A stretch of DNA of 64,000 nucleotides from an uncultured Mediterraneibacter sp. (GTDB lineage Bacteria > Bacillota > Clostridia > Lachnospirales > Lachnospiraceae). How positions within the stretch are numbered: position 1 is the stretch's first letter; each line of letters starts with the position of its first letter. The stretch lies in the NCBI GenBank assembly GCA_944377745.1, contig CALWFV010000014.1:1-64000 (forward strand). The letters are read 5' to 3'. Position numbers and translations under genes: made by a program. The notes beneath the pieces were generated by a model. The model searched no databases, was not told the origin of the DNA, and saw only the letters and a program-made list of their open reading frames with translations. Positions 1 through 64,000 of this stretch are shown piece by piece.

Positions 1-56
1 CTAATTGCTAATTTTCGGATGGCTTGTTTGCTATACTCTTTTTTGGTGGTTTACCT

Positions 57-605
57 CTACTTCTTTGTTTCAAACTTATCTTCCAGATACTTTCCCACAT
101 GATATCTTGTCCTTCCCTTTTTCCAGATATCAGCTTCGCTGATGTAGATCATATACCTTTCAGGCAGTTCCTCATATCCGCTCCCCTTATCCAGGAAATC
201 GCTGTCCGCCATCGCCCCGTAAAAGCGCATTCTCCTTGGGGCATCCGGCTCATCCTCGTTATGGATCTCGATCACAAAGATCCTGCCCTTATCGTCCTCG
301 GATATCGAATCCAGCCTGGCATCGTGTGATGCTGCTTTCGAAACCGTATACTGAGTTTTAGAAGAGATAATCTTCAAATCCTCTATTCCTGTCAGGATAC
401 GGAGGATGTGCTCGCAGGCTCCGTATCCTCCAGCGCAACCGACAGAAAGACATTGCTCATCATTGTAAATTTTTTTATCTCTTCTTTCAGCTTTTCGTGT
501 AATCCAACATATCCTTCCGCTTTCAGTATTTCTTTCCGTTCACTCTTTTTCACATTCAGTATGATCCTGCCGCTATGACCATCTCTAATGGATTCCTCAG
601 ACCTA
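57..605 (-). pseudogene. Broken PD-(D/E)XK nuclease-family transposase (Rpn-like)
   Basis: The intact stretch (57-377, 106 aa) carries the core of Rpn-type transposase nucleases: an HDARLDS segment, then a VIEIH strand, an RRMRFYGAMAD helix and an ELPERYMIYISE strand. Upstream, the N-terminal part reads in another frame (KKFTMMSNVFLSVALED) and the two halves fit end to end (..ACEHILRILTG) only if a frameshift is assumed near position 415. The C-terminus also stops early, soon after the YISEADIW segment, where relatives normally continue. I read this as a decayed copy, not a working gene. The upstream limit is approximate because no clear start codon can be chosen. Confidence 0.7.
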
Positions 606-704
606 CCTCTGTAAATTTTCTATATCATAGCACATATAGTCTGCACATTCAACTCAACATAATTTTGTTAATTTAACATAATTTTGATTTCAATTCCGCT
701 ATTT

Positions 705-1523
705 TCACTCCCCTCTCATCTCCTGTATCATCCCGACAATATCATATCCGTAATTCTCTCCTGTCGCCCATCCGACTCCATCCGGGTTCTCCTGCTGCCC
801 CAGCCATTCCACATAGGGTGCCGCGCCTTTCTTCACATACTCATACCTGTCGTCCACGCATTCCTGTTCGAGTGCATCCGTCGTTGCATAAGCCTTGAGA
901 TGCTGGATCTGCGCCCGCACGCCGGTACGGACGTCGGGATAGGAATTTCCCGGGACGCCGCCCCCGGTAGTACCCAGTCCCGCAAAGTTAAACTGTTCGA
1001 TAGACGCATCTCCTCCGTACTGGAGAAATCCCGTCTCTTTCATCGTCTGGGCAAATGCCACTTCAGGGCGCACGCCTTCCGCTGACGCCTCGTCATAATA
1101 GATCCGGCAGAAGGTTTCGATGGAATCCGCGCCGCCTTCCGAGAGTTCCTCCGACGGATAAGTCTCGCCGGAATCATTAAAGTAATTCACCATCTCCTGC
1201 ACTGTGATATTGCTTTCTCCCATGATAGGATACTGCCCCTGATCTTCTGCTGAAGATACAGCTTCTTCCTGTCTTGCAGTCTCATCATCCACAGCAGGAT
1301 CCTCCGGGGCTTTTTCTTTTTCCAACAGTTCACCTGCAGCGGGCATCTGCCCTCTCTCCCGTTCCGTAAACGCATCCGCGCCGCCGGCAAAGGCAAGCGC
1401 CGCCGCCAGAAATACTGCGAGTCCCGCTTCTATATATAATGTGATCCGTTCTTTCTCTCTTTTTGTAACATTTCTTTTCTTCAATATTTCAAACTCCAAA
1501 CCGATCTCATTTCCTCTTCGCAT
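705..1523 (-). CDS. Membrane-anchored glucosaminidase-domain protein
   Basis: A 272 aa protein with a basic cytoplasmic N-terminus, one membrane segment near residues 28-46 (LYIEAGLAVFLAAALAFAGG), a long acidic low-complexity linker and a C-terminal glucosaminidase (FlgJ/LytG type) domain from about residue 130. Domain signs are the YYDEASAEGVRPEVAFAQ and MKETGFLQYGG segments holding the probable catalytic Glu, the FNFAGLG motif and the GVRAQIQHLKAY helix. It probably cleaves peptidoglycan glycan strands outside the membrane. The ATG at 1523 has no convincing ribosome binding site, so the true start could be slightly downstream. It stands alone between a decayed transposase and the sugar-import operon. 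Confidence 0.8.
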   Translation of the reverse strand: MRRGNEIGLEFEILKKRNVTKREKERITLYIEAGLAVFLAAALAFAGGADAFTERERGQMPAAGELLEKEKAPEDPAVDDETARQEEAVSSAEDQGQYPIMGESNITVQEMVNYFNDSGETYPSEELSEGGADSIETFCRIYYDEASAEGVRPEVAFAQTMKETGFLQYGGDASIEQFNFAGLGTTGGGVPGNSYPDVRTGVRAQIQHLKAYATTDALEQECVDDRYEYVKKGAAPYVEWLGQQENPDGVGWATGENYGYDIVGMIQEMRGE

Positions 1524-1632
1524 TTATTCATTATACAGTATATTCCCCCAAAAAGCAGAAAGAACAGGCAGGAAAATCTCCTGCCTGTTCCCAACTGCTG
1601 TTCTTTACTGTCAGCATACTCAGATTCCATCC

Positions 1633-1669
1633 GGACCTGACCCTTTTGCAAAGGGGTCTGACCCCTTTG
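1633..1669. repeat. Intergenic palindromic repeat, copy A (GACCTGACCC type)
   Basis: A short imperfect palindrome built on GGACCTGACCCTTTTG, then AAAGGGGTCTGACCCCTTT. Related sequences occur at 32817-32864 and 49933-49985. All three lie between genes, and this copy follows the end of the binding-protein gene, where it could serve as a terminator or transcript-end hairpin. Confidence 0.6.
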
Positions 1670-1686
1670 TCACATATCCGTATTTT

Positions 1687-2883
1687 TTACAGAACGTCGA
1701 TCCACTCTTCCATATTGTCTTTGGAGAAGATGAACGGCTCGCCTGCAAGGACTGCTGTTCCGTCGCCGCTCTCATATGCTTCATATGTAGTAGCTTCGTA
1801 GTCGCGGAATGCGTCCATCTCGAAGGAAGATCCTACAGATCCGTCGAATCCGTCGTTAACTGCCGCGTAGATTGCTGCACCTGAAACTGCTCCAAGGTGG
1901 ATAACATCCCACAGCATCATGTACGGGCAAACATAATCAAACGCGTCAACATCTGCTGTGTTCGGCATGAAGGACTGCATCTCAGACGGGATACCAAGTC
2001 CTGTCAGCTCGATCTCGCTGTTTGCGGATTTCAGAGCCTGACCTGCTGCTGCGATACCAACTGTCGTCGGGGAAATGATACAGTCAACAGAGTTCTCAGC
2101 GATAAACGCCTGAGCCTGTGTCGTGGACTCTGTCAGGTCGTCGTTTCCGTACTTGATATCAAGTTCCGGGCTGACTTTTCCTGCGTACATATCTTTCTCA
2201 AGCTCTACTCTCATCGCGTCGATCCAGGAGTTCTGTACCGGTGTGTCGATGGATGCGGAAAGGACGCCGAGTTTGATCTCATCGCCGGAGTAGTTCGGAA
2301 GCTCTGCCGCCAGAGTTTCTTCCATCTTTCCGTCTCCCGGGTAGTCAATGCCAAGTGTGATCAGGACGCCTGCCTGTACCAGGTAGGAACCGATCGCCTG
2401 GACTTCTGCCTGGTTAACATGGCAGATACGGTATTCCGGGTTCGCCTCAGAGTCAACAGATACGATCGGGATGCCTGCATCCTGGGCTTTCTTGAACACT
2501 TCATCATAACCTGCATCACCGTTTGTGGAGATTGTGATGGAAGCAACCTTCTGTGTGATCAGCTCGTCCAGCATCTGTACCTGGGCAGCTACCGTTGTCT
2601 CAGCCGGGCTCTGGTATGTTGTCTTCTCGCCTTTGCCCTCAAGATACTCTGAAAATCCTTCATACATCAGATCTCCAAAAGAGTTTCCTGTTGACTTGAA
2701 CATGAATACGTGAGCGCCTTCCAGGTCTCCGCCGCCACCTGTGCTTTCTGTGGTTGCCGCTGCGTCTCCTCCTGCTGCCGCGTCTCCGCCTTCACCTGTA
2801 GATGTGGTGGTGCTGCACCCTGCGAGGGATAAAAGCATTGCTGCACTCATCCCCATTGCCGCCAGTCTTTTCCAGTTTTTCAT
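1687..2883 (-). CDS. Rhamnose-type CUT2 ABC transporter substrate-binding lipoprotein
   Basis: 398 aa. The signal peptide ends in a lipobox (LLSLAGC), so it is a lipoprotein displayed outside the membrane. After a Gly/Ala/Thr-rich linker comes a periplasmic-binding-protein type 1 fold (HVFMFKSTGNSFGD; QMLDELITQKVASITIST; IPIVSVDSEA). The family covers ribose, AI-2 and rhamnose (RhaS) binders, and the last is favoured by the surrounding rhamnose genes. It is the last gene of a four-gene importer operon (ATPase, permease, permease, binding protein), separated from the permease by 150 bp with a hairpin, a usual arrangement for overproducing the binding protein. The start is fixed by AAAAGGAGG ahead of ATG. 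The substrate is inferred, not proven. Confidence 0.82.
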   Translation of the reverse strand: MKNWKRLAAMGMSAAMLLSLAGCSTTTSTGEGGDAAAGGDAAATTESTGGGGDLEGAHVFMFKSTGNSFGDLMYEGFSEYLEGKGEKTTYQSPAETTVAAQVQMLDELITQKVASITISTNGDAGYDEVFKKAQDAGIPIVSVDSEANPEYRICHVNQAEVQAIGSYLVQAGVLITLGIDYPGDGKMEETLAAELPNYSGDEIKLGVLSASIDTPVQNSWIDAMRVELEKDMYAGKVSPELDIKYGNDDLTESTTQAQAFIAENSVDCIISPTTVGIAAAGQALKSANSEIELTGLGIPSEMQSFMPNTADVDAFDYVCPYMMLWDVIHLGAVSGAAIYAAVNDGFDGSVGSSFEMDAFRDYEATTYEAYESGDGTAVLAGEPFIFSKDNMEEWIDVL

Positions 2884-2936
2884 ATTACTTTCCTCCTTTT
2901 TACTTGTGCGGTTCTCTCTGCCGCCTCTTTTTTATT

Positions 2937-2959
2937 ATAAACAGCCACCTGCTGTTTAT
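2937..2959 (-). promoter_or_regulatory. Hairpin upstream of the binding-protein gene
   Basis: A perfect 9-bp inverted repeat (ATAAACAGC / GCTGTTTAT) with a 5-nt loop lies between the second permease and the binding-protein gene. Read in the operon direction it is followed by A-rich sequence, not a U-tract. It is therefore more likely an mRNA processing or stabilising hairpin than a terminator. Confidence 0.5.
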
Positions 2960-3033
2960 ATCATTTTTGCCTTTTCAGACCAGATAAGTTTTCCTAAATG
3001 AGATCTACGGTCCTTATTTGAGATCCCCGGTAC

Positions 3034-4308
3034 TTATTTTGCAGCGAAACGTTCCTTCGCTTTTTTCTGGTCGTCGCGCTGCTCGGACAGCCAGACTTCT
3101 GTCTGTTTCTTGCACTCTCTCTGAAGAGAAGCGATCTTGTCCTCGCATTTTTTGATCTTTGCATTTTTATCAGACTCGCTGAGAGACCCGTCTTTCCTCG
3201 TCTCCGCGATCGTCTCTTTCAGTGCTTTTACTTCTTTCGCCGTCTTGACGTTGAGCGCCTCCACGTTCTTGTTGCCCTTATAGACAAATTTCAGTTTCAG
3301 GCTGTCAAGGAGCTGTTTATTTACATTCGGGATCAGCACCGCGATGATCAGGATGAATCCTGTCACGATCTTTCTTGTGTTCGCGTCCACACCCAGAAGT
3401 CCCAGTGTGTAAGTAAGGAACGCCATGATCAGCGTCGCGATGATCGGTCCGTATACTTTACCTTTTCCTCCGTTTGTCGACACTCCGCCGAGAACGCAGA
3501 TCGCGATAGCTGTCATCTCGTATCCTGTTCCCATTGTAGAGGAAACACTGCCTCCCATACGTCCTACGAAGAAGATGGACGCCACACCGCACATCGCACC
3601 CATGATGATGAACACGGTCAGTTTCGTCTTCTTTACATCGATACCGGAATACTCTGCGCATGTAGCGTTGTTTCCGATGATGTACAGTTCCCTTCCGAAC
3701 TTGGATTTCTGAAGGATAAAGATAAATATCGCGCCCATGATCAGGAAGAGGATCAGCGCCAGCGGGATTCCTGCAATGTTGAGCCATGCCACGGATGTAT
3801 AGAAGCTCGGGAATACCTTCAGCACGTTTACATCAAGCACGATCTTGACGATACCACGGAAAAGCATGGACGTCGCGATCGTCACGATAACCGCCGGCAT
3901 TCCGATATACGCCACGCAGAAACCGTTGAACGCCCCGCAGATCGCGCCCGCCAGGATACCGATGAGCACGCTCAGGATGACCGGAACGCCCGCCTGGCAG
4001 CAGAGACCTGTCGCCATAGAAGCAAAGATCATGTTCGCCGCTACGGAAACGTCGATATCGCCGAGCATCAGGATCAGGATCATGCCCAGCACCAACGGGC
4101 ACACGTCCATACCGGACTGGATGATCGACTGGATCGTGCCGCCTGCAAAATACAGGTTCGGCCTGCTGACCATCAGCACAACATTGATCAGGATCAGGAT
4201 GTAGACCAGCACCATCTCCCAGCTCACCAAAAACTTACCAAGATTAAATCCCTGTTTTACCGTAAGGTCCCTTACGGGAGCCGTATTTGTATTCTTTTCT
4301 CCACTCAT
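3034..4308 (-). CDS. CUT2 sugar ABC transporter permease with C-terminal charged extension
   Basis: 424 aa, a RbsC-family permease (BPD_transp_2). Multiple membrane helices fill residues 30 to about 340, with the conserved GDIDVSVAANMIFAS and AIAICVLGGVSTNGGKGKVYG loops that contact the ATPase. The last 80 residues are unusual: a highly charged, probably coiled-coil tail (Lys/Glu/Asp-rich, e.g. AKEVKALKETIAETRKDG) where most relatives end soon after the final helix. The start overlaps the preceding permease stop as TGATG, indicating translational coupling. It should pair with the 335 aa permease to form the membrane channel. Confidence 0.85.
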   Translation of the reverse strand: MSGEKNTNTAPVRDLTVKQGFNLGKFLVSWEMVLVYILILINVVLMVSRPNLYFAGGTIQSIIQSGMDVCPLVLGMILILMLGDIDVSVAANMIFASMATGLCCQAGVPVILSVLIGILAGAICGAFNGFCVAYIGMPAVIVTIATSMLFRGIVKIVLDVNVLKVFPSFYTSVAWLNIAGIPLALILFLIMGAIFIFILQKSKFGRELYIIGNNATCAEYSGIDVKKTKLTVFIIMGAMCGVASIFFVGRMGGSVSSTMGTGYEMTAIAICVLGGVSTNGGKGKVYGPIIATLIMAFLTYTLGLLGVDANTRKIVTGFILIIAVLIPNVNKQLLDSLKLKFVYKGNKNVEALNVKTAKEVKALKETIAETRKDGSLSESDKNAKIKKCEDKIASLQRECKKQTEVWLSEQRDDQKKAKERFAAK

Positions 4309-5315
4309 CAGATCAAAGCACTCCTTTCTTTCAGAGCTCTCTTCGCAGCAGAGCGTTCAGTGAATATGTTCAGGGCGACAGCCGCTATGATGATCGCACC
4401 CTGGATCGCATCAGACCATACGCTCAGGCCCGGAAGAAGGCTGATGAAGTATGTGATGACCGCCATCATAAGGAATCCGATGATCACGCCGTCTACTTTT
4501 CCTTTTCCTCCGGTGATGCTGACACCGCCGAGGATACAGATCGCGATCGCTGTCATTTCATAGGAATCGCCGATACTGTAGCTGCACGTTGCGTAGTTTG
4601 CCGTGTAGAGCATTCCTGCAAGCCCCGCCATCATACCGCAAATCGTCATTGCAAGGAATGTAACCCTCGCTTCCTTGATACCTGCGACCTGGGAGGATTC
4701 TTTGTTTGTACCGATCGCGTAGATCCGGCGTCCTCTCCTCGTATATCCCAGGAAGATGATCGCCAGGATAAAGACAAGGATCAAGATCCAGAGGATCGAC
4801 GGAAGCCCTATGATCTTCTTCGTGGCAAATGCCTGGTATCCTTCCGTGAACTGATGTGGGAACCACCATTCTCCGCCGCTGAACAGGAAGGAGAACCCGC
4901 GGAACGCGTACATCGTACCAAGAGTCGCGATCATCGGCACCATCTTGAAATATCCGACGATCAGACCGTTGAACGCGCCGCAGATGATGCCGATCACCAG
5001 CGCCAGCAGGATCCATACGATCGAAGGCACATCCGGGTTTTCCGCCATCAGCCGGCAGCAGACAACGCCGCTCAGTGAAAGTGTTGCCCCGATGGAGATA
5101 TCGATCCCACCGGTAAGGATCACCATCATCTCCCCTATTGCGAGGAGTCCATATACTGCGTTATTCTGCAGCATGTTTATAATAGAATTTACAGAGTACA
5201 TGGACGGCGTGATGATCGCCGCTATGATCAGAAGCACGATAAGACCGAGGATGAGACCGAAGTTTCTGCTCTCTGTAATTCTGGAAATCATTGATTTATT
5301 CTTATTTGCTCCCAT
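4308..5315 (-). CDS. CUT2 sugar ABC transporter permease
   Basis: 335 aa, a RbsC-family inner-membrane permease with about ten helices. It contains the family motifs GGIDISIGATLSLSGVVC and YEMTAIAICILGGVSITGGKGKV, the latter being the ATPase-coupling region. It lies 2 bp after the ATPase gene and overlaps the next permease by one base, so the genes form a tight operon. Two non-identical permeases followed by a binding protein match the RhaPQ arrangement of rhamnose importers. Unlike its partner it has only a short basic C-terminal tail. Confidence 0.87.
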   Translation of the reverse strand: MGANKNKSMISRITESRNFGLILGLIVLLIIAAIITPSMYSVNSIINMLQNNAVYGLLAIGEMMVILTGGIDISIGATLSLSGVVCCRLMAENPDVPSIVWILLALVIGIICGAFNGLIVGYFKMVPMIATLGTMYAFRGFSFLFSGGEWWFPHQFTEGYQAFATKKIIGLPSILWILILVFILAIIFLGYTRRGRRIYAIGTNKESSQVAGIKEARVTFLAMTICGMMAGLAGMLYTANYATCSYSIGDSYEMTAIAICILGGVSITGGKGKVDGVIIGFLMMAVITYFISLLPGLSVWSDAIQGAIIIAAVALNIFTERSAAKRALKERSALI

Positions 5316-5317
5316 TA

Positions 5318-6835
5318 TCAGCTCGCCCTCCCGTCTTCACTTGTATCATCGTGTTTCAGTGACGCTTCCAGGATCATTTCCTGAGTTGTTCCGTCGGACT
5401 CAAACTGTCCGGCAACGCGCCCATTCCTCATTACCACGATCCGGTCCGCCATACCAAGCACTTCCGGCATCTCGGAAGACACCATGATGATCGCGTAGCC
5501 GTTCGCGGTCAGTTCGTTCATGATCTCATAGATCGAGTACTTCGCGCCGACATCGATACCCTTTGTCGGCTCGTCCAGGATCAGGACTTTCAGGTCACAG
5601 TTCAGCAGCTTCGCAAATACGACTTTCTGCTGGTTACCGCCTGACAGAGAGGACGGCGGAGCGCTGATGTCCTTTGCTTTCAGCTGGATCTTCTGGCACA
5701 GCTCGATCGCTGATTTTTCTTCCCCGCTGACATCCAGCTTCCCTGCCTTGATGAACTTGTTCATATTCGCAGAAGAAACATTCTGGTAGATCGGCAGTTC
5801 GTTGATCAGTCCCTGGGTCTGCCTGTCTTCCGGGAGAAGTCCGATTCCCAGCTTCAATGCGTCGATGGGGCTCTTGATCTTTACATCTTTCCCTTCAAAC
5901 TCGATCGAGCCGGTGTCCGGGGTCATAATGCCGAAAATGTTCTGGCAGACTTCTGTACGTCCCGCACCGACCAGTCCGGTAAGGGCAAGGATTTCTCCCT
6001 TCCTCACATCAAAGGAAACATTTTTGAAATATCCTTCTTTAGATATGTTCTTTACTTTCAGTATCGTCTCGCCGATCTTCGCGTTCTTCGGCGGATACAT
6101 CTGGGTAAGTTCACGTCCTACCATCGCTGCGATCAGCTTCTGGTTGGAGATCTTGTCCACATCCCAGCATCCTATGTACTTGGAATCACGGAATACGGTA
6201 ACCCTTGTCGCCAGGCGGTACATATCTTCAAATTTATGTGTGATGAAGATAATGGAAACGCCTTCGTCCCTGAGCCTCTCCGTGATCCTGTACAGCTCCT
6301 CGCACTCTTTTCTTGAAAGAGAGGCTGTCGGCTCGTCCATGATCAGGATCCGTGCGTCTCTTGAAAGAGCCTTCGCGATCTCGACAAGCTGCTGCTGTGC
6401 AACAGAAAGTGTGCTCATCGGCTTTGAAACGTCGATGTTCTTACTCAGCGGTTCGATCAGCTCCTTTGCCTTCTTTGTCATCAGCTTCCAGTTGTAGAGC
6501 CCGACTTTGTTCTTGATCTCCTGTCCCATAAAGATATTCTCTGTGACAGACAGATCCGGGAATGCCGTAACATGCTGATAAATTGCGGCGATCCCGAGTT
6601 TCGCGGAATCTTCCGTGGAGCGGAGAGTGATCTTCTCGCCTTCAAGCAGCATCATTCCGCTGTCCGGCTGGTGCACGCCTGTGATTACTTTAATGAATGT
6701 AGATTTTCCGGCTCCGTTCTCTCCCATAAGAGCATGGATCTCGCCTTTTTTCAGCTGAAAATGTACCCCGTCAAGAGCAGTGACTCCGCCAAAGGTTTTT
6801 ACAACGTCTTTCAGCTCCAAGATATACTCACTCAT
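5318..6835 (-). CDS. CUT2 sugar ABC transporter ATP-binding protein (two nucleotide-binding domains)
   Basis: 505 aa, the usual length for RbsA/RhaT-type duplicated ATPases. Domain 1 has Walker A GENGAGKST near residue 38, signature LSVAQQQLVEIAKAL and Walker B ILIMDEPTASLS. Domain 2 has a degenerate P-loop (GLVGAGRTE), the signature LSGGNQQKVVFAKLL and Walker B LILDEPTKGIDVGAK. A degenerate second P-loop is normal in this family. It energises sugar uptake through the two downstream permeases. ATG at 6835 follows GAAAGGGGAAAAGAG. This is the first gene of the operon, which diverges from the AraC regulator at 7121. Confidence 0.9.
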   Translation of the reverse strand: MSEYILELKDVVKTFGGVTALDGVHFQLKKGEIHALMGENGAGKSTFIKVITGVHQPDSGMMLLEGEKITLRSTEDSAKLGIAAIYQHVTAFPDLSVTENIFMGQEIKNKVGLYNWKLMTKKAKELIEPLSKNIDVSKPMSTLSVAQQQLVEIAKALSRDARILIMDEPTASLSRKECEELYRITERLRDEGVSIIFITHKFEDMYRLATRVTVFRDSKYIGCWDVDKISNQKLIAAMVGRELTQMYPPKNAKIGETILKVKNISKEGYFKNVSFDVRKGEILALTGLVGAGRTEVCQNIFGIMTPDTGSIEFEGKDVKIKSPIDALKLGIGLLPEDRQTQGLINELPIYQNVSSANMNKFIKAGKLDVSGEEKSAIELCQKIQLKAKDISAPPSSLSGGNQQKVVFAKLLNCDLKVLILDEPTKGIDVGAKYSIYEIMNELTANGYAIIMVSSEMPEVLGMADRIVVMRNGRVAGQFESDGTTQEMILEASLKHDDTSEDGRAS

Positions 6836-6977
6836 CTCTTTTCCCCTTTCTCCTGTTGTGCAGCCACACCGTCATGCCATGTGGCTGCCGTGTATGTATT
6901 TAGTATCGTGATTTTCACTCTAATATTCAATATCAGAAATTGTTTTTTCATTATCTTTTTTTGTCTTTTTCACCGAA

Positions 6978-7006
6978 TTGCCTTTTTGCGCGAGAAATGT
7001 TATAAT
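6978..7006 (+). promoter_or_regulatory. Sigma-A promoter for the AraC regulator
   Basis: TTGCCT and TATAAT are separated by 17 bp, directly upstream of the AraC-type gene that starts at 7121. The remainder of the 6836-7120 intergenic space is AT-rich and must also hold the divergent promoter for the ABC importer, for which I see only weak candidates. Confidence 0.65.
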
Positions 7007-7120
7007 CTTTTATGCAATTTTATTAATCTTTCCCAGTTCTGCAGAAAAAGTGTTTCGTCATTATATATGATTTTACTTTTGAGCAAAAATATTTTTTATT
7101 TATTTTTTAAGGAGGATCTT

Positions 7121-7990
7121 ATGCAGTCACCAAAGAGAAACTTTCCGGAAGAATACGGGATCCGTGTTATGCCTTCCAGTTCCCTTGCAGAATCTTTTCC
7201 TTTTTATATAAAAGAGTGTGGTTTCTGCAGCGAAAGGAAATTTATGCCCGGGAAACAATATAGTTACAATGATTACCTTCTCCTCTATTCCATCGAGGGG
7301 ACGGCACGTTACACGAAGACGAAGAACACAGTCTATACCCAGCCTCACTCCGTCGTCACATCCGCCTGCAATACTCCGCTGATATTCACCCGGGTTTCCC
7401 GCGACTGGAAATACTTTTATTTCATCATAGGCGGAAGCCACGCGAAACTGTTTTATAACCTGGTCCGCACCCAGAACAATATCATCCTCAGCAATCCTTT
7501 TGTAAGCGTTCTGGATTCCTGCATCGAACTCTACAATATCCTTTACAATGCGGAAGATCCCGCAAGGGACACCTGGCTTTATCTGAACGCGTCACTTCAG
7601 ATCCAGAATATCTTTAATACGCTTTATGAGCTTGGGCACAACATCCGCAAGATCAAGGAACTGACGCCCGCCCAGGAAACCGTCGTAAATATGGCGCTGA
7701 AATATATATCTGATAATTATAAAAACGAACTGGATATTGATACGATCTGCAACGAGATCAGTTTTTCCAAATACTATTTCTGTAAGATCTTTAAGAGACA
7801 GATGGGGATCACTGTCCACCAGTATGTAAACGAATTCCGGATCAACAAAGCAAAAGAGCTTCTTGCCTACAGCAAGCTTTCCGTGAACTCGATCTCAGCA
7901 CAGGTCGGTTTTAAGACCCCGCTTACGTTTATGAGGGCGTTTGAGCGTTCGGTCCACATGACCCCCAGCGAATACCGCAGCTATTATTGA
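7121..7990 (+). CDS. AraC-family transcriptional regulator (rhamnose importer neighbour)
   Basis: 289 aa. Residues 1-170 form a cupin-like sensory domain (KQYSYNDYLLLYSIEGTARY). The last 100 residues are an AraC double helix-turn-helix (ELDIDTICNEISFSKYYFCKIFKRQMG; AKELLAYSKLSVNSISAQVGF; MTPSEYRSYY). ATG at 7121 is chosen over earlier in-frame starts because AAGGAGGATCTT sits just ahead of it and the promoter lies between. Its divergent position makes it the likely activator of the importer operon, with the sugar as effector. The effector is inferred from context. Confidence 0.85.
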   Translation: MQSPKRNFPEEYGIRVMPSSSLAESFPFYIKECGFCSERKFMPGKQYSYNDYLLLYSIEGTARYTKTKNTVYTQPHSVVTSACNTPLIFTRVSRDWKYFYFIIGGSHAKLFYNLVRTQNNIILSNPFVSVLDSCIELYNILYNAEDPARDTWLYLNASLQIQNIFNTLYELGHNIRKIKELTPAQETVVNMALKYISDNYKNELDIDTICNEISFSKYYFCKIFKRQMGITVHQYVNEFRINKAKELLAYSKLSVNSISAQVGFKTPLTFMRAFERSVHMTPSEYRSYY

Positions 7991-8034
7991 TATCTTCCCA
8001 TAAAACAATCCCCTTTTCCGGCTTATCACGCAAA

Positions 8035-8085
8035 AGAAGACCGGCACGGCGGCTGTCTGCTATACAGCCGCCGTGCCGGTCTTCT
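8035..8085. terminator. Bidirectional terminator
   Basis: A perfect 22-bp inverted repeat (AGAAGACCGGCACGGCGGCT.. and its complement) with a 7-nt loop sits between the convergent AraC gene and the PduQ-like gene. Pyrimidine-rich sequence lies on one side and A-rich sequence on the other, so it can terminate transcription from both directions. Confidence 0.85.
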
Positions 8086-8115
8086 TCTCTTACAGGCGAG
8101 AAATAGATTCCTTTC

Positions 8116-9261
8116 TCACCACAGATTTTTATAAATGTTGATCACATCCGCCTTGCTGGGAACCCTCGGATTCGTCGCGGTACATGCATCAGCCAGCGCC
8201 GCGTCCGCCATCCTGTCGATCGCACCGAAATACTCTTCTTCCGAGATCGTCCCCATCTGTGAGATAGAAAGCGGGATGTCCATCTCCTTGAGCATGAACT
8301 GCACCCAGTTCACCAGGGATCTCACTGTCATGATCTTGTTGTAGCTGCTCAGCCCCAATATCTGAGCTACGGTAGAATACCGCTTCACCGCCGGCAGATA
8401 CTCCGAGCGGCTCTTGCTGTGTTTGTTGATATCACTGTTAAACTCAATGATATGGGGGAGCAGCATCGCATTCGCACGCCCGTGGGGGATATGGAACGTA
8501 GCGCCAAGCTGATGCGCCATCCCATGATTCAGCCCCAGGGAAGCCGCATTGAACGCCAGCCCCGCCAGACAGGATGCCGAATGCATTTTCTGCCTTGCAT
8601 GTGTATCGTTCCCGTCCAGATATGCTCTTAAAAGGAATACGCCGCAGATCTCGATCGCTTTCTCTGCGAGTGCTGTGGAAAAATCACTGCGGTTGATGCT
8701 CACGCACGCCTCAAGCGCATGAGTGAACACATCCATCCCCGTATCCGCCGTCACAGCCGGCGGGACACTCTTTACCAGCTCGGCATCCAGGATCGCCTCA
8801 TCCGGCGTCATGGTGTAAGAGACAAGCGGATACTTCACCTGCTCCGCCGGATCTGTCACGACTGCAAAAGAAGTCACTTCAGAGCCGGTGCCGCTGGTCG
8901 TCGGGATCGCGATCAGCCCCACGTCCCCGTAGTGGTCCACCCGCAGGGCGAACTCGCGGATAGATTTAGAGGAATCGATAGCGGATCCCCCGCCAACTGC
9001 CACAATCGCATCCGGGCGGTACTCCAGCATCTTCTTTACCCCTTCGCTGATCTTCTCGATCGGCGGGTCCGGAACGATATCCTTAAAGATATCATACTCT
9101 TTCCCCCCGCGCTTCAGCGGTTCCGTTACAAGGTTGAGCATTTTATTCTCAGCCATGAAGGGATCCGTGACGATAAGCACCTTGTCATACGGGATCTCGG
9201 CAAGACGGTCAAGCGCCTGATCCCCGAAATAAATTTTTGTTTTAATGTCAAAGCTTTTCAT
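8116..9261 (-). CDS. pduQ: Iron-containing alcohol dehydrogenase, PduQ-like (lactaldehyde / propionaldehyde reductase)
   Basis: 381 aa, type III iron ADH. Residues 85-105 hold the NAD-binding GGGSAIDSSKSI, followed by IPTTSGTGSEVTSFAVV and the metal site (DTGMDVFTHALEA, LNHGMAHQLGATFHIPHG). It resembles the propanol dehydrogenase of propanediol compartments and also lactaldehyde reductase FucO. Here it would reduce lactaldehyde to 1,2-propanediol or propanal to propanol, regenerating NAD+ inside the shell. It is the last gene of the leftward BMC operon, 13 bp after the DeoR gene and before a strong terminator. ATG has the binding site AGAGGAAGG. Unlike the other cargo enzymes it shows no obvious N-terminal targeting helix. 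Confidence 0.85.
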   Translation of the reverse strand: MKSFDIKTKIYFGDQALDRLAEIPYDKVLIVTDPFMAENKMLNLVTEPLKRGGKEYDIFKDIVPDPPIEKISEGVKKMLEYRPDAIVAVGGGSAIDSSKSIREFALRVDHYGDVGLIAIPTTSGTGSEVTSFAVVTDPAEQVKYPLVSYTMTPDEAILDAELVKSVPPAVTADTGMDVFTHALEACVSINRSDFSTALAEKAIEICGVFLLRAYLDGNDTHARQKMHSASCLAGLAFNAASLGLNHGMAHQLGATFHIPHGRANAMLLPHIIEFNSDINKHSKSRSEYLPAVKRYSTVAQILGLSSYNKIMTVRSLVNWVQFMLKEMDIPLSISQMGTISEEEYFGAIDRMADAALADACTATNPRVPSKADVINIYKNLW

Positions 9262-9274
9262 AACTGACCTTCCT

Positions 9275-10045
9275 CTATTCGGGATAGACGCACTCTATTC
9301 CCGAATCTTCAAATACCTGAAGCCATTTTGCCTCCGGCTTTTCATCTGTGATAACAGTTGTAATATCTTCCAGATTTCCTATTTCTGTAAATGCAACCTT
9401 ATCAAATTTACTGCTGTCAACAGCAAGTATCTTATCTCTCGCCGATTCAAGCATTGTCCTTTTGTTGTTTGCATGCAGATCATCAGAATCCGTAAAGCCG
9501 GCTGTGATATCGATCCCCTTGCAGGATATGACCGCTTTGTCCACATGATAATTTTTCAGCATCTTATCCGTCTGCGGACCGACCAGCGCAAATGAACCTT
9601 CCCGGGATACCCCTCCGGTCGAAAGGATCGTCCAGTCCTGGGCGTCAAACAGTTCGATGAGGATCTCGATCGAGTTCGTTATGATCGTGAGGTTTTTTCT
9701 TCCTCTCTCCTGAAGCGCTTTCGCGATATATACTGCTGTGGAACTTGCGTCAAGCATGATGCTGTCCCCGTCGCGGACCCGGTCGGCAACCTGGGACGCG
9801 ATATGCTGTTTCCCGACTATATTACGGTTTTTTCTGATATTAAAGGGCAGGTCAATGTTGATGTTCTCATTGATGACAGCGCCGCCGTAGCTTTTGATCG
9901 CATATCCGTCATTGACCAGCTTTTCGAGATCTCTCCGGATCGTCTCCTCGGAAACATCGTAAATCTGGCTCAGCTCGCTGACAACAACTCTTCTGTCTGT
10001 CTGCAGTTTCTCCAGTATTTCGTTTCGTCTTTCTATAGCTAGCAT
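9275..10045 (-). CDS. DeoR-family transcriptional repressor of the BMC operon
   Basis: 256 aa. The N-terminal DeoR helix-turn-helix (RRNEILEKLQTDRRVVVSEL, then SEETIRRDLEKL) is followed by the DeoRC sugar-phosphate sensor domain with the characteristic STGG, DS and HANNKRTML motifs. Such proteins usually sense a phosphorylated intermediate such as rhamnulose-1-phosphate. It is encoded within the BMC transcript, 160 bp after pduT and 13 bp before pduQ, so it probably regulates its own operon. Good candidate operators are the CAACACCTG-like sites beside the two promoters near 18.9-19.06 kb. The start is supported by AGGAGG. Confidence 0.85.
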   Translation of the reverse strand: MLAIERRNEILEKLQTDRRVVVSELSQIYDVSEETIRRDLEKLVNDGYAIKSYGGAVINENINIDLPFNIRKNRNIVGKQHIASQVADRVRDGDSIMLDASSTAVYIAKALQERGRKNLTIITNSIEILIELFDAQDWTILSTGGVSREGSFALVGPQTDKMLKNYHVDKAVISCKGIDITAGFTDSDDLHANNKRTMLESARDKILAVDSSKFDKVAFTEIGNLEDITTVITDEKPEAKWLQVFEDSGIECVYPE

Positions 10046-10206
10046 CTCACTGCCTCCTGCCTGTTAGTTCAAGACTCGCACAGGAGTCTTCCCCATCTGA
10101 TAAAACAGACTCCCGCACCGCTCTTATCATGCTTCGGCACGCTTGCCGCAAGAGTGCATGTAAAGCAGGTGGAGAGCCTGTACTTTCATTCCCTGTTCAG
10201 CTTTGA

Positions 10207-10755
10207 TCAGAGTATCGCATCACGAATCTGCGCATCCGGATGAGCGATAACGGAGGAATCAAGGAACATTCCTCTGTCTTTGATCGATTCTTTCGCCCTC
10301 TCGATCGCCGCTTCAACTGCAGCGACCTCGCCGGTCAGAAGCATGTAGGACTTTCCGCACATTCCTCTTGCGATACGCAGCTCGATCAGATCTACTATGG
10401 CTGTCTTTGCAGCCTCATCGGCCGCAACGATGATGGAAGCCGCATCATATGTCTCCAGGATCCCAAGCGCTGACACGTCCTCGATCTGAGCCGCGCCATA
10501 GATTGCCGGGAAGATGGATTCATGTGGGTTGCCCAGCACAAAACTGTCGATCAGATGGAAGCCGTGCAGTTCTCTGGCATTGTCAACTGCCGCCTTAACA
10601 GCGCTTAAGTCTCCTGTAATGATCGCAATATATTTGCCCGGACATACGGTCTGTGCTTCTATTATACTGACTTCAGAGGTCTTTACCATTGCATCGGCAG
10701 CGGTGATACCTGCTGAAACAGTCTTATATTCTACCATTCCAATTGCCTTACTCAT
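10207..10755 (-). CDS. pduT: Tandem-BMC-domain shell protein, PduT-like, with a probable iron-sulfur pore Cys
   Basis: 182 aa with two BMC folds in a row (residues 1-90 SKAIGMVEYKTVSAGITAAD.., residues 95-182 ALGILETYDAASIIVAAD..), forming a pseudohexameric trimer in the shell. The first domain holds TVCPGKYIAIITGD; in PduT of Salmonella the equivalent Cys binds a [4Fe-4S] cluster at the three-fold pore. The adjacent PduS gene supports an electron-transfer pair across the shell. ATG at 10755 is preferred to GTG at 10764 because of AGGAAGG spacing. It overlaps the PduS stop by 8 bp, so translation is coupled. Confidence 0.85.
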   Translation of the reverse strand: MSKAIGMVEYKTVSAGITAADAMVKTSEVSIIEAQTVCPGKYIAIITGDLSAVKAAVDNARELHGFHLIDSFVLGNPHESIFPAIYGAAQIEDVSALGILETYDAASIIVAADEAAKTAIVDLIELRIARGMCGKSYMLLTGEVAAVEAAIERAKESIKDRGMFLDSSVIAHPDAQIRDAIL

Positions 10756-12094
10756 TGCCTGCACGTCCTTCCTGAGTTTCTATGATAACATATTTCTCAT
10801 TTACTTCAGTCACTGTTCCGGTAACCGACGCATGGATCCCCACGCTCAGACCTTTCCCCGGTTCAGCGATCATCTGGCCTTTTGTTACTTTATCGCCCTG
10901 TTTCACGATCGCCGACGCCGGCGCGCCGATATGCTGGCTCAACAGGATCCTGACTTTCTTTACCTTCACCTCAGACTCATCCAGAGGCGCTTCTCTGTTA
11001 TATTTTGTCAGGTCAAGCCTTGCCATCAGCCGCTCCATCGGAACCTTCCTGTACTCTCTCTCGGGTCCCACCGGCTTTGCTTCCACCTTCGGAGCACGGA
11101 TGCCGTTTGCCCTTAAGCCTGCTTTGTATTCTGCCATAAGGCTTCTCGGTGAGAGCCCCTGGAAGCAGGAATACATCTCGCAGAGTCCGCAGGAGGAACA
11201 GAACATCGTGTTTACAAAGATATTCGGCTCCTGTATATCTTTACAGGTCGCTGCAAGCATGAATCTGTTCGGTTCGATCGGATGGCCGAGAAGATGTCTC
11301 GGACACAGATCCGTACACATTGTGCACTGACAGCAGCATGCTGCCGCGCGCTTCATATCGATCGAATTCTTTTTCAGTTTTTTCTGTATGATAAAATGGT
11401 CTTCCGGAAGTACCAGGATCGCATTCGTCGTCTTTGTCACCGGCTGCGCGCCTGTCCCAATATTACCCATCATCGGTCCGCCTACAAAATAGACCGGATC
11501 CGGAGTCGTCACGCGCCCTGCGCAGGCAACTACTTCGTCGAGAGGCGTTCCGATCGGGACTCGTACAGTAACAGGATTCTCAACTTCTGCAACTACAGAT
11601 ACAAGTTTATCCACGACAGGAGTTTTCTCATGAACAGCCCTGTATACGTTGTAAACGGTTTCAACATTAAATACGGCTACGCCGCTCTCGATCGGCAGCC
11701 CTCCGGGTCTTACCACTTTCCCTGTCACCTCATAGATGAGAACGACCTCATCACCTGCAGGATATACTTCATCCAGAAGCCCCAGTCTTGCCTCCGGATA
11801 CTTTCCGATCACAGCCTCAACTGCGGCTATTGTCTTCTTATAAGCTTTTTTGATCCCGATGATGATCTCTTTTGCACCTACGGTTTCTCCGATCATATGG
11901 AATGTATCTACGATCTCCTCCGCGTGCTTTTCCAGAAGCTGTCTGTGTAATCTCAGAAGCGGTTCACACTCTGCACAGTTCAGGATGATCGTCTCTGCAC
12001 GCTCGTCCAGCTTTGCGTATGTCGGAAAGCCGGCGCCGCCTGCACCCACGATCCCGTTCTGCTGCAGGATGCCGCTCAATTCTTTCATATCCAT
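10748..12094 (-). CDS. pduS: PduS-like flavo/iron-sulfur protein (RnfC family)
   Basis: 448 aa. The N-terminal RnfC/NuoF-type nucleotide-binding region begins GIVGAGGAGFPTYAKLD. An SLBB domain lies in the middle. Two ferredoxin-like clusters follow near residues 250-310 (CCQCTMCTDLCPRHL and CSSCGLCEMYSC), and the C-terminus is a barrel-sandwich domain. In propanediol compartments PduS is a cobalamin reductase. With no B12 enzyme here it more likely moves electrons between the lumen and outside, with PduT. The open frame extends to 12286, but ATG 12094 has GGAG ahead and fits family length. It starts 8 bp after the vertex-protein gene. Confidence 0.88.
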   Translation of the reverse strand: MDMKELSGILQQNGIVGAGGAGFPTYAKLDERAETIILNCAECEPLLRLHRQLLEKHAEEIVDTFHMIGETVGAKEIIIGIKKAYKKTIAAVEAVIGKYPEARLGLLDEVYPAGDEVVLIYEVTGKVVRPGGLPIESGVAVFNVETVYNVYRAVHEKTPVVDKLVSVVAEVENPVTVRVPIGTPLDEVVACAGRVTTPDPVYFVGGPMMGNIGTGAQPVTKTTNAILVLPEDHFIIQKKLKKNSIDMKRAAACCCQCTMCTDLCPRHLLGHPIEPNRFMLAATCKDIQEPNIFVNTMFCSSCGLCEMYSCFQGLSPRSLMAEYKAGLRANGIRAPKVEAKPVGPEREYRKVPMERLMARLDLTKYNREAPLDESEVKVKKVRILLSQHIGAPASAIVKQGDKVTKGQMIAEPGKGLSVGIHASVTGTVTEVNEKYVIIETQEGRAGNE

Positions 12095-12101
12095 AATCTC
12101 A

Positions 12102-12368
12102 CTACTCCAGTCCTGTTCCATCGTCAATAATTCCAACGATCGCCGCATCGACCGGGGCGTCCGGCATGCCGCTTCCGATCCTTGCCGCGCTGCCCTGTGC
12201 CACGAGCACATACTCTCCGATACCGGCGCCGATCTTATCGATTGCAATGAGTTGTTTTGCACCGGACTGCATATGTTCCAAAACATCCACGATCATAAAT
12301 TTATTGCCGACTAAATTTTCACATTTGCGTGTTGAAACAACGCTTCCGACGACCTTCCCTATCAGCAT
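12102..12368 (-). CDS. pduN: BMC pentameric vertex protein (EutN/CcmL/PduN family)
   Basis: 88 aa, exactly the family size. Features are MLIGKVVGSVVSTRKCENLVG, the KFMIVD strand, and the IDKIGAGIGEYVLVAQGSAAR motif that lines the pentamer interface, ending in VDAAIVGIIDD. It caps the twelve vertices of the shell. It overlaps the PduL stop by 7 bp and is followed almost at once by pduS. Confidence 0.92.
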   Translation of the reverse strand: MLIGKVVGSVVSTRKCENLVGNKFMIVDVLEHMQSGAKQLIAIDKIGAGIGEYVLVAQGSAARIGSGMPDAPVDAAIVGIIDDGTGLE

Positions 12369-13012
12369 GATATGATCCTCACGGTATCTCCGGTCGCGAT
12401 CTTTGCTGCGTTCGCCTCGTCTGTATCGATGTGCATCTCAAGCGTGAAGCTGTCGTCCACACGGATCTGTACATTATTGAAGATCGTTCCGCGCTCGTTA
12501 TCCGCTTTCACGGAAACGATATCGCCGTCGTGTACTCCTGCCGCCATAGCGTCGCGGGGAGACATGTGGATATGTCTCTTTGCGATGATGCATCCCTCAT
12601 CCAGGTAGATCGCACCTTTCGGGCCAACAACCGCGATCGGTGCGGATCCCGCTACATTTCCGGATTCTCTGATCGGCGCTTTCACGCCAAGTTTGATGGC
12701 GTCTGTAGCAGATATCTCAACCTGAGTCTGTTTTCTCACAGGACCCAGAACTCTGACATTTTCAATCGCGCGGAGCTTGAGTCCGACGATCGTGACCGTC
12801 TCATTTGAAGCGAACTGTCCGCCCATCAGCTCTTTCCTTTTTGTGAGCTGATATCCTTTTCCGAACAGAGCCTCCACATGCTCCTGTGTAAGGTGGATAT
12901 GACGCGCGGACACTCCGATCGGCACCAGATATCCCGCGTCATCAGAAGTTTTCTGTTTCTCAACCGCTTCCAGGACCAGTTTTGTAATTAATGCCACATT
13001 ACTGTTATCCAT
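12362..13012 (-). CDS. pduL: PduL-type phosphate acyltransferase
   Basis: 216 aa. Two zinc-binding repeats carry the family His residues (VSARHIHLTQEHVEALFG and KRHIHMSPRDA). It exchanges CoA for phosphate on acyl-CoA made by the aldehyde dehydrogenase, recycling CoA in the lumen and releasing an acyl-phosphate for ATP synthesis. Residues 1-20 (MDNSNVALITKLVLEAVEKQ) form an amphipathic helix followed by a short linker, a typical encapsulation peptide. The AAGGAG site lies 9 bp before ATG. Its substrate here may be propionyl-CoA or lactyl-CoA. Confidence 0.92.
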   Translation of the reverse strand: MDNSNVALITKLVLEAVEKQKTSDDAGYLVPIGVSARHIHLTQEHVEALFGKGYQLTKRKELMGGQFASNETVTIVGLKLRAIENVRVLGPVRKQTQVEISATDAIKLGVKAPIRESGNVAGSAPIAVVGPKGAIYLDEGCIIAKRHIHMSPRDAMAAGVHDGDIVSVKADNERGTIFNNVQIRVDDSFTLEMHIDTDEANAAKIATGDTVRIISC

Positions 13013-13035
13013 ATTTCAATTCTCCTTGTAGTTAC

Positions 13036-13070
13036 AGGGAACCGCGGAGGAGGTTCCTCCGGGGTTCCCC
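13036..13070 (-). promoter_or_regulatory. GC-rich hairpin between the shell genes and pduL
   Basis: A strong imperfect inverted repeat (GGGAACC, GGAGGA and their complements) lies just ahead of the pduL ribosome binding site. There is no U-tract on the operon strand. It may stabilise the upstream shell-gene mRNA or lower read-through into pduL. Confidence 0.5.
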
Positions 13071-13127
13071 GAATGATCATTTACAGTTCAGTCTTTCGAC
13101 CTGTGTGGCTGTTACCGCACAAGTATC

Positions 13128-13532
13128 TTATTTCAGAACCGGGAGAATCTTCTCAACGTCTGTATGCGGTCTCGGGATCACGTGTGTAGCTACGAGCTCG
13201 CCGAGTCTTCCTGCTGCCTCAGCTCCGGACTCAACTGCTGATTTCACTGCTCCAACGTCTCCGCGAACCATAACTGTTACAAGTCCGCTTCCGATCTTTT
13301 CTGTTCCTACAAGAACAACGTTAGCAGCTTTTAACATTGTATCTGCCGCTTCGATAGATGCTACAAGACCTCTTGTTTCGATCATTCCTAATGCTTCCTG
13401 TGCCATTCTTCGTTCCTCCTTCTGAATCTCCGGTACGCTCTCCTGTACCTGTTCTGCCTTCTGCGCCGTCTTTCTTACTCTCCGTACAGTTTTGGCGGGC
13501 GCTTTGGCTGTTGTTTTCTTTTCCTCTGCCAT
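13128..13532 (-). CDS. BMC-H shell protein, PduA/J type, with N-terminal extension and a probable internal second start
   Basis: The full reading frame gives 134 aa. The first 42 are a Lys/Arg/Ala-rich extension ([20 protein letters not shown]..), followed by a standard hexameric BMC domain ([20 protein letters not shown].., [26 protein letters not shown]). Both starts have good ribosome binding sites: AGGAGG 9 bp before ATG 13532, and AAGGAGG 8 bp before ATG 13406, inside the frame. Two products of 134 and 92 aa are therefore expected. This parallels PduB/PduB' of Salmonella, where the longer form links shell and core. Here it occurs in a BMC-H gene, which I do not recall as usual. Confidence 0.88.
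13406..13421 (-). promoter_or_regulatory. Internal ribosome binding site and second start codon in the shell gene
   Basis: AAGGAGG at 13415-13421, then 8 nt, then ATG at 13404-13406, all inside the long BMC-H frame. The protein made from here ([13 protein letters not shown]..) begins exactly where ordinary PduA/J proteins begin. Confidence 0.75.
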
Positions 13533-13545
13533 TTTAAACTGCCTC

Positions 13546-13830
13546 CTAACTTACACGGTTTGCGCTGCTGTTTACGATCTTGAGCACTTCCTCGTGAGGA
13601 CTCGGGATCACAACACGGCAAACCGGTTCTTTTATTCCGTTCGCTGCGGCAGCTTCAATGGCCTGCTTTACAGCGGATACGTCGCCGCGGATGATGATCG
13701 TGACCAGTCGTCCGCCCAGTTTCTTCTCCCATGTGACAAGCTGCACATCTGCGGTCTTGCACATGATATCGATGGCAACCACCGCTGCCGTTACACTCGG
13801 GATTTCAAAAAACCCATACGCTTTTCCCAT
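13546..13830 (-). CDS. BMC-H shell protein
   Basis: 94 aa, a single BMC domain ([54 protein letters not shown]). It is more divergent from the other small shell proteins: the usual GMIETRG is replaced by GFFEIPS and a Lys-rich loop (TWEKKLGG) precedes the pore strand, so the pore is probably different in charge. The start is supported by AAAGGAG. The gene lies 13 bp upstream of the dual-start shell gene in transcription order. Confidence 0.9.
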
Positions 13831-13866
13831 GAGACTGCTCCTTTACACTGTTGATGACGGACTATA

Positions 13867-14148
13867 CTAGATCGTAGGAAGGATCTTCTCCACATCGTTG
13901 TGCGGTCTCGGGATCACGTGTGTAGCTACGAGTTCTCCAAGTCTTCCTGCAGCGTCAGCGCCTGTCTCAACCGCTGCCTTAACTGCTCCTACATCCCCGC
14001 GTACCATAACCGTTACAAGTCCGCTTCCGATCTTCTCTGTTCCGATCAGTGTAACCTCAGCCGCTTTTGTCATTGCATCTGCAGCCTCGATCGCTGCCGT
14101 AAGACCTCTTGTTTCAATCATTCCTAATGCCTGCTGTGCCATTGCCAT
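13867..14148 (-). CDS. BMC-H shell protein, PduA/J type
   Basis: 93 aa, the canonical hexameric shell tile ([57 protein letters not shown]). The sequence is almost the same as the BMC domain of the gene at 13128-13406, so the two are recent paralogues and should mix in the shell facets. AGGAGG lies 9 bp before ATG. It has no N-terminal extension. Confidence 0.93.
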
Positions 14149-14161
14149 TGTTCATTTCCTC

Positions 14162-14515
14162 CTAAATCTCTTCAATATCTTTGTCATTGATGATATGCGG
14201 CTCACCTTTATCCAGCCCGGTGAGTTTCAGCATTTTTTCCGTATCCTCTGTCGGTCCGGTGATCTCATACTCGTTCACAACGCCTGCCAGCTCCTCGGCT
14301 CTCGCCTTTGCCGCTTCAAGCGCCGCCGCAACATCGGATACGCTTCCGCGGAATTTGACCATGACGATCAGTGGTACGGGCAGTTCATCTGCATTTGCCG
14401 GTTTGTTTTTATCGAAGGTCTCAAGCCATACATTTCCGGCTTTGCATCCGGCGTCCGCCGCCGCAAATGCCGTTGCCAGCCCGAACACCTCCAGCATACC
14501 TACTGCTTCTCCCAT
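14162..14515 (-). CDS. BMC-domain shell protein, longer variant
   Basis: 117 aa. It starts like other BMC-H proteins (GEAVGMLEVFGLATAFAAADAG) but has a long insertion in the pore-side loop (FDKNKPANADELPVP) before VKFRGSVSDVAAALEAA, and a C-terminal tail of about 25 residues. These changes suggest a special pore or a facet-edge role. It is the first shell gene after the alcohol dehydrogenase, with an AAGGTGA binding site. Confidence 0.85.
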   Translation of the reverse strand: MGEAVGMLEVFGLATAFAAADAGCKAGNVWLETFDKNKPANADELPVPLIVMVKFRGSVSDVAAALEAAKARAEELAGVVNEYEITGPTEDTEKMLKLTGLDKGEPHIINDKDIEEI

Positions 14516-14526
14516 AATAAATCACC

Positions 14527-15735
14527 TTATTTATTAACGATCGCGATCTTAAGACCTTTCTGTGCAAGATTCGTCTCGTGAGCCTCGTTGATCTCCTCCA
14601 GCGGGAACCGGTGTGTGATCAGTTCTTTCATCGGAAGCCCGATCGCCTGCGCTCTCTTAAGGAAATCAAATGTGGTCGCGTAATCTCTCAGTGTGTATAC
14701 CCAGGATCCGACCAGGTTGATCTCTTTTGAGCAGAGGTCAAAGTGCGGGTTGATCGTTGCGTCGCCGCCGTTGATGAAGAACCCCAGCTCGCAGAGTCCG
14801 CCGCCGTTACGGATGAACTTGTAAATGTTAGAGTGAGCTGCCGGTGATCCGGTGCACTGGAATGCGAAGTCGGCAAGATGTCCGCCGAACGCATCCTTTA
14901 CTGCTGCCGAAAGTGCTTCGATCCCTTTGTACTCCATGAAGTTTACTGATTTCTCAGCGCCCATCTTCTTTGCAAACTCAAGTCTCTGCGGATTTCCGTC
15001 CACTGCTACGATATTTTCTACGCCGAGTGTACGGAGTACTGCGATGCAGATCAGACCGATCGGTCCGCATCCCTGTACCACAACTCTGCTGTTGAATCTC
15101 AGGATGCCTGTCGTCTTTGCTCTCTCTACTGCATGTACAAGGACTGCACATGGCTCGATCAGGATCCTCGAGTCGAGATCCAGGTCGCTTACGTTGAATA
15201 CAGAAGATCCTTCACGGATGAAGATGTAATCTGAGAACCATCCGTTCAGGTGGATATCGTCATCCGGAAGAAGTCCGTATACGTCAGCGCCGCCTACGTT
15301 CTTCTTGTTCAGATCGAACATCTCGATATCCGGATCATCTTTAAAGATCATACATGTTACAACTTTATCGCCGACTTTCAGCGGTTTTCCTGCGCTGTCT
15401 GTCTTGACGTTCTTTCCCATCTTCACGATCTCGCCGGTTCCCTCATGTCCGAGCGCTACCGGGATCAGTCCGAAGGGATCTTTCTTAAACTCGTGTGCGT
15501 CTGTTCCGCAGATACCGCATCCCTCTACCTTTACAAGGATGTCTCCGTCTCCAACTTCCGGGATTGGGAACTCTTTGATATCATAATGACCGAGTGATGT
15601 GAGCATTGCGACATGCGCTGTCTTCGGGATCGCCTGGCTTGAAGCCGGGGCGGATGAAGACGGGATCTTCTTGTCGAGCATGCTCTCAAGTACCTGTTTT
15701 ACAACAGCTTCCACGTTAGCGGAATTCATTTCCAT
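14527..15735 (-). CDS. Zinc-type medium-chain alcohol dehydrogenase with encapsulation peptide
   Basis: 402 aa. Residues 1-20 (MEMNSANVEAVVKQVLESML) form an amphipathic targeting helix, then a Ser/Pro/Ala linker. The catalytic GroES-like domain contains CGICGTDAHEF and GHEGTGEIV, and the Rossmann fold has VVQGCGPIGLICIAVLR. The usual four-Cys structural zinc lobe is not visible: after DKVVTCMIF the sequence runs through Asp-rich residues. It likely reduces lactaldehyde or propanal, in parallel with PduQ. It follows the 81-bp repeat region after the aldehyde dehydrogenase. AGGAGG precedes ATG. Confidence 0.87.
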   Translation of the reverse strand: MEMNSANVEAVVKQVLESMLDKKIPSSSAPASSQAIPKTAHVAMLTSLGHYDIKEFPIPEVGDGDILVKVEGCGICGTDAHEFKKDPFGLIPVALGHEGTGEIVKMGKNVKTDSAGKPLKVGDKVVTCMIFKDDPDIEMFDLNKKNVGGADVYGLLPDDDIHLNGWFSDYIFIREGSSVFNVSDLDLDSRILIEPCAVLVHAVERAKTTGILRFNSRVVVQGCGPIGLICIAVLRTLGVENIVAVDGNPQRLEFAKKMGAEKSVNFMEYKGIEALSAAVKDAFGGHLADFAFQCTGSPAAHSNIYKFIRNGGGLCELGFFINGGDATINPHFDLCSKEINLVGSWVYTLRDYATTFDFLKRAQAIGLPMKELITHRFPLEEINEAHETNLAQKGLKIAIVNK

Positions 15736-15772
15736 GTTATCTACCTCCTATTATCATCAGGATCTTACTTTT

Positions 15773-15993
15773 CGCCGTGCCAGCTCGATTCCGCTTTGCT
15801 TCATCTCGCTGATGGCGTGCGCCATATGCTTACGCTTCGGTATTCAACGCTTCCGCCGTGCCAGCTCGATTCCGCTTTGCTCCATCTCGCTGATGGCGTG
15901 CGCCATATGCTTACGCTTCGGTATTCAACGCTTCCGCCGTGCCAGCTCGATTCCGCTTTGCTCCATCTCGCTGATGGCGTGCGCCATATGCTT
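15773..15993. repeat. 81-bp tandem direct repeats (2.7 copies) inside the BMC operon
   Basis: Copies start at 15773, 15854 and 15935. The unit begins CGCCGTGCCAGCTCGATTCC; copies 1 and 2 differ by about one base and copy 3 stops after about 58 bp. Since 81 is divisible by three, the same short frame on the minus strand (MAHAISEMEQSGIELARR, then stop) recurs in each copy, but no ribosome binding site precedes it. The region separates the enzyme genes from the alcohol dehydrogenase and shell genes within one transcript. Confidence 0.9.
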
Positions 15994-15997
15994 CCGT

Positions 15998-16044
15998 CAT
16001 GAAAAATATGTATCTGCAGGCTAGCCTGCATACATATTTTCATG
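15998..16044. promoter_or_regulatory. Long hairpin directly after the aldehyde dehydrogenase gene
   Basis: An almost perfect inverted repeat of about 22 bp (CATGAAAAATATGTAT..TGCAGGC and its complement) has only one or two bulges. It begins 16 bp after the aldehyde dehydrogenase stop and runs into the tandem repeats. There is no U-tract, so it may be a processing or mRNA-stability site rather than a terminator. Confidence 0.7.
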
Positions 16045-16059
16045 CCGTAAGCGCACGGC

Positions 16060-17448
16060 TTAACGTATGCACAGGCTGTCAGTCATTACGCAGCGTCTTC
16101 TCTTTGTGAATGTGCTTGCGCTTGTAAGGCCTTCGCCTGTCCGGCTGGCGATAGTAAAGGTACAGAACCCTTCCCCGCCGAAGCCGAGCGCCGCATAGGA
16201 CGGTCCGTTCTTCACAAGGATCGCCGTGTCGATGGCTTTCGCATATTTTGTAATATTGTCAATGTTCTTTGAGTGGATGTGTGCGGAGTGGCGGTTGCCG
16301 TGTTCGAGCCATACAGCCTGCTCCACCGCGTCGTCAAAATCTTTCGCTCTTACCACGCCGAGGATCGGCATCATAAGCTCTGTCGTGATCAGCGGATGTT
16401 CCTTCGGTCCCTCAAATGTGATGCATCTGATGTTGTCCGGAACTGTCACTCCGATCATGCCGAGAAGCGTCTTCGCATCGCGTCCGACACATTTTCTGTT
16501 CAGTTTGCCGTCCTTGAGGACTACTGAGACGAGAGCGTCCTGCTCTTCTTTGGAAGCCAGGTAACATCCCTGCTCGCTGATCATATAATGCATCAGCTCG
16601 TCCACAACGGAATCAACTGCCACGATCTCTTTCTCCGCGATACAGGGAAGGTTGTTGTCAAATGTACATCCGTTTACGATGTCCTCCGCTGCCTTCCTGA
16701 GATCAGCCGTCTCGTCAACAACTGCCGGCGGATTTCCCGCTCCCGCGCCGATCCCTCTCCTTCCGGAAGAAAGAACCGCTGTCACGACGCCCGGTCCTCC
16801 GGTTGCCGCGATGAGCTGGATCGCTTTGTGCTTCATCATGATGTTGCTCGTCTCCAGCGTCGGATGCTCAACCGTGCATGCGATATTGTCCGGTCCGCCC
16901 GCTTCAAGTGAAGCTTCATTCAGAAGATTGATGGCGTAGATCGAAGTCTTGATCGCTGCCGGATGCGGATTGAACACTACCGTGTTGCCGGCCGCAAACA
17001 TTCCGATAGTATTGCAGAGGACTGTCTCGCTGGGGTTTGTACACGGTGTGATCGCGCCGATCACTCCGAAAGGTCCCATCTCGATCAGGGTAAGCCCTCT
17101 GTCTCCTGACCATGCCGTTGTCGTGATATCCTCCGTTCCCGGAGTCTTCTCTGCGACAAGGATATGTTTCAGGATCTTATGTCCGACATTTCCCATGCCG
17201 GTCTCCTGCACGCCCATACGCGCCAGGATCTCTGCGTTCTCCTTGATCTTTTTACGGATATTGGAGATTACTTTTTCTCTGTGGTCCAAAGACATCCTTG
17301 CAACGATCTTCTGTGATTTCTTCGCTGCCTCGATGGCCTCGTTCATGTCAGCGAACACACCGTGCGTCCCTGACACATCGGAAGCGATCTGCATCTTCGC
17401 CATCACTTCCTGCACGATATCCTGGATCATCTGTTCGTTTACAGACAC
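16060..17448 (-). CDS. pduP: CoA-acylating aldehyde dehydrogenase, PduP-like, with encapsulation peptide
   Basis: 462 aa. The catalytic Cys is in FDNNLPCIAEKE (about residue 272), preceded by the GAGNPPAVVDET coenzyme-binding loop. Residues 1-18 (MSVNEQMIQDIVQEVMAK) are an amphipathic targeting helix. It oxidises lactaldehyde or propanal with CoA to the acyl-CoA, which PduL then converts. The start is GTG at 17448, with AGGAGG 7 bp upstream, and it overlaps the end of the PduO/GlcG-like gene by 10 bp. Length and motifs match PduP/EutE. Confidence 0.92.
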   Translation of the reverse strand: MSVNEQMIQDIVQEVMAKMQIASDVSGTHGVFADMNEAIEAAKKSQKIVARMSLDHREKVISNIRKKIKENAEILARMGVQETGMGNVGHKILKHILVAEKTPGTEDITTTAWSGDRGLTLIEMGPFGVIGAITPCTNPSETVLCNTIGMFAAGNTVVFNPHPAAIKTSIYAINLLNEASLEAGGPDNIACTVEHPTLETSNIMMKHKAIQLIAATGGPGVVTAVLSSGRRGIGAGAGNPPAVVDETADLRKAAEDIVNGCTFDNNLPCIAEKEIVAVDSVVDELMHYMISEQGCYLASKEEQDALVSVVLKDGKLNRKCVGRDAKTLLGMIGVTVPDNIRCITFEGPKEHPLITTELMMPILGVVRAKDFDDAVEQAVWLEHGNRHSAHIHSKNIDNITKYAKAIDTAILVKNGPSYAALGFGGEGFCTFTIASRTGEGLTSASTFTKRRRCVMTDSLCIR

Positions 17449-17960
17449 TCTAATACCTCCTTAAAGACTTCCTTCCCGTAAGCCGCGATGGCGGTGTCCT
17501 GCGCCGCGCTCCCGCCGCTTACCCCAAGCGCTCCGATGATCTCTCCGTCATACTCAAGAGGCTCCCCGCCTCCGAAGATCACGATCTTTCCGTTGTTTGT
17601 AAACTGGACTCCGTAGAGGTCCTGTCCCGGCTGGCTCAGATGGCCGAGCTGCTCCGTGGACATCTTCAGGCTTGCGGAAGTATAAGTCTTATTGATCGCA
17701 ATGTCAAAGCTTGCTATGTATGCATCGTCCATGCACTGGACCGCTACAGGCCTTCCGGCCTTGTCCGAGACGGCAATGACCACATTGACCCCCATCTCGG
17801 CCGCCTTCGCCTTCACGCGCTCGATCAGCGCATTGGCGAGCGCAAGGCTCATTGCATGCTTTTTACATTTACAGACATGTTTTTTTTCTGTCTGAGGCGC
17901 CTTCTCTTTCATCTGATCCAACACGGCTCTCACCGCATTGGTGATATCCTGTTCATTCAT
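17439..17960 (-). CDS. PduO C-terminal / GlcG-type protein with encapsulation peptide
   Basis: 173 aa. Residues 1-18 (MNEQDITNAVRAVLDQMK) look like a targeting helix, followed by a Cys/His-rich linker (KHVCKCKKH). The remainder is a GlcG/HbpS fold (IAVSDKAGRPVAVQCMDDAY, DIAINKTYTSASLKM, GGGEPLEYDGEIIGALGVSGG). This domain is the C-terminal half of PduO and binds haem in some relatives, but the corrinoid adenosyltransferase half is absent, in line with no B12 enzyme in the cluster. The function in the compartment is unknown; redox or cofactor handling is a guess. Confidence 0.8.
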   Translation of the reverse strand: MNEQDITNAVRAVLDQMKEKAPQTEKKHVCKCKKHAMSLALANALIERVKAKAAEMGVNVVIAVSDKAGRPVAVQCMDDAYIASFDIAINKTYTSASLKMSTEQLGHLSQPGQDLYGVQFTNNGKIVIFGGGEPLEYDGEIIGALGVSGGSAAQDTAIAAYGKEVFKEVLECL

Positions 17961-18001
17961 AGCTGTGCCTCATTTCATCGGTTATTCAAACTGCGTCAGG
18001 A

Positions 18002-18814
18002 TTACATTCCAAGCTGTTCCATAACTTTCTTTGTGATGGAAGCAACCAGATCTGCATCCGTATTGCCTGCTGCCGGAGCTGCTGCCTTGCTGCAGGATCC
18101 GCCGCATGTATGGCAGCTCGGTTTGCCAGCCTGTGCGTTCGGGCAGAGGTTTGCCGGATGTTTTCCCGGAAGACCCATCTGTCTTCTGATCTCGTACAGT
18201 CTCTGTACCTGCTCCTCGCTGAATTCCTGCGGTCCGCCGATCTGCATTGTCTGCCATAACAACTGAGCGTAGAACTCTACGGACTCCATCTTCATGTATG
18301 CAGCGAGAAGGCTGTCAGAGAAGGTCAGGGCGCCGTGGTTCTCAAGGAGAACTGCGTCAAAGTGCTCAAGATACGGCTCAACTGCGTCCGGGATCTCCAT
18401 TGTAGAAGGTGTTCCGTAAGGAGCGATCGGAACGCATCCCAGTGCGATGACAGCTTCCGGCATGATCGGCTGTGTCAGCGGGATTCCTGCAATAGCAAAT
18501 GTTGTCGCGTACAGCGGATGTGCATGTACAACAGCGTTGACATCCGGTCTCTTCTGATAAACACGCATGTGCATCTTGATCTCGGATGAAGGTCTGAATC
18601 CTTTGTTCGCCTGAAGGACATTTCCGTTCTCGTCAACCTTGCAGATATATTCCGGTGTCATGAATCCTTTGCTGACACCTGTCGGCGTACATAAGAACTC
18701 GTGGTCATTAAGTTTTACAGAGAAGTTACCGTCATTTGCGGCAACCATTCCGCGGTTGTAAACTCTCCGGCCGATCTCACACATTTCTTTTTTGATTTCG
18801 TATTCGTTTTGCAT
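18002..18814 (-). CDS. Class II aldolase (rhamnulose/fuculose-1-phosphate type) with C-terminal encapsulation peptide
   Basis: 270 aa. The aldolase II domain (residues 1-205) has NDGNFSVKL, the catalytic Glu in PSSEIKMH, zinc ligands in VHAHP and a third His in ENHGAL. It splits rhamnulose-1-phosphate or fuculose-1-phosphate into dihydroxyacetone phosphate and lactaldehyde. After the domain comes a Cys-rich linker (CPNAQAGKPSCHTCGGSC), an Ala/Pro spacer and a final helix (DADLVASITKKVMEQLGM) that matches the N-terminal helices of the other cargo enzymes. This is the first gene of the BMC operon. ATG 18814 follows AAGGAGGAGAAGAG; an upstream in-frame start at 18892 lies within the promoter and is rejected. 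Confidence 0.88.
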   Translation of the reverse strand: MQNEYEIKKEMCEIGRRVYNRGMVAANDGNFSVKLNDHEFLCTPTGVSKGFMTPEYICKVDENGNVLQANKGFRPSSEIKMHMRVYQKRPDVNAVVHAHPLYATTFAIAGIPLTQPIMPEAVIALGCVPIAPYGTPSTMEIPDAVEPYLEHFDAVLLENHGALTFSDSLLAAYMKMESVEFYAQLLWQTMQIGGPQEFSEEQVQRLYEIRRQMGLPGKHPANLCPNAQAGKPSCHTCGGSCSKAAAPAAGNTDADLVASITKKVMEQLGM

Positions 18815-18870
18815 CTCTTCTCCTCCTTGGATTTTTACAAAACATTTTGTTTTGTGTTGTTTCTTTTTGC

Positions 18871-18899
18871 ATATTACCACACAATCCCACAATAGTCAA
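18871..18899 (-). promoter_or_regulatory. Proximal promoter (P2) of the BMC operon
   Basis: TTGACT (18894-18899) and TAATAT (18871-18876) are 17 bp apart on the minus strand, about 57 bp upstream of the aldolase start. A CAGGTGTTG site begins 6 bp upstream of the -35 (18906-18914, plus-strand reading), and the motif GTGTTGTT recurs at 18854 and 18909. Confidence 0.7.
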
Positions 18900-18905
18900 C
18901 ATTAT

Positions 18906-19069
18906 CAGGTGTTGTTTTTATTGATATCCACACCTGTTCGCCTACCGGGTCCTGTGCTTGCAAATCTTTTAACCTCCCATCCGGCATTTTCGGTATTTCT
19001 GCCAATTCGCCTATAATTGTAATAATTATACTTCATGCGCCTGTATAAGTCAACGAGAACCAACACCTG
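18906..19069. promoter_or_regulatory. Inverted CAGGTGTTG / CAACACCTG operator pair
   Basis: CAGGTGTTG at 18906-18914 and its exact complement CAACACCTG at 19061-19069 each lie 6-7 bp upstream of one of the two -35 boxes, in opposite orientation. A related CACACCTG sits at 18929-18936. They are good candidates for regulator binding (DeoR or AraC), perhaps with looping. This is the 395-bp gene-free stretch ahead of the BMC operon. Confidence 0.5.
19012..19053 (-). promoter_or_regulatory. Distal promoter (P1) of the BMC operon with overlapping palindrome
   Basis: TTGACT (19048-19053) and a perfect TATAAT (19025-19030) are separated by 17 bp on the minus strand. A palindrome TATAATT-GTAAT-AATTATA (19012-19030) covers the -10 and the start site, suiting a repressor operator. 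Confidence 0.75.
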
Positions 19070-19209
19070 TTTTTTCTTAATTTCACCTATTTTCAACAAA
19101 TCCCACATACCTTGTGTTGTTTTTCTTTGTTTTTCCCCTTTCTCCATTGACTTTTGCCGCAAAAACCCTCATACTTAAGTAAGACAGCGGAAAGGAGAGA
19201 TGTCACGCC

Positions 19210-19929
19210 ATGTCTTCTTATGAATTTGATATACATACCCACACCATTGCCAGCGGCCACGGCTCCAGCGCAACCATCACCGATATGGCAAAAGCCGCCC
19301 GTGCCGCGGGTCTTGTCATGCTGGGGATCTCCGACCACGGTCCCGCCACACTGGGCGGCGGACGCACTTCCTATTTCAGGAACCTTGCCTATGCCCATAA
19401 GAAACGGCTGGGCGTGCGGATGCTCTACGGTGCCGAGGCGAATATCCTCGATCATAACGGGAAGCTGGATCTGGACGACACGATCCTGGAAAATCTGGAC
19501 TACGTCATCGCAAGCATGCACAAACCCACGATCCGGCCTGGTACGGAAGAGGAAAACACCCGCGCATATATCCGGGCTATGGAGAACCCTTTTGTAAACA
19601 TTATCGGCCACTGCGATGATCCCCGTTTCCCGGTGGATTATTTCAGGCTGTTCAAAGCCGCCATGGACAATCATGTGCTGCTGGAGATCAACAACAGTTC
19701 CCTCTCCCCGGACGGATACAGAGGAAACACGAAGTTCAACGACCTGCTGATCCTGAACCTGTCCGTGCATTTCAATTATCCCGTCCTTTTCTCCAGCGAC
19801 AGCCACGGGAAGAAGCATGTAGGAGATTTTACATACGCAGAGGAAGCGGCAAAGCTTGCCGGGGTTCCTTATCAGCTTATCCTGAACCACTCCGCGAAAG
19901 CGTTTCTGTGTTTTCTCGGAGAGAAATAA
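19210..19929 (+). CDS. PHP-domain phosphatase, YcdX-like
   Basis: 239 aa, close to the YcdX family length. Metal-binding motifs in order are DIHTHTIASGHG (residues 7-18), GISDHGPA near residue 45, the YGAEANI strand, ASMHKP, IIGHCDDPRFP, and SSDSHGKK near residue 197. These His/Asp/Glu residues form the trinuclear metal site of PHP phosphoesterases. The substrate is unknown. The gene reads away from the BMC operon and ends before a long hairpin. AAGGAG lies 12 bp upstream of ATG, a slightly long spacing. Confidence 0.85.
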   Translation: MSSYEFDIHTHTIASGHGSSATITDMAKAARAAGLVMLGISDHGPATLGGGRTSYFRNLAYAHKKRLGVRMLYGAEANILDHNGKLDLDDTILENLDYVIASMHKPTIRPGTEEENTRAYIRAMENPFVNIIGHCDDPRFPVDYFRLFKAAMDNHVLLEINNSSLSPDGYRGNTKFNDLLILNLSVHFNYPVLFSSDSHGKKHVGDFTYAEEAAKLAGVPYQLILNHSAKAFLCFLGEK

Positions 19930-19969
19930 CGCAGACATTTTTTCTCGGACGCAGGAATATTTTTCCGCT

Positions 19970-20034
19970 CACCCGCACATAATAGGATAAGAGGGCAAAA
20001 CTGTTTTGCCCCAGCATCCTGTTATGTGCGGGTG
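19970..20034. terminator. Nested hairpin terminator after the PHP gene
   Basis: The outer arms CACCCGCACATAA / TTATGTGCGGGTG enclose an inner hairpin GGGCAAAACTGTTTTGCCC, followed by GATTTTTT on the plus strand. It overlaps the leader of the next gene, so read-through may set that gene's expression. Confidence 0.7.
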
Positions 20035-20041
20035 ATTTTTT

Positions 20042-20587
20042 ATGGACCGGACAAAACTGTATTTTATAGGTGGCTTTTTCTTTACCGCGGTGATGGGTAC
20101 ACTGTCCCACTTTTTCTACGACTGGACCGGACAGGGCGCACTGGTCGGGCTTTTTTCGCCTGTAAACGAGTCCGTCTGGGAGCATATGAAGCTGATCTTC
20201 TTCCCCATGCTCCTCTGGACCCTCCTTGTCTCTCCCAGGCTTTCCGGAGAATATCCTGCCATATCCGGTGCGCTTCTTCTCGGCAACGTGCTGGGCGCAC
20301 TTTCCATACCGGTTTTCTTCTATACTTATACGGGGATCCTCGGCAGGGATGTATTCCCATTGGACATCGCCGTCTTCCTGGCCGCGGTGCTGACCGCTTT
20401 CTGGTTTGCGTGGAAAAAGAAAGATTCCCGCGGGATCCTCCAGTATCAGACACTGATCTGGGTTCTCGCAGGAATCTTTGTGATCCTTTTCTTTATTTTT
20501 ACTTTTAATCCGCCCGGGATCGGGCTGTTTCAGGATCAGTCCTCCACAGCCCTGAGCATCTTGTCAAGCTCGTCCTGCTGTTCGTAG
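20042..20587 (+). CDS. DUF6512-like small membrane protein
   Basis: 181 aa, about five membrane helices, with the conserved GTLSHFFYDWTG and FSPVNESVWEHMKLIFFP region typical of the DUF6512 family. The function is unknown. Its last roughly 17 residues (Ser-rich, ending SSSSCCS) are read from the antisense strand of the rhamnosidase 3' end, and they replace the usual short polar tail after FNPPGIGLF. This suggests that the original stop was lost. The start has only a weak binding site, in the foot of the hairpin. Confidence 0.7.
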   Translation: MDRTKLYFIGGFFFTAVMGTLSHFFYDWTGQGALVGLFSPVNESVWEHMKLIFFPMLLWTLLVSPRLSGEYPAISGALLLGNVLGALSIPVFFYTYTGILGRDVFPLDIAVFLAAVLTAFWFAWKKKDSRGILQYQTLIWVLAGIFVILFFIFTFNPPGIGLFQDQSSTALSILSSSSCCS

Positions 20588-23358
20588 GGAAGTCCGGTAA
20601 ACGGTCCGTTCAGCAGTTCACGGAAGGTGTACAGTTCCTTCTCAAAAGGCAGATGGCTGTGGTGCGGGAAGTAATATTTGTCAAGGATCTCCCTCGTCTT
20701 TTTGTTTTCCTTCAGCTCCTGGAACGGGGAGTCAATACTGTATGTCTTCCGACAAGGAACCGTTGGCGTATAGGTGAATTCATAGGTTCCCGCCTGCAGT
20801 CTTACAGACACATCCTTCCCTGTCTGCACCGCTTCTCCTGCGCCGTCCTGACCCGCGCACTGTCCGGAGATCACATCTGCCTCTGCATCCGGAAGGATCA
20901 GGACAGCCTCTGCGTCAAAGGGCACCTTCACACTGAAATGAAGCCTCCCGTCTTTGATCTCCCATGCACTTTTGATCGTTCCTGCCGCTGACCTCAAGGA
21001 AGCTTTCACCTCCGGGATCCGGTAATCCGGCTTCGGGGCGACGGTGAACTCCTTAAATCCGGGCGCCTCCTCTGACGGACGGATTCCCGCCATCTCACGG
21101 TACATCCACTCTACGATGGAACCGTAAGCGTAGTGGTTCAGGGAGTTCATCTCCGTTCCGCTGATCTTGCCGTCAGGCATCACAGAATTCCAGCGCTCCC
21201 AGACAGTGGTCGCTCCCATGAGCACCTCGTACAGCCATCCCGGATATCCTTTCTCCAGGAGGAGATGATATGCCACGTCGTTCATCCCGTTTTCGGAGAG
21301 CACATGGCACAGGTACGGCGTGCCGACAAAGCCTGTCTCCAGATGATATTTGTTCTTCCTCAGTTTGTTCATCAGACCTTCGCATACGTTCTCATATGCA
21401 TAATCCGGCGTCAGCCCCATGTAGAGCACTACAACATAGGCTGTCATAGTGTCCACCGCGAGACGTCCGTGGGGAGTGAAATACTCCGCTATAAATGCTT
21501 TCTTTATCTCTTCCGCAAGATCTCCGTAATATTTTGCGTCTTCTTCTTTCCCGATGACCGCCGCCGCTTTCGCCACGATGGCGGTGGAGTAATAGTAATA
21601 TCCCGAGGAGATCAGGAACGGGTCTGTGGCTCCGTATACGCCGCCTTTTACATTTCCGTCAAGGGCAAGCCAGTCGCCGTAATGGGTTCCGCTCTGCCAC
21701 AGGCGTTTCGCGCCGTATTTGTCATCCTCGCCTTTCATGTAATCCACCCACGCCTTCATACTGTCGTACTGGCGCTTCAGGATCTGCTTGTTTCCATAAT
21801 GAAGGTATACGTTCCACGGAATGATGGTCGCCGCCTCGCCCCATGCGGTGGAACCGTCGCCCGGATAATTTGCCACAGGCACCACGTCCGGCACGCTTCC
21901 GTTTAACTTCTTCTGCTCTGCATAGACGTCCTTTCCATACTTGGTATAGAATGCATAAGTATCCATGTTGAAACTTGCCGTTCCGCTGAAGATCTGGGCG
22001 TCCCCGGTCCAGCCGTAGCGCTCGTCCCTCTGTGGGCAGTCTGTCGGGACGTCCAGGAAGTTGCCCTTCTGTCCCCATTTCGCGTTGTGGAAGAGCTGGT
22101 TTACCAGCGGATCGGACGTCTCTATCTTCCCCAGTTCCTCCATATCTGAATGGATGACAAGCCCTTCGAAATCACTGAGGTCGATTTCGCCTTCCCATCC
22201 GGTCACTTTCACAAAACGGAATCCGTAGAACGTGAAGTGCTGTCTCACGGTCCTCTCTGTTCCGTCTGAGATATAGGTAAATTCCGCTTTTGCGGTCCTC
22301 AGGTTTTCATTATAGAAATTGCCGTCCTGAAGGATCTCGCCGAACTGGAAGAACAGCTTCGTCCCCCTCGGGGCGCTGCATTTGAAGGAAAGCCAGCCGA
22401 CCATGTTCTGCCCCATGTCAAGCACGGTCTCCCCTGCCGGAGTGTGGATCAGTTCAATAGGCGTGATATGCTCATGGACCGTGATCGGCGGGTTCAGCCT
22501 GGGCGTCAGTTTTCCTTTATCAAGATCGATCACCTCCACCGGGAACCGCTCGCTGTCGTCCACAGTCGGGTCATGGATCTCTCCCGGATAGATTCCGCTG
22601 AAGACAACCGGGCTCTTCTTCGCCTGCCAGGAAAGATCCGTCGGGATCACTTCGCAGCTTCCGTCCTCGTACCAGACACGCAGCTCTCCGATGCAGGCAA
22701 GCCGGTCGCCGTAATTCTCAACAAGAGTCCTCATGCCGTATACGCCTTTGTACCAGCCGTCCCCCAGCATGACCTCGATCTCATTCTCACCCTGCTCCAG
22801 ATCCATCTCAAAAGTCTGGTACGGGATCCATGTATCATAATCGCAGAATCCGGGAAGCAGGCACTCGTCTCCCTGCTTTTTCCCGTTCAGGTAAAGTTCA
22901 TAGAGGCCCAGTCCCACCATGTACATCCTTGCTTTCCGGACCGGCTTTTCTACGATAATTTTTTTGATAAGGACAGCCTGGATCTCTTTGGGAAGGGCCG
23001 GGGTGATCCAGTCCGCCTCCTGGTGCATCTGGCCTGACTTTGTCTCCAGCGGCGTCTCGAACCACGCCGTGTCGCTGACTGCAGTATCCCCTGCATCTCC
23101 CCACACCTGGACTTTCCAGTAATACCTTGTCACAGGCCGGATCTCGCAGGGCAGCTCAAACTCCGTGTTCAGGATGTCCTCCCGCTCCCCGCTGTCATAT
23201 ACGATCTCTTTGAAATCCGGATCCAGCGCGACTGTGATCTGAGCCGCCTTCTGTTTTTTCGACTCTGTCTCTTCCACTACATAGGAAAAGACCGGAGTTC
23301 CCAGATCATACCCCAGAGGGTTTTCCAGATGATTTGTTTTTAAATGTTTGATGACCAT
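20536..23358 (-). CDS. GH78 alpha-L-rhamnosidase, cytoplasmic
   Basis: 940 aa. The order is an Ig-like N-terminal domain (residues 1-110), a rhamnosidase N-domain (KARMYMVGLGLYELYLNGKK), a concanavalin-like domain (VLDMGQNMVGWLSF), the (alpha/alpha)6 catalytic domain with DCPQRDERYGWTGDAQIF, and a C-terminal beta domain. There is no signal peptide, so it acts on imported rhamnosides. ATG 23358 with AAAGGAG is preferred over an in-frame start 66 bp upstream. The 3' end overlaps the convergent DUF6512 gene by 52 bp. A plausible promoter (TTGACA, 17 bp, TTTCAT) lies upstream. It supplies free rhamnose to the downstream pathway. Confidence 0.9.
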   Translation of the reverse strand: MVIKHLKTNHLENPLGYDLGTPVFSYVVEETESKKQKAAQITVALDPDFKEIVYDSGEREDILNTEFELPCEIRPVTRYYWKVQVWGDAGDTAVSDTAWFETPLETKSGQMHQEADWITPALPKEIQAVLIKKIIVEKPVRKARMYMVGLGLYELYLNGKKQGDECLLPGFCDYDTWIPYQTFEMDLEQGENEIEVMLGDGWYKGVYGMRTLVENYGDRLACIGELRVWYEDGSCEVIPTDLSWQAKKSPVVFSGIYPGEIHDPTVDDSERFPVEVIDLDKGKLTPRLNPPITVHEHITPIELIHTPAGETVLDMGQNMVGWLSFKCSAPRGTKLFFQFGEILQDGNFYNENLRTAKAEFTYISDGTERTVRQHFTFYGFRFVKVTGWEGEIDLSDFEGLVIHSDMEELGKIETSDPLVNQLFHNAKWGQKGNFLDVPTDCPQRDERYGWTGDAQIFSGTASFNMDTYAFYTKYGKDVYAEQKKLNGSVPDVVPVANYPGDGSTAWGEAATIIPWNVYLHYGNKQILKRQYDSMKAWVDYMKGEDDKYGAKRLWQSGTHYGDWLALDGNVKGGVYGATDPFLISSGYYYYSTAIVAKAAAVIGKEEDAKYYGDLAEEIKKAFIAEYFTPHGRLAVDTMTAYVVVLYMGLTPDYAYENVCEGLMNKLRKNKYHLETGFVGTPYLCHVLSENGMNDVAYHLLLEKGYPGWLYEVLMGATTVWERWNSVMPDGKISGTEMNSLNHYAYGSIVEWMYREMAGIRPSEEAPGFKEFTVAPKPDYRIPEVKASLRSAAGTIKSAWEIKDGRLHFSVKVPFDAEAVLILPDAEADVISGQCAGQDGAGEAVQTGKDVSVRLQAGTYEFTYTPTVPCRKTYSIDSPFQELKENKKTREILDKYYFPHHSHLPFEKELYTFRELLNGPFTGLPYEQQDELDKMLRAVED

Positions 23359-23494
23359 TTTCGTTTTCTCCTTTCGTTTTCCCGCTTTTTTTGTTATGGT
23401 ATCTCTCCCGTTCTTTTTATTCAATGAAATAAAGAGGGGAATTTTATGTCAAAATCAAACCTCCGTCTGCCGCACTTTCACAAGGATTTCTTTC

Positions 23495-23524
23495 TGGACA
23501 TCACTTAACCTACTCTGATATAAT
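23495..23524 (+). promoter_or_regulatory. Promoter of the rhamnosidase-linked AraC gene
   Basis: TGGACA (23495-23500) and TATAAT (23519-23524) are 18 bp apart on the plus strand, 125 bp before the AraC-type start codon. Confidence 0.65.
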
Positions 23525-23648
23525 GATGCCGGAGTCAGAAGGTCAGAGCGCCAGGTTCCAAGGGACAAAGCCAGCGTGCGTTTGCTTATAGATAGCGAAG
23601 GGCGCCGGGGTCCGACACGACACCAGCAGAACAGGAGGTAACAGATCC

Positions 23649-24671
23649 ATGTACGATCCGGATGAACTGATCCAGGAATTCAAAACATGCACCCCCCTTG
23701 AAAAAGGAGCCCTTGAATGGGGAGAGACCAACAGTTCCGTGATCGCGAACCGGCTCGGGATCATCGATTACCAGATCGATCACAGCACGAGGAAGACACT
23801 CAGCAAAGAATATTATTTCCCGACGGGAGACGGGATCACTTACTCCAAGCATCCTCGATTTGTGGACTGCCCTGCCCATCGCCATGACTTTTTTGAACTC
23901 ACCTATGTCTGGCAGGGAAGCGTCCGCCAGACGGTAAACAATTCCGCGATCGACATCGGGGAAGGCAGTCTCCTTCTCCTGGACACCAATGTCCGTCACA
24001 GCCTGGAACGGGTAGACGAGGATACCTTTGTCGTCAATATCATGATGACAAAAGAATACTTTAACGAAACACTGATGAAGCAGTTCTCCTGCTCCAACCG
24101 GATCACGGAATTCATCTTTTCCGCCCTCTACCGGCACAGCCTCTCCGGAAATTATCTCTATTTTCCTCTGGCGAACGATCCGGAAGTCCGCCACTGCATC
24201 ACCGCGGTACTCCTGGAACTCAAACACAGGGAGCCCGGCAGCGGAGAGATCATAAACAGCTTTATGACGATCCTGCTCTCTTTCCTGGCAAGAGAGGGGA
24301 ACTGTCAGGACGCAGGTCCTTCCGGTTCGGGAACGGCTCCCGCCTCCGTTGTCGGTATCCTGGACTATATCAACCGCCATTATATGGATCTGACTCTGGA
24401 AAAGGCAGCGGAAGCATTCCATTTTTCCCCCAATTACCTGAGCCGTCTGCTGAAAAAGTATACGGGGAAGACTTTTATCTCCATCATCCTGGAGCTGAAG
24501 CTTGAGCGCTCCGCTGCGCTTCTTCAGAACACATCTATGACGATCACGGAAGCGGCATCCGCCTCCGGTTTTCAGAATATGAATTACTTTTATAAGTTAT
24601 TTCGGGAGAAATACGGATGCACCCCGAAACAGTTCCGCACTGCTCAGGACACCTCCGCTCCCTCCATATAA
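23649..24671 (+). CDS. AraC-family regulator divergent from the rhamnosidase
   Basis: 340 aa. The N-terminal cupin domain (residues 70-160) includes DCPAHRHDFFELTYVWQGSV and LLLLDTNVRHS, and the C-terminal AraC domain carries two helix-turn-helix units (DLTLEKAAEAFHFSPNYLSR; MTITEAASASGFQNMNYFYK). It probably activates the divergent rhamnosidase gene in response to a rhamnose-derived sugar. AGGAGG lies upstream of ATG. Its 3' end overlaps that of the convergent response regulator by 28 bp. Confidence 0.85.
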   Translation: MYDPDELIQEFKTCTPLEKGALEWGETNSSVIANRLGIIDYQIDHSTRKTLSKEYYFPTGDGITYSKHPRFVDCPAHRHDFFELTYVWQGSVRQTVNNSAIDIGEGSLLLLDTNVRHSLERVDEDTFVVNIMMTKEYFNETLMKQFSCSNRITEFIFSALYRHSLSGNYLYFPLANDPEVRHCITAVLLELKHREPGSGEIINSFMTILLSFLAREGNCQDAGPSGSGTAPASVVGILDYINRHYMDLTLEKAAEAFHFSPNYLSRLLKKYTGKTFISIILELKLERSAALLQNTSMTITEAASASGFQNMNYFYKLFREKYGCTPKQFRTAQDTSAPSI

Positions 24672-26137
24672 TCCGACGGGCACATTCCCATATAGGATCG
24701 GAAGATCCTGCTGAAGTAGAGCTGGTCACTGTAGCCTACCATTTCCGCGATATCCTTGATATACATTTCCGGCCTCTCCCGCATCAGGCTCGTCGCCTTT
24801 TCCATCCGGATCTTTGTGAGATAATGACTGAAAGAATCATCCCTGTATTTGCGGATCAGCTTTCCAAGGTAAGTTTGTGAAATACCGAACTCTTTGCTTA
24901 CATTTTTCAGGGAGAGATTCTCGGACAGATGCTCCTTAAGGTACTGTTCAATAGAATCAACAAATTCCGGCGAATCCACCTTTGCATTTGCCGGCGTTGT
25001 TTTGATATAACGGAACAGGATATCAAACAGGCTGTTCATCAACTCCTCGGATGTGGTCGCATAGAAGAAAGCATCTTCCAGCATATACTCGCATTCCGAT
25101 TCGGACTGGGAGCTCTCCTCGTATTTTCGGAGCAAGAAAAGGATCTGCCTCGTGACATATTCCATCCACATCTGAGGTTTCTTCTCAAAACACCACTGCA
25201 GGTACAGACGCTGCAGTTCTTTTTTCAACTGAGCGATCCTCTGGTTTTTCAGCATATGTTCCAGGTTGTTCATCACTTCGCGGATAGCTTTGTGGTCATA
25301 CTCGATCTTTGCCGTTTCACTGTTCCCGTCCAGACCGATCATCTGGTCCATCCCCACAACGCTGACCGCATCCAGCGTATGGTACAGTCTCATAATACGG
25401 GACTGCAGTTCATCGACAGTACACGTTTCCCTGTCATATACGATGGTCATATAATCCGTATCCACATGCATTTTCTGGGACAGCCCTATGATATACGCCG
25501 AAATGCATTTCCCGTTCAGAAGGATCTCCGGGATGATATAGAGCTGCTCCATCTCGTCCCTTCCGTATACAGTATAGGACTCCGTCGCCTCCGAAAAAGT
25601 TTCCATCGCGCTTCCCGCGACAAACCTCCGGGGCAGCCCGTTTCTCCTTATGATCGCGCAGTAATAGCTGTCATATACAAAAAACTGACGGACTTTCGCC
25701 GGATCGCATTCCCTGCCCCCACAGAGTTTCTGGATGATCCGGCTCCGCTTTTCATACCGGTTCCGGCTGATCTTCCTTGCGATCTGCTCCAGCGACTTTG
25801 CCATCGCTGACGGGATGACCGGTTTCAGGATATAATCACAAACACCTGACTGCATGGCGTTCCTGGCGTACTCAAAGTCCGAATATCCGCTCACGATGAG
25901 CGTGCAGGTGTCCGGGTATTCTTCATGGATCACAGAGGCGAGCTCGATGCCGCTCATGAGCGGCATCTTGATGTCTGTGATCAGAAGATCCGGATGAAGC
26001 CGCACCACCTTCTCCAATGCGTCCTTCCCGTCCTCCGCCGTCGCGGCGACTTCATACTGAGGACATTTTTTCTCGATGATCGAACTGATATGTTCCAATG
26101 CGATCGGTTCATCGTCTGCAACAATTACCCGATACAT
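24644..26137 (-). CDS. YesN-type response regulator (AraC output)
   Basis: 497 aa. The receiver domain (residues 1-120) has acidic residues at 8-9, phospho-acceptor D55 in LLITDIKMP and Lys near residue 105. A long middle region of unknown structure follows, then an AraC DNA-binding domain (NLSLKNVSKEFGISQTYLGK; YIKDIAEMVGYSDQLYFSRI). It is the partner of the YesM-like kinase encoded 38 bp upstream and probably activates the CUT1 importer behind it. The start is supported by AAAAGGAGGAGCT. Confidence 0.92.
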   Translation of the reverse strand: MYRVIVADDEPIALEHISSIIEKKCPQYEVAATAEDGKDALEKVVRLHPDLLITDIKMPLMSGIELASVIHEEYPDTCTLIVSGYSDFEYARNAMQSGVCDYILKPVIPSAMAKSLEQIARKISRNRYEKRSRIIQKLCGGRECDPAKVRQFFVYDSYYCAIIRRNGLPRRFVAGSAMETFSEATESYTVYGRDEMEQLYIIPEILLNGKCISAYIIGLSQKMHVDTDYMTIVYDRETCTVDELQSRIMRLYHTLDAVSVVGMDQMIGLDGNSETAKIEYDHKAIREVMNNLEHMLKNQRIAQLKKELQRLYLQWCFEKKPQMWMEYVTRQILFLLRKYEESSQSESECEYMLEDAFFYATTSEELMNSLFDILFRYIKTTPANAKVDSPEFVDSIEQYLKEHLSENLSLKNVSKEFGISQTYLGKLIRKYRDDSFSHYLTKIRMEKATSLMRERPEMYIKDIAEMVGYSDQLYFSRIFRSYMGMCPSDYMEGAEVS

Positions 26138-26175
26138 AGCTCCTCCTTTTATGCTTTTATGCTCACAGTAACTTC

Positions 26176-27993
26176 TTATGACATTTTTGCTCCGAACAGG
26201 ACTTCTGCCCCGTCGTCCGTATTCTTCAGTTCAAAGACAAGAGAATCGCTGTAGATCAGAAGCAGCCGGGCATAAGTGTTGACAAGTCCCATACCGCCGA
26301 TCTCCAGTTCAATGTTGCTGCGGTCCTCGAACAGGCTCTTTTTCGTCTTTGCAAACTTCTCATTCAGGTCTCTCAGCTTCTCTTCTTCAAACCCCTGCCC
26401 GTTGTCATGGACAGACAGGAACCAGCAGCCGTCCTTCTGATATCCTCTCACCTGCATCATCATGCCACCCGTATTGTTCTCAAAGCCATGGTTGATGCTG
26501 TTCTCCACGATCTGCTGGAGCACTGTCTTCGGAACGATCTGGGTCTTAATGCTGCTGTCGATCTTTGTGTCCAGATCGATCTTTTCTCCGTAACGCACCT
26601 TGATCAGGTACAGATACTGCTCCGTGTACGCCACTTCCTCCGCAATGGAGGCATACCGTGTCTTCGTATTGGTAGAATAGCGCAGCATATCCGCCAGCCT
26701 TCCGCATATCTCGCAGATCGTCTCATCATTGTCTTTCATTCCACGGCTTGAGATCACGTTGAGCACATTGTACAGGAAATGCGGATTGATCTGCGCCTGG
26801 AGCGTATCAAACTGTGCCTGGAGCTGGAGCAGGTTCAGCTTCTTTTCCAGGTTCAGGGAATGATCCAGCCGGAGCATCAGGTCCTGATACGCCTTCGTGA
26901 GCGCTTTAATATCTTCGTCCCTGCTGTCGATCGCAATCTCATCTGTCAGGTTCGACAGTTCCGTCTTCTCCATACGCCTCCGCAGCGCCTGCAAAGGTCT
27001 TGTCAGGCGCTCCGCCATGAAGAAGATAAACGCAAGGGACGGGAGAAGCACAAGCACCGCCACTCCTGCCGCCGCGCCCCAGGCATTGGGCATATCCTCC
27101 ATCGCAGCTTTCCTGTCCTGGATCAGCAGGAGCCTCACGCCGGACTGTTCTGACTTTCCCACGGAGACAAGCTCCTGATCCCCGTTCGCCATGTTCTTTT
27201 CCTTGAACATCCCGACAGGTTTCTCCAGAAAATCCGAATACTCATCCGCTTCTGTTCCTTCCGATGTGTACAGAACTTCTCCGTCTTCTTTTACGGCGAT
27301 CACATTGATACTTTCATCAGGCACGGCAAAGATTTCATAAAATTCTTCCCTGCTCATCTGTACTTCTATGAATCCGAGATGATCCCCCTGAATCTCCCGG
27401 ACAAGGGAATACACCTGCTGTGCAGACCCTTTTTCACCCCAGTCATCCGGATGCGCCCCGATCAGCACGCCTCTGCCTTTCGTCCCGATCACATCCTTCA
27501 GCCACGGGATCTCCGACACTTTCCTGTCCGCATCCACATATTTCTCCTGCATCGTTGCACTTGCGGCAATGTATCCATATCGGTTAAACACGACGACGCG
27601 GTAAAAGTTGTCCAGATTATACGCGGTATAAAGGTCGCTTTTTATCCGCGCCTTCCCGTTGATGATATCCGCCACATGTTCCTCCGGAGCCGCCATATCG
27701 ACCGAAAGTTCCCTTATCGTCTGCACCGCTTCCTGATCTGATAAAAGCGACAGCGTCACCTGAGTCATCTTCTGGATGTTCCCATCTAGATTATTCAGTA
27801 TCTGTTCAGATAATATGCCGAACCGGTTAAATGCCGATGCCTCGTATCTCTGCACGATATACATGTTATAAAATATCCCCAGCCCCAGCGATACCGCCAG
27901 AGCCAGGGCCGCATATCCAAGTGTGATCCTTGTCCGGAATTTCATGTCTCTGCTCCCTGGTCTTTTTATTTTCCCATGCGTCAACTTCAACAT
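26176..27993 (-). CDS. YesM-type sensor histidine kinase
   Basis: 605 aa. The first membrane helix (TLGYAALALAVSLGLGIFYNMY) is followed by an extracellular sensor region of about 250 residues, a second helix (AAGVAVLVLLPSLAFIFFMAERL), a HAMP domain, the His_kinase domain with phospho-acceptor in QINPHFLYNVLNVI, and an HATPase with N-box VENSINHGFENN and NGQGF. It senses an external sugar or a loaded binding protein and phosphorylates the YesN regulator. AAAGGAAG precedes ATG 27993; an alternative start is ATG 27945, also with a fair binding site. Confidence 0.92.
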   Translation of the reverse strand: MLKLTHGKIKRPGSRDMKFRTRITLGYAALALAVSLGLGIFYNMYIVQRYEASAFNRFGILSEQILNNLDGNIQKMTQVTLSLLSDQEAVQTIRELSVDMAAPEEHVADIINGKARIKSDLYTAYNLDNFYRVVVFNRYGYIAASATMQEKYVDADRKVSEIPWLKDVIGTKGRGVLIGAHPDDWGEKGSAQQVYSLVREIQGDHLGFIEVQMSREEFYEIFAVPDESINVIAVKEDGEVLYTSEGTEADEYSDFLEKPVGMFKEKNMANGDQELVSVGKSEQSGVRLLLIQDRKAAMEDMPNAWGAAAGVAVLVLLPSLAFIFFMAERLTRPLQALRRRMEKTELSNLTDEIAIDSRDEDIKALTKAYQDLMLRLDHSLNLEKKLNLLQLQAQFDTLQAQINPHFLYNVLNVISSRGMKDNDETICEICGRLADMLRYSTNTKTRYASIAEEVAYTEQYLYLIKVRYGEKIDLDTKIDSSIKTQIVPKTVLQQIVENSINHGFENNTGGMMMQVRGYQKDGCWFLSVHDNGQGFEEEKLRDLNEKFAKTKKSLFEDRSNIELEIGGMGLVNTYARLLLIYSDSLVFELKNTDDGAEVLFGAKMS

Positions 27994-28014
27994 GTTTCCG
28001 GCTTCCTTTCTGTA

Positions 28015-28848
28015 TTATCCCTTGACCGATCCTGCCACCATTCCGTCTACAATCTTGTTATTGAAGATCAGGAATATGATGAGCATCGGGATCGTTATGA
28101 TCAGAACGTCCGCGAACAGCAGGTTATACGCACTTGAGAATTGTCCCATATAATTATACAACGTAACCTGCATTGTTGCATTCTCATTTCCCGGGAAGAA
28201 ATACAGCGGGTTGGTAAAATCATTGAATATCGTGACCGCGTCCAGGATGATGACCGTGGACGTCACAGGCTTCAAAAGCGGGAAGATGATCATGCGGAAT
28301 ACCTGGAATGGCGTACATCCGTCAATGTATGCCGCTTCTTCCAGCTCGATCGGGATCGTGCTCATAAATCCTCTGTACAGCATGATCGTAAACGGTGTGT
28401 GGAGAGCCACCTCAACCAGGATCATACCCGGCATCGTCTTGTAAATGTGGAGGGTCTGCATAACCCAGATCGTCGGCAGGATCGCCGCCGGGATCATAAG
28501 CCCGGTCATGATGATCGTATTTGCGATCTTTACAGGGCGGTCCTTTCTTCTCTGGATCACATAGCCTGCCATCGCGGAGAAAAACACCAGTATAGCCACT
28601 GCTCCCACTGTAAGGATGATACTGTTTTTAAACGCTGTCAGTATCTGATAATCATTTGTCTGGAATACCTCAACAAAGTTGCTCCACTCAAATTTTGTCG
28701 GGAGCGACAGGCTGAGCTTATTCGCCTCACGTCTCTCCTTGAGAGAGTTGATTACCATAAACAGGAACGGGATCACAAATATGAAGAAGCAGACCAGCAG
28801 TCCGACAATATCCCCGATCCATGTTCTGATATTTCTTTTTTTCTGCAT
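28015..28848 (-). CDS. CUT1 carbohydrate ABC transporter permease, MalG-like
   Basis: 277 aa, six membrane helices. The EAA coupling loop reads ELEEAAYIDGCTPFQVFRMIIFPLL. It is the second permease of a sugar-oligomer importer; its ATG directly follows the TAA of the first permease. No ATPase gene is present in this operon, as is common in Clostridia, where a shared MsmK-like ATPase serves several importers. The substrate is probably a rhamnose-containing oligosaccharide or glycoside, because the cytoplasmic rhamnosidase and YesMN pair are adjacent. This is inferred from position. Confidence 0.9.
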   Translation of the reverse strand: MQKKRNIRTWIGDIVGLLVCFFIFVIPFLFMVINSLKERREANKLSLSLPTKFEWSNFVEVFQTNDYQILTAFKNSIILTVGAVAILVFFSAMAGYVIQRRKDRPVKIANTIIMTGLMIPAAILPTIWVMQTLHIYKTMPGMILVEVALHTPFTIMLYRGFMSTIPIELEEAAYIDGCTPFQVFRMIIFPLLKPVTSTVIILDAVTIFNDFTNPLYFFPGNENATMQVTLYNYMGQFSSAYNLLFADVLIITIPMLIIFLIFNNKIVDGMVAGSVKG

Positions 28849-29706
28849 TTACTCCACCTCCTTGCTGAGCAGCCATTTCTGGAGCGGGAAGGCCAGGATC
28901 GCGATCAGGACGAACATGATCACGTTGCCGGCAGTAGACAGACCGTAATATCCAGCCGCATACTGTTTGTACACGATAGACGCCATAACATCTGTTGCGA
29001 ATCCGGGACCGCCACCAGTCATTGCCCAGATCAGATCAAAACTTCTCAAGCCTCCGATAAAGGAAAGGATGATGACAGAATTCATGGATGATCTCGCCAG
29101 CGGGACTGTGACATATCTCACTTTCTGCCAGAAATTCGCCCCGTCGATCATTGCCGCCTCATAATAGGTCTTATCTATAGACATAAAGCCTGCGATAAAG
29201 ATTACCGTCGCGATACTTAAACCCTTCCACACGTCTACCGCGATCACAGAAAAAAGAGCGATGTCCGGGTTTCCCAGCCAGTCCGGTCCGGCAATCCCGA
29301 TCATTTCAAGCCCCTTGTTGATCAGACCTTTGGACGGGTGCATCAGGGCTGTGAACACAACGCCTACCGCCACGGTACTTACCAGGTTCGGGAAGAAGAC
29401 GATCGATCTCTGGAGCGTTTTTGTGCGGATGTTTGATGTGAGGAACAGTGCGATAAAGAAGGAAATAATAAGCTTTAACCCACTGGTGAGCACCGCATAG
29501 ATCAGCGTGTTTTTGATTCCGATCCTCAGTGACTGTTCTTCAAAAAACATGATAAAGTTGTCGATCCCGCAGAACGTAAATCCGTCAAAGTTCCATACCG
29601 TCAGGCTGAAAAACAGTGACAGGATGAGCGGGATCACGAACATCACTGTAAACACAGTCATCGACGGGACAAGAAACCATTTGGAATATATTTTTTTCTT
29701 ATCCAT
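28849..29706 (-). CDS. CUT1 carbohydrate ABC transporter permease, MalF/UgpA-like
   Basis: 285 aa with six membrane helices and the coupling loop TYYEAAMIDGANFWQKVRYVTVPLA. It forms the membrane channel with the adjacent MalG-like permease. AGAGGAGTCTT precedes ATG. The gene begins 98 bp after the binding-protein stop codon, with a hairpin between (29733-29762). Confidence 0.9.
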   Translation of the reverse strand: MDKKKIYSKWFLVPSMTVFTVMFVIPLILSLFFSLTVWNFDGFTFCGIDNFIMFFEEQSLRIGIKNTLIYAVLTSGLKLIISFFIALFLTSNIRTKTLQRSIVFFPNLVSTVAVGVVFTALMHPSKGLINKGLEMIGIAGPDWLGNPDIALFSVIAVDVWKGLSIATVIFIAGFMSIDKTYYEAAMIDGANFWQKVRYVTVPLARSSMNSVIILSFIGGLRSFDLIWAMTGGGPGFATDVMASIVYKQYAAGYYGLSTAGNVIMFVLIAILAFPLQKWLLSKEVE

Positions 29707-29732
29707 AAGACTCCTCTCTTTCTTTCAAATAA

Positions 29733-29762
29733 CGGACCACCCGGATGATCCCGGATGATCCG
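29733..29762 (-). promoter_or_regulatory. Attenuating hairpin between binding protein and permease genes
   Basis: CGGACCACCCGG and CCGGATGATCCG pair with two mismatches around a 6-nt loop. It lies between the binding-protein gene and the permeases and may lower permease expression relative to the binding protein. Confidence 0.5.
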
Positions 29763-29804
29763 TTTTCAGTTTCTCATACTATTTTTCTGTGCAGTTCCTG
29801 CCTC

Positions 29805-31112
29805 TTACCAGTCGAGTCCGAGCTGTACTGCCTGCTTCTCGCAGTCTTCATCGTATTTTGCAGCCGCCTCTTCCGGCGTTGTCTGTCCGGATGCAAGCTC
29901 CTGGCAGATAGATGCGCAGTTGGAACCTTTTACAGCAGTCTGGAACTCTAACGCTACATTTGTAAGCCCGGCGTCAAAGTATGTCTGCATGTCTTTGACT
30001 GCTGTATATGCGTCTTCCGGAAGCTCATATCCTTTTACACAGTACGGTCCGCAGGGCGGCTCTGCCGCTGCGAGCGCGTCAAGCCCCTCTGTTGAGATAT
30101 AGAAGTCCATGAATGCCTTGACAGCGTCAGCTTTTTCTGTGTTCTTGTTCATATAGATCGCGTTCGGCTCCCAAACGGTAAGACCCGCGTTCTCCGCATC
30201 GTCTCCCGGTACTCCAAAGCATCCCAGCCTGTTCACCTCGTCGCCATACAGCTCATAGATGTTGCTGAGCGCAGATGTAAGGATGATCCAGTGAGCAGCG
30301 CCGTCTTCCATCATGATATCGCAGCCGTCGTCATAAGTCGTCGCCATGTGATCCTCATTCATATAAGGAACGATATCCGCGATCTTCTGGAAGCTCTCAA
30401 GTCCTGCCGGAGTTGATGCGTATTTTGCTTGTCCTGCCTCAAACTCTTCTGCGAATGTCGGATCCTCAGCAAGCACATTGTAGTGGTCTCCAAGGTATGT
30501 AACCTGGCTCGTCCAACTGTCTGCATCCGTTCCCAGGACCGCCGTCTCTCCTGCTTCTTTGAGAACCTCACAGTTTGCCAGGAATTCATCCCATGTCTTC
30601 GGAACTTCCAGCCCGTACTCCTCGTACATTTCCACATTGTAGAGAACCGCGCCTGCCTGGGAAGCTGTTGCCGGTATTCCATAGAGAACTCCGTCAGAGC
30701 TTGCTGCATTTACAAAATTCTCATCCAGCTTGTCCGCATAGTCTGCCGTCAGGTCTTCAAAATACTCCGACGGATTCAGCGATGACAGGAGTGCGCCGCA
30801 GTTATAGCTTAAGAGATCTGCCATATCGCCGGACGCAAGTCTTGTCTTTACCACGTTATCTCCGTCCTCACCGCCGGGTACCTGCTCCAGATTGACCGTA
30901 AGCCCCAGTTTTGCCTCTGCCGCATCGATCAGAGCATTGATCCCGTCCATCGTACTGTTTGATACCCAGAGAATGGAAATTTCCTCACCTGCATAGGGAA
31001 GATCCGATGACGCAGCATCCCCGGATGCAGACTCTTCCGAGCCGCCGGAGCATCCTGCCAGGGAACCGATCATTGCCAGACTGAGCAGTAAGCTGATAAC
31101 CTTTTTCTTCAT
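29805..31112 (-). CDS. CUT1 extracellular solute-binding lipoprotein
   Basis: 435 aa. The signal peptide with lipobox (AMIGSLAGC) is followed by a family-1 solute-binding fold (EISILWVSNSTMDGINALID, then a GIPATASQAGAVLYNVEMYEEYG hinge segment). It captures an oligosaccharide outside the cell for the two permeases. It is first in the importer operon. The start is supported by GAGGAAGTG. The sugar is not identifiable from sequence; rhamnosides are suggested by the setting. Confidence 0.9.
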   Translation of the reverse strand: MKKKVISLLLSLAMIGSLAGCSGGSEESASGDAASSDLPYAGEEISILWVSNSTMDGINALIDAAEAKLGLTVNLEQVPGGEDGDNVVKTRLASGDMADLLSYNCGALLSSLNPSEYFEDLTADYADKLDENFVNAASSDGVLYGIPATASQAGAVLYNVEMYEEYGLEVPKTWDEFLANCEVLKEAGETAVLGTDADSWTSQVTYLGDHYNVLAEDPTFAEEFEAGQAKYASTPAGLESFQKIADIVPYMNEDHMATTYDDGCDIMMEDGAAHWIILTSALSNIYELYGDEVNRLGCFGVPGDDAENAGLTVWEPNAIYMNKNTEKADAVKAFMDFYISTEGLDALAAAEPPCGPYCVKGYELPEDAYTAVKDMQTYFDAGLTNVALEFQTAVKGSNCASICQELASGQTTPEEAAAKYDEDCEKQAVQLGLDW

Positions 31113-31228
31113 AAAACACTTCCTCCTTTTTCTTTTGGTTTCTTGTTTTGATCTATGTCTATTTTATTTGCGGATATGGAAAAAGTATATAGACGAAATC
31201 GTACCGGAATATGGAAAAATGCGTAAAA

Positions 31229-31281
31229 GTACCGTGTACTTTTTCAAAAGTGTCAGGCACTTATTAAAAAGTACACGGTAC
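31229..31281. repeat. Long intergenic inverted repeat
   Basis: GTACCGTGTACTTTTT and its complement enclose an inner AAGTG/CACTT pairing around GTCAGG. The full structure spans 53 nt between the isomerase stop and the binding-protein start. A second hairpin (ACAGGCGCC / GGCGCCTGT) lies at about 31288-31325 and probably ends the binding-protein operon's upstream neighbour. Nothing else is seen in this 237-bp gap. Confidence 0.65.
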
Positions 31282-31349
31282 CCGTTAAAGATTTAACAGG
31301 CGCCGGAAGGTTTAAAACTCCAGGCGCCTGTCACACTATTCTTTCTATA

Positions 31350-32768
31350 TTATCTTGTCACGATATCAACCGGCACGTTGAAGATCTTCGCAACTTTCAG
31401 GATCGTGTCGATGTGTCTTCCCGTAGCCGCTGCAAAGTGATGGGTCGGTCCGCACTCGCTCCAGCGGTTCACGAACTCTCGCGCGCCGCAGGTGAAGCGT
31501 GTTCTCATGTTTGTATCGCCGAAGGAAAGGATCGGTCCTTCCTCGTTGACGCCCTCAGCCACGATGAACTTGAAGTGTCCGTCTCCGTCCTGAGTGATCG
31601 CAAGGTAGGTAACCGGACCTGTGTACGGATAGAACTGGGTCAGGTATCCGCCGCCTGTCTTTCCGTGGAACACCTTCACGATCTTCATGGTCGGTTTCTT
31701 ATCGGAAATATCCGCGTCTCCGGATCCGCTGTGACCGATGATCGCAATGTCGTCATTGAAGTCGATGGAGTACATCTCAGCGAGCTGTCCTGTTCCTGAG
31801 ATCGTCTTTAAGATGCTCATCGCCATGGCAACCTTCATATCTCCCTCTACCGCGCACGCTGTTCCCTGTTTGATCAGCATGGAGAACGCCGGGATGAGCA
31901 TGCTGTCAAGGACGCCTGCCTTTCCCTGTGCGAATCCGTCGTAATGGGAAGCGATCAGACCGAGTTTCTCGTCTCTTACCCACTGCTCGAAAGCGACTAC
32001 ATATTTCGCCATCTCCCATACTTCCTCGATGCTTCCGCCACCTTCGATATCGAATGTATCAAGGATATCCTGAGCTTTCGCGCGGATCGCGTCCTCATCT
32101 GTAATGTCGTCGGCGATCGCCCACATCTTCTCCCAGTCAAACTGTTTTGTATACAGGAACATCCTTCTGTACAGGTTGGACTCGTCGATGTAAAGGTCCA
32201 TCATACCCGGATAAGGTCTTCCGATCTGAGCGATATTGGTATCGCGGAATCTTCTCCTTACCTGAGCCGCTTTACACCAGTCTTCGATCTCTGCCTGGAC
32301 GCCCGGGTCTCCTCCCTCGACAACGCCTGTGATCACGGCATGTCTCTTTCCGTACCTCTCAAGGTCAGCTACCATCTCACCGACCGCGCCGCATGCATAG
32401 CCTTCGCCGAGCCATTTTGCAATGTCTGTGTGGTCATAATCCAGAGCTTTTAATTTCTGGACATTCACAAGGACCACCGGAACATCCAGATCTCTTACTG
32501 CCGGCAGCATATTGTAGGACGTCGCGTAAGTCAGAAGCTGCAGGAATACAAGGTCAACATCCGCCGCGCGGAACTTGTCCCCCGCCTCCTGGGACTGCTC
32601 TTTTGTCGTAATGATGCCTCCGTCAACGATCTCTACCGTATCCGGGATCGTCTTCTTGAACGCGTCGTACTGCGCCTCAAACTCCGGCACCAGCGACGGG
32701 AACTGGGGCAGATATGCGCCCAGAGCGATTGAAAATACGCCTACTTTTGCTTTTGTCTCAACTAACAT
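31350..32768 (-). CDS. L-fucose/L-arabinose isomerase family protein (probable rhamnose isomerase role)
   Basis: 472 aa. The fold of the arabinose/fucose isomerase family is suggested by the N-terminal VGVFSIALGAYLPQFPSL, the VDLVFLQLLTYATSYNMLPAVRD segment, and C-terminal Glu/His-containing motifs (AIIGHSGSGDAD, WSECGPTHHFAAATGRH). I do not recognise it as a classical RhaA. As it sits directly before rhamnulokinase and no RhaA is in the window, it may isomerise rhamnose to rhamnulose, which is an inference. ATG 32768 with GAAGGAGGACATAAA is chosen over an upstream in-frame start that reads through a repeat. Confidence 0.75.
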   Translation of the reverse strand: MLVETKAKVGVFSIALGAYLPQFPSLVPEFEAQYDAFKKTIPDTVEIVDGGIITTKEQSQEAGDKFRAADVDLVFLQLLTYATSYNMLPAVRDLDVPVVLVNVQKLKALDYDHTDIAKWLGEGYACGAVGEMVADLERYGKRHAVITGVVEGGDPGVQAEIEDWCKAAQVRRRFRDTNIAQIGRPYPGMMDLYIDESNLYRRMFLYTKQFDWEKMWAIADDITDEDAIRAKAQDILDTFDIEGGGSIEEVWEMAKYVVAFEQWVRDEKLGLIASHYDGFAQGKAGVLDSMLIPAFSMLIKQGTACAVEGDMKVAMAMSILKTISGTGQLAEMYSIDFNDDIAIIGHSGSGDADISDKKPTMKIVKVFHGKTGGGYLTQFYPYTGPVTYLAITQDGDGHFKFIVAEGVNEEGPILSFGDTNMRTRFTCGAREFVNRWSECGPTHHFAAATGRHIDTILKVAKIFNVPVDIVTR

Positions 32769-32816
32769 TTTATGTCCTCCTTCATATTTATACCATTTTG
32801 CCAGGTGGACCTGACC

Positions 32817-32864
32817 CTTCTGAAGAGGGGTCTGTCCCTTTTGCAAAGGGGCTGCCCCCTTTGA
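32817..32864. repeat. Intergenic palindromic repeat, copy B (GACCTGACCC type)
   Basis: GGACCTGACCCTTCTG, AGGGGTCTGTCCCTTTTG and AAAGGGGCTGCCCCCTTT form overlapping palindromes between rhamnulokinase and the isomerase. They match the repeats at 1633 and 49933. Confidence 0.6.
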
Positions 32865-32867
32865 GTA

Positions 32868-34262
32868 TCAATACATCTTCACATCAAACGAATCTCTGAC
32901 GCATGTCCTTGCCTCCGGCAGGTCTTTGAACACGCCGTCATGGAGCATCTGCACCATGATATTCCCGATCGCGGTCGCCTCAGAAGGACCTGCGGAAACC
33001 TTACGCCCTGTATATTTCGCGGTGAGCTGATTTAAGTATTCCGCGTTGGAACCTCCGCCCACAACATAGATCGTATCGTATTTCTTTCCTGTGATATTCT
33101 CTATCTCTTCCACAGTATCCGCATAACATTTTGCAAGGCTGTTGTAGATCACGGACGATATCTCTCCCACAGTCTTCGGCACCTGCTGTCCGCTGTTCTC
33201 ACAGAAATCCTGCACAGCTTTTATCATACTCTTCGGTGCGAGGAAGCAGTCGTCGTTACAGTCCACAATAGAGGAAATCGTCTCCTTAGACGCCATATCG
33301 CATATCTCAGCAAAGGAAAGATCCTCGGTAAACTCTTTCTTCACGGACTGTATCATCCACAGCCCCATGATATTTTTGATAAAGCGGAACCTGTGGTCAT
33401 ATCCGCCCTCATTCGTAAAGTTGGCTTTCATGCTCTCTACAGAGCAGTCCGGTTCCTTTCGTTCAATGCCCATCAGGGACCATGTCCCGGAGCTTATGTA
33501 CACCGCGTTGTCGTCATTTGTCGGAACTGCCAGCACGGCGGAACCTGTATCGTGGGTCGCCGGAAGGACCACCGTACAGTCGAATCCGACCTCATCCTGT
33601 ATCTCTTTCGTAAAATTCCCGACCACTGTGCCCGGCATGGAAACCGGGAGGAACATATCCTTATTATATCCCAGCATCTCGATCAGCCCGTAGTCCCAGT
33701 CGTTAGTCTCCGTGCTGATGAGCTGCCCGGTCGTCGCCTCCGTGTACTCGTTCTTCTTCACCCCGGTCAGGAGAAAATGGAAATAATCCGGCAGCATCAG
33801 TATCGTCTCCGCCTGCTCCAGGTACTCCGGATGAGACTGCTTCACAGCCATGAGCTGGTAGATCGTATTGAAGAGCTGCTTCTGGATGCCGGTCCTCGCG
33901 TACAGATCCTCCGGGGATATCTTTTCATATACTTTCTCGTCCATCCCATTGGTCCGGCTGTCGCGGTATCCCACTGTCTCTCCGAGGATATTGTCATCCT
34001 TGTCCAGCAGGACATAATCAACGCCCCAGGTGTCAATCCCCATGGTTGCTGGGATCTTCCCGAGTTCTTTACATTTCTTCAGCCCGGTCTTGATCTCATT
34101 GAAGAGACGCTCCACATCCCAGCAGAGTGTTCCGTTTTTATTGTCCATCCCGTTCGGGAAACGGTACACTTCCTCAAGCTGCATCTTCCCGTCCACCATG
34201 GACGCAAGCATATGCCGCCCGCTGGACGCCCCGATATCAACGGCCAAATAATACCTGTCCAT
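32868..34262 (-). CDS. rhaB: Rhamnulokinase
   Basis: 464 aa, FGGY kinase fold and typical RhaB length. Motifs are DIGASSGRHM (phosphate-binding, residues 7-16), GIDTWGVDYVLLD, YRDSRTNGMDE, ATTGQLISTETNDWD, ATHDTGSAVLAVP, SSGTWSLMG and the C-terminal ATP-binding YVVGGGSNAEYLNQ. It phosphorylates L-rhamnulose to rhamnulose-1-phosphate, the substrate of the BMC aldolase. GGAGGCACAAGAG precedes ATG. The gene is 99 bp upstream of the isomerase in the same direction. Confidence 0.93.
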   Translation of the reverse strand: MDRYYLAVDIGASSGRHMLASMVDGKMQLEEVYRFPNGMDNKNGTLCWDVERLFNEIKTGLKKCKELGKIPATMGIDTWGVDYVLLDKDDNILGETVGYRDSRTNGMDEKVYEKISPEDLYARTGIQKQLFNTIYQLMAVKQSHPEYLEQAETILMLPDYFHFLLTGVKKNEYTEATTGQLISTETNDWDYGLIEMLGYNKDMFLPVSMPGTVVGNFTKEIQDEVGFDCTVVLPATHDTGSAVLAVPTNDDNAVYISSGTWSLMGIERKEPDCSVESMKANFTNEGGYDHRFRFIKNIMGLWMIQSVKKEFTEDLSFAEICDMASKETISSIVDCNDDCFLAPKSMIKAVQDFCENSGQQVPKTVGEISSVIYNSLAKCYADTVEEIENITGKKYDTIYVVGGGSNAEYLNQLTAKYTGRKVSAGPSEATAIGNIMVQMLHDGVFKDLPEARTCVRDSFDVKMY

Positions 34263-34390
34263 CTCTTGTGCCTCCTTTATATTTTTTCGACTTTAAACTT
34301 ATTATAATTGGTGAAACCGCACAAAAAAAGGACGTTATTTATATAAAATTACGTCCTTATTTGCAAATATTGATTTTTCTTCCTGTCGGT

Positions 34391-35371
34391 TCAGGCTTCC
34401 GTCTGATGCTCCCTCCTGCGCATCCTGTATTCTTTCGGGCTCGCCCCGTACTTTCCCCTGAATTTCCTGTAAAAATAGCTGGTGTTGTCATACCCCACAG
34501 ACCCGATAATGTCCGACACCGAGACAGCACTGTTTACAAGCAGCCAGGCAGCCTGCTGCATCCGTTTCTCCTGGAGCAGTTCCTTGTACGTCTTCCCTGT
34601 ACGCTTCTTGATCTCCCGGCTCAGCCAGTAGATATCTGTATTCATCTGCTCCGCCAGTTCGGAGAGTGTGCCGTTCCGGTAGTGCTCGTCAATGTAACTC
34701 AGCACCGCCGCCATGATCTCTGTATCGAACCGGTTCCGCCCGGTCTCCATCTTGTCCATATAGTTGAGGAGCTGAAGAAATAAAAGTCCCATCGTGATCT
34801 GGGTACAGCTTCTTTTATTCGAAGAATCATAGAAGATCGTCCAGACCATGTTTTCCACCAGGTTCTGCACCGGCAGTACATCCGCCACATGGAAATGCAG
34901 ATAGGAAGTCTCCCCGTCCTTCCCGCAGAGCGCATCCACCAGAAACGTCTTCAGCATATTTTCCTCACTGCTGATCATGGAAAAGGCAGTATCGAAAAAC
35001 TCCGGAAGGACAATGAAATTTACGGCAATGTCCTCCTTCCCTGCCGGAAGGATCTCCTGCACCGCATTCTGATTCAGGAAGAGCAGCTCCCCCGTCTTGA
35101 GCAGGATCCGGTTTCCATTGATAATATGGGTCGTCGTCCCCTGGCACATATAGATCACTTCTATATAATTGTGACGGTGCTCCGGGAAATGGACGAACCG
35201 CGTGTGTGGCCGGACCTGGATCAGTTTTCCTTTCTGGAGCAGCTTGTCGCAGTCCACGACCATTTCCTTCTTTTCCGTATAGATCTGCTGGTCGATCTCC
35301 TGTCTCCCGTCAAGGATCCTCTGTTCCTCCTCCGTAATGACAGACAGTTCCCGGATCAGTTCTTCATGCAT
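34391..35371 (-). CDS. AraC-family regulator upstream of rhamnulokinase
   Basis: 326 aa. The N-terminal cupin (residues 60-160: FVHFPEHRHNYIEVIYMCQG, LLFLNQNAVQEILPAG) senses a ligand, and the C-terminus is an AraC DNA-binding domain (TLSELAEQMNTDIYWLSREI; VSVSDIIGSVGYDNTSYFYRK). It probably controls rhaB and the isomerase. Its start codon overlaps the end of the ParA gene by 16 bp, so it could also be transcribed with that unrelated gene. GGGAG lies 8 bp upstream. Confidence 0.85.
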   Translation of the reverse strand: MHEELIRELSVITEEEQRILDGRQEIDQQIYTEKKEMVVDCDKLLQKGKLIQVRPHTRFVHFPEHRHNYIEVIYMCQGTTTHIINGNRILLKTGELLFLNQNAVQEILPAGKEDIAVNFIVLPEFFDTAFSMISSEENMLKTFLVDALCGKDGETSYLHFHVADVLPVQNLVENMVWTIFYDSSNKRSCTQITMGLLFLQLLNYMDKMETGRNRFDTEIMAAVLSYIDEHYRNGTLSELAEQMNTDIYWLSREIKKRTGKTYKELLQEKRMQQAAWLLVNSAVSVSDIIGSVGYDNTSYFYRKFRGKYGASPKEYRMRRREHQTEA

Positions 35372-36147
35372 GTATCGATCTCCCGTGCCAGTGCCATGTA
35401 TTCTTTCGCGCTCCTGCTGCTCTTCTTATATGCGATAACCGGGGCGTTATTGTCCTGGGACCACTCAATCCCGCTGTCCACACGGATATATGTGTCAAAC
35501 ACTTTCACATCATCCAGTTCTTTCAGAGTCTCCAGCGTCTGCTTAAAGTAATTCTTTCTCGTGTCCACCTTGGTGATCACGATTCCTCCCAGCTTCAGAT
35601 CCGGTGCGATCTGACGGACTTCCTCCAGGAACTCGAACATGTTCCCCAGCCCGAACAGCCCCCAGGGGGTCGCCTCCACGGGAATGATGATCTCATCGGA
35701 AGCACACAGAATATTCATGACCCAGCCACCCAGAGTCGGGGGAGCATCAATCAGGATATAATCGTATCCTCCCGACTCTTTTATAGAAGAAATCCCTTTT
35801 TTCAGGATGAATTCCCTCTGCCATTTCGTAAACAGTTCATACTCAATAGAACTCATCAGCGTAGAGGAAGGGATCAGATCCAGCCCTTCATAGGAAGTAT
35901 GTACGATGTAATCCGACAGGTCGTCCTGCCGCCGGATCCCCTCGTACAGATTCTTCTCCCCCTGAGCAAACCCGAGCACCGTATCCTCGTCAAAAAGAGA
36001 AAGCGACAGATTGAGCTGCATGTCCCCGTCGATCAGCAGAACTTTTCTTCCGAGTTCCCTGAGCCCGTATCCCACGTTGGAACATGTAGTCGACTTGCCG
36101 CTTCCGCCCTTATTATTCGCAAAACAGATTACCTTCGTCGTTCCCAT
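35356..36147 (-). CDS. Orphan ParA-family ATPase
   Basis: 263 aa. The deviant Walker A KGGSGKST (residues 13-20), Walker A' VLLIDGDMQ and Walker B YILIDAPP are all present. No ParB or centromere-like repeat is nearby, so it is not an obvious plasmid or chromosome segregation pair. It is coupled to the upstream HD hydrolase gene (stop and start 1-2 bp apart). Its function is unknown; relatives position proteins or large complexes by ATP-driven dimerisation. Confidence 0.85.
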   Translation of the reverse strand: MGTTKVICFANNKGGSGKSTTCSNVGYGLRELGRKVLLIDGDMQLNLSLSLFDEDTVLGFAQGEKNLYEGIRRQDDLSDYIVHTSYEGLDLIPSSTLMSSIEYELFTKWQREFILKKGISSIKESGGYDYILIDAPPTLGGWVMNILCASDEIIIPVEATPWGLFGLGNMFEFLEEVRQIAPDLKLGGIVITKVDTRKNYFKQTLETLKELDDVKVFDTYIRVDSGIEWSQDNNAPVIAYKKSSRSAKEYMALAREIDTCMKN

Positions 36148-36148
36148 C

Positions 36149-36727
36149 TCAGCGAGTCTCTCCTTTCCGCCATTTTGTATCTTCTCCGTCTTCTCCGAAA
36201 TTTTTATCGATCAGACAACAGTATTCCTCGTACGCGTCCACTCCTTCAAACTTCTCCCGCAATACGTCTCTGACTCCCTTATAATACCATGCCAGCGCAG
36301 CCTTGCTCTGCATCCGGAACCGGGTCCACAGCATTTCACCCACCACCGGGTAATCCCGGTCGATATCCCGCATGTTCGAAAGTTTGTCCGCCAGGCCGAT
36401 CATCTGCACCTCGGTGGGCGCGTCCTTCATCCTGCGGATCGTCTCCCCTTTTCTCTCTTCCCAGGACAGGGATTTGTCCTCGCTCTCCTGGACTACCATA
36501 TCCGCGACACGCTGCCCGAATCTGAGTTTTAAAACTTCCTGCGTGATCCCTCCGCAGTCCTCGATCGTATCGTGCAGTATCGCCGCACAGATCACTTCTT
36601 CGTCCTTTGTCATCGTCGCCACGATATCCGCCACCTCTATTGGATGGACGATATAAGGTCTTCTCGTTCCCTTGCGGAACTGTCCTTCGTGGGCTTTTGT
36701 TGCAAATTCAATGGCGTCATCAATCAT
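36149..36727 (-). CDS. HD-domain hydrolase, MESH1/SpoT-hydrolase-like
   Basis: 192 aa. The metal-binding HD motifs are THAHEG-like AHEGQFRKG, YIVHPIEVADI, AAILHDTIEDCG (the HD pair) and the later GLADKLSNMRDI. This is the pattern of single-domain (p)ppGpp hydrolases, and MESH1 relatives can also act on NADPH. ATG 36727 follows AGGAGGATGTTTC; an in-frame start 30 bp upstream is rejected. A small alarmone synthetase is encoded 7 kb away (43860). Confidence 0.82.
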   Translation of the reverse strand: MIDDAIEFATKAHEGQFRKGTRRPYIVHPIEVADIVATMTKDEEVICAAILHDTIEDCGGITQEVLKLRFGQRVADMVVQESEDKSLSWEERKGETIRRMKDAPTEVQMIGLADKLSNMRDIDRDYPVVGEMLWTRFRMQSKAALAWYYKGVRDVLREKFEGVDAYEEYCCLIDKNFGEDGEDTKWRKGETR

Positions 36728-36905
36728 GAAACATCCTCCTGCCCTAACCCGAGACACCGGCTGCCGCCTGTACAGATGTAAAACTGCCGCATCCGAGATC
36801 CAGCGAACCGCATCTTTCTTTACCTGTATTTAACTTACAGGAAAATTGTAACACAAGCGGGCATGAATCTCAACGAAGTTTGAACACAAATGAAAAAAGC
36901 CCGGT

Positions 36906-36947
36906 GAGGTATTTCAGGAGCTCGTGGTCCGTGGTATAATGATTGCG
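36906..36947 (+). promoter_or_regulatory. Promoter-like element shared with the YheO gene leader, copy 1
   Basis: GAGGTATTTCAGGAGCT..TATAATGATTGCG matches the sequence at 49073-49114 at about 35 of 42 positions with identical spacing to the TATAAT. It lies in the 325-bp gap between the HD gene and the dehydrogenase, followed by small hairpins (GCGCAAAGCGC, GGACCG/CGGTCC). Confidence 0.6.
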
Positions 36948-37052
36948 CAAAGCGCAATCCGGACCGACGCCTTCGGTCCGCTCCGCTACGCGGCGCTTCC
37001 TTTTCTGCGCACACGGCATAATATGAACACTTGATACAGGAGGCATTGGGAT

Positions 37053-37784
37053 ATGGAAAGAAAAACCGTACTCGTGACCGGCTCCTCCCGGGGCATCGGG
37101 CGCGCCTGCGCCCTGGCATTCGCCGGAGCCGGATATCACGTATTCATAAACTGCAGAAATTCAACAGACAAGCTGAAAACGCTGGAAAGGGAAATCCTGG
37201 ATGCAGGCGGCTCCTGCACAAAACTCCCCGGGGATGTGAGCAGCCCCGAAACCGTGCGCTCCCTTTTCCGGGAGATCACCGCAGCCTGCAGCGGACTGGA
37301 CGTCCTTGTGAACAATGCGGGGATCGCGCATTTCGGACTTTTAAGCGATATGTCCGACGATGAATGGAGAAACGTCCTGGACACCAATCTTACCTCCGCT
37401 TTCTACTGCTGCCGGGAGGCGATCCCGTACATGGTCTCGAAAAAGAAGGGACGGATCATCAACATCTCCTCCATGTGGGGTACCTCGGGCGCTTCCTGCG
37501 AAGCCGCCTATTCCGCCTCCAAATCGGGACTGAACGGGCTGACCCGGGCGCTGGCAAAAGAGCTCGCCCCCAGCAATATCCAGGTAAACGCCATCGCATG
37601 CGGAGTCATCGATACAGAGATGAACAGCAGGCTGGATATGGAGGAACGTGCCGCCCTGGAAGAAGAAATCCCGACCGGACGGTTCGGCACGGCAGAGGAG
37701 ACTGCCAGACTCGTGCTCATGCTGGCGGAAGCTCCGTCCTATCTGACAGGGCAGGTCATTGGCATGGACGGAGGTTTTCTGTAA
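37053..37784 (+). CDS. Short-chain dehydrogenase/reductase, FabG-like
   Basis: 243 aa, Rossmann fold. The NADP-binding motif is TGSSRGIGRACALA (residues 9-22), the NNAG motif is VLVNNAGIAHFG, and the catalytic triad is Ser in INISSMWG with Tyr and Lys in AAYSASKSG. The C-terminus SYLTGQVIGMDGG is typical of 3-oxoacyl-ACP reductases. Lying outside any fatty-acid cluster it may reduce another keto substrate. AGGAGG precedes ATG. It converges with the nitroreductase gene, 19 bp apart. Confidence 0.87.
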   Translation: MERKTVLVTGSSRGIGRACALAFAGAGYHVFINCRNSTDKLKTLEREILDAGGSCTKLPGDVSSPETVRSLFREITAACSGLDVLVNNAGIAHFGLLSDMSDDEWRNVLDTNLTSAFYCCREAIPYMVSKKKGRIINISSMWGTSGASCEAAYSASKSGLNGLTRALAKELAPSNIQVNAIACGVIDTEMNSRLDMEERAALEEEIPTGRFGTAEETARLVLMLAEAPSYLTGQVIGMDGGFL

Positions 37785-37803
37785 CAAATAATAAGAAATC
37801 CTG

Positions 37804-38595
37804 TTATTTCCACTCAATATCCGCCGGTTTCCTCGGGGCAGTCCTCTTATATGTAACCGCCGGATACCCGATGAGCATACAGCACACAAGGGGTGTCTCC
37901 GGAATCCCCAGCCACTCTTTCACCGCGGGGCAGGCCTCGATGATCCGTGTCAGATAACCGCTGTATAGTACGCCTGCGCCTTCCGCAACGGCCATATTTT
38001 CAATGTTTGCCGCGGCAAGTCCTCCATCAAGAGGATTGTCCGTGACCACCATGATACATGCGGGCGTGTTGAAAAAAAGCCCGTCATCCTGCGGATTGTC
38101 CCGATGTCTGCGGTAAAGGAACTTAAAGAGCATGGAATACTGGGGCATGGTCTTTTTTACCCGCTCCGCCATCTCCGGAATCTGTCCCCACAGCAAATCT
38201 TTCAGTTCATCCAGCCTGTCCTGGGCCACGATAAAGCGGCACGCCTGCCGGTTCTTCGCCGTGGGAGTATATCTCCCCGCCTGGAGGATCCGTTCCATTG
38301 TCTCCCGGTCCATCTTCCGGTCCTGGAAATTTCGGATACTCCTTCTGAATTTCACCGCATGCAGAAAATTCTCCGGCTCCACGGAAAAATTCTCCCTGTC
38401 GTACTCTTCCACATCAGCCATGTCGTACTCCGGGATCGCCACCGCGCCTTTCGGACAGACTGCAACGCAGTGCCCGCACAGGATGCAGTCCGGTTTCCAG
38501 ACCGCTTTCTCTTCTTCCACTCTGATCTTTCCGACGGGGCAGTCCTTTTCGCACAGCCCGCAGCCAATACACTTTTCTCTGTCTATCGTAACCAT
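37804..38595 (-). CDS. Ferredoxin-nitroreductase fusion
   Basis: 263 aa. Residues 1-60 hold two [4Fe-4S] motifs (CIGCGLCEKDCPVGK and CILCGHCVAVCPKGA). Residues 80-250 are an FMN-binding nitroreductase domain (FRRSIRNFQDRKMDRETMER, AGRYTPTAKNRQACRFIV). The ferredoxin part likely delivers electrons to the flavin, reducing quinone-like or nitro compounds. It is downstream of hflX in the same direction with a 30-bp gap. Confidence 0.9.
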   Translation of the reverse strand: MVTIDREKCIGCGLCEKDCPVGKIRVEEEKAVWKPDCILCGHCVAVCPKGAVAIPEYDMADVEEYDRENFSVEPENFLHAVKFRRSIRNFQDRKMDRETMERILQAGRYTPTAKNRQACRFIVAQDRLDELKDLLWGQIPEMAERVKKTMPQYSMLFKFLYRRHRDNPQDDGLFFNTPACIMVVTDNPLDGGLAAANIENMAVAEGAGVLYSGYLTRIIEACPAVKEWLGIPETPLVCCMLIGYPAVTYKRTAPRKPADIEWK

Positions 38596-38625
38596 TTTCC
38601 TTCTCCTTTTTGCTATTATGTTCCT

Positions 38626-39861
38626 TCAGACTCTTCCATATATATCCTGAGGCACATATGCCTTCACCCGGATCCCCTCCGGTACATACTCCTCGGATAT
38701 AAGCTGGCCTTTCGTCCGGATGATCTGGATTTTCCCTGCCTCAGAGAAATCATACAGACGTTCAATATAAATCTGATCTCTGCGGATGATCTCAAGCAGC
38801 GCCTGTCTCAACTCCTCCAGCCCCTGCCCTGTCTTTGCGGATGTGGGGATCGAATAATCCGCCTGGAAATCCCTCGGGTATCCCGGGGTCTCGAGCAAAT
38901 CCTGCTTGTTGAACAGGGTGATCACCGGCTTCCCCTCTGCTCCCAGCTGACGCAGTGTCTCGTAGACCACATGCATCTGCGTGTCCATCTGAGGATTGGA
39001 CGCGTCCACCACATGGATAATGATATCCGCATAGGCCGCTTCCTCCAGCGTACTCTTAAACGCCTCCACCAGGTGATGGGGTAGCTTCCGGATAAATCCC
39101 ACCGTATCCGTCAGCAGGATCTCCTGGGTGCTGTCCAGCATCAGGGACCGGGTCGTAGTGTCCAGAGTGGAGAACAGCATGGCGTCCTCCAGGATCCCCG
39201 CATCTGTCAGTGCATTCTCGATACTGCTCTTTCCCGCGGACGTGTATCCCACCAGAGCTGCCACTTTCAGCCCGGACTGCTTTCTCTGCCCCCGGATCAG
39301 CTCCCTGTGCTTCTCCACATCCTTCAGTTCTCTTTTCAGCCTGCTGATCCTCTCACGGATCAGTCTTCGGTCCATCTCCAGTTTCTTCTCCCCGGGACCT
39401 CTCGTTCCGATCCCGCCGCCCAGCCGGGAGAGGGACTTTCCGAGCCCCGCAAGCCGGGACGCCCTGTAGCGGAGCTGTGCCAGTTCCACCTGGATCTTCC
39501 CCTCCCCGGACACGGCTCGGGCAGCGAAAATGTCCAGGATCAGGAGCGTCCGGTCGATCACCTTACAGGACAGTTCTTCCTCCAGGTTTCCGATCTGGAC
39601 GCTGGTCAGTTCATCGTCGCAGATGATCCCTGTAGCGTCTGTTTCCCAGAGCAGATCTTTGAGTTCCGCCAGTTTGCCCTTCCCGATATAGGTTCCCGGA
39701 TGGACCGTCTCCCGGGCCTGGATCAGCCTGCCGGCCACCCGGGCGCCCGCCGTCCGGGCCAGTTCCGAGAGTTCGTCCAGAGACGCCTCCTCCGACTCCG
39801 CACCGCCGGTATCAACGCCCACAAGGATCACGTTTTCTTCTGTCTCATTCATTTCATACAT
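38626..39861 (-). CDS. hflX: Ribosome-associated GTPase HflX
   Basis: 411 aa. The N-terminal HflX domain (GRLIQARETVHPGTYIGKGKLAEL) is followed by the glycine-rich SLSRLGGGIGTRGPGEKKLE linker, a coiled segment, then the GTPase with G1 GYTSAGKSS, G3 LTDTVGF and G4 LFNKQD. It splits or rescues stalled ribosomes. The G1 loop has Ser where many family members have Asn. ATG 39861 follows AAGGAGG at 10 bp; a TTG one codon earlier is rejected. Confidence 0.93.
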   Translation of the reverse strand: MYEMNETEENVILVGVDTGGAESEEASLDELSELARTAGARVAGRLIQARETVHPGTYIGKGKLAELKDLLWETDATGIICDDELTSVQIGNLEEELSCKVIDRTLLILDIFAARAVSGEGKIQVELAQLRYRASRLAGLGKSLSRLGGGIGTRGPGEKKLEMDRRLIRERISRLKRELKDVEKHRELIRGQRKQSGLKVAALVGYTSAGKSSIENALTDAGILEDAMLFSTLDTTTRSLMLDSTQEILLTDTVGFIRKLPHHLVEAFKSTLEEAAYADIIIHVVDASNPQMDTQMHVVYETLRQLGAEGKPVITLFNKQDLLETPGYPRDFQADYSIPTSAKTGQGLEELRQALLEIIRRDQIYIERLYDFSEAGKIQIIRTKGQLISEEYVPEGIRVKAYVPQDIYGRV

Positions 39862-39887
39862 CAAGTCTGGTCCTCCTTACCGTTCCG

Positions 39888-40460
39888 TCAGTCCAGACGG
39901 AGGATAAAAACCGGGAGGGGCGGGTCGTTCCTCCGGTTATAGTAGCTGTTCACAATAACAAGCCATTTCTTCGGGTCCACATCTTTCAGCCAGCCAAGCA
40001 GTACATCCCGCTCCTCATAGCCGGTGTCACCACCGCTGTAGATACAGAGGCTGATCACTCCGCCCGGCTTTAACAGCCGCATCCCCGCTTTCACCGCCTC
40101 CAGGGTTGTCTCTGCCCGTGTTGCGAAGGCATGGTCCGCGCCGGGAAGATACCCCAGGTTGAATACAACAGCTGCCGCCTCCCCGGTCACATACTGCTCC
40201 ATTCGCTCATGCCCGTCACAGATCAGTTCCGCCCTGGCAAGGAGTCCGGCTCCTTCCAGTTTCTCCCGGGTATTCGCAATCGCCTGCTCCTGGATGTCAA
40301 AAGCGTAGACTTTCCCCTCTTTACCCACGAGCCTGCAGAGGAACTCCGTATCATTTCCGTTACCCGCCGTTCCGTCAATGCAGATATCTCCCTCAGAAAT
40401 ATATTCTGACAGAAAACGGTGGCAGTATTCTGTAATCTGATATTTCTTTCTTATATTCAT
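39888..40460 (-). CDS. mnmM: Class I SAM methyltransferase, MnmM/YtqB family
   Basis: 190 aa. The SAM-binding motif is ICIDGTAGNGNDTEFL (residues 27-42) with VYAFDIQEQAI after it, and VVFNLGYLPGADH and NPPL-type RNDPPLPVF motifs are conserved. This family methylates nm5s2U34 in tRNA to the mnm5 form. It is encoded 26 bp upstream of hflX in the same direction. Confidence 0.85.
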   Translation of the reverse strand: MNIRKKYQITEYCHRFLSEYISEGDICIDGTAGNGNDTEFLCRLVGKEGKVYAFDIQEQAIANTREKLEGAGLLARAELICDGHERMEQYVTGEAAAVVFNLGYLPGADHAFATRAETTLEAVKAGMRLLKPGGVISLCIYSGGDTGYEERDVLLGWLKDVDPKKWLVIVNSYYNRRNDPPLPVFILRLD

Positions 40461-40668
40461 ATATTTCCCTTAGTCTAAGACACTCACGGCAAAGCCGTTC
40501 GCTGTCCGTTGCCTGTCAAATGGTGCTGCGTGCCAGTGGCACGCGTCCGGCACGGACCGCAGCGGAGCGAAGACCTGCTCGTGCAAGCACGGCAGCCGCT
40601 TGCCGGGCTTATCGTGCAAAAAGGGCAGTCCCTCTGCTCTTTCTGAGAGGGCTGCTCCTCCTTTTCCT

Positions 40669-41229
40669 TCACCTTGTCTTAAGAAACTCCGCTTCCTTCT
40701 GAGCGGCTTCGTCGTCCGGATATTTCTCTATATACGCCGCGATCTTCTCCTTTGCGGATTCCCAGTCCGCCTGGCGTTCCAGGCAGATGATCTCATTGTA
40801 CTCCATCTCCTGGATCAACCCGGCATCGGCCCTCTCTCCGTCTGAACCGGCGTCCGACAGAGCCAGCCCCGCCTGAATGTACTCCAGACCTTTCTCATAA
40901 TCCCCGGTCTGTATGGCAGAGACACCCATCAGGTTATAAAGCTGAACGGTCTGTTCCGCGCCGTTATCCACCGCGTTCTCAAACGCTTCCAGTGCACCAG
41001 CATAGCTGCCCAGTTCGTAGTCAGACATCCCGAGCCCCTGGTAAGCCGCGGCCAGGTTTTCCCGGTCTTCCTCTTCCTCGGATACTGCCTGCTGAAAAGA
41101 TGCTGCAGCCGTCTCATAATCTCCCTCCTCCAGCGCCTCAGCTCCATCCTTTAACGCACTGGCGCAGCCGGAGAGCAGAAACATACTCACAGCCGACAAG
41201 ATCAGTAACTTTTTCTTTATCCCTGTCAT
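40669..41229 (-). CDS. TPR-repeat lipoprotein
   Basis: 186 aa. The signal peptide ends in a lipobox (FLLSGC), then several tetratricopeptide repeats follow (EEGDYETAAASFQQAV, ELGSYAGALEAFENAV, QTGDYEKGLEYIQAGL, RQADWESAKEKIAAYI). It probably acts as a surface-exposed scaffold; the partner is unknown. AGGAG precedes ATG. The 208-bp gap before mnmM holds GC-rich small inverted repeats only. Confidence 0.85.
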   Translation of the reverse strand: MTGIKKKLLILSAVSMFLLSGCASALKDGAEALEEGDYETAAASFQQAVSEEEEDRENLAAAYQGLGMSDYELGSYAGALEAFENAVDNGAEQTVQLYNLMGVSAIQTGDYEKGLEYIQAGLALSDAGSDGERADAGLIQEMEYNEIICLERQADWESAKEKIAAYIEKYPDDEAAQKEAEFLKTR

Positions 41230-41253
41230 TTTATCATACTCCTCTTACTTATT

Positions 41254-43116
41254 CTAACGCTCCGGGAATTTCATCATCCAGAATGAGTTCAGGATATTGA
41301 TGACCATCACCGCCATATCCGCAAGAATGGCGTTCTGCATGGTTACGTACCCGGAGAATGCAAGTGCGATCAGGATAATCTTCATGCCGATCGCAAAGAC
41401 CATATTCTGCTTTACAGAACGCAGTGTTGCCCTGGCGATCCGGATCGCATTGATGATTCCCGAAGGCTCATCCTCCATCAGGATGATATCCGCCGCCTCC
41501 AGGGCAGCGTCTGACCCCAGACCTCCCATAGCGATCCCGATATCCGCTCTGGCAAGCACCGGGGCATCATTGATCCCATCGCCCACGAAAGCCAGTTTCT
41601 CGCCCTCCATCTGATTCTCCATGAACTCCTCAATCTGTTCCACTTTATCTTCCGGCATAAGTTCTGCATAGACACTTTCGATCTGAAGTTTTTTCGCCAC
41701 AGCTTCTGCCGCCTGTTCATTGTCTCCCGTCAGCATAACCGTGTCCAGGTCCCGCCGATGGAGCCATTTCATCAGCTTTACAGCACCCGCTCTGACCGTA
41801 TCCGCGATCAGAATATATCCCGCATACTTTCCGTCGATCGCCACATAGACTGCTGTCCCATTTTCTGACACAGGTGCATAGAAAAGTCCATGCCGGTTCA
41901 TCAGCCTGTAATTTCCTATGTATACTTCCCGCCCGTCCACTCTTGCCCCTATTCCATACCCCGGATACTCTTTAAGTCCATCCACTCTGGAGCGGTCGAT
42001 CTCTTTTCCATATGCCTCTCTCAGCGACAGTGCGATCGGGTGGGTGGAATATGCCTCTCCCAGCGCTGCCGCTTCCAGCAGTTCTTCCTCTGTAATCTTC
42101 TGATAGGGAACGATCTTCTGTACATGAAACACGCCCTCTGTCAGTGTCCCTGTCTTATCAAACACAAAAGTATCCACTTTGGGCAGTTCTTCCAGAAACG
42201 AACTTCCTTTGATCAGAACCCCCTGTCGGGACGCAGCGCCGATCCCTCCAAGAAATGCCATGGGAATGGATACCATCAGACCGCATGGGCACGATGCCAC
42301 AAGAATAATAAGACCTCTGTATATCCATTCATCCCTCGTCTCAACAAATATCATCGGCGGAAGAAGAATCGTCAGCAGCGCGATCAGGATCACAATAGGG
42401 GTATAATATTTCGTAAACTTATCCGCAAAGTGCAGGCTGTCAGATCTTTTTTCATTGGCATTTTCCACCAGATGCATGATTTTCTCCGCAGTAGAATCTC
42501 TATATATGCGGGTAACCCGCGCCTCCAGAACACCATTCAAGTTGATGCAGCCACTGTAAAGCTTATCCCCGATCTTTACGACACGGGGTTCCGCCTCACC
42601 AGTGATCGCCTTCATATCAATGGTCCCCGTTCCGAACGTGACCACCGCGTCAACCGGGATCTTCTCCCCTGGCCTAAGGACGATGATCTGGCGTTCCTTC
42701 AGTTCCTGGGGCGGCACGATCTTCTCCTTGTTCCCCACCTTCAGATTTGCATATTCCGGACGAATATCGATAAACTCTGCGATGGACTTTTTCGTTCTGC
42801 TCAGAGATATCTCCTCCACCATCTTTCCCACCTGGTAGAAAAGCATGGCCGCCACTGCCTCTTTGTTCCTTTCTACAATAAACGCCCCCACAGTCGCGAT
42901 GATCATCAGAAGATTCTCATCCAGGAACTGCAGTTTTCCAATATTTTTGAAAAGTTCGATATACGTTGTTGCCGATAGCGCGATATAGGGCAGCAGAAAC
43001 AACAGCGTCTCTGCAGTCCTCCCAGTCTCACGATATTCTGTGATGACCCACGCGATCATATACAGCAGGAGCCCGGCGCCAAGCTCTATCCCTTTTCGTT
43101 TCGCTTCCTTTGTCAT
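41254..43116 (-). CDS. Heavy-metal P1B-type ATPase (Zn/Cd/Pb exporter type)
   Basis: 620 aa. It carries the metal-path motif SCPCGLMVS (CPC), phosphorylation site DKTGTLTEG, actuator ITGEAEP, the HP motif THPIALSLRE, and the hinge GDGINDAPVLARADIGIAMGG. It lacks an N-terminal metal-binding domain. The CPC motif and general resemblance place it with ZntA/CadA-like exporters. ATG 43116 with AAGGGA is chosen; the open frame continues to 43263 only because it runs into a tandem repeat element. No metal regulator is adjacent. Confidence 0.9.
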   Translation of the reverse strand: MTKEAKRKGIELGAGLLLYMIAWVITEYRETGRTAETLLFLLPYIALSATTYIELFKNIGKLQFLDENLLMIIATVGAFIVERNKEAVAAMLFYQVGKMVEEISLSRTKKSIAEFIDIRPEYANLKVGNKEKIVPPQELKERQIIVLRPGEKIPVDAVVTFGTGTIDMKAITGEAEPRVVKIGDKLYSGCINLNGVLEARVTRIYRDSTAEKIMHLVENANEKRSDSLHFADKFTKYYTPIVILIALLTILLPPMIFVETRDEWIYRGLIILVASCPCGLMVSIPMAFLGGIGAASRQGVLIKGSSFLEELPKVDTFVFDKTGTLTEGVFHVQKIVPYQKITEEELLEAAALGEAYSTHPIALSLREAYGKEIDRSRVDGLKEYPGYGIGARVDGREVYIGNYRLMNRHGLFYAPVSENGTAVYVAIDGKYAGYILIADTVRAGAVKLMKWLHRRDLDTVMLTGDNEQAAEAVAKKLQIESVYAELMPEDKVEQIEEFMENQMEGEKLAFVGDGINDAPVLARADIGIAMGGLGSDAALEAADIILMEDEPSGIINAIRIARATLRSVKQNMVFAIGMKIILIALAFSGYVTMQNAILADMAVMVINILNSFWMMKFPER

Positions 43117-43146
43117 TCCCTTTTTCTTCCCTTTATCCCTTGTATT

Positions 43147-43440
43147 GCAATCCGCATCAGTGTGCCTGCATCCCATGCATCCTTCCCGGAGAGGGCTCCG
43201 CAGTGCTCCAGCTCCGTCACCTCCGGTGCCGTAGCTCACGGGCGTCCGCCCTATACTGTCCATATAGAGCCACTGAGTCTGCTGGCAGCCTCGTGTCTCT
43301 CCCGGAGAGGGTTCCGCAGTGCTCCAGCTCCGTCACCTCCGGTGCCGTAGCTCACGGGCGTCCGCCCTATACTGTCCATATAGAGCCACTGAGTCTGCTG
43401 GCAGCCTCGTGTCTCTCTCTGGACAGTGCACTGCGGATTG
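43147..43440. repeat. Element with 116-bp tandem repeat and inverted ends
   Basis: Two nearly identical 116-bp copies (43185-43300 and 43301-43416, beginning CCCGGAGAGGG) are bounded by the inverted sequences GCAATCCGCA (43147-43156) and TGCGGATTGC (43431-43440). The element lies just upstream of the metal ATPase. It looks like a miniature mobile or repeat element. The 43117-43859 gap holds this element, the 43634-43810 element and no convincing conserved gene. Confidence 0.8.
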
Positions 43441-43583
43441 CTTACCTGAACATTATACCCAAAACGGGGGGTGGCTTCAATATGTTTTGGAAGTGTGGGG
43501 GAATTGTTGCAACCTAAAGGCCTGTTTACATGATTTCTTCCATTCTGCAAATAAAATTTATTTTCTATTTTTCTCACTCTATG

Positions 43584-43712
43584 CTATTTTTTCATTGTAG
43601 AAGATGCTCCGTACCAGCAATTTAACACATCGCATATTGACAATAATATACTTACCCAGGGAGCGGTTGAGGTGCTGTGCCTGTCGCCGAACATAAGAAA
43701 TAACGCCTCCAT
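43584..43712 (-). CDS. Possible small hydrophobic peptide (42 aa)
   Basis: A 42-codon frame (MEALFLMFGDRH.. ending MKK) with a hydrophobic middle (APWVSILLSICDVL). The sequence GGATGGAGG around the start could act as a weak ribosome site. The first residues recall holin-like type I toxins, but the rest does not match closely. It starts inside the 177-bp element and reads out through one end. I report it as a low-confidence candidate only. Confidence 0.25.
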   Translation of the reverse strand: MEALFLMFGDRHSTSTAPWVSILLSICDVLNCWYGASSTMKK

Positions 43713-43810
43713 CCTGGTAAGATAAGGCGCTATTCCAATAGATTTATTTTACCGACGGCCAGGTGTGCACTGGCCAACAGCTCCCTTGTTAAGTATATTA
43801 TAGTCAATAT
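43634..43810. mobile_element. 177-bp element with about 31-bp terminal inverted repeats
   Basis: Both ends read ATATTGAC(A/T)ATAATATACTTA, then a 3-nt mismatch, then AGGGAGC, with about four differences over 31 bp. Each end contains a -10-like TATAAT or AATAAT pointing inward. The interior has smaller hairpins (GGCCAGGTGTGCACTGGCC). It may be a MITE or the remains of a type I toxin/antisense RNA locus with convergent promoters. Confidence 0.6.
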
Positions 43811-43859
43811 TTCTAAGAGAACCGGACCTGAAAATTCATGTCCGGTTCTCCCTGTCATT

Positions 43860-44618
43860 TCATTCACTTTTCCGTTTCTTATCTGAAAAATGGATCACTC
43901 TCTGGCCTCTTCTGTTCCCGATCACGTTATCGAGCACATCATCCATATTATCTCTGTTGGCTTTATCCTGGACTATACATTCCTGTATCGCTTCATTCAG
44001 TGAGAGCATCTTGTCATCCAGCTCTGACACCATCTTCGCGCATTCCCTGAGATCACGGCTTATGTATTCCGGCGCGTTTCCCTCGAACTTATAGTAGATC
44101 TTATGCTCAAGGCTGGCCCAGAAATCCATCGCGATCGTGCGGATCTGAATCTCCACCTTGGTGTCAACTACACTGTCTGACAGAAAAATCGGCACGGACA
44201 CAAGCATGTGATAGCTTTTATATCCGCTTTCTTTCGGGTTCTTGATATAGTCTTTGATGGAAAGTACTTTAAGGTCGCTCTGATTTCCAATCATCTCAGC
44301 CAACCGGTAAATATCTGATGTGAAAGAGCAGATGAGCCGCACACCCGCGATATCATTTACATACCGCACCATGTTCTCGATCGATGTCTCATATCCGTAG
44401 CGTTTCAGCTTCTTCACAATGCTCTCCGGTGTCTTAATCCGGGTTTTGATATGTTCAATCGGATTGTACTGGTGCACATGCTGGAATTCATCATTCAGAA
44501 TTTCCAGCTTGGTCCCCACTTCTTTCAGGGCTGCATTGTAAAGAAAAATAACTGTTTTCCAGCTGTCAACATCTTCATAGCTCCGCAACGCAGCCTCTAC
44601 CTGTTGTTCACCTTTCAT
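43860..44618 (-). CDS. Small alarmone synthetase (RelA/SpoT synthetase domain)
   Basis: 252 aa with a (p)ppGpp synthetase domain: the ATP-binding HIKTRIKTPESIVKKLKRYG, NDIAGVRLICSF, the substrate loop KDYIKNPKESGYKSYHMLV and VEIQIRTIAMDFWASLEHK. No hydrolase or regulatory domains are present, as in YjbM/YwaC. It transfers pyrophosphate from ATP to GDP or GTP. ATG 44618 has GGGGGA at 9 bp; an ATG 9 bp upstream is too close to that site. Confidence 0.9.
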   Translation of the reverse strand: MKGEQQVEAALRSYEDVDSWKTVIFLYNAALKEVGTKLEILNDEFQHVHQYNPIEHIKTRIKTPESIVKKLKRYGYETSIENMVRYVNDIAGVRLICSFTSDIYRLAEMIGNQSDLKVLSIKDYIKNPKESGYKSYHMLVSVPIFLSDSVVDTKVEIQIRTIAMDFWASLEHKIYYKFEGNAPEYISRDLRECAKMVSELDDKMLSLNEAIQECIVQDKANRDNMDDVLDNVIGNRRGQRVIHFSDKKRKSE

Positions 44619-44654
44619 TACAGACATCCCCCATTGGTTGTTTTGTTTTCTAAC

Positions 44655-44683
44655 AGTATACCATATTTTGTACCCTGTGTCAC
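44655..44683 (-). promoter_or_regulatory. Promoter of the small alarmone synthetase
   Basis: GTGACA (44678-44683) and TATACT (44655-44660) are 17 bp apart on the minus strand, 37 bp before the gene. A hairpin GTTCACACC/GGTGTGAAC (44728-44776) behind it may terminate the upstream PTS-like gene. Confidence 0.7.
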
Positions 44684-44786
44684 AGAGTTCATCCTTTTTT
44701 AAGAAACAATTGTGACCTTATGCTGGAGTTCACACCTAACCGCCGCATTTTCTCTGTTCCCGAGTACGGTGTGAACTGTAACAAGC

Positions 44787-45842
44787 TTACAGTTCCAGCT
44801 TCATATTCCCCGGCTTGATCCACCGTTTTTTTCTCATGAACTCCGCGATCAGCAGCGTCAGCACCGCGGGAAGGATGAACTGGATCAGAATGATCTTCGC
44901 GAACACGATCAGTTCCGGCTCCGTCCGTGTCATCACCTGCCAGGTCATGAGCGGTCCCACCAGACCGGCGGTCCCCATCCCTGAACCGGTCGCATTGTTT
45001 GTCATATGCAGCACAACCGTCCCTACCGGTCCCAGGATCGCACTGGACAGGATCGGCGGGATCCAGATCAGCGGGTGCCGGACAATGTTCGGGACCTGGA
45101 GCATGGACGTCCCGATGCCCTGAGCCAGAAAGCCGCTGAATTTATTTTCCCGGAAGCTTGCAACGGCAAAACCGATCATATTGCAGCAGCATCCCACTGT
45201 CGCCGCGCCCGCGGCAAGTCCGGACAGATTCAGGATCACCCCCAGCGCTGCGGAGCTGATCGGAAGGGTCAGGATCATTCCCATCAGAACAGAGACTACA
45301 ACTCCCATCAGAAGGGGCTGCTGCTCCGTTCCCCAGTTGATGAGAGCGCCCAGCCAGGACATGAACCGGGAGATCGGAGGTCCGACAAACAATCCCACTG
45401 CAGATCCAACGCCGATGCACACCAGCGGGGTCAGGATGATATCCAGCTTCGTCCTCCCGGATATCAGGATCCCGATCTCAATAGCGATATAAGCCGCAAC
45501 GAATGCCCCCAGCGGCTCCCCGGGCCCGTTCAGGATCACCTGTCCGTCCACAAACACCTGCCCGGAGAGGATCCGGCTGGCGAACGCTCCTACCATGCCG
45601 GTCACCGCCGCGCAGACCACCACCAGTTCCTGGGCGTTCAGCTTCCGCGCCACGCCCACGCCGATCCCGGCGCCCGTAAGAGACGCAGCCACCCCTCCGA
45701 TCAAATAGATCATGCTGCCCGGATTTCCGCCCACATAATTCCCGATCTGCTGGATGATCGTTCCAATGATCAGTGTGGCGAACAGCCCGTGGGTCATGCC
45801 GCCCAGTCCTTCCACAAATATCCTGTCAAGAATACTCTTCAT
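44787..45842 (-). CDS. PTS-like membrane permease (EIIC_2 family)
   Basis: 351 aa, about ten membrane helices, matching the PTS_EIIC_2 family (start GLGGMTHGLFATLIIGTIIQQIG, centre GPPISRFMSWLGALI, then ATVGCCCNMIGFAVASFREN). No EIIA, EIIB or HPr genes are nearby, and many members of this family are orphan proteins that may not be phosphotransferase-driven. The substrate is unknown. AAGGA lies 10 bp before ATG. Confidence 0.8.
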   Translation of the reverse strand: MKSILDRIFVEGLGGMTHGLFATLIIGTIIQQIGNYVGGNPGSMIYLIGGVAASLTGAGIGVGVARKLNAQELVVVCAAVTGMVGAFASRILSGQVFVDGQVILNGPGEPLGAFVAAYIAIEIGILISGRTKLDIILTPLVCIGVGSAVGLFVGPPISRFMSWLGALINWGTEQQPLLMGVVVSVLMGMILTLPISSAALGVILNLSGLAAGAATVGCCCNMIGFAVASFRENKFSGFLAQGIGTSMLQVPNIVRHPLIWIPPILSSAILGPVGTVVLHMTNNATGSGMGTAGLVGPLMTWQVMTRTEPELIVFAKIILIQFILPAVLTLLIAEFMRKKRWIKPGNMKLEL

Positions 45843-46095
45843 TCTTCTTTCGTCCTTTCCTGCCCGAAAGCAGTCAAAAGCAAGGACTTCGGATCATCCG
45901 CTCTCACTTTTCCTGCCGGCTTGCGGGCGTTTTTCCGGTCTATTTTATCATAAACCCAGGGACATGGCAAACCCGCCGTCACTTCTGCCGGCGGGTAAGT
46001 CAAAACGGTGTGGCTTCTCAAACCATTCACATTATCTAAACCGAAGAAAAACAGTTCCTCTCTGCACAGCCGCAGCACCAGAGAGCATCCTCATT

Positions 46096-47487
46096 CTATC
46101 CTTCCGCGAGAACACTCTTTCCGCGTTTCAGATATCTTCCGTCTCCTCGTTTTCCGAGGAATTTATTGTCCTTTACAATCACATTTCCACGCTGCATCAC
46201 AAGGTCGATGTCGCCCTGCACCTTCATTCCCTCATAACAGGTGTAGTCTACCGCGCTGTGCATATCCGCATGGGTCAGCACTCTTGACTTCTCCGGGTCA
46301 AAGATCACGAGATCCGCGTCAGATCCCGGAAGCAGAGTTCCTTTCTGCGGATACATGCCGTACATGCGGGCAGGGTTCGTGCAGAGATATTTCACAAACT
46401 GAGGAAGTGAGATCCTCCCTTTCGCAACGCCCTCGGAGTACATCACACGGAACCGCTCCTCCACACCCGGTCCTCCGTTGGGGCATGCGGTGAAATCATC
46501 CGCCCCCGCCTGTTTCTCGATCCCGTAATTGAAGGGGCAGTGATCCGTCGCCACCGTGTCGAGCACATCATCCCGGAGCGCTCCCCACAGAGCCTCATTA
46601 TCCTCCTTTTTCCGGAGCGGCGGAGACATAATCGCCTTCAGACCTTCCTTCGGATCCTGGTACATGTCGTCCGTCAGGGTCAGGTACTGGGTGCACGTCT
46701 CCACTCCCAGATGCTTCTGATGGGAAGCCCTGGCCTTCATCACCTCGAGGAGCCCTTCCTTGCTGGACAGATGGACGATATAAAGGGGAGCGTCCCCTGC
46801 CATCGCCGCCAGATGGATCATCCGGTCCACTGCCTCCGCCTCGCATCTTGCGGGACGGCTTAACGGATGATACTTCGGCTCCGTACAGCCGTTCTCGATG
46901 TAGTGTTTCCTGAGATAATTGATGACTCCGTCGTTCTCACAGTGCACCGCGATCACGATGCCGTCCTCCTTCGCCTGTTTCAGGACCCGGTAGAGTTCGT
47001 CGTCCTTCAGCATGAAGTCATAAGTCATATAAACCTTGAAGCTGGTGATCCCGTCCTGTTCTGCGATCTCTCCCATTTCTCTCAGGACCGACTCGTTGAC
47101 ATGCTGGATCACTCCGTGGAATCCGTAGTCGATCACTGCTTTCCCGTTCGCGATCCTGTGATACTCCTCAACCTGGTGCCACAGGCTGCACCCCTTCGGA
47201 CCGAACGCCATGTGGTCCACGATGGTGGTGGTGCCGCCGCATGCCGCCGCTACGGTCCCGTCATAGAAATCGTCCACAGCACGGTATTTTCCCGCCTGGA
47301 GGTCCATATGAGTATGTACGTCCACAGCTCCCGGGAAAACATATTTTCCGGACGCGTCGATCACCTCCGCTCCGTCTGCCTCCAGGTTTTCTCCGATCAG
47401 TTTTACCTTCTCGTCCTCGATCATGATATCCGCCTGAAATATCTGTGAATCCGTGACAACAGTTCCGTTCTTTACGATCTTCTTCAT
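46096..47487 (-). CDS. hydA: Dihydropyrimidinase / D-hydantoinase
   Basis: 463 aa amidohydrolase. Metal ligands are in VDVHTHMDLQ (residues 53-62), the bridging carbamylated Lys is in ITSFKVYMTYDF, and further ligands are in AVHCENDG, YIVHLSSKEG and ATDHCPF. It hydrolyses cyclic amides such as dihydropyrimidines or hydantoins to N-carbamoyl amino acids. ATG 47487 follows AGGAGG at 8 bp; the in-frame GTG 9 bp earlier is rejected. It lies 12 bp after the NCS1 transporter, which likely imports its substrate. No N-carbamoyl hydrolase gene is present. Confidence 0.9.
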   Translation of the reverse strand: MKKIVKNGTVVTDSQIFQADIMIEDEKVKLIGENLEADGAEVIDASGKYVFPGAVDVHTHMDLQAGKYRAVDDFYDGTVAAACGGTTTIVDHMAFGPKGCSLWHQVEEYHRIANGKAVIDYGFHGVIQHVNESVLREMGEIAEQDGITSFKVYMTYDFMLKDDELYRVLKQAKEDGIVIAVHCENDGVINYLRKHYIENGCTEPKYHPLSRPARCEAEAVDRMIHLAAMAGDAPLYIVHLSSKEGLLEVMKARASHQKHLGVETCTQYLTLTDDMYQDPKEGLKAIMSPPLRKKEDNEALWGALRDDVLDTVATDHCPFNYGIEKQAGADDFTACPNGGPGVEERFRVMYSEGVAKGRISLPQFVKYLCTNPARMYGMYPQKGTLLPGSDADLVIFDPEKSRVLTHADMHSAVDYTCYEGMKVQGDIDLVMQRGNVIVKDNKFLGKRGDGRYLKRGKSVLAEG

Positions 47488-47499
47488 AAAAGGCACCTC

Positions 47500-48945
47500 C
47501 TATTTCCTGCAGATCAGACTATAGATAACAAACGCGGCAACACATCCCAGCAGATAAGAGCTGTCGTAGATCCAGGACAGTGCCGGGACAAAATTGCATG
47601 CGAAGATGATCACAAACAGAGCGATCATAACCCCAAGAGCCTTCACGTTCCAGCCGCCCGTATAGTAATATTCGCCGCCGTCCTGACGGTAGAGATCCGG
47701 AACATTGAACCTGTTCTTATATTGCATCCACAGCGCCGCCAGACACACGCCCGTGATCGGTCCGAGGAATACAGCGAGGGTTCCGTTCAGTGTGTAGACA
47801 TAACTCTCCGGATTTGCCACCAGCCGCCAGGGAAGGAAGCAGATGGAGATGATCGTCGCCACGATGACCGCTCTCTTGTAGGTCAGCTTTTTGCTGAACA
47901 GAGATGAGAACACCACTGCAGCCGAGGTCAGGTTACAGGGAACATTTGTGGTCAGCGTCGCAAGGATGATAAACAGCGAGAAAATGATCACGATCAGCGG
48001 ATTATCAAACTGAGCCACCAGGTCGCTGGGATTCCAGAACGCTTCTCCGAACGCCAGCTCGGAACCGGATGTGCCGCAGATTCCCACAAGCACGATAAAT
48101 GCAGTCATGATCGGCGCACCGATAAGCTGTCCCCTGACCTGTGCGCCCTCCGTCTTCTCATGCCGTGTAAAGTCCGAGAAGTTCAGAGCAATGGTCGCGT
48201 CGAATGCGATCATAGAGGTCAGTGACGGGAAGAACTGGGACCAAAAGCTCTCTCCGTTTCCGCCTGCCACCGTCGTATTGAAAAGTTCTGAGATCCCGCC
48301 GGACTGTATCGCCACGACTACGGACCATACGATGACGACTGCGCTCAGGAAGATCAGGACAGGAGCAGAATAATCCTCCAGGAAGCTGATCGCCTTGCTG
48401 CCGTGGTAACCGATATAGAAATTGATCAGTACAAAGAGCGCGAAACTGATGAACGCACTTCCCGGGATCCCGCCGTAGAACGGGAGGATCGTCGTCAGTA
48501 TCGCGTGGAAGGCAACGCTTCCGATCCAGTTCTGGATCCCGAACCAGAGACAGCCCATGAATGCCCTGATCAGAGTCGGCACCGCCGTTCCTTTCGGACC
48601 GAATACCATCTTCGAGAGAATCGGGAAACTGGCTCCATAGCGGGAACCGAATTTACCGAGCATAATGGAAGGGATCAGGACAAGAGAATGTCCGAGTACA
48701 CAGATAAACAGGGCCTGATACCAGGTCAGCCCTGCCGCCAGAAGAGCGCTCGCCATCGTATAGACCGCGACGGAAACAAGGATACCCGTCCACAGCGTAA
48801 TGTAGTTCTTCACGCTCCAGTCCCTGTCTTTGAGAGCGATCGGTTTCGTGTCTTCCGTATAAATGTTCTTGTGCTTCTTGATCTCCCTGACTCCTTCGTC
48901 TGTCAGCTCGACCACAAATGAATTTTGCTTTTGTAACTCTGCCAT
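47500..48945 (-). CDS. NCS1-family nucleobase/hydantoin/allantoin transporter
   Basis: 481 aa, about twelve membrane helices. The family motifs include DRDWSVKNYITLWTGILVSV, SFPILSKMVFGPKGTAVPTL, FGIQNWIGSVAFHA, and IAFDATIALNFSDFTRHEKT. It imports cyclic nitrogen compounds for the adjacent hydantoinase. ATG 48945 with AAAGGAAGG is preferred over an in-frame start 21 bp upstream. It is the first gene of a two-gene operon divergent from the YheO-type regulator. Confidence 0.9.
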   Translation of the reverse strand: MAELQKQNSFVVELTDEGVREIKKHKNIYTEDTKPIALKDRDWSVKNYITLWTGILVSVAVYTMASALLAAGLTWYQALFICVLGHSLVLIPSIMLGKFGSRYGASFPILSKMVFGPKGTAVPTLIRAFMGCLWFGIQNWIGSVAFHAILTTILPFYGGIPGSAFISFALFVLINFYIGYHGSKAISFLEDYSAPVLIFLSAVVIVWSVVVAIQSGGISELFNTTVAGGNGESFWSQFFPSLTSMIAFDATIALNFSDFTRHEKTEGAQVRGQLIGAPIMTAFIVLVGICGTSGSELAFGEAFWNPSDLVAQFDNPLIVIIFSLFIILATLTTNVPCNLTSAAVVFSSLFSKKLTYKRAVIVATIISICFLPWRLVANPESYVYTLNGTLAVFLGPITGVCLAALWMQYKNRFNVPDLYRQDGGEYYYTGGWNVKALGVMIALFVIIFACNFVPALSWIYDSSYLLGCVAAFVIYSLICRK

Positions 48946-49072
48946 TTTGCACCTTCCTTTCGTCATTTTGACCAGTTTTTTTCTCTATGACTAAAGAATA
49001 GCACCAATAATACACAAAAGCAATATACTATTACAATTTTTTTTAGATATCTAAATATTTTTTAGTTTTTGA

Positions 49073-49114
49073 GAGGTATTTCACGAGCTTGGTGTACATG
49101 ATATAATGATTGCG
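49073..49114 (+). promoter_or_regulatory. Promoter-like element shared with the dehydrogenase leader, copy 2
   Basis: GAGGTATTTCACGAGCT..TATAATGATTGCG, with TATAAT at 49102-49107. It resembles the element at 36906 with the same internal spacing. A perfect palindrome GCCGCCGGATCCGGCGGC (49146-49163) lies between it and the start codon. Confidence 0.6.
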
Positions 49115-49178
49115 GTGCAGGCAAGCCACGGCTTGAAAAATAAATGCCGCCGGATCCGGCGGCGGATGGGAGTTTGAC

Positions 49179-49847
49179 ATGAAACAGGATATGACCCTTG
49201 ATATTTTGATCCAGATCGCCCACGGTCTGGCGGAGCATTTCGGCCCGCAGTGTGAGATCGCCATCCACGACGTCACACGGGACCTCTCCAGCACGATCGT
49301 CCACATCGAGAACGGGCAGATCTCCGGAAGAGCCGAAGGTGACGCCGCGTCCAATGTAGTCCTGGAGGCGCTGCACACCCCACCGGAAGAACTGAAAGAC
49401 CAGATCGGCTATCTGACCCGGACAGCTGACGGCAGGGCACTGAAATCCAGCACTGTTTATATCCGTGACAAGTCCGGCAGCCTCCGGTATATCTTTTCCG
49501 TCAACTATGATATCGCCTCACTGAAAGCAGTGGATGAACTGATCCGGGGTCTCATCACGACCCGTCCGGTCACAGCCCAATCTGATAAGGCAGAACAGAA
49601 AGAGCAGGAGTCCGTCCCCCGGATCCCTCACACTGTCACAGAACTTCTCGACTCTTTGATCGAGCAGGCCCTCGCAGAGGTCGGAAAGCCTGTGGTCATG
49701 ATGACAAAAGAGGACAAGATCAAAGTTGTCCGCTACCTCAACGACGCCGGTGCCTTTCTCATCACAAAATCCGGTGACCGGATCGCATCCATGCTGGGTA
49801 TCTCAAAGTTCACGCTGTACAGATACATGGAGAGCAATACTCCCTGA
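49179..49847 (+). CDS. YheO-type PAS/helix-turn-helix regulator
   Basis: 222 aa. The N-terminal YheO PAS-like domain (FGPQCEIAIHDVTRD, SSTIVHIENGQISGR, IFSVNYDIASL) is followed by a linker and a C-terminal HTH_22 helix-turn-helix (KIKVVRYLNDAGAFLITKSG, ASMLGISKFTLYRYM). It is divergent from the NCS1/hydantoinase operon, which it probably controls, perhaps sensing the transported compound. GGGAG lies 6 bp before ATG. Confidence 0.85.
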   Translation: MKQDMTLDILIQIAHGLAEHFGPQCEIAIHDVTRDLSSTIVHIENGQISGRAEGDAASNVVLEALHTPPEELKDQIGYLTRTADGRALKSSTVYIRDKSGSLRYIFSVNYDIASLKAVDELIRGLITTRPVTAQSDKAEQKEQESVPRIPHTVTELLDSLIEQALAEVGKPVVMMTKEDKIKVVRYLNDAGAFLITKSGDRIASMLGISKFTLYRYMESNTP

Positions 49848-49932
49848 CCGGCGCTCCGGGATAAAACTCATGAGGAGATCCGGGAGTACTGCGTCCTCCG
49901 GTATAAACAGCCGCTCTCCAGACTTATCACAT

Positions 49933-49985
49933 CAAAAGGGTCAGGCCCCTTTGCAAATCCTTTGCATATGGACCTGACCCTTTTG
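49933..49985. terminator. Palindromic repeat, copy C, between convergent genes
   Basis: CAAAAGGGTCAGG and CCTGACCCTTTTG form a near-perfect inverted repeat around a CTTTGCAAA centre. It matches the repeats at 1633 and 32817. Its place between the regulator and the ECF gene suits a two-way terminator. Confidence 0.65.
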
Positions 49986-50033
49986 AGATCGATTGCTTAT
50001 AATTTTTCAAATAGATAACTTTCCAGATAACTC

Positions 50034-50594
50034 TTACTCTTTCGTCAGGCTTCCCTTCTTTGATCTCGTCTTGCTGTACAGCGCGAGAAGGACCGTTCCG
50101 ATCACACCTGCGGAAACAGCGTTGCTGATCGCAGCGATGACTCCCTGTGTGAACACAAGGTTTGCCGGCTCAGCGTAGACAACAATATCAAGCACCGGAG
50201 CCACGATCACCCATGAAATGACATTTGCCACGATCTGGTAAATATTAAAGCGAATGATATCCTTTCCGCTGAATTCTCCCTCATCCACTTTCAGCTTCGG
50301 ATAAACAAGACCTGTGATAAAGCAGGTCAGGCCGCTGGCAACAACCCAGCTCCACCACGGAGAGCCGTACTGGATCGCATCGGAAAGGCCGTGTCCGATC
50401 AGACCGATGAGGCCTCCCGCGATCGGTCCGAACAGAGCAGCGAAGAACGCGCCCACGCCGTAAGCCGTCTTGATATCCGTCTCCGGGATCCCGGTCGGAA
50501 TCTTCACATACATGAACAGCACGATGAACAGCGCTGCTCCAAGACCAGTCGCAACGATGGTCTTCGTCTTAAATTCAAAAAGTTTCTTCTCCAT
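50034..50594 (-). CDS. ECF transporter substrate-binding (S) component, UPF0397 family
   Basis: 186 aa, five to six membrane helices. It shows the family hallmark KTIVATGLGAALFIVLF, VGAFFAALFGPIAGGLIGLIGH and SPWWSWVVASGLTCFITG. UPF0397 proteins often pair with a duplicated ECF ATPase; some are annotated as riboflavin or thiamine-type importers, but the substrate here is not clear. The operon also encodes two SAM hydrolases, which points to an adenosine-, methionine- or SAM-related compound. GGAGGATACAA precedes ATG. It is the last gene of the operon. Confidence 0.85.
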   Translation of the reverse strand: MEKKLFEFKTKTIVATGLGAALFIVLFMYVKIPTGIPETDIKTAYGVGAFFAALFGPIAGGLIGLIGHGLSDAIQYGSPWWSWVVASGLTCFITGLVYPKLKVDEGEFSGKDIIRFNIYQIVANVISWVIVAPVLDIVVYAEPANLVFTQGVIAAISNAVSAGVIGTVLLALYSKTRSKKGSLTKE

Positions 50595-50733
50595 TTGTAT
50601 CCTCCTCCTTTAGATAGTGGTAAAACACAGGGGGCAAAAGCCCCTGCTGCGATGCCTCCGGCATTTTCTGCCGCAGGCTGTATCAACAGCTGGAACGGTT
50701 CCGCTCCGAAACCTCCCTGCCATCAACCTTATC

Positions 50734-51579
50734 TCAGTCTTTCGTGAACGTCACGGTCCACTCCGGTCCGTAGGATAGACCGTACTTCTCGCTGAAGCTT
50801 CCCTGAGTCACCGCCAGTGCGACCTTCATCAGCTCGTTGTTGTAGATCATCGGCTCGCCCTTTCCGGCAAAGCCGAAACTCTTATGGAAGAGCACCCTCT
50901 CATCAAACACCACATTTCCTTCGTGGCGCACAACCGTATGGACCGTATCGCCGTACTCGAATCCGGCGCTGTTGAACGCCTTCAGCGGAATATTTGTCCA
51001 CAGGTTCCCGAAGTTCGGATCGTTGATCTCGAAGATCCCTTCCGCCTTTCCCTGTTCAATGGAAGGTTCCAGGATCGGGTGCTCCACGATCTCCTCCACC
51101 GGATACTCCGGACCCACGCCCTCAAAATCGATGATCCCGCTGGCAAGCCGCGCAGCAGTATACCCGAACAGGTCTCTTCCGTGGAAAATGGCTACCTCTT
51201 CGGTTCCCTTTCCTCTCAGGCGGTTCACAGACTCATCGATCTCTCTCACCGCCTCGATGCCGATAAATCTCTTCACATGGGTCAGGGAACCGTTGTCCGG
51301 AGACACTACATAGTGGCCGTCCTTCGTCTTCGCCACGCAGGCGCGGCGGCTTGTCCCTACCCCGGGATCCACGACCGATACATAGATCGTTCCCTCGGGC
51401 CAGAACGGAAGGCTCTGATACAGGCGGTAGCTTGCGCTCCAGGTATCATACTGGGGCAGTTCGTGGGTCCCGTCCATGATCTCAAGTTCACGGTCCACGC
51501 ATTTCACCACACCGTACATGGAGCTGACAGCTCCCTCTTTATAAGTAAAATCAGTCTGGAATACCAGAATCGGTTTCAT
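50734..51579 (-). CDS. S-adenosylmethionine hydroxide adenosyltransferase (DUF62), copy 1
   Basis: 281 aa. The family motifs are FQTDFTYKEGAVSSMYG (residues 5-21), GTIYVSVVDPGVGTSRR, YVVSPDNGSLTHV and FHGRDLFGYTAARLASG, which include the Asp-Arg-His set that activates water. Members hydrolyse SAM to adenosine and methionine; the halogenase relatives use chloride or fluoride instead. It lies between the ECF T component and S component genes. GAGGAG lies 10 bp before ATG. It is clearly paralogous to the gene at 54310. Confidence 0.88.
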   Translation of the reverse strand: MKPILVFQTDFTYKEGAVSSMYGVVKCVDRELEIMDGTHELPQYDTWSASYRLYQSLPFWPEGTIYVSVVDPGVGTSRRACVAKTKDGHYVVSPDNGSLTHVKRFIGIEAVREIDESVNRLRGKGTEEVAIFHGRDLFGYTAARLASGIIDFEGVGPEYPVEEIVEHPILEPSIEQGKAEGIFEINDPNFGNLWTNIPLKAFNSAGFEYGDTVHTVVRHEGNVVFDERVLFHKSFGFAGKGEPMIYNNELMKVALAVTQGSFSEKYGLSYGPEWTVTFTKD

Positions 51580-51698
51580 AACAGATATTCTCCTCTCAGA
51601 TTATTGTGTCCGCTCTCCGCTGCAACGGGATCTTCGACGCAGCGGGATCCCCGCTGCAATGGGATTCCCGCCGTCAGAGCGGCTTTGTACGAACGGAC

Positions 51699-52532
51699 TT
51701 AAACAAACGGATTGTAGAACCTGGATCCATTTACAAAGAAGGATACGCAGATCGATCCTGCAAGCACTGCCGCCGAAAACAGCATCGCAAGATAATCGTT
51801 CCTTCCCAGCGGTTTCCCCGCATACCAGATCCTCTTCTTATGTTTTCCGAACCCTCGTAACTCCATAGCGTTGCTGATCAGTTCGATCCGGTTCAGGGTC
51901 GTAAAGATCAGCGGTACGAAAATATTCATCATGTTCTTCACTCGGGTTCCCAGCTTCTCTTTCTTCGACAGATCCAGCCCCCTGCTCTGCTGCGCCAGGG
52001 AAATATCCTGGTAATCCCGTATCATGTCCGGGAAATAGCGGAGCGTCAGCGCCAGCGCATACGCCGCCTTGTAGCTCACCCCGATCCGGTTCAGGGACGC
52101 GGCGAACTCACTGGGATTTGTCGTCAGCAGGAAGATGATCCCCAGCGGGATCCCTGACGCATACTTCAGGATCTTCGTTACCTGATAGAGGATCTGCTCC
52201 AGCGTCACCGTATACCTGCTGCTGAACCGGAAGATCTCATGGGTCGTCCCGTAGATCTCCGTCCCGTACTGAGGGCTGAACAGATAGGTCAGGCAGAAAT
52301 TCAACAGGAGAAACACCCCCACATAGATCATCATGGTCCTCACCTGCCGGAAACTGATCTCAGAGATCCGGAAGAAGCAGAACGAGAGCACCAGGACAAA
52401 GATGATATACCGGATGTCGTAGGAAAACATGACCGAAAACGTCAGGCAGATAAAGGCCACCAGTTTTGTCAGCCCGGACAGGTTATAGATAAAATTGTCC
52501 CGGTCAATGTAATCAAACAGTTTCGATTTCAT
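51699..52532 (-). CDS. ecfT: ECF transporter transmembrane (T) component
   Basis: 277 aa, five to six membrane helices plus the two ATPase-coupling motifs AQQSRGLDLS and ELRGFGKHKKR, near residues 180 and 250. It links the S component to the duplicated ATPase. ATG 52532 is chosen, overlapping the ATPase stop by 20 bp for coupled translation; an upstream in-frame start at 52592 would overlap by 80 bp. The following 119-bp gap has short GCTGCAACGGGAT repeats only. Confidence 0.88.
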   Translation of the reverse strand: MKSKLFDYIDRDNFIYNLSGLTKLVAFICLTFSVMFSYDIRYIIFVLVLSFCFFRISEISFRQVRTMMIYVGVFLLLNFCLTYLFSPQYGTEIYGTTHEIFRFSSRYTVTLEQILYQVTKILKYASGIPLGIIFLLTTNPSEFAASLNRIGVSYKAAYALALTLRYFPDMIRDYQDISLAQQSRGLDLSKKEKLGTRVKNMMNIFVPLIFTTLNRIELISNAMELRGFGKHKKRIWYAGKPLGRNDYLAMLFSAAVLAGSICVSFFVNGSRFYNPFV

Positions 52533-54246
52533 TGTGCCTTGTCCCCCTCTCATAATTGATAAAGCTCTGTACGAAAGAAGTCGGCTCCCCAATCCCTGCC
52601 TTCAGCGCAAGTTCGTACAGCGAAGTCACCTTCAGGTTCGCCTGATCCGCGATCTTCTCGTCCGTCAGGATCTCCACGGCGCTGGCGTCCCCGATCTTCT
52701 TCCCGCCGGAAATGACGATGGCATGGGGCGTGTACTCCAGCATGAGATGCATGTCATGGGTGATCATGATGATGGTCACTCCCTGGCTGTTCAGGCTCTT
52801 CAGGAATTCCATGATCTCGGTATAGTGATGATAGTCCTGTCCCGCCGTAGGCTCATCCAGGATCAGGATCTGCGGCTCCAGCACCAGCACCGACGCGATG
52901 GTCACACGCTTCTTCTGCCCGAAGCTCAGAGCCGACACCGGCCATTTCTTAAAGGGAGCAAGTCCGCAGATCTTCAGCGCCTTATCCACCTTCGGCTCGA
53001 TCTCCTCCTCGGGCACACCCCGGATCCTCAGTCCCAGAGCCACCTCGTCATAGATTATGGGCTTGCAGATCATCTGGTTCGGATTCTGCATGACATAGCC
53101 GATCCGGGCGGACCGCTCCTTGATCGTCCAGTCCGACATATCCTCGCCGCCGTAATAAAGCGTTCCCTGATCTTCTTTTACGAAACCGCAGATCACCTTC
53201 GCAAGAGTGCTCTTCCCGGCTCCGTTGGTCCCGACGACACTGACCATCTCTCCCTCATGGATCGTAAAACTGATATCCTGAAGGATCTTTCTCTTCTTTG
53301 TATACTGGAAACTGATATGCTCCGCCTGAAGGATCGCCGGACGCTCCGGACTTTTCTCCTTCTCCTCCTGCGCCCGGTTCCAGGCAAGGAGCGGTTCCCT
53401 TATCTGTTCTATATCCAGTGTGTCAAGCCGGCCGGCATGCATCTGAGGCGTCACTTTAATCCCCGCGTATTTCATCGCGGTCACATAGAGTGGCTCACGG
53501 ATCCCCAGCCCCGGCAGGATATCCGCCGCCATCAGGTCGTCCGGCGACATATCCGCTACGATCCGTCCGTCGCTGACCACGATCACACGGTCCACGTCAC
53601 GGTAAAGCACATCCTCCAGCCTGTGCTCGATGATAATGACCGTCTTTTTCTCCTCTCTCCACACCCGGTCGATCAGGTCGATGGCAGTCTTCCCGGTCGC
53701 CGGATCCAGGTTCGCCAGCGGTTCGTCAAAAAGAAGGATATCCACATCGTCCACCATGACGCCTGCAAAGGACACTCTCTGCTTCTGCCCGCCGGAGAGT
53801 TCGAAGGGAGAGGACTTCAGCAGTTCTCCCATATCCACAATGTCGGTCACCTTCTGCACCGTTTCCTTCATCTTTCCCAGTTCTACGCAGTCGTTCTCCA
53901 GGGCAAACGCCACGTCCTCGCCGACTGTCAGCCCGATGAACTGACTGTCCGAATCCTGCAGGACCGTCCCCACCATCTTGGAGAGGCGGAAGATATCCAT
54001 CTCCTTTGTCTCCTGGCCCATGATCTTAAGGCTTCCCTTGATCTCACCTTTGTAGGAGAAAGGGATCAGCCCGTTCAGGCAGTGTCCCAGCGTGCTCTTC
54101 CCGCTCCCGCTGGGACCCACAAGAAGGACCTTTTCCCCTTTGTTGATCGTCAGGTTGATGTCATAAAGGGTAGGCTCAGCCTGGCTGAAATACTGAAACT
54201 GAAAATCTTTGAATTCGATCACCGGAGTTTTTTCCTTCGTATTCAT
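52513..54246 (-). CDS. ECF transporter duplicated ATP-binding protein (YkoD-like)
   Basis: 577 aa with two full ABC domains. Domain 1: Walker A GPSGSGKST, signature LSGGQKQRVSFAGV, Walker B ILLFDEPLANLD. Domain 2: Walker A GTNGAGKST, signature LSFGQKKRVTIASVL, Walker B ILILDEPTAGQD. A fused pair replaces separate EcfA1/A2 subunits. It powers the UPF0397 S component through EcfT. GGAGGGAAGAAAG precedes ATG. Confidence 0.93.
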   Translation of the reverse strand: MNTKEKTPVIEFKDFQFQYFSQAEPTLYDINLTINKGEKVLLVGPSGSGKSTLGHCLNGLIPFSYKGEIKGSLKIMGQETKEMDIFRLSKMVGTVLQDSDSQFIGLTVGEDVAFALENDCVELGKMKETVQKVTDIVDMGELLKSSPFELSGGQKQRVSFAGVMVDDVDILLFDEPLANLDPATGKTAIDLIDRVWREEKKTVIIIEHRLEDVLYRDVDRVIVVSDGRIVADMSPDDLMAADILPGLGIREPLYVTAMKYAGIKVTPQMHAGRLDTLDIEQIREPLLAWNRAQEEKEKSPERPAILQAEHISFQYTKKRKILQDISFTIHEGEMVSVVGTNGAGKSTLAKVICGFVKEDQGTLYYGGEDMSDWTIKERSARIGYVMQNPNQMICKPIIYDEVALGLRIRGVPEEEIEPKVDKALKICGLAPFKKWPVSALSFGQKKRVTIASVLVLEPQILILDEPTAGQDYHHYTEIMEFLKSLNSQGVTIIMITHDMHLMLEYTPHAIVISGGKKIGDASAVEILTDEKIADQANLKVTSLYELALKAGIGEPTSFVQSFINYERGTRHNEIETV

Positions 54247-54309
54247 CTTTCTTCCCTCCGTTCGTCAGCATTTCTCTGTCTTTTTCCGTACACTGAATTA
54301 TCATAACCT

Positions 54310-55170
54310 CTAGTCCTCATAGATCAGCCGGGGCGCCTTCCGGATCGTGATCCTCCAGCTGGTCCCCGTCCCGATATTATATGCTCTCGCAAAGCTTCCC
54401 TGATTGATCGCCACTGCCATACAGTCCAGGCTGTTCACATAGAGAAGCGGTTCGCCCACATATACATCCGCGAAACTTTTCGCGTACACAAGGATGTTCT
54501 TATAGAGCGTCCTTGTCTCATTCTCAATGCTTATCTCAACTCTTCCGCCGTGCTTTACTCCCAGTTTCAGGAACATCTCTCTTGTGATATTCGTCCAGAG
54601 GCTTCCGAACCGGACGTCCAGAACGTCGATCGTGCCGCTGACCTTGTCTCCGTCATAGACCGCCTCGACTACCGGAAGCTCGATCACGCTGTCCGTCTCC
54701 ACCTCCGGGCCGACCTGCTCAAAGGTGATCACGCCTGCTGCCAGTTTTGCCCCGGTGTAGGCATAGATATCCCTGCCGTGGAACGTGTAGCTCTCCCCGG
54801 AATTCGGCAGACGGTTCACGCTCTCGTCGATGACACGTGCCTCTTCGATCCCGATGATGCGCTTTACATGCGTCAGCGTCCCGTTGTCCGGGGTGACGAT
54901 ATACTGTCCTGTCTTCGTCCTCACGACGATGCTCCTCCTCGTGGAGCCCACACCCGGATCCACAACGCTGACAAACACTGACCCCTCCGGCCAGTAGCTC
55001 ACCGTCTGGATCAGGCGGTATGACGCCTCCCAGATATCGTACTGGGGGATCTCATGGGTCAGATCCGAAATGTTCAGATCCTGGTCCACCCCGTAGGCAA
55101 CCCCGTACATCGCGCTGACCGCGCCGTCCGCTGTTCCAAAGTCTGACTGTAAAATAAGTGGTTTCTTCAT
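54310..55170 (-). CDS. S-adenosylmethionine hydroxide adenosyltransferase (DUF62), copy 2
   Basis: 286 aa with the same motifs as the gene at 50734: LQSDFGTADGAVSAMYG, GSVFVSVVDPGVGSTRRS, YIVTPDNGTLTHV and FHGRDIYAYTGAKLAAG. All catalytic positions visible in copy 1 are kept, so both copies should be active. It is the first gene of the ECF operon. ATG 55170 with AAAGGAAAG is chosen over an in-frame start at 55248 that lies in the promoter. Confidence 0.88.
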   Translation of the reverse strand: MKKPLILQSDFGTADGAVSAMYGVAYGVDQDLNISDLTHEIPQYDIWEASYRLIQTVSYWPEGSVFVSVVDPGVGSTRRSIVVRTKTGQYIVTPDNGTLTHVKRIIGIEEARVIDESVNRLPNSGESYTFHGRDIYAYTGAKLAAGVITFEQVGPEVETDSVIELPVVEAVYDGDKVSGTIDVLDVRFGSLWTNITREMFLKLGVKHGGRVEISIENETRTLYKNILVYAKSFADVYVGEPLLYVNSLDCMAVAINQGSFARAYNIGTGTSWRITIRKAPRLIYED

Positions 55171-55228
55171 ATTTACTTTCCTTTTCCCGCTAAGGTGCCC
55201 GCACTGCCGCGGGTCCTTGCATTTCTCA

Positions 55229-55258
55229 AGTATAATGGATTTTAACAAGATGTGTCAA
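55229..55258 (-). promoter_or_regulatory. Promoter of the ECF / SAM-hydrolase operon
   Basis: TTGACA (55253-55258) and TATACT (55229-55234) are 18 bp apart on the minus strand. The leader has a small hairpin (CCGC/GCGG) but no SAM or purine riboswitch consensus that I can recognise. The remainder of the 392-bp gap to 55562 becomes strongly AT-rich after 55320, with a small hairpin AAAAATGCTTTGCATTTTT. Confidence 0.7.
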
Positions 55259-55562
55259 GGCTGACAAGTCCCCGTATCAATACAAACCAGCGCCAAAAAA
55301 GCTCTCCTGCCGCCCCATGCCCGAATTTATCGCACTATTATATACTTATAAATGAATCGTCTCAGAAAAAGTTAAATATATATTGTCAATACTTTTTTAT
55401 GTAATCTATTGACTTTTTTTTAATAAACTCATATAATTCTTTCAGAATCATAAAAATGCTTTGCATTTTTGTAAGGACGGCGTTGCGACGGCGTTCTATT
55501 TTTTTGCCTGAAATATCCATAAACATGTAATATCTTTTTAGATAAAGAAAGGACTGACCGCC

Positions 55563-55826
55563 ATGTTCCGCCTCTGGGGCAAAGAATTCAAAGACAACAA
55601 AATGCTGCGGGATACCGTTATCTGCGACGAGACAGACGACACCCGGACACACAAGATCTTCAATGCGCTTGACGAGATCTGCTATGAGTTCGACCTGAGC
55701 AAGCCGATCTGGCTTGACTCCACCATCAACGAATTCAAACGGCATGCCAAGGCGAGGTTTTATCAGGACAACTTCGTGGACTCTATCGATTTTGACTATC
55801 TGGAGATCCAGATCATAGAAGAATAA
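55563..55826 (+). CDS. Small conserved-looking acidic protein of unknown function
   Basis: 87 aa, rich in Asp/Glu, with aromatic and Trp residues (MFRLWGKEFKDNKMLRDTVI; IWLDSTINEFKRHAK; SIDFDYLEIQIIEE). No domain is recognised. Codon use is like the surrounding core genes (many GAC, ATC, CTG) and unlike the AT-rich genes that follow, so I think it is native. AAAGGA lies upstream of ATG. The pattern of a short ordered acidic protein is common among Lachnospiraceae hypothetical proteins. Confidence 0.7.
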   Translation: MFRLWGKEFKDNKMLRDTVICDETDDTRTHKIFNALDEICYEFDLSKPIWLDSTINEFKRHAKARFYQDNFVDSIDFDYLEIQIIEE

Positions 55827-55966
55827 GTTTCCACCGAGTATAAATTGTTTTAGAAATCCAAATTCAAGTGCTATTCAGAAAGCCATGGACATATAATATA
55901 TTATATTGGTTTATTCCAATATAATTTTATAGAGTGAATTTGAAAAAATTCATACCAGGAGGTAAA

Positions 55967-56755
55967 ATGCTATATGCTTTTGGGGTCCAGGGCTATTGCA
56001 ATCTGAATATGCACAAACCGGTTATTCTTCAGAACGGATTGACATTTATTTACGGTCCCTGCGGCTCGGGCAAAACAAATTTTTGCCGGGCTGTGGGAGA
56101 TATCTGTAATTATTCTTTGTACACAAACCTGAAAACAGCACGCTTTTATTACTGCTTTATTTATGCTGGTCATACACTGATCTACACTTATGAACGAGAC
56201 AGTAAAAGTAAGGTAAAGAATGCGGATATAAGTATTCCTCAATTGCAGTACAAGCATAGATATACCGGTGATATTTCCAATCCTCTGCAGATATTTTCAA
56301 TATGCCATACGCCATCGGAAAAGAAGAATGTACGCAGAATTTTAAATGTGTTCGAATATTATCTTACAAATAATTTCCATTTATATGAAGATATAGAAGT
56401 TTCTACTGCAACAGACCTGCTCGACAGCTGCCTGTCACCGGTCTGTTTTAAAAATCCAGGACAGATATACAGAACAGGATCTGAACATACAATAATTATA
56501 GATGACTTTGAATATAACCGATGTACTAGGGGCAATACCTCCCATACACAGGCCCGCAGAATGATAGAGTCGGGAACACAGGGCATTCTGGCAGTCCGAA
56601 GGAGTGAGTGGATTGCCGAAAAATACGGAGGAATGGGGCACTATTTTTTCTTGAAATCAGGCGATCTGATCTGCGCAGATCAATATTTGAAGAAAGACAT
56701 CCGCTCAGTGGAGCAGCTCAGACATTTATTTTTAAAAGGAGTTTTTGGTTTTTGA
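55967..56755 (+). CDS. Compact P-loop ATPase of the AAA15/OLD type, reduced
   Basis: 262 aa from ATG 55967 (AGGAGG just upstream; an earlier GTG has no site). Walker A is TFIYGPCGSGKTN near residue 32 and a Walker B-like strand is HTIIIDDFEY near residue 182. There is no clear ABC signature, and where AAA15 proteins have the H-loop (LTTHN) it reads ILAVRRSEW. It is therefore a stripped relative of the AAA15 ATPase encoded next. The gene is AT-rich and followed by a terminator-like inverted repeat. Its function is unknown; a defence or regulatory role is possible by location. Confidence 0.65.
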   Translation: MLYAFGVQGYCNLNMHKPVILQNGLTFIYGPCGSGKTNFCRAVGDICNYSLYTNLKTARFYYCFIYAGHTLIYTYERDSKSKVKNADISIPQLQYKHRYTGDISNPLQIFSICHTPSEKKNVRRILNVFEYYLTNNFHLYEDIEVSTATDLLDSCLSPVCFKNPGQIYRTGSEHTIIIDDFEYNRCTRGNTSHTQARRMIESGTQGILAVRRSEWIAEKYGGMGHYFFLKSGDLICADQYLKKDIRSVEQLRHLFLKGVFGF

Positions 56756-56812
56756 AAGTTTATGACACAGCCGTAATTTTTTTACAGTATGTGTTGTAAA
56801 CTTTTTTTTATT
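56753..56812 (+). terminator. Probable terminator after the compact ATPase gene
   Basis: AAAGTTTATGACACA and TGTGTTGTAAACTTT pair with two mismatches and are followed by a run of T. The coupled pair downstream therefore probably has its own promoter in the AT-rich 56813-56890 stretch. Confidence 0.55.
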
Positions 56813-56890
56813 GTTGTAAGATATCTATAAGATACACATATTTCACGTATTCCATATATTTCATATGTGGGAAAGGATAGTAGATAAAGT

Positions 56891-57991
56891 ATGCTGAAGA
56901 AATTTTCTTTGAAAAATTTTAAAAATTTTAAGGATGAACTGGTTCTGGATCTCTCAAAAGTAAATAATTATGGATTCAGTACAATGGCAATTCGTAATAA
57001 AATAGTAAAAGTAGCATTGATTTATGGCGAAAATGCGAGCGGAAAGAGCAATCTCGGATATGGATTGTTTGATATTATCCTGCATCTTACTGACAAACAA
57101 AAAAAACTTTATTCTTACAGACTGTACGGAAATCTGGATCAGAATCAGGATACAGAATTCAGCTATGAGTTTGAATTCGAGGAAGGTTCGCTGCTTTATT
57201 GTTACCGGAAAAAATCTGCACAAGAACTGCTGGAAGAAAATATATGGATTAACGGCAATCTGGTTTTGCAGTATGATTACACACAGCATAAAGGGAAAGT
57301 TCTGTTGGAAGGCGCTCAGTCGCTGAATACAGATTTGACGGAAAAGAATATCTCTTTTGTTAAATATGTTTTTAACAACACTGTATTGACAGTTAATCCA
57401 ACAAATATTATATTTAGAAAATTTATGAATTTTGTTGATAATATGCTATGGTTCAGTTCCTTGGAGAAAAATGAATACCAGGGCTATTTAAATGGATCAG
57501 AAAAACTTTCTCAGGGAATTATAGAGAGAGGAAAGGTAAAAGATTTTCAGAATTTTCTGGGGCGTCTGGGAATTCACTATGAGTTGATCGCAAAAGAGCT
57601 GGAAGGGGAAAAGCAGCTTTTCTGTCGGTTCGGAGAGCGGGAAGTGAACTTTTACAGTGTAGCTTCAAGGGGTACCTGTTCTCTCATTTTATTTTATTAC
57701 TGGCTGATACAACTGGAAAATGTTTCGCTGGTTTTTATTGATGAGTTTGATGCTTTTTATCATGATAATCTTGCGCTGGCAGTTGTTGAAGAATTGCTGA
57801 AACTGCCTGACACCCAAAGTATTCTGACAACACATAATACAGATATCATGACAAATGATCTCCTGCGTCCGGACTGCTATATGCGAATTCAAAACGGACA
57901 GATTAAATCATTCAGTGAAGCAACGCAAAAGGAATTAAGAAAAGCACACAATTTACAAAAGATGTACACTGCAGGAGCTTTTGATGACTGA
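56891..57991 (+). CDS. AAA15-family ATPase of a two-gene defence-like module
   Basis: 366 aa. The N-terminus has LKNFKNFKDELVLDLS and Walker A YGENASGKSN near residue 54. After a variable insert come the signature-like YSVASRGTCSLILFYYW, Walker B SLVFIDEFDAFYHD and H-loop ILTTHNTDIMTN. This matches AAA15/RloA/AbiLi-type ATPases. Its stop overlaps the start of the next gene by 8 bp, so the two are translated together. AT-rich codon use differs from the core genes, a sign of transfer. It probably senses a trigger and controls the effector encoded next. Confidence 0.8.
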   Translation: MLKKFSLKNFKNFKDELVLDLSKVNNYGFSTMAIRNKIVKVALIYGENASGKSNLGYGLFDIILHLTDKQKKLYSYRLYGNLDQNQDTEFSYEFEFEEGSLLYCYRKKSAQELLEENIWINGNLVLQYDYTQHKGKVLLEGAQSLNTDLTEKNISFVKYVFNNTVLTVNPTNIIFRKFMNFVDNMLWFSSLEKNEYQGYLNGSEKLSQGIIERGKVKDFQNFLGRLGIHYELIAKELEGEKQLFCRFGEREVNFYSVASRGTCSLILFYYWLIQLENVSLVFIDEFDAFYHDNLALAVVEELLKLPDTQSILTTHNTDIMTNDLLRPDCYMRIQNGQIKSFSEATQKELRKAHNLQKMYTAGAFDD

Positions 57992-58763
57992 TAAAAAATA
58001 CATAGCAATCATATACGAGGGCGAAAAAACTGAATACCAACTGTTAAATAATCTGAATAAAAACTTTTTTAAAGATATATCTGAACTTGTTCCGATTATG
58101 TTTCCGGCGGGGGAAAATATTTATATGCTTTGGAAACAGTTGAAAAAAGACGATTTCGAAACGGATCTGATAGAAGTCGTGCGTGAATATAATAAAGAAG
58201 CTGAAAAAGTCCTGAAAAATTATCAGAGAAACGATTTTATGGAAATCTACTTGTTTTTTGACTATGACGGGCATCAGAATAATCTGGGGTGGCTTGACGG
58301 AAAAACATCTGACATATTAGAAGAGATGTTAAACACATTTTGTGAAGAAACAGAATTGGGGAAATTATATGTGAATTATCCAATGGTTGAATCTCTCAGA
58401 GACAATAAACCGCCCCTTCAGGAAAACTGTTTTCGAAATTGCGCTGTCAGTTTGAATGAGATAGGAAGATATAAACATTCGGTCCATACGTTAAAATATT
58501 ATCAGGATTTCCGTAAACTTGACCATAAAAAATGGGGAGAATTATGTGTAAACGCAGTATGCAAAGCAAGTTGTATTATAAATGACAGATACCATATTCC
58601 GGAGAGACGAGAATTTATAGAAAACATGGGACAGCATAATCTTTACAGAAAGCAAAAAGAAAAATACATAACCGCAGGAAAAATCGCAGTTATCAATAGT
58701 TTTCCTTTGTTTTTACTTGAATATTTTAAAGAAGATTTCTGGAAAGACATGCTCTACAGTTAG
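57984..58763 (+). CDS. TOPRIM-like protein (RloB/AbiLii-type effector candidate)
   Basis: 259 aa. The first strand IAIIYEGEKTEYQLLNNL carries the TOPRIM Glu, followed by EIYLFFDYDGH (DxD motif) near residue 92 and VNYPMVESLRDNKPP, the position where RloB-like proteins have NPCFE. A Lys/Arg-rich C-terminal half follows. I infer a TOPRIM-type nuclease, with AAA15 partner upstream, as in RloAB, AbiL or PARIS modules; the exact family is not recognised. AGGAG precedes ATG 57984. Confidence 0.65.
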   Translation: MTDKKYIAIIYEGEKTEYQLLNNLNKNFFKDISELVPIMFPAGENIYMLWKQLKKDDFETDLIEVVREYNKEAEKVLKNYQRNDFMEIYLFFDYDGHQNNLGWLDGKTSDILEEMLNTFCEETELGKLYVNYPMVESLRDNKPPLQENCFRNCAVSLNEIGRYKHSVHTLKYYQDFRKLDHKKWGELCVNAVCKASCIINDRYHIPERREFIENMGQHNLYRKQKEKYITAGKIAVINSFPLFLLEYFKEDFWKDMLYS

Positions 58764-58780
58764 ATGTAATGTGGAAACCG

Positions 58781-58832
58781 GAACCCCGGGGAAGGCAGAG
58801 TAAAGATCCTTACTCTGCTTTCCCCGGGGTTC
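58781..58832. terminator. Bidirectional terminator at the island edge
   Basis: GAACCCCGGGGAA..CAGAGTAA and its complement form a long GC-rich hairpin between the AT-rich module and the convergent gtrA gene, marking the right border of the island. Confidence 0.85.
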
Positions 58833-58852
58833 TTTCATGTCTGTTTCCCGTT

Positions 58853-59251
58853 TTATTTCCCGTTCTCCAGGAATATCTTTCTCGTGATAAAGTTGTAGAC
58901 CATAACCACGCCTGTCGCCCCGATCTTGGAGATCATATAGAAGATCCCTATCACGTCCACCGCGATCCACATAATGACCTGGTTGATCCCCAGACCGATC
59001 ACGCTCAGGATGATGAACACAGCGAAATCCTGCGTCTGGCTCCGGTTCCCGCTGACGTTGAACACCCATTTCACACTGGCGATATAATTGTAGATCACCG
59101 AGACCGTGAAAGAAATCCCGCTGGAGATCAGATAATTGATCCCCACCACTTCCGTGAGGAAGATCATGACCAGATAATCGATCAGAAAGGCTCCCACGCC
59201 CACGAATGCAAACCGGATGATCTGCTGTTTTAACGATGTTTTCTTATCCAA
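58853..59251 (-). CDS. GtrA-like membrane protein
   Basis: 132 aa with four membrane helices (FAFVGVGAFLIDYLVMIFLTE; LISSGISFTVSVIYNYI; FAVFIILSVIGLGINQVIMW; GATGVVMVYNFITRK). GtrA proteins are thought to flip or carry lipid-linked sugars for surface glycosylation. The start is probably TTG at 59251, with AGGAG 9 bp upstream, as no earlier ATG is in frame. It lies 16 bp after the glycosyltransferase gene and probably acts with it. Confidence 0.87.
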   Translation of the reverse strand: MDKKTSLKQQIIRFAFVGVGAFLIDYLVMIFLTEVVGINYLISSGISFTVSVIYNYIASVKWVFNVSGNRSQTQDFAVFIILSVIGLGINQVIMWIAVDVIGIFYMISKIGATGVVMVYNFITRKIFLENGK

Positions 59252-59267
59252 AATATAACACTCCTGT

Positions 59268-60215
59268 CTATTGTTTGTCCTCTTTATTCAGGATAATGCT
59301 CATCTGATTGAGCATCAGCTCGTAGAGCTGGCGGTGTTTCTTGACCATCACCTCAAGGATGATCCCGCAGATCCACATCAGCATTCCCATCGTCGCCACA
59401 ACACCGCACACGATCACTGTGGGGAATTTGGGCACCAGTCCGGTATTCAGATAATCCACAAATACCGGCAGGAAAAATCCCACGGCTATGATCCACAGGA
59501 TCACTGCTATGATCGTGAAGAACCGGAAAGGCTTGTACTCCCGAAACAGAGACGCGATCGTTCCCAGCACCTTGAGTCCGTCCGAAAATGTATTCAGTTT
59601 GGACTCGCTCCCCTCCGGTCGATCCCTGTAAGTCACCGGGATTTCTTCCAGAAGGAAGTTCTTGTCCACCGCATGGATCGTCAGTTCCGTCTCGATTTCA
59701 AATCCTTTTGAAAGCACGGGAAACGTCTTGACAAACAGCCGGCTGAATGCCCTGTACCCTGTCATGATATCCCTGACGTCATTGTGGAAGAGCTTATTGA
59801 TCAGCCAGCGCACAACCTTATTTCCCGAATTATGGAAAGGACGCTTATTCTCCGTAAAATACGTGGACGAAAGCCTGTCCCCTATGACCATGTCGACCCC
59901 CTTGTTCAGCACCAGCTCCGCCATCTGCCTGGCGTTCTCCGCCGGATAGGTGTCATCCCCGTCTATCATCAGGTAGCAGTCCGCATCAATATCCCGGAAC
60001 ATGCTGCGCACAACGTTTCCTTTCCCCTGCCGGTATTCGTACCGGACGATGGCGCCCGCTGCCCGGGCAATCTCATCCGTCCCGTCAGTGGAATTGTTGT
60101 CATAAACATAAATGTCCGCCTCCGGAAGTGCTTCACGATACTCCCGGACAACCTTCCCTATCGTCTTGCTTTCGTTATAACATGGTATAAGAATCGCGAT
60201 TTTACTCATAATCAT
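59268..60215 (-). CDS. GT2 glycosyltransferase, polyprenyl-phosphate type
   Basis: 315 aa. The N-terminal GT-A fold has ILIPCYNESKTIGK, YDNNSTDGTDEIA and the metal-binding YLMIDGDDTYP. The C-terminal part has two membrane helices (FFTIIAVILWIIAVGFFLPV and VVATMGMLMWICGII). It resembles DPM1/GtrB proteins that attach a sugar to undecaprenyl phosphate on the cytoplasmic side. ATG 60215 follows AAGGA; another ATG two codons later is possible. Confidence 0.9.
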   Translation of the reverse strand: MIMSKIAILIPCYNESKTIGKVVREYREALPEADIYVYDNNSTDGTDEIARAAGAIVRYEYRQGKGNVVRSMFRDIDADCYLMIDGDDTYPAENARQMAELVLNKGVDMVIGDRLSSTYFTENKRPFHNSGNKVVRWLINKLFHNDVRDIMTGYRAFSRLFVKTFPVLSKGFEIETELTIHAVDKNFLLEEIPVTYRDRPEGSESKLNTFSDGLKVLGTIASLFREYKPFRFFTIIAVILWIIAVGFFLPVFVDYLNTGLVPKFPTVIVCGVVATMGMLMWICGIILEVMVKKHRQLYELMLNQMSIILNKEDKQ

Positions 60216-60259
60216 CAAAGTTCCTTTTTATATTATTCTCTTTCGGCTGTCCCGCTGCG

Positions 60260-61357
60260 TTACTGCATCTGAGTCTGATTCGGATAATTGAAGGCGATGT
60301 AGGATTTTCCCCGGTTGATTGACAGCTCATTTCCGTGCTCATCAAAAAAACTAAGCCTGGACCACTCATTGTTCGTCTCCTTAGACCAGTGGATCTGCTG
60401 CACCGCGCCGTTGGAGATGTAATATCCCACTGAGTTCTCGCCGCCGTCCCAGTCCACGTTTTTATGTCCCACCTCGTCTCTCACCGTGATCGAAGTCTCA
60501 AGAACGAAAACGTTTGTAAATGCAAGCTGATTTCCTGTCCGTCCGTCTATCTGCGGTTCCCCGGAATTGGATTTTTTATATGTATTGCTTCCCGAATCAT
60601 ACGTAAAACCGGCAGTCTGCGCGCCAAAGTCAATCGTCACATCGGTACATGCCTCTCCATCCGGCTTCACCTGTTCTTCCAGCCCATTAAATTTGAACGC
60701 TGTATCTTTCTTATCATCCACCAGATCTGTGCGTTTTCCCTGTTCCTGTACAACTTCCGCGAACTTCGTACCGTCAAAATACGCCGTATGCTCAAGAGCA
60801 TATCCTGAATTCAGCCTGTCCTGGTCCCTTCCGAAAAGTCCGTTAGAATCAGACATCCCGTCATACTGATCCAGTTCAAGCGCGTCCAAATATTCTGAAA
60901 CGGACTCGTCAATCCCCCAGTTCACATAAAAAGCGTCAAACCCCTGTGAAATTGCCGGGAAATAAGAGCGGCAGCTACGGATCGCGCACACTCTCGGCAC
61001 CTGTGTATAGTCCGCGTAGAGTGCCATAAACCTTGTCTGGTCTCCCTCCACCGGTATCTCAAAGATAATGTCAGCCTCCTCTACACCATACTGAGGCATC
61101 GCATCGGGAACATTATTGACCATAACGGCAACCGGGCGCTTTCCGATCGCCTCTTCTGTAAGATCCGGAACCCCTGTCAGCAGATTCTGGTTTTCCGGCA
61201 CCACCTCTTCCACCGGCGTCTCCTCGGCCGGCTCCGGCGTCGGCTCTTCTTCCACAACTGTCGGCTCCGGAGCCGGCTCCTCCTCTTGCTTTGAACACGC
61301 TGCAAGTGAACCGACTGTCAGCATCATTGCCAGCATAATTAATACTTTTTTCTTCAT
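60260..61357 (-). CDS. DUF3048 (YerB-like) lipoprotein
   Basis: 365 aa. The signal peptide has lipobox VGSLAAC, followed by a long Glu/Pro-rich linker (EEEPAPEPTVVEEEPTPEPA) and the two-part DUF3048 domain (RPVAVMVNNVPDAMPQYGVEEADIIFE, FMALYADYTQVPRVCAIRSCR; C-terminal WDGGENSVGYYISNGAVQQIHWSK). The function of this secreted family is unknown. GGAGGGAAGAGG precedes ATG. Confidence 0.9.
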   Translation of the reverse strand: MKKKVLIMLAMMLTVGSLAACSKQEEEPAPEPTVVEEEPTPEPAEETPVEEVVPENQNLLTGVPDLTEEAIGKRPVAVMVNNVPDAMPQYGVEEADIIFEIPVEGDQTRFMALYADYTQVPRVCAIRSCRSYFPAISQGFDAFYVNWGIDESVSEYLDALELDQYDGMSDSNGLFGRDQDRLNSGYALEHTAYFDGTKFAEVVQEQGKRTDLVDDKKDTAFKFNGLEEQVKPDGEACTDVTIDFGAQTAGFTYDSGSNTYKKSNSGEPQIDGRTGNQLAFTNVFVLETSITVRDEVGHKNVDWDGGENSVGYYISNGAVQQIHWSKETNNEWSRLSFFDEHGNELSINRGKSYIAFNYPNQTQMQ

Positions 61358-61436
61358 CCTCTTCCCTCCTGCTTAAAACTTTTTCCAAAATCCTCATTCT
61401 AGTATACCATGGTTCTTTTCTTTTTGCGACTGTTAT

Positions 61437-62879
61437 TCATATTTCAGATTTCCCGCTCCTGCACATGGCATAGACGACAGGAAGGCTGATGATCAGAGGA
61501 TATCCGTATCGGAACGCTACTACCGGAGAGAGCATCAGTGTCCCCCAGAGACCAAGCAGCAGGAAATACGGAACAAGCGTTTTATATCTTTTCTTAACAA
61601 CACAGTACACTCCTCCGGCTGCTGTAAGCCAGAAAGCCACAGCGATATTATAAACAAACGACAAGCCGGGGATCCTGTTGTATCCCCCTGTTTCCGTCAT
61701 CTTTTCATAAAACACGTCCAGCGCGGGAATCATACTTTTATTTTCTATAAATATCTGCCCCGCCCAGGATACCCCCACCTGTTCCAGATTGGCACTGTTA
61801 TAGGGAATATATGCCAGGTATGTGCCAGGATCCGGATATTGCATAAAAGGATTCCAAAACCCGATATTCGTGGACAGGAATGCTGCTGCATAGGTGACCG
61901 GCTCTCTGATGCCTACTTCTGCCCACAGCTTTATAAATCTCAAAGGATCTTCCGCAAAAAGCTCCGAATCAAACGAATCCTTTACCGGATCAGATACCCT
62001 GGGAGCATATCTGGCATAATCCGGCATATACCGGACTGCCAGATTCCACTGATCGTCTGTCATACTTTCAGGTGAATTTACCATCACACACGCCAGCTGC
62101 TGTATGGGAACACTCAGCATTTCTGCAGGACTTCCCTTTGCAATATCCAGACTTTGGTATACCGGACCGGTATATACACCCCAGAGCAGGATACAGCTCA
62201 GCGCGATCAGAAGGAGTTTCTTCCAGTATTTTCTGCAAATGACAAAAAAGACCGGAAGAGAAAATATAAAGATGTAGATCCCGGTATTGCGGAATGCGCA
62301 CATGAAAAAGATCAGAACAATATATCGCAGGATCCCTTTCCATGAAGAAAAGAAAGCTTCTTTGTCACAAACGATCTTCCATGTACTGACCACTGTCATC
62401 AGAAACAGTCCCGCAAAGATCGTATCCTTTGTGGCCGTAAAAGCAGAAACCGGATTATACGGGATCAGCGCATAGCAAAGAAGTGTGATCATCCTGAAGC
62501 GCCTCCCCGTATATTCTCTGAGGACTTTTAAAGTCCAGGCAAACACTGCTGATAAAAACAGCATCTGGAGAAGCGAAAAGATACACATCCCAGCTTCCCA
62601 GGAACCGAAGACTGCCTTACCAAAGCTCAGGATCCAGCCCAGCAGGTACGTGTGCAGGACCGGGTGATGAGCGCTGATCGTCCCTTCCAGATACCACCGC
62701 ATCTGAAACACATTGTCAATGACAAACACCCCCGGCCAGTCCGCAAGGAATACGGGAAGCCAACAGATGAAAATAAATATCCAGGCGCCGCGGAAAGAAA
62801 GCAGGACGTCGCACACTCTGCTTTCCTTCCACCCGGTGCTCACGTATTTTTTTTCACCAAAAGACTTTTCCTCTCCCAT
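61437..62879 (-). CDS. DUF6020-like multi-pass membrane protein
   Basis: 480 aa, about eleven membrane helices, with a conserved extracellular-loop region (WPGVFVIDNVFQMRWYLEGT, SAHHPVLHTYLLGWIL, SAFTATKDTIFAGLF). The layout is like GT-C glycosyltransferases or oligosaccharide ligases, and DUF6020 proteins are of unknown function. Its position between glycosyltransferase genes supports a surface-glycan role. ATG 62879 with GAGGA is chosen over an in-frame start at 62918. Confidence 0.82.
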   Translation of the reverse strand: MGEEKSFGEKKYVSTGWKESRVCDVLLSFRGAWIFIFICWLPVFLADWPGVFVIDNVFQMRWYLEGTISAHHPVLHTYLLGWILSFGKAVFGSWEAGMCIFSLLQMLFLSAVFAWTLKVLREYTGRRFRMITLLCYALIPYNPVSAFTATKDTIFAGLFLMTVVSTWKIVCDKEAFFSSWKGILRYIVLIFFMCAFRNTGIYIFIFSLPVFFVICRKYWKKLLLIALSCILLWGVYTGPVYQSLDIAKGSPAEMLSVPIQQLACVMVNSPESMTDDQWNLAVRYMPDYARYAPRVSDPVKDSFDSELFAEDPLRFIKLWAEVGIREPVTYAAAFLSTNIGFWNPFMQYPDPGTYLAYIPYNSANLEQVGVSWAGQIFIENKSMIPALDVFYEKMTETGGYNRIPGLSFVYNIAVAFWLTAAGGVYCVVKKRYKTLVPYFLLLGLWGTLMLSPVVAFRYGYPLIISLPVVYAMCRSGKSEI

Positions 62880-62925
62880 TATCCATTCCTCATTTCGCCA
62901 TACTGCTCCACCTGGCAATAAAGTA

Positions 62926-63864
62926 TCAGTCTATATTTGTCTCTTTACATATATAGATTGGACGTTTCTTAGTCTCAAGATACGTTTTTGACAGATACAT
63001 CCCCAGGATCCCAATGCAGAAGAGCTGTATTCCGCCCAAAAGCAGTATGATACATGTCATTGATGGCCAACCCGCAACCGGATCACCAAAGCACAGAGTC
63101 CTCACAAGGATCACGATCAGAAATATAAACGCCGCAGCGCACATGATAAACCCGAAAATAGATGCAAGGGCAAGAGGCGCTGTGGAAAATCCGATAATTC
63201 CCTCCAGGCTGTAAAGAAGAAGTTTCCAGAAAGACCACTTCGTCTCTCCAGCCTTCCTTTCAACATTCTCAAATTCGATCCACTTCGTATCAAATCCCAC
63301 CCAGCCGAAAATTCCTTTTGAAAACCGGTTATACTCTTTCATCTGCATGATCGCATCCACAAACTTCCGGTTCATCAGCCGGTAATCTCTCGCTCCATCC
63401 ATGATCTCCGCCGTGGATATCTTGTTCATCAGGCAGTAGAAGCATCTTGCAAAGAAGGACCGGATTGGCGGTTCTCCCTTCCTCGTCACCCTGCGGGTCG
63501 CGGCAGAATCATATCCCTCTTCACGCACAGCTCTGAGCATATCCGGGAGAAGCTCCGGCGGATCCTGAAGGTCCGCGTCCATCATCGCCACATAATCTCC
63601 ATCCGCGTGTTCAAAGCCGGCATAGATTGCCGCTTCTTTTCCAAAATTTCGCGAAAACGAAATATACTTTACCCTCTCATCTTTCTGCGCAAATCCCCGG
63701 ACGATCTCCAATGTCCCATCTTTTGATCCGTCGTTAACGAAGATCACTTCCAGGTCAAACTCGCCAAGTTTCTCCGACACCTTGCAGAATTCTTCGTAAA
63801 AAAACGGAAGAACCTCTTCTTCGTTGTAACATGGTACAACAATCGATACTTTTTCCTTTTTCAT
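62926..63864 (-). CDS. GT2 glycosyltransferase, GtrB/DPM1-like
   Basis: 312 aa. It has IVVPCYNEEEVLPFFYEEF, IFVNDGSKDGTLEI and AMMDADLQDPPELLPDML for UDP-sugar and metal binding, and two C-terminal membrane helices (LASIFGFIMCAAAFIFLIVIL, MTCIILLLGGIQLFCIGILG). It transfers a sugar to polyprenyl phosphate. The start overlaps the stop of the preceding gene as ATGA. GAGGGAAACACAG precedes ATG. Confidence 0.92.
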   Translation of the reverse strand: MKKEKVSIVVPCYNEEEVLPFFYEEFCKVSEKLGEFDLEVIFVNDGSKDGTLEIVRGFAQKDERVKYISFSRNFGKEAAIYAGFEHADGDYVAMMDADLQDPPELLPDMLRAVREEGYDSAATRRVTRKGEPPIRSFFARCFYCLMNKISTAEIMDGARDYRLMNRKFVDAIMQMKEYNRFSKGIFGWVGFDTKWIEFENVERKAGETKWSFWKLLLYSLEGIIGFSTAPLALASIFGFIMCAAAFIFLIVILVRTLCFGDPVAGWPSMTCIILLLGGIQLFCIGILGMYLSKTYLETKKRPIYICKETNID

Positions 63865-64000
63865 CTGTGTTTCCCTCTTTTTCGAATCCCATATACCGTT
63901 ATTCCCGCTATAATGATCAGACTGCCGGCTGTCGCGGCCTTATATGGTGTCGGTTCATAATACTCCACATCCACATGTCCTGTTCCTTTCTCCCCGGTAA
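63861..64000 (-). CDS. C-terminus of a membrane protein, cut by the window edge
   Basis: Only the last 45 or so residues are visible. They include a polar segment (VDVEYYEPTPYKAA), one membrane helix (AGSLIIIAGITVYGI) and a basic end RKRGKHR before TGA. The stop overlaps the glycosyltransferase start by ATGA, so the genes are coupled. The ending resembles large multi-pass glycan proteins such as the YfhO family, but the fragment is too short to decide. Confidence 0.7.
   Translation of the reverse strand, partial: TGEKGTGHVDVEYYEPTPYKAATAGSLIIIAGITVYGIRKRGKHR

Follow-up and report, generated by a model that had tools for sequence, protein, structure and literature searches.

Operon organisation of the locus

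The window analysed here is the whole 64,000-nt stretch of contig CALWFV010000014.1 from an uncultured Mediterraneibacter sp. An operon at 8116-18892 on its minus strand combines shell genes with aldolase and dehydrogenase enzymes. In the order of transcription, its genes are as follows:

18002-18892, minus strand: class II aldolase, likely a fuculose/rhamnulose-1-phosphate aldolase, with a C-terminal encapsulation-peptide-like helix
17439-17960, minus strand: HbpS-like protein with an N-terminal encapsulation-peptide-like helix
16060-17448, minus strand: aldehyde dehydrogenase of the PRK15398 subfamily (above the cut-off), presumably CoA-acylating, with an N-terminal encapsulation-peptide-like helix
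14527-15735, minus strand: zinc alcohol dehydrogenase with an N-terminal encapsulation-peptide-like helix
14162-14515, minus strand: BMC-domain shell protein of 117 aa
13867-14148, minus strand: plain BMC-H paralogue of 93 aa, without a tail, its tile 85% identical to that of the tailed gene
13546-13830, minus strand: third BMC-H gene of the block, 94 aa, directly upstream of the tailed gene
13128-13532, minus strand: tailed BMC-H gene, treated in the next section
12362-13012, minus strand: PduL-type phosphate propanoyltransferase with an N-terminal encapsulation-peptide-like helix
12102-12368, minus strand: BMC-P (EutN/CcmL) pentamer
10748-12286, minus strand: RnfC/PduS-like electron transfer protein, which we take to be PduS partly from the gene order
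10207-10764, minus strand: PduT-like BMC-T (best model TIGR02526, below its cut-off)
9275-10045, minus strand: DeoR-family regulator
8116-9261, minus strand: iron-containing alcohol dehydrogenase

The PduS-like ORF shares its 5' part, in a different frame, with the BMC-P gene; thus, the PduS start at 12286 is probably wrong and the true start probably lies further downstream. The class II aldolase, aldehyde dehydrogenase, PduL, PduS, PduT and DeoR genes that mark GRM5 were all found together with BMC shell genes, PduS and PduT being assigned partly by gene order. The glycyl-radical propanediol dehydratase that also marks GRM5 was not found beside the operon. Judged by its gene content, the operon is a fucose/rhamnose-type shell operon and GRM5/PVM-like. 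PVM-like loci have been described as possible GRM5 fragments (PMC4207490). The genome itself contains one PFL-like gene on another contig (C13:60778-62550). Unless that gene encodes a glycyl-radical propanediol dehydratase, a fucose/rhamnose shell operon may work without this enzyme. A tandem array of 2.7 copies of an 81-bp unit (99% matches) was also observed at 15773-15993, between the zinc alcohol dehydrogenase and aldehyde dehydrogenase genes.

Two in-frame starts in the tailed BMC-H gene

The gene directly before PduL contains two SD/start pairs in one frame, an arrangement of the PduB type. Its features, all read from the sequence, are as follows:

13128-13532, minus strand: long form, 134 aa (ATG 13532-13530)
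13128-13406, minus strand: short form, 92 aa, a canonical BMC-H tile (ATG 13406-13404)
13407-13532, minus strand: 42-residue basic tail
13542-13547, minus strand: SD of the long start, AGGAGG, with a spacer of 9 nt, overlapping the TAG stop (13548-13546) of the upstream BMC-H gene
13415-13421, minus strand: SD of the internal start, AAGGAGG, with a spacer of 8 nt, within the coding sequence (codons AAG GAG G..)

These features bear out the initial annotation, which had proposed two in-frame starts with a ribosome binding site each, AGGAGG for ATG 13532 and AAGGAGG for ATG 13406. The context of the internal start reads AAG GAG GAA CGA AGA ATG in frame. Translation of the long form is probably coupled to that of the shell gene before it, given the overlap between this gene's stop codon and the SD of the long start. 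Predicted pairing in the window was lower in the region of the internal start (0.41) than at the long start (0.70).

An AGGAGG located 5-11 nt upstream of an in-frame ATG at codons 21-125 was found in none of the 45 other SD-led genes of the window (0 of 115 ATGs). In loci of at least 7 kb, the same arrangement occurred in 5 of 741 genes (5 of 1894 ATGs), and one of these five, L215, is itself a tailed BMC-H gene that had been excluded by the composition rule given below. When the window gene alone was shuffled synonymously, an equally strong SD was restored in 28% of trials (0.28; not significant), because the Lys and Glu codons of its tail are about evenly split. The window gene is therefore no proof by itself, and the weight of the argument lies on the comparison with relatives.

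Conservation of the internal start among relatives

The search for matches covered four sets of genomes. Of 99 relatives, 42 gave a match; the corresponding numbers were 90 of 392 for the order, 105 of 391 for the class and 97 of 398 for the phylum. In addition, the best 80 of 577 matches were taken from a named collection. E-value limits differed among the genome searches, and some genomes were shared between sets. The resulting 298 loci contained 419 distinct BMC-H ORFs, and in 170 of them the frame was open for 20 codons or more upstream of the tile. Forty-four of these were set aside before counting, either because C, F, H, L, W, Y and G made up more than 14.5% of the tail or because of a missing start codon, an X in the tail or a score below 120 bits, and the remaining 126 were counted. 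The composition rule is blind to the SD but builds a low aromatic content into the set of 126, and it wrongly drops at least L215, which has a glycine-rich tail with an SD. With their last eight residues excluded, the 126 tails fell into 90 clusters at ≤ 60% identity. As the loci were chosen by similarity to the window gene and by a long open frame, the tailed share among them is no estimate for BMC-H genes generally. A first pass over 57 ORFs, with AGGAGG in 47 and 7.5 expected, is superseded by the 126-ORF count. Two entries, L115 and L192, are one locus and were merged in the final locus counts.

A comparison of orthologues for the internal SD and start had been proposed beforehand, and both were conserved. 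An SD of at least 5 nt was found before the internal ATG in 122 of the 126 tailed ORFs and in 86 of the 90 tail clusters, and AGGAGG stood 4-12 nt before this ATG in 101 of the 126 genes. The four exceptions were L042 (AAGGGGG), L095 and L096 (no SD) and L210 (no internal start codon). L095, L096 and L210 may make the tailed form only. Synonymous shuffling within each gene produced an SD in 13.0 ± 2.9 of 90 clusters (maximum 22 in 300 shuffles) compared with the 86 observed; shared ancestry among the non-independent relatives inflates such conservation statistics, but the tails are at most 60% identical between clusters. A chance origin of the SD was ruled out by these shuffles across relatives, together with the rarity of the arrangement in other genes.

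The Lys codon five positions before the Met and the Glu codon four positions before it were AAG or GAG in 149 of 151 cases, whereas each gene's own codon usage predicts 49.0 (z 18.5). Residue -3 was variable (E 52, V 16, D 7, K 7 and others; n = 90), yet its first base (nt -9) was G in 77 of 90 clusters, as is expected if the DNA rather than the protein is selected. Among the 12 residues preceding the tile, strong recurrence over the 90 clusters was confined to the final positions, which mirror the SD. From these codons, the conserved 'KEE' next to the tile is best taken as the protein shadow of AAGGAGG. Moreover, an in-frame start codon followed the internal SD in 125 of the 126 tailed ORFs, most often 8 nt past the motif and at the domain boundary. 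Median SD duplex energies were -11.0 kcal/mol for the long start, -11.7 kcal/mol for the internal start and -2.9 kcal/mol for in-tail controls (3028 windows), and the internal SD was stronger than the long-start SD in 58 of the 90 clusters, weaker in 29 and equal in 3. Tailed genes with an SD were also found outside the class (L249, L250, L287 and L289, in genomes with a kinship label). Since the SD is kept at synonymous sites among hypervariable tails, two-product translation is very likely conserved. For the window gene, translation of both the 134-aa and the 92-aa product appears highly probable on this comparative evidence.

Composition of the tile and the tail

Residues 47-122 of the long form matched PF00936 at 105.3 bits (cut-off 24.5) as the only domain, in agreement with the earlier view that the long form is a normal BMC-H tile plus 42 residues (134 versus 92 aa). 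The second PF00936 domain of a PduB-type BMC-T is absent from the window gene, and the proposed likeness to PduB/PduB' holds, by sequence, as the same logic in a different shell class, namely a single-domain BMC-H and not a BMC-T. The motifs KAAN and PRPH, as defined in PMC8217296, are present in the 134-aa product. The best NCBIfam model for the tile was EutM (123.1 bits, below its cut-off of 133), and the best solved chains were an engineered tandem BMC-H fusion (6ner), followed by PduA chains. A gene 96% identical to the window gene was found in a locus of M. catenae (L149).

The tail was rejected as a known domain; no Pfam family covered its 42 residues, and the sole extra match on the 134-aa protein was COG4_N (E 0.078, below the cut-off). 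Its description as mostly basic and Ala-rich was fair but loose, given 12 K/R, 7 E and 6 A with a net charge of +5. In an AlphaFold2 model from a shallow alignment of 12 rows, tail residues 1-37 had a pLDDT < 50, but the core was also poor (pTM 0.34), and the prediction therefore adds little; from its composition and the low pLDDT, the tail is probably disordered. By an approximate rule of our own, the window tail contained no 14-residue amphipathic window, and thus no amphipathic core-binding N-terminal helix of the PduB type, whereas the five encapsulation-peptide-like ends of the operon were amphipathic under the same rule (scores 0.44-0.63).

Across the 90 clusters, the tails were hypervariable, with a median length of 45 residues (20-123). 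They were composed mainly of K (21.7%), A (13.7%), E (13.3%) and T (10.7%), with aromatic residues nearly absent, partly as a result of the selection rule. The median net charge was +4, and 85 clusters were positive, 2 neutral and 3 negative. The amphipathic score over the tails had a median of 0.16, and 9 of 90 reached 0.45, that is, a helix-like amphipathic window. Among 32 related tails, dN/dS was 0.21, compared with 0.11 in the core (Nei-Gojobori, 496 non-independent pairs, last six codons excluded). The other two frames of the tails contained 639 stops in 8756 codons, frame 0 being open by construction. By these measures, the tail is under purifying selection as a protein.

Distribution and origin of tails

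The 86 de-duplicated loci of at least 7 kb comprised 48 tailed and 38 untailed loci, with L215 wrongly counted among the untailed. By neighbouring enzyme genes, the tailed and untailed loci numbered 22 and 15 with an aldolase alone, 13 and 9 with GRE and an aldolase, 1 and 4 with GRE alone, 8 and 5 with PduG alone, 2 and 0 with PduG and an aldolase, and 2 and 5 with none of these in view. Pfam served to check the assignment of one GRE gene and four PduG genes, and the others were assigned by BLAST to those. The tail as a marker of aldolase compartments only was rejected, as 10 tailed loci had a PduG-like gene and 8 of these lacked a detected aldolase. Judging by gene content, tails thus appear to be linked to the shell block and not to any one chemistry.

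A plain basal BMC-H gene was also encoded in 47 of the 48 tailed loci, so the need for a short form is not obvious. The exception was L191, from a MAG filed as L. phytofermentans, in which the tailed gene (4462-4953, plus strand) is the only basal BMC-H of the operon; here, the internal start would be the operon's only source of plain tile.

A tree of 287 tiles, itself poorly resolved, showed the tail label as clustered but with at least five changes on supported branches. The tail as a single clade was rejected on this basis, although many forks were unresolved, and gain or loss of the tail thus occurred repeatedly. Untailed genes among those listed begin where the internal start lies, which suggests that the internal start is probably ancestral and that tails were added upstream. 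Two further frames were observed among the loci. A 301-aa frame in L098 (minus strand) appears to contain three BMC-like domains in a row, the last being a basal BMC-H tile preceded by a GGAGG and ATG of its own; this could be a fusion or an assembly effect. A 222-aa frame in L046 (minus strand; 5308-5976 in reverse-strand count) encodes a BMC-H with a long Lys-rich C-terminal tail, similar in make-up to the N-terminal tails.

Comparison with known systems

Dual starts are already known for the BMC-T protein PduB and the carboxysome scaffold CcmM. PduB is a two-domain BMC-T encoded by one gene with two in-frame starts, and CcmM, unlike the window BMC-H, is an internal scaffold and not a shell tile. 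PduB, called a BMC-T in PMC10902431, resembles the window gene in that one shell gene has two in-frame starts and its longer product is extended at the N-terminus (residues 1-37, PMC12108088). However, the PduB extension acts as a core-binding signal sequence (PMC12108088), whereas the product of the window gene has a single BMC-H domain and a hypervariable basic tail that is expected to lie outside. The likeness to CcmM-58/CcmM-35 of beta-carboxysomes lies in an internal ribosome binding site that yields a long and a short form (PMC5784247). By title or the start of the abstract, no dual-start basal BMC-H was found in open-licence PMC literature among the matches listed.

The closest counterpart in position is Cphy_1182 of Clostridium phytofermentans, which occupies the same place in a fucose/rhamnose operon, before PduL (PMC3557285). 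Only its residues 73-161 align with PduA, implying an extension of about 72 residues; it is the only close PduA relative (similarity 90 versus 51 for Cphy_1180), and its expression value was 73.7 on fucose and 47.4 on rhamnose (PMC3557285, Table 1 for the expression values). The extension is visible solely as an alignment range in PMC3557285, where the passages on this gene discuss no second start. The tailed gene of L191, from the MAG under C./L. phytofermentans, encodes 163 aa and has an internal SD; its position as the sole basal tile there is in keeping with the PMC3557285 table. The window operon resembles Cphy_1177-1187; as given in Table 1 of PMC3557285, however, that locus has no separate plain tile and has the glycyl-radical enzyme Cphy_1174. 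PduK, EutK and CmcE are likewise BMC-H proteins with a long, largely unstructured extension, proposed for PduK to point outward and serve positioning (PMC9132943). Their extensions differ in being C-terminal, the most frequent location for BMC-H extensions in a 2021 catalogue (PMC8217296); the PduK extension may hold an Fe-S cluster and that of EutK a nucleic-acid-binding fold (PMC12058022), with no dual start mentioned in the relevant passages.

Alternative explanations

A single product would result if the internal SD were a relic of an untailed ancestor or if the tail were an untranslated leader. The probably ancestral position of the internal SD and ATG, at the start of untailed genes, and the second gene for a plain tile in 47 of 48 tailed loci would both agree with this. 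However, a relic would decay at synonymous sites as tails diverge, instead of retaining AAG or GAG in 149 of 151 cases, and an open frame, a separate SD and a dN/dS of 0.21 do not fit an untranslated leader. We consider one product alone very unlikely. Alternatively, the main role of the internal SD could be to cause a pause or to provide spacing during co-translational assembly, and not to serve as a second start, given that it lies inside a frame that is itself likely translated. With an in-frame start codon behind it in 125 of 126 tailed ORFs, most often at a distance of 8 nt and at the domain boundary, this explanation is extremely improbable.

The initial annotation had further suggested that the ratio of the two forms could tune shell-core attachment. 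As in PduB, where residues 1-37 link the shell to the core and act as a signal sequence (PMC12108088), the tail would then reach into the lumen and tie the enzyme core to the shell. The encapsulation-peptide-like ends of the operon enzymes and the amphipathic window of comparable moment in 9 of 90 tails would fit such a tether. However, BMC-H extensions, whether N- or C-terminal, can lie on the concave face (PMC5534457), this face is outward, or cytosolic (PMC10902431), and the convex side faces the lumen (PMC6971018). The window tail itself has no amphipathic window, the tail median of 0.16 is well apart from the 0.44-0.63 of the five operon peptides, and strong recurrence in the last 12 residues ahead of the tile is limited to those that mirror the SD. 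Because of the outward N-termini described in the literature and the lack of an amphipathic helix in the tail, PduB-like tethering is the less likely function, and we regard it as quite unlikely; the suggested shell-core attachment is not supported. An electrostatic role on the outer face, in which basic tails around the pore attract anionic substrates, for instance sugar phosphates, or else bind membrane, nucleic acid or polyphosphate, would be in keeping with the net positive charge of 85 of 90 clusters (median +4, K 21.7%). Yet tails also occur in the 10 loci that carry a diol-dehydratase reactivase (PduG-like) gene; no aldolase was detected in 8 of these, and the substrate expected there is uncharged. 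Three of the 90 clusters are net negative and two neutral, which makes a universal nucleic-acid role doubtful. A positive outer face is described as an anion funnel in carboxysome BMC-H (PMC10902431), but the inner facet is the more positive one in the GRM2 shell hexamer (PMC6971018). Such an electrostatic role seems unlikely.

Proposed role of the tailed and tailless tiles

Likely, as a whole, is an explanation in which two versions of a tile are made from one mRNA and form mosaic hexamers with an outer bristle. Some ribosomes would start at ATG 13532, probably coupled to the upstream stop, and produce the 134-aa subunit with its basic, probably disordered tail, while others would start at the internal SD and ATG 13406 and produce the plain 92-aa subunit from the same mRNA. 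We infer that both products accumulate. Cross-interaction between canonical BMC-H paralogues is abundant (PMC12058022); together with the outward concave face, this leads us to expect mosaic hexamers with sparse outward tails. The long and short forms, and also the plain paralogue, would co-assemble, so that only some subunits carry a tail. As BMC-H N-termini emerge on the concave cytosolic side, the tails would form a sparse bristle on the outer face of the compartment, and the short form would dilute them so that facets could still pack. Spacing, positioning or contact with partners in the cytosol would be the most likely role of the bristle, and the outward flexible extension of PduK, proposed for positioning, offers a lead for its function. 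By this analogy, a sub-stoichiometric disordered bristle on the cytosolic face with a PduK-like role is our favoured, if tentative, candidate. More speculatively, the outer surface of clostridial compartments might be tuned by translation, which would set the ratio of tailed to tailless tiles in a generic brush and, with it, how many disordered bristles a mosaic hexamer bears on its cytosolic face; the dose and not the sequence of the tail would then be selected, with the ribosome binding site as its sole well conserved part and the remainder drifting as low-complexity sequence.

If this explanation is correct, shell tiles in two forms would be common among those Clostridia of gut and soil that have compartments for fucose, rhamnose or 1,2-propanediol, and annotating a single start for each gene would hide one of the two products. 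The tailed gene would also provide a simple handle on the role of the compartment's outer face, as well as a natural way of decorating engineered shells below one tag per subunit.
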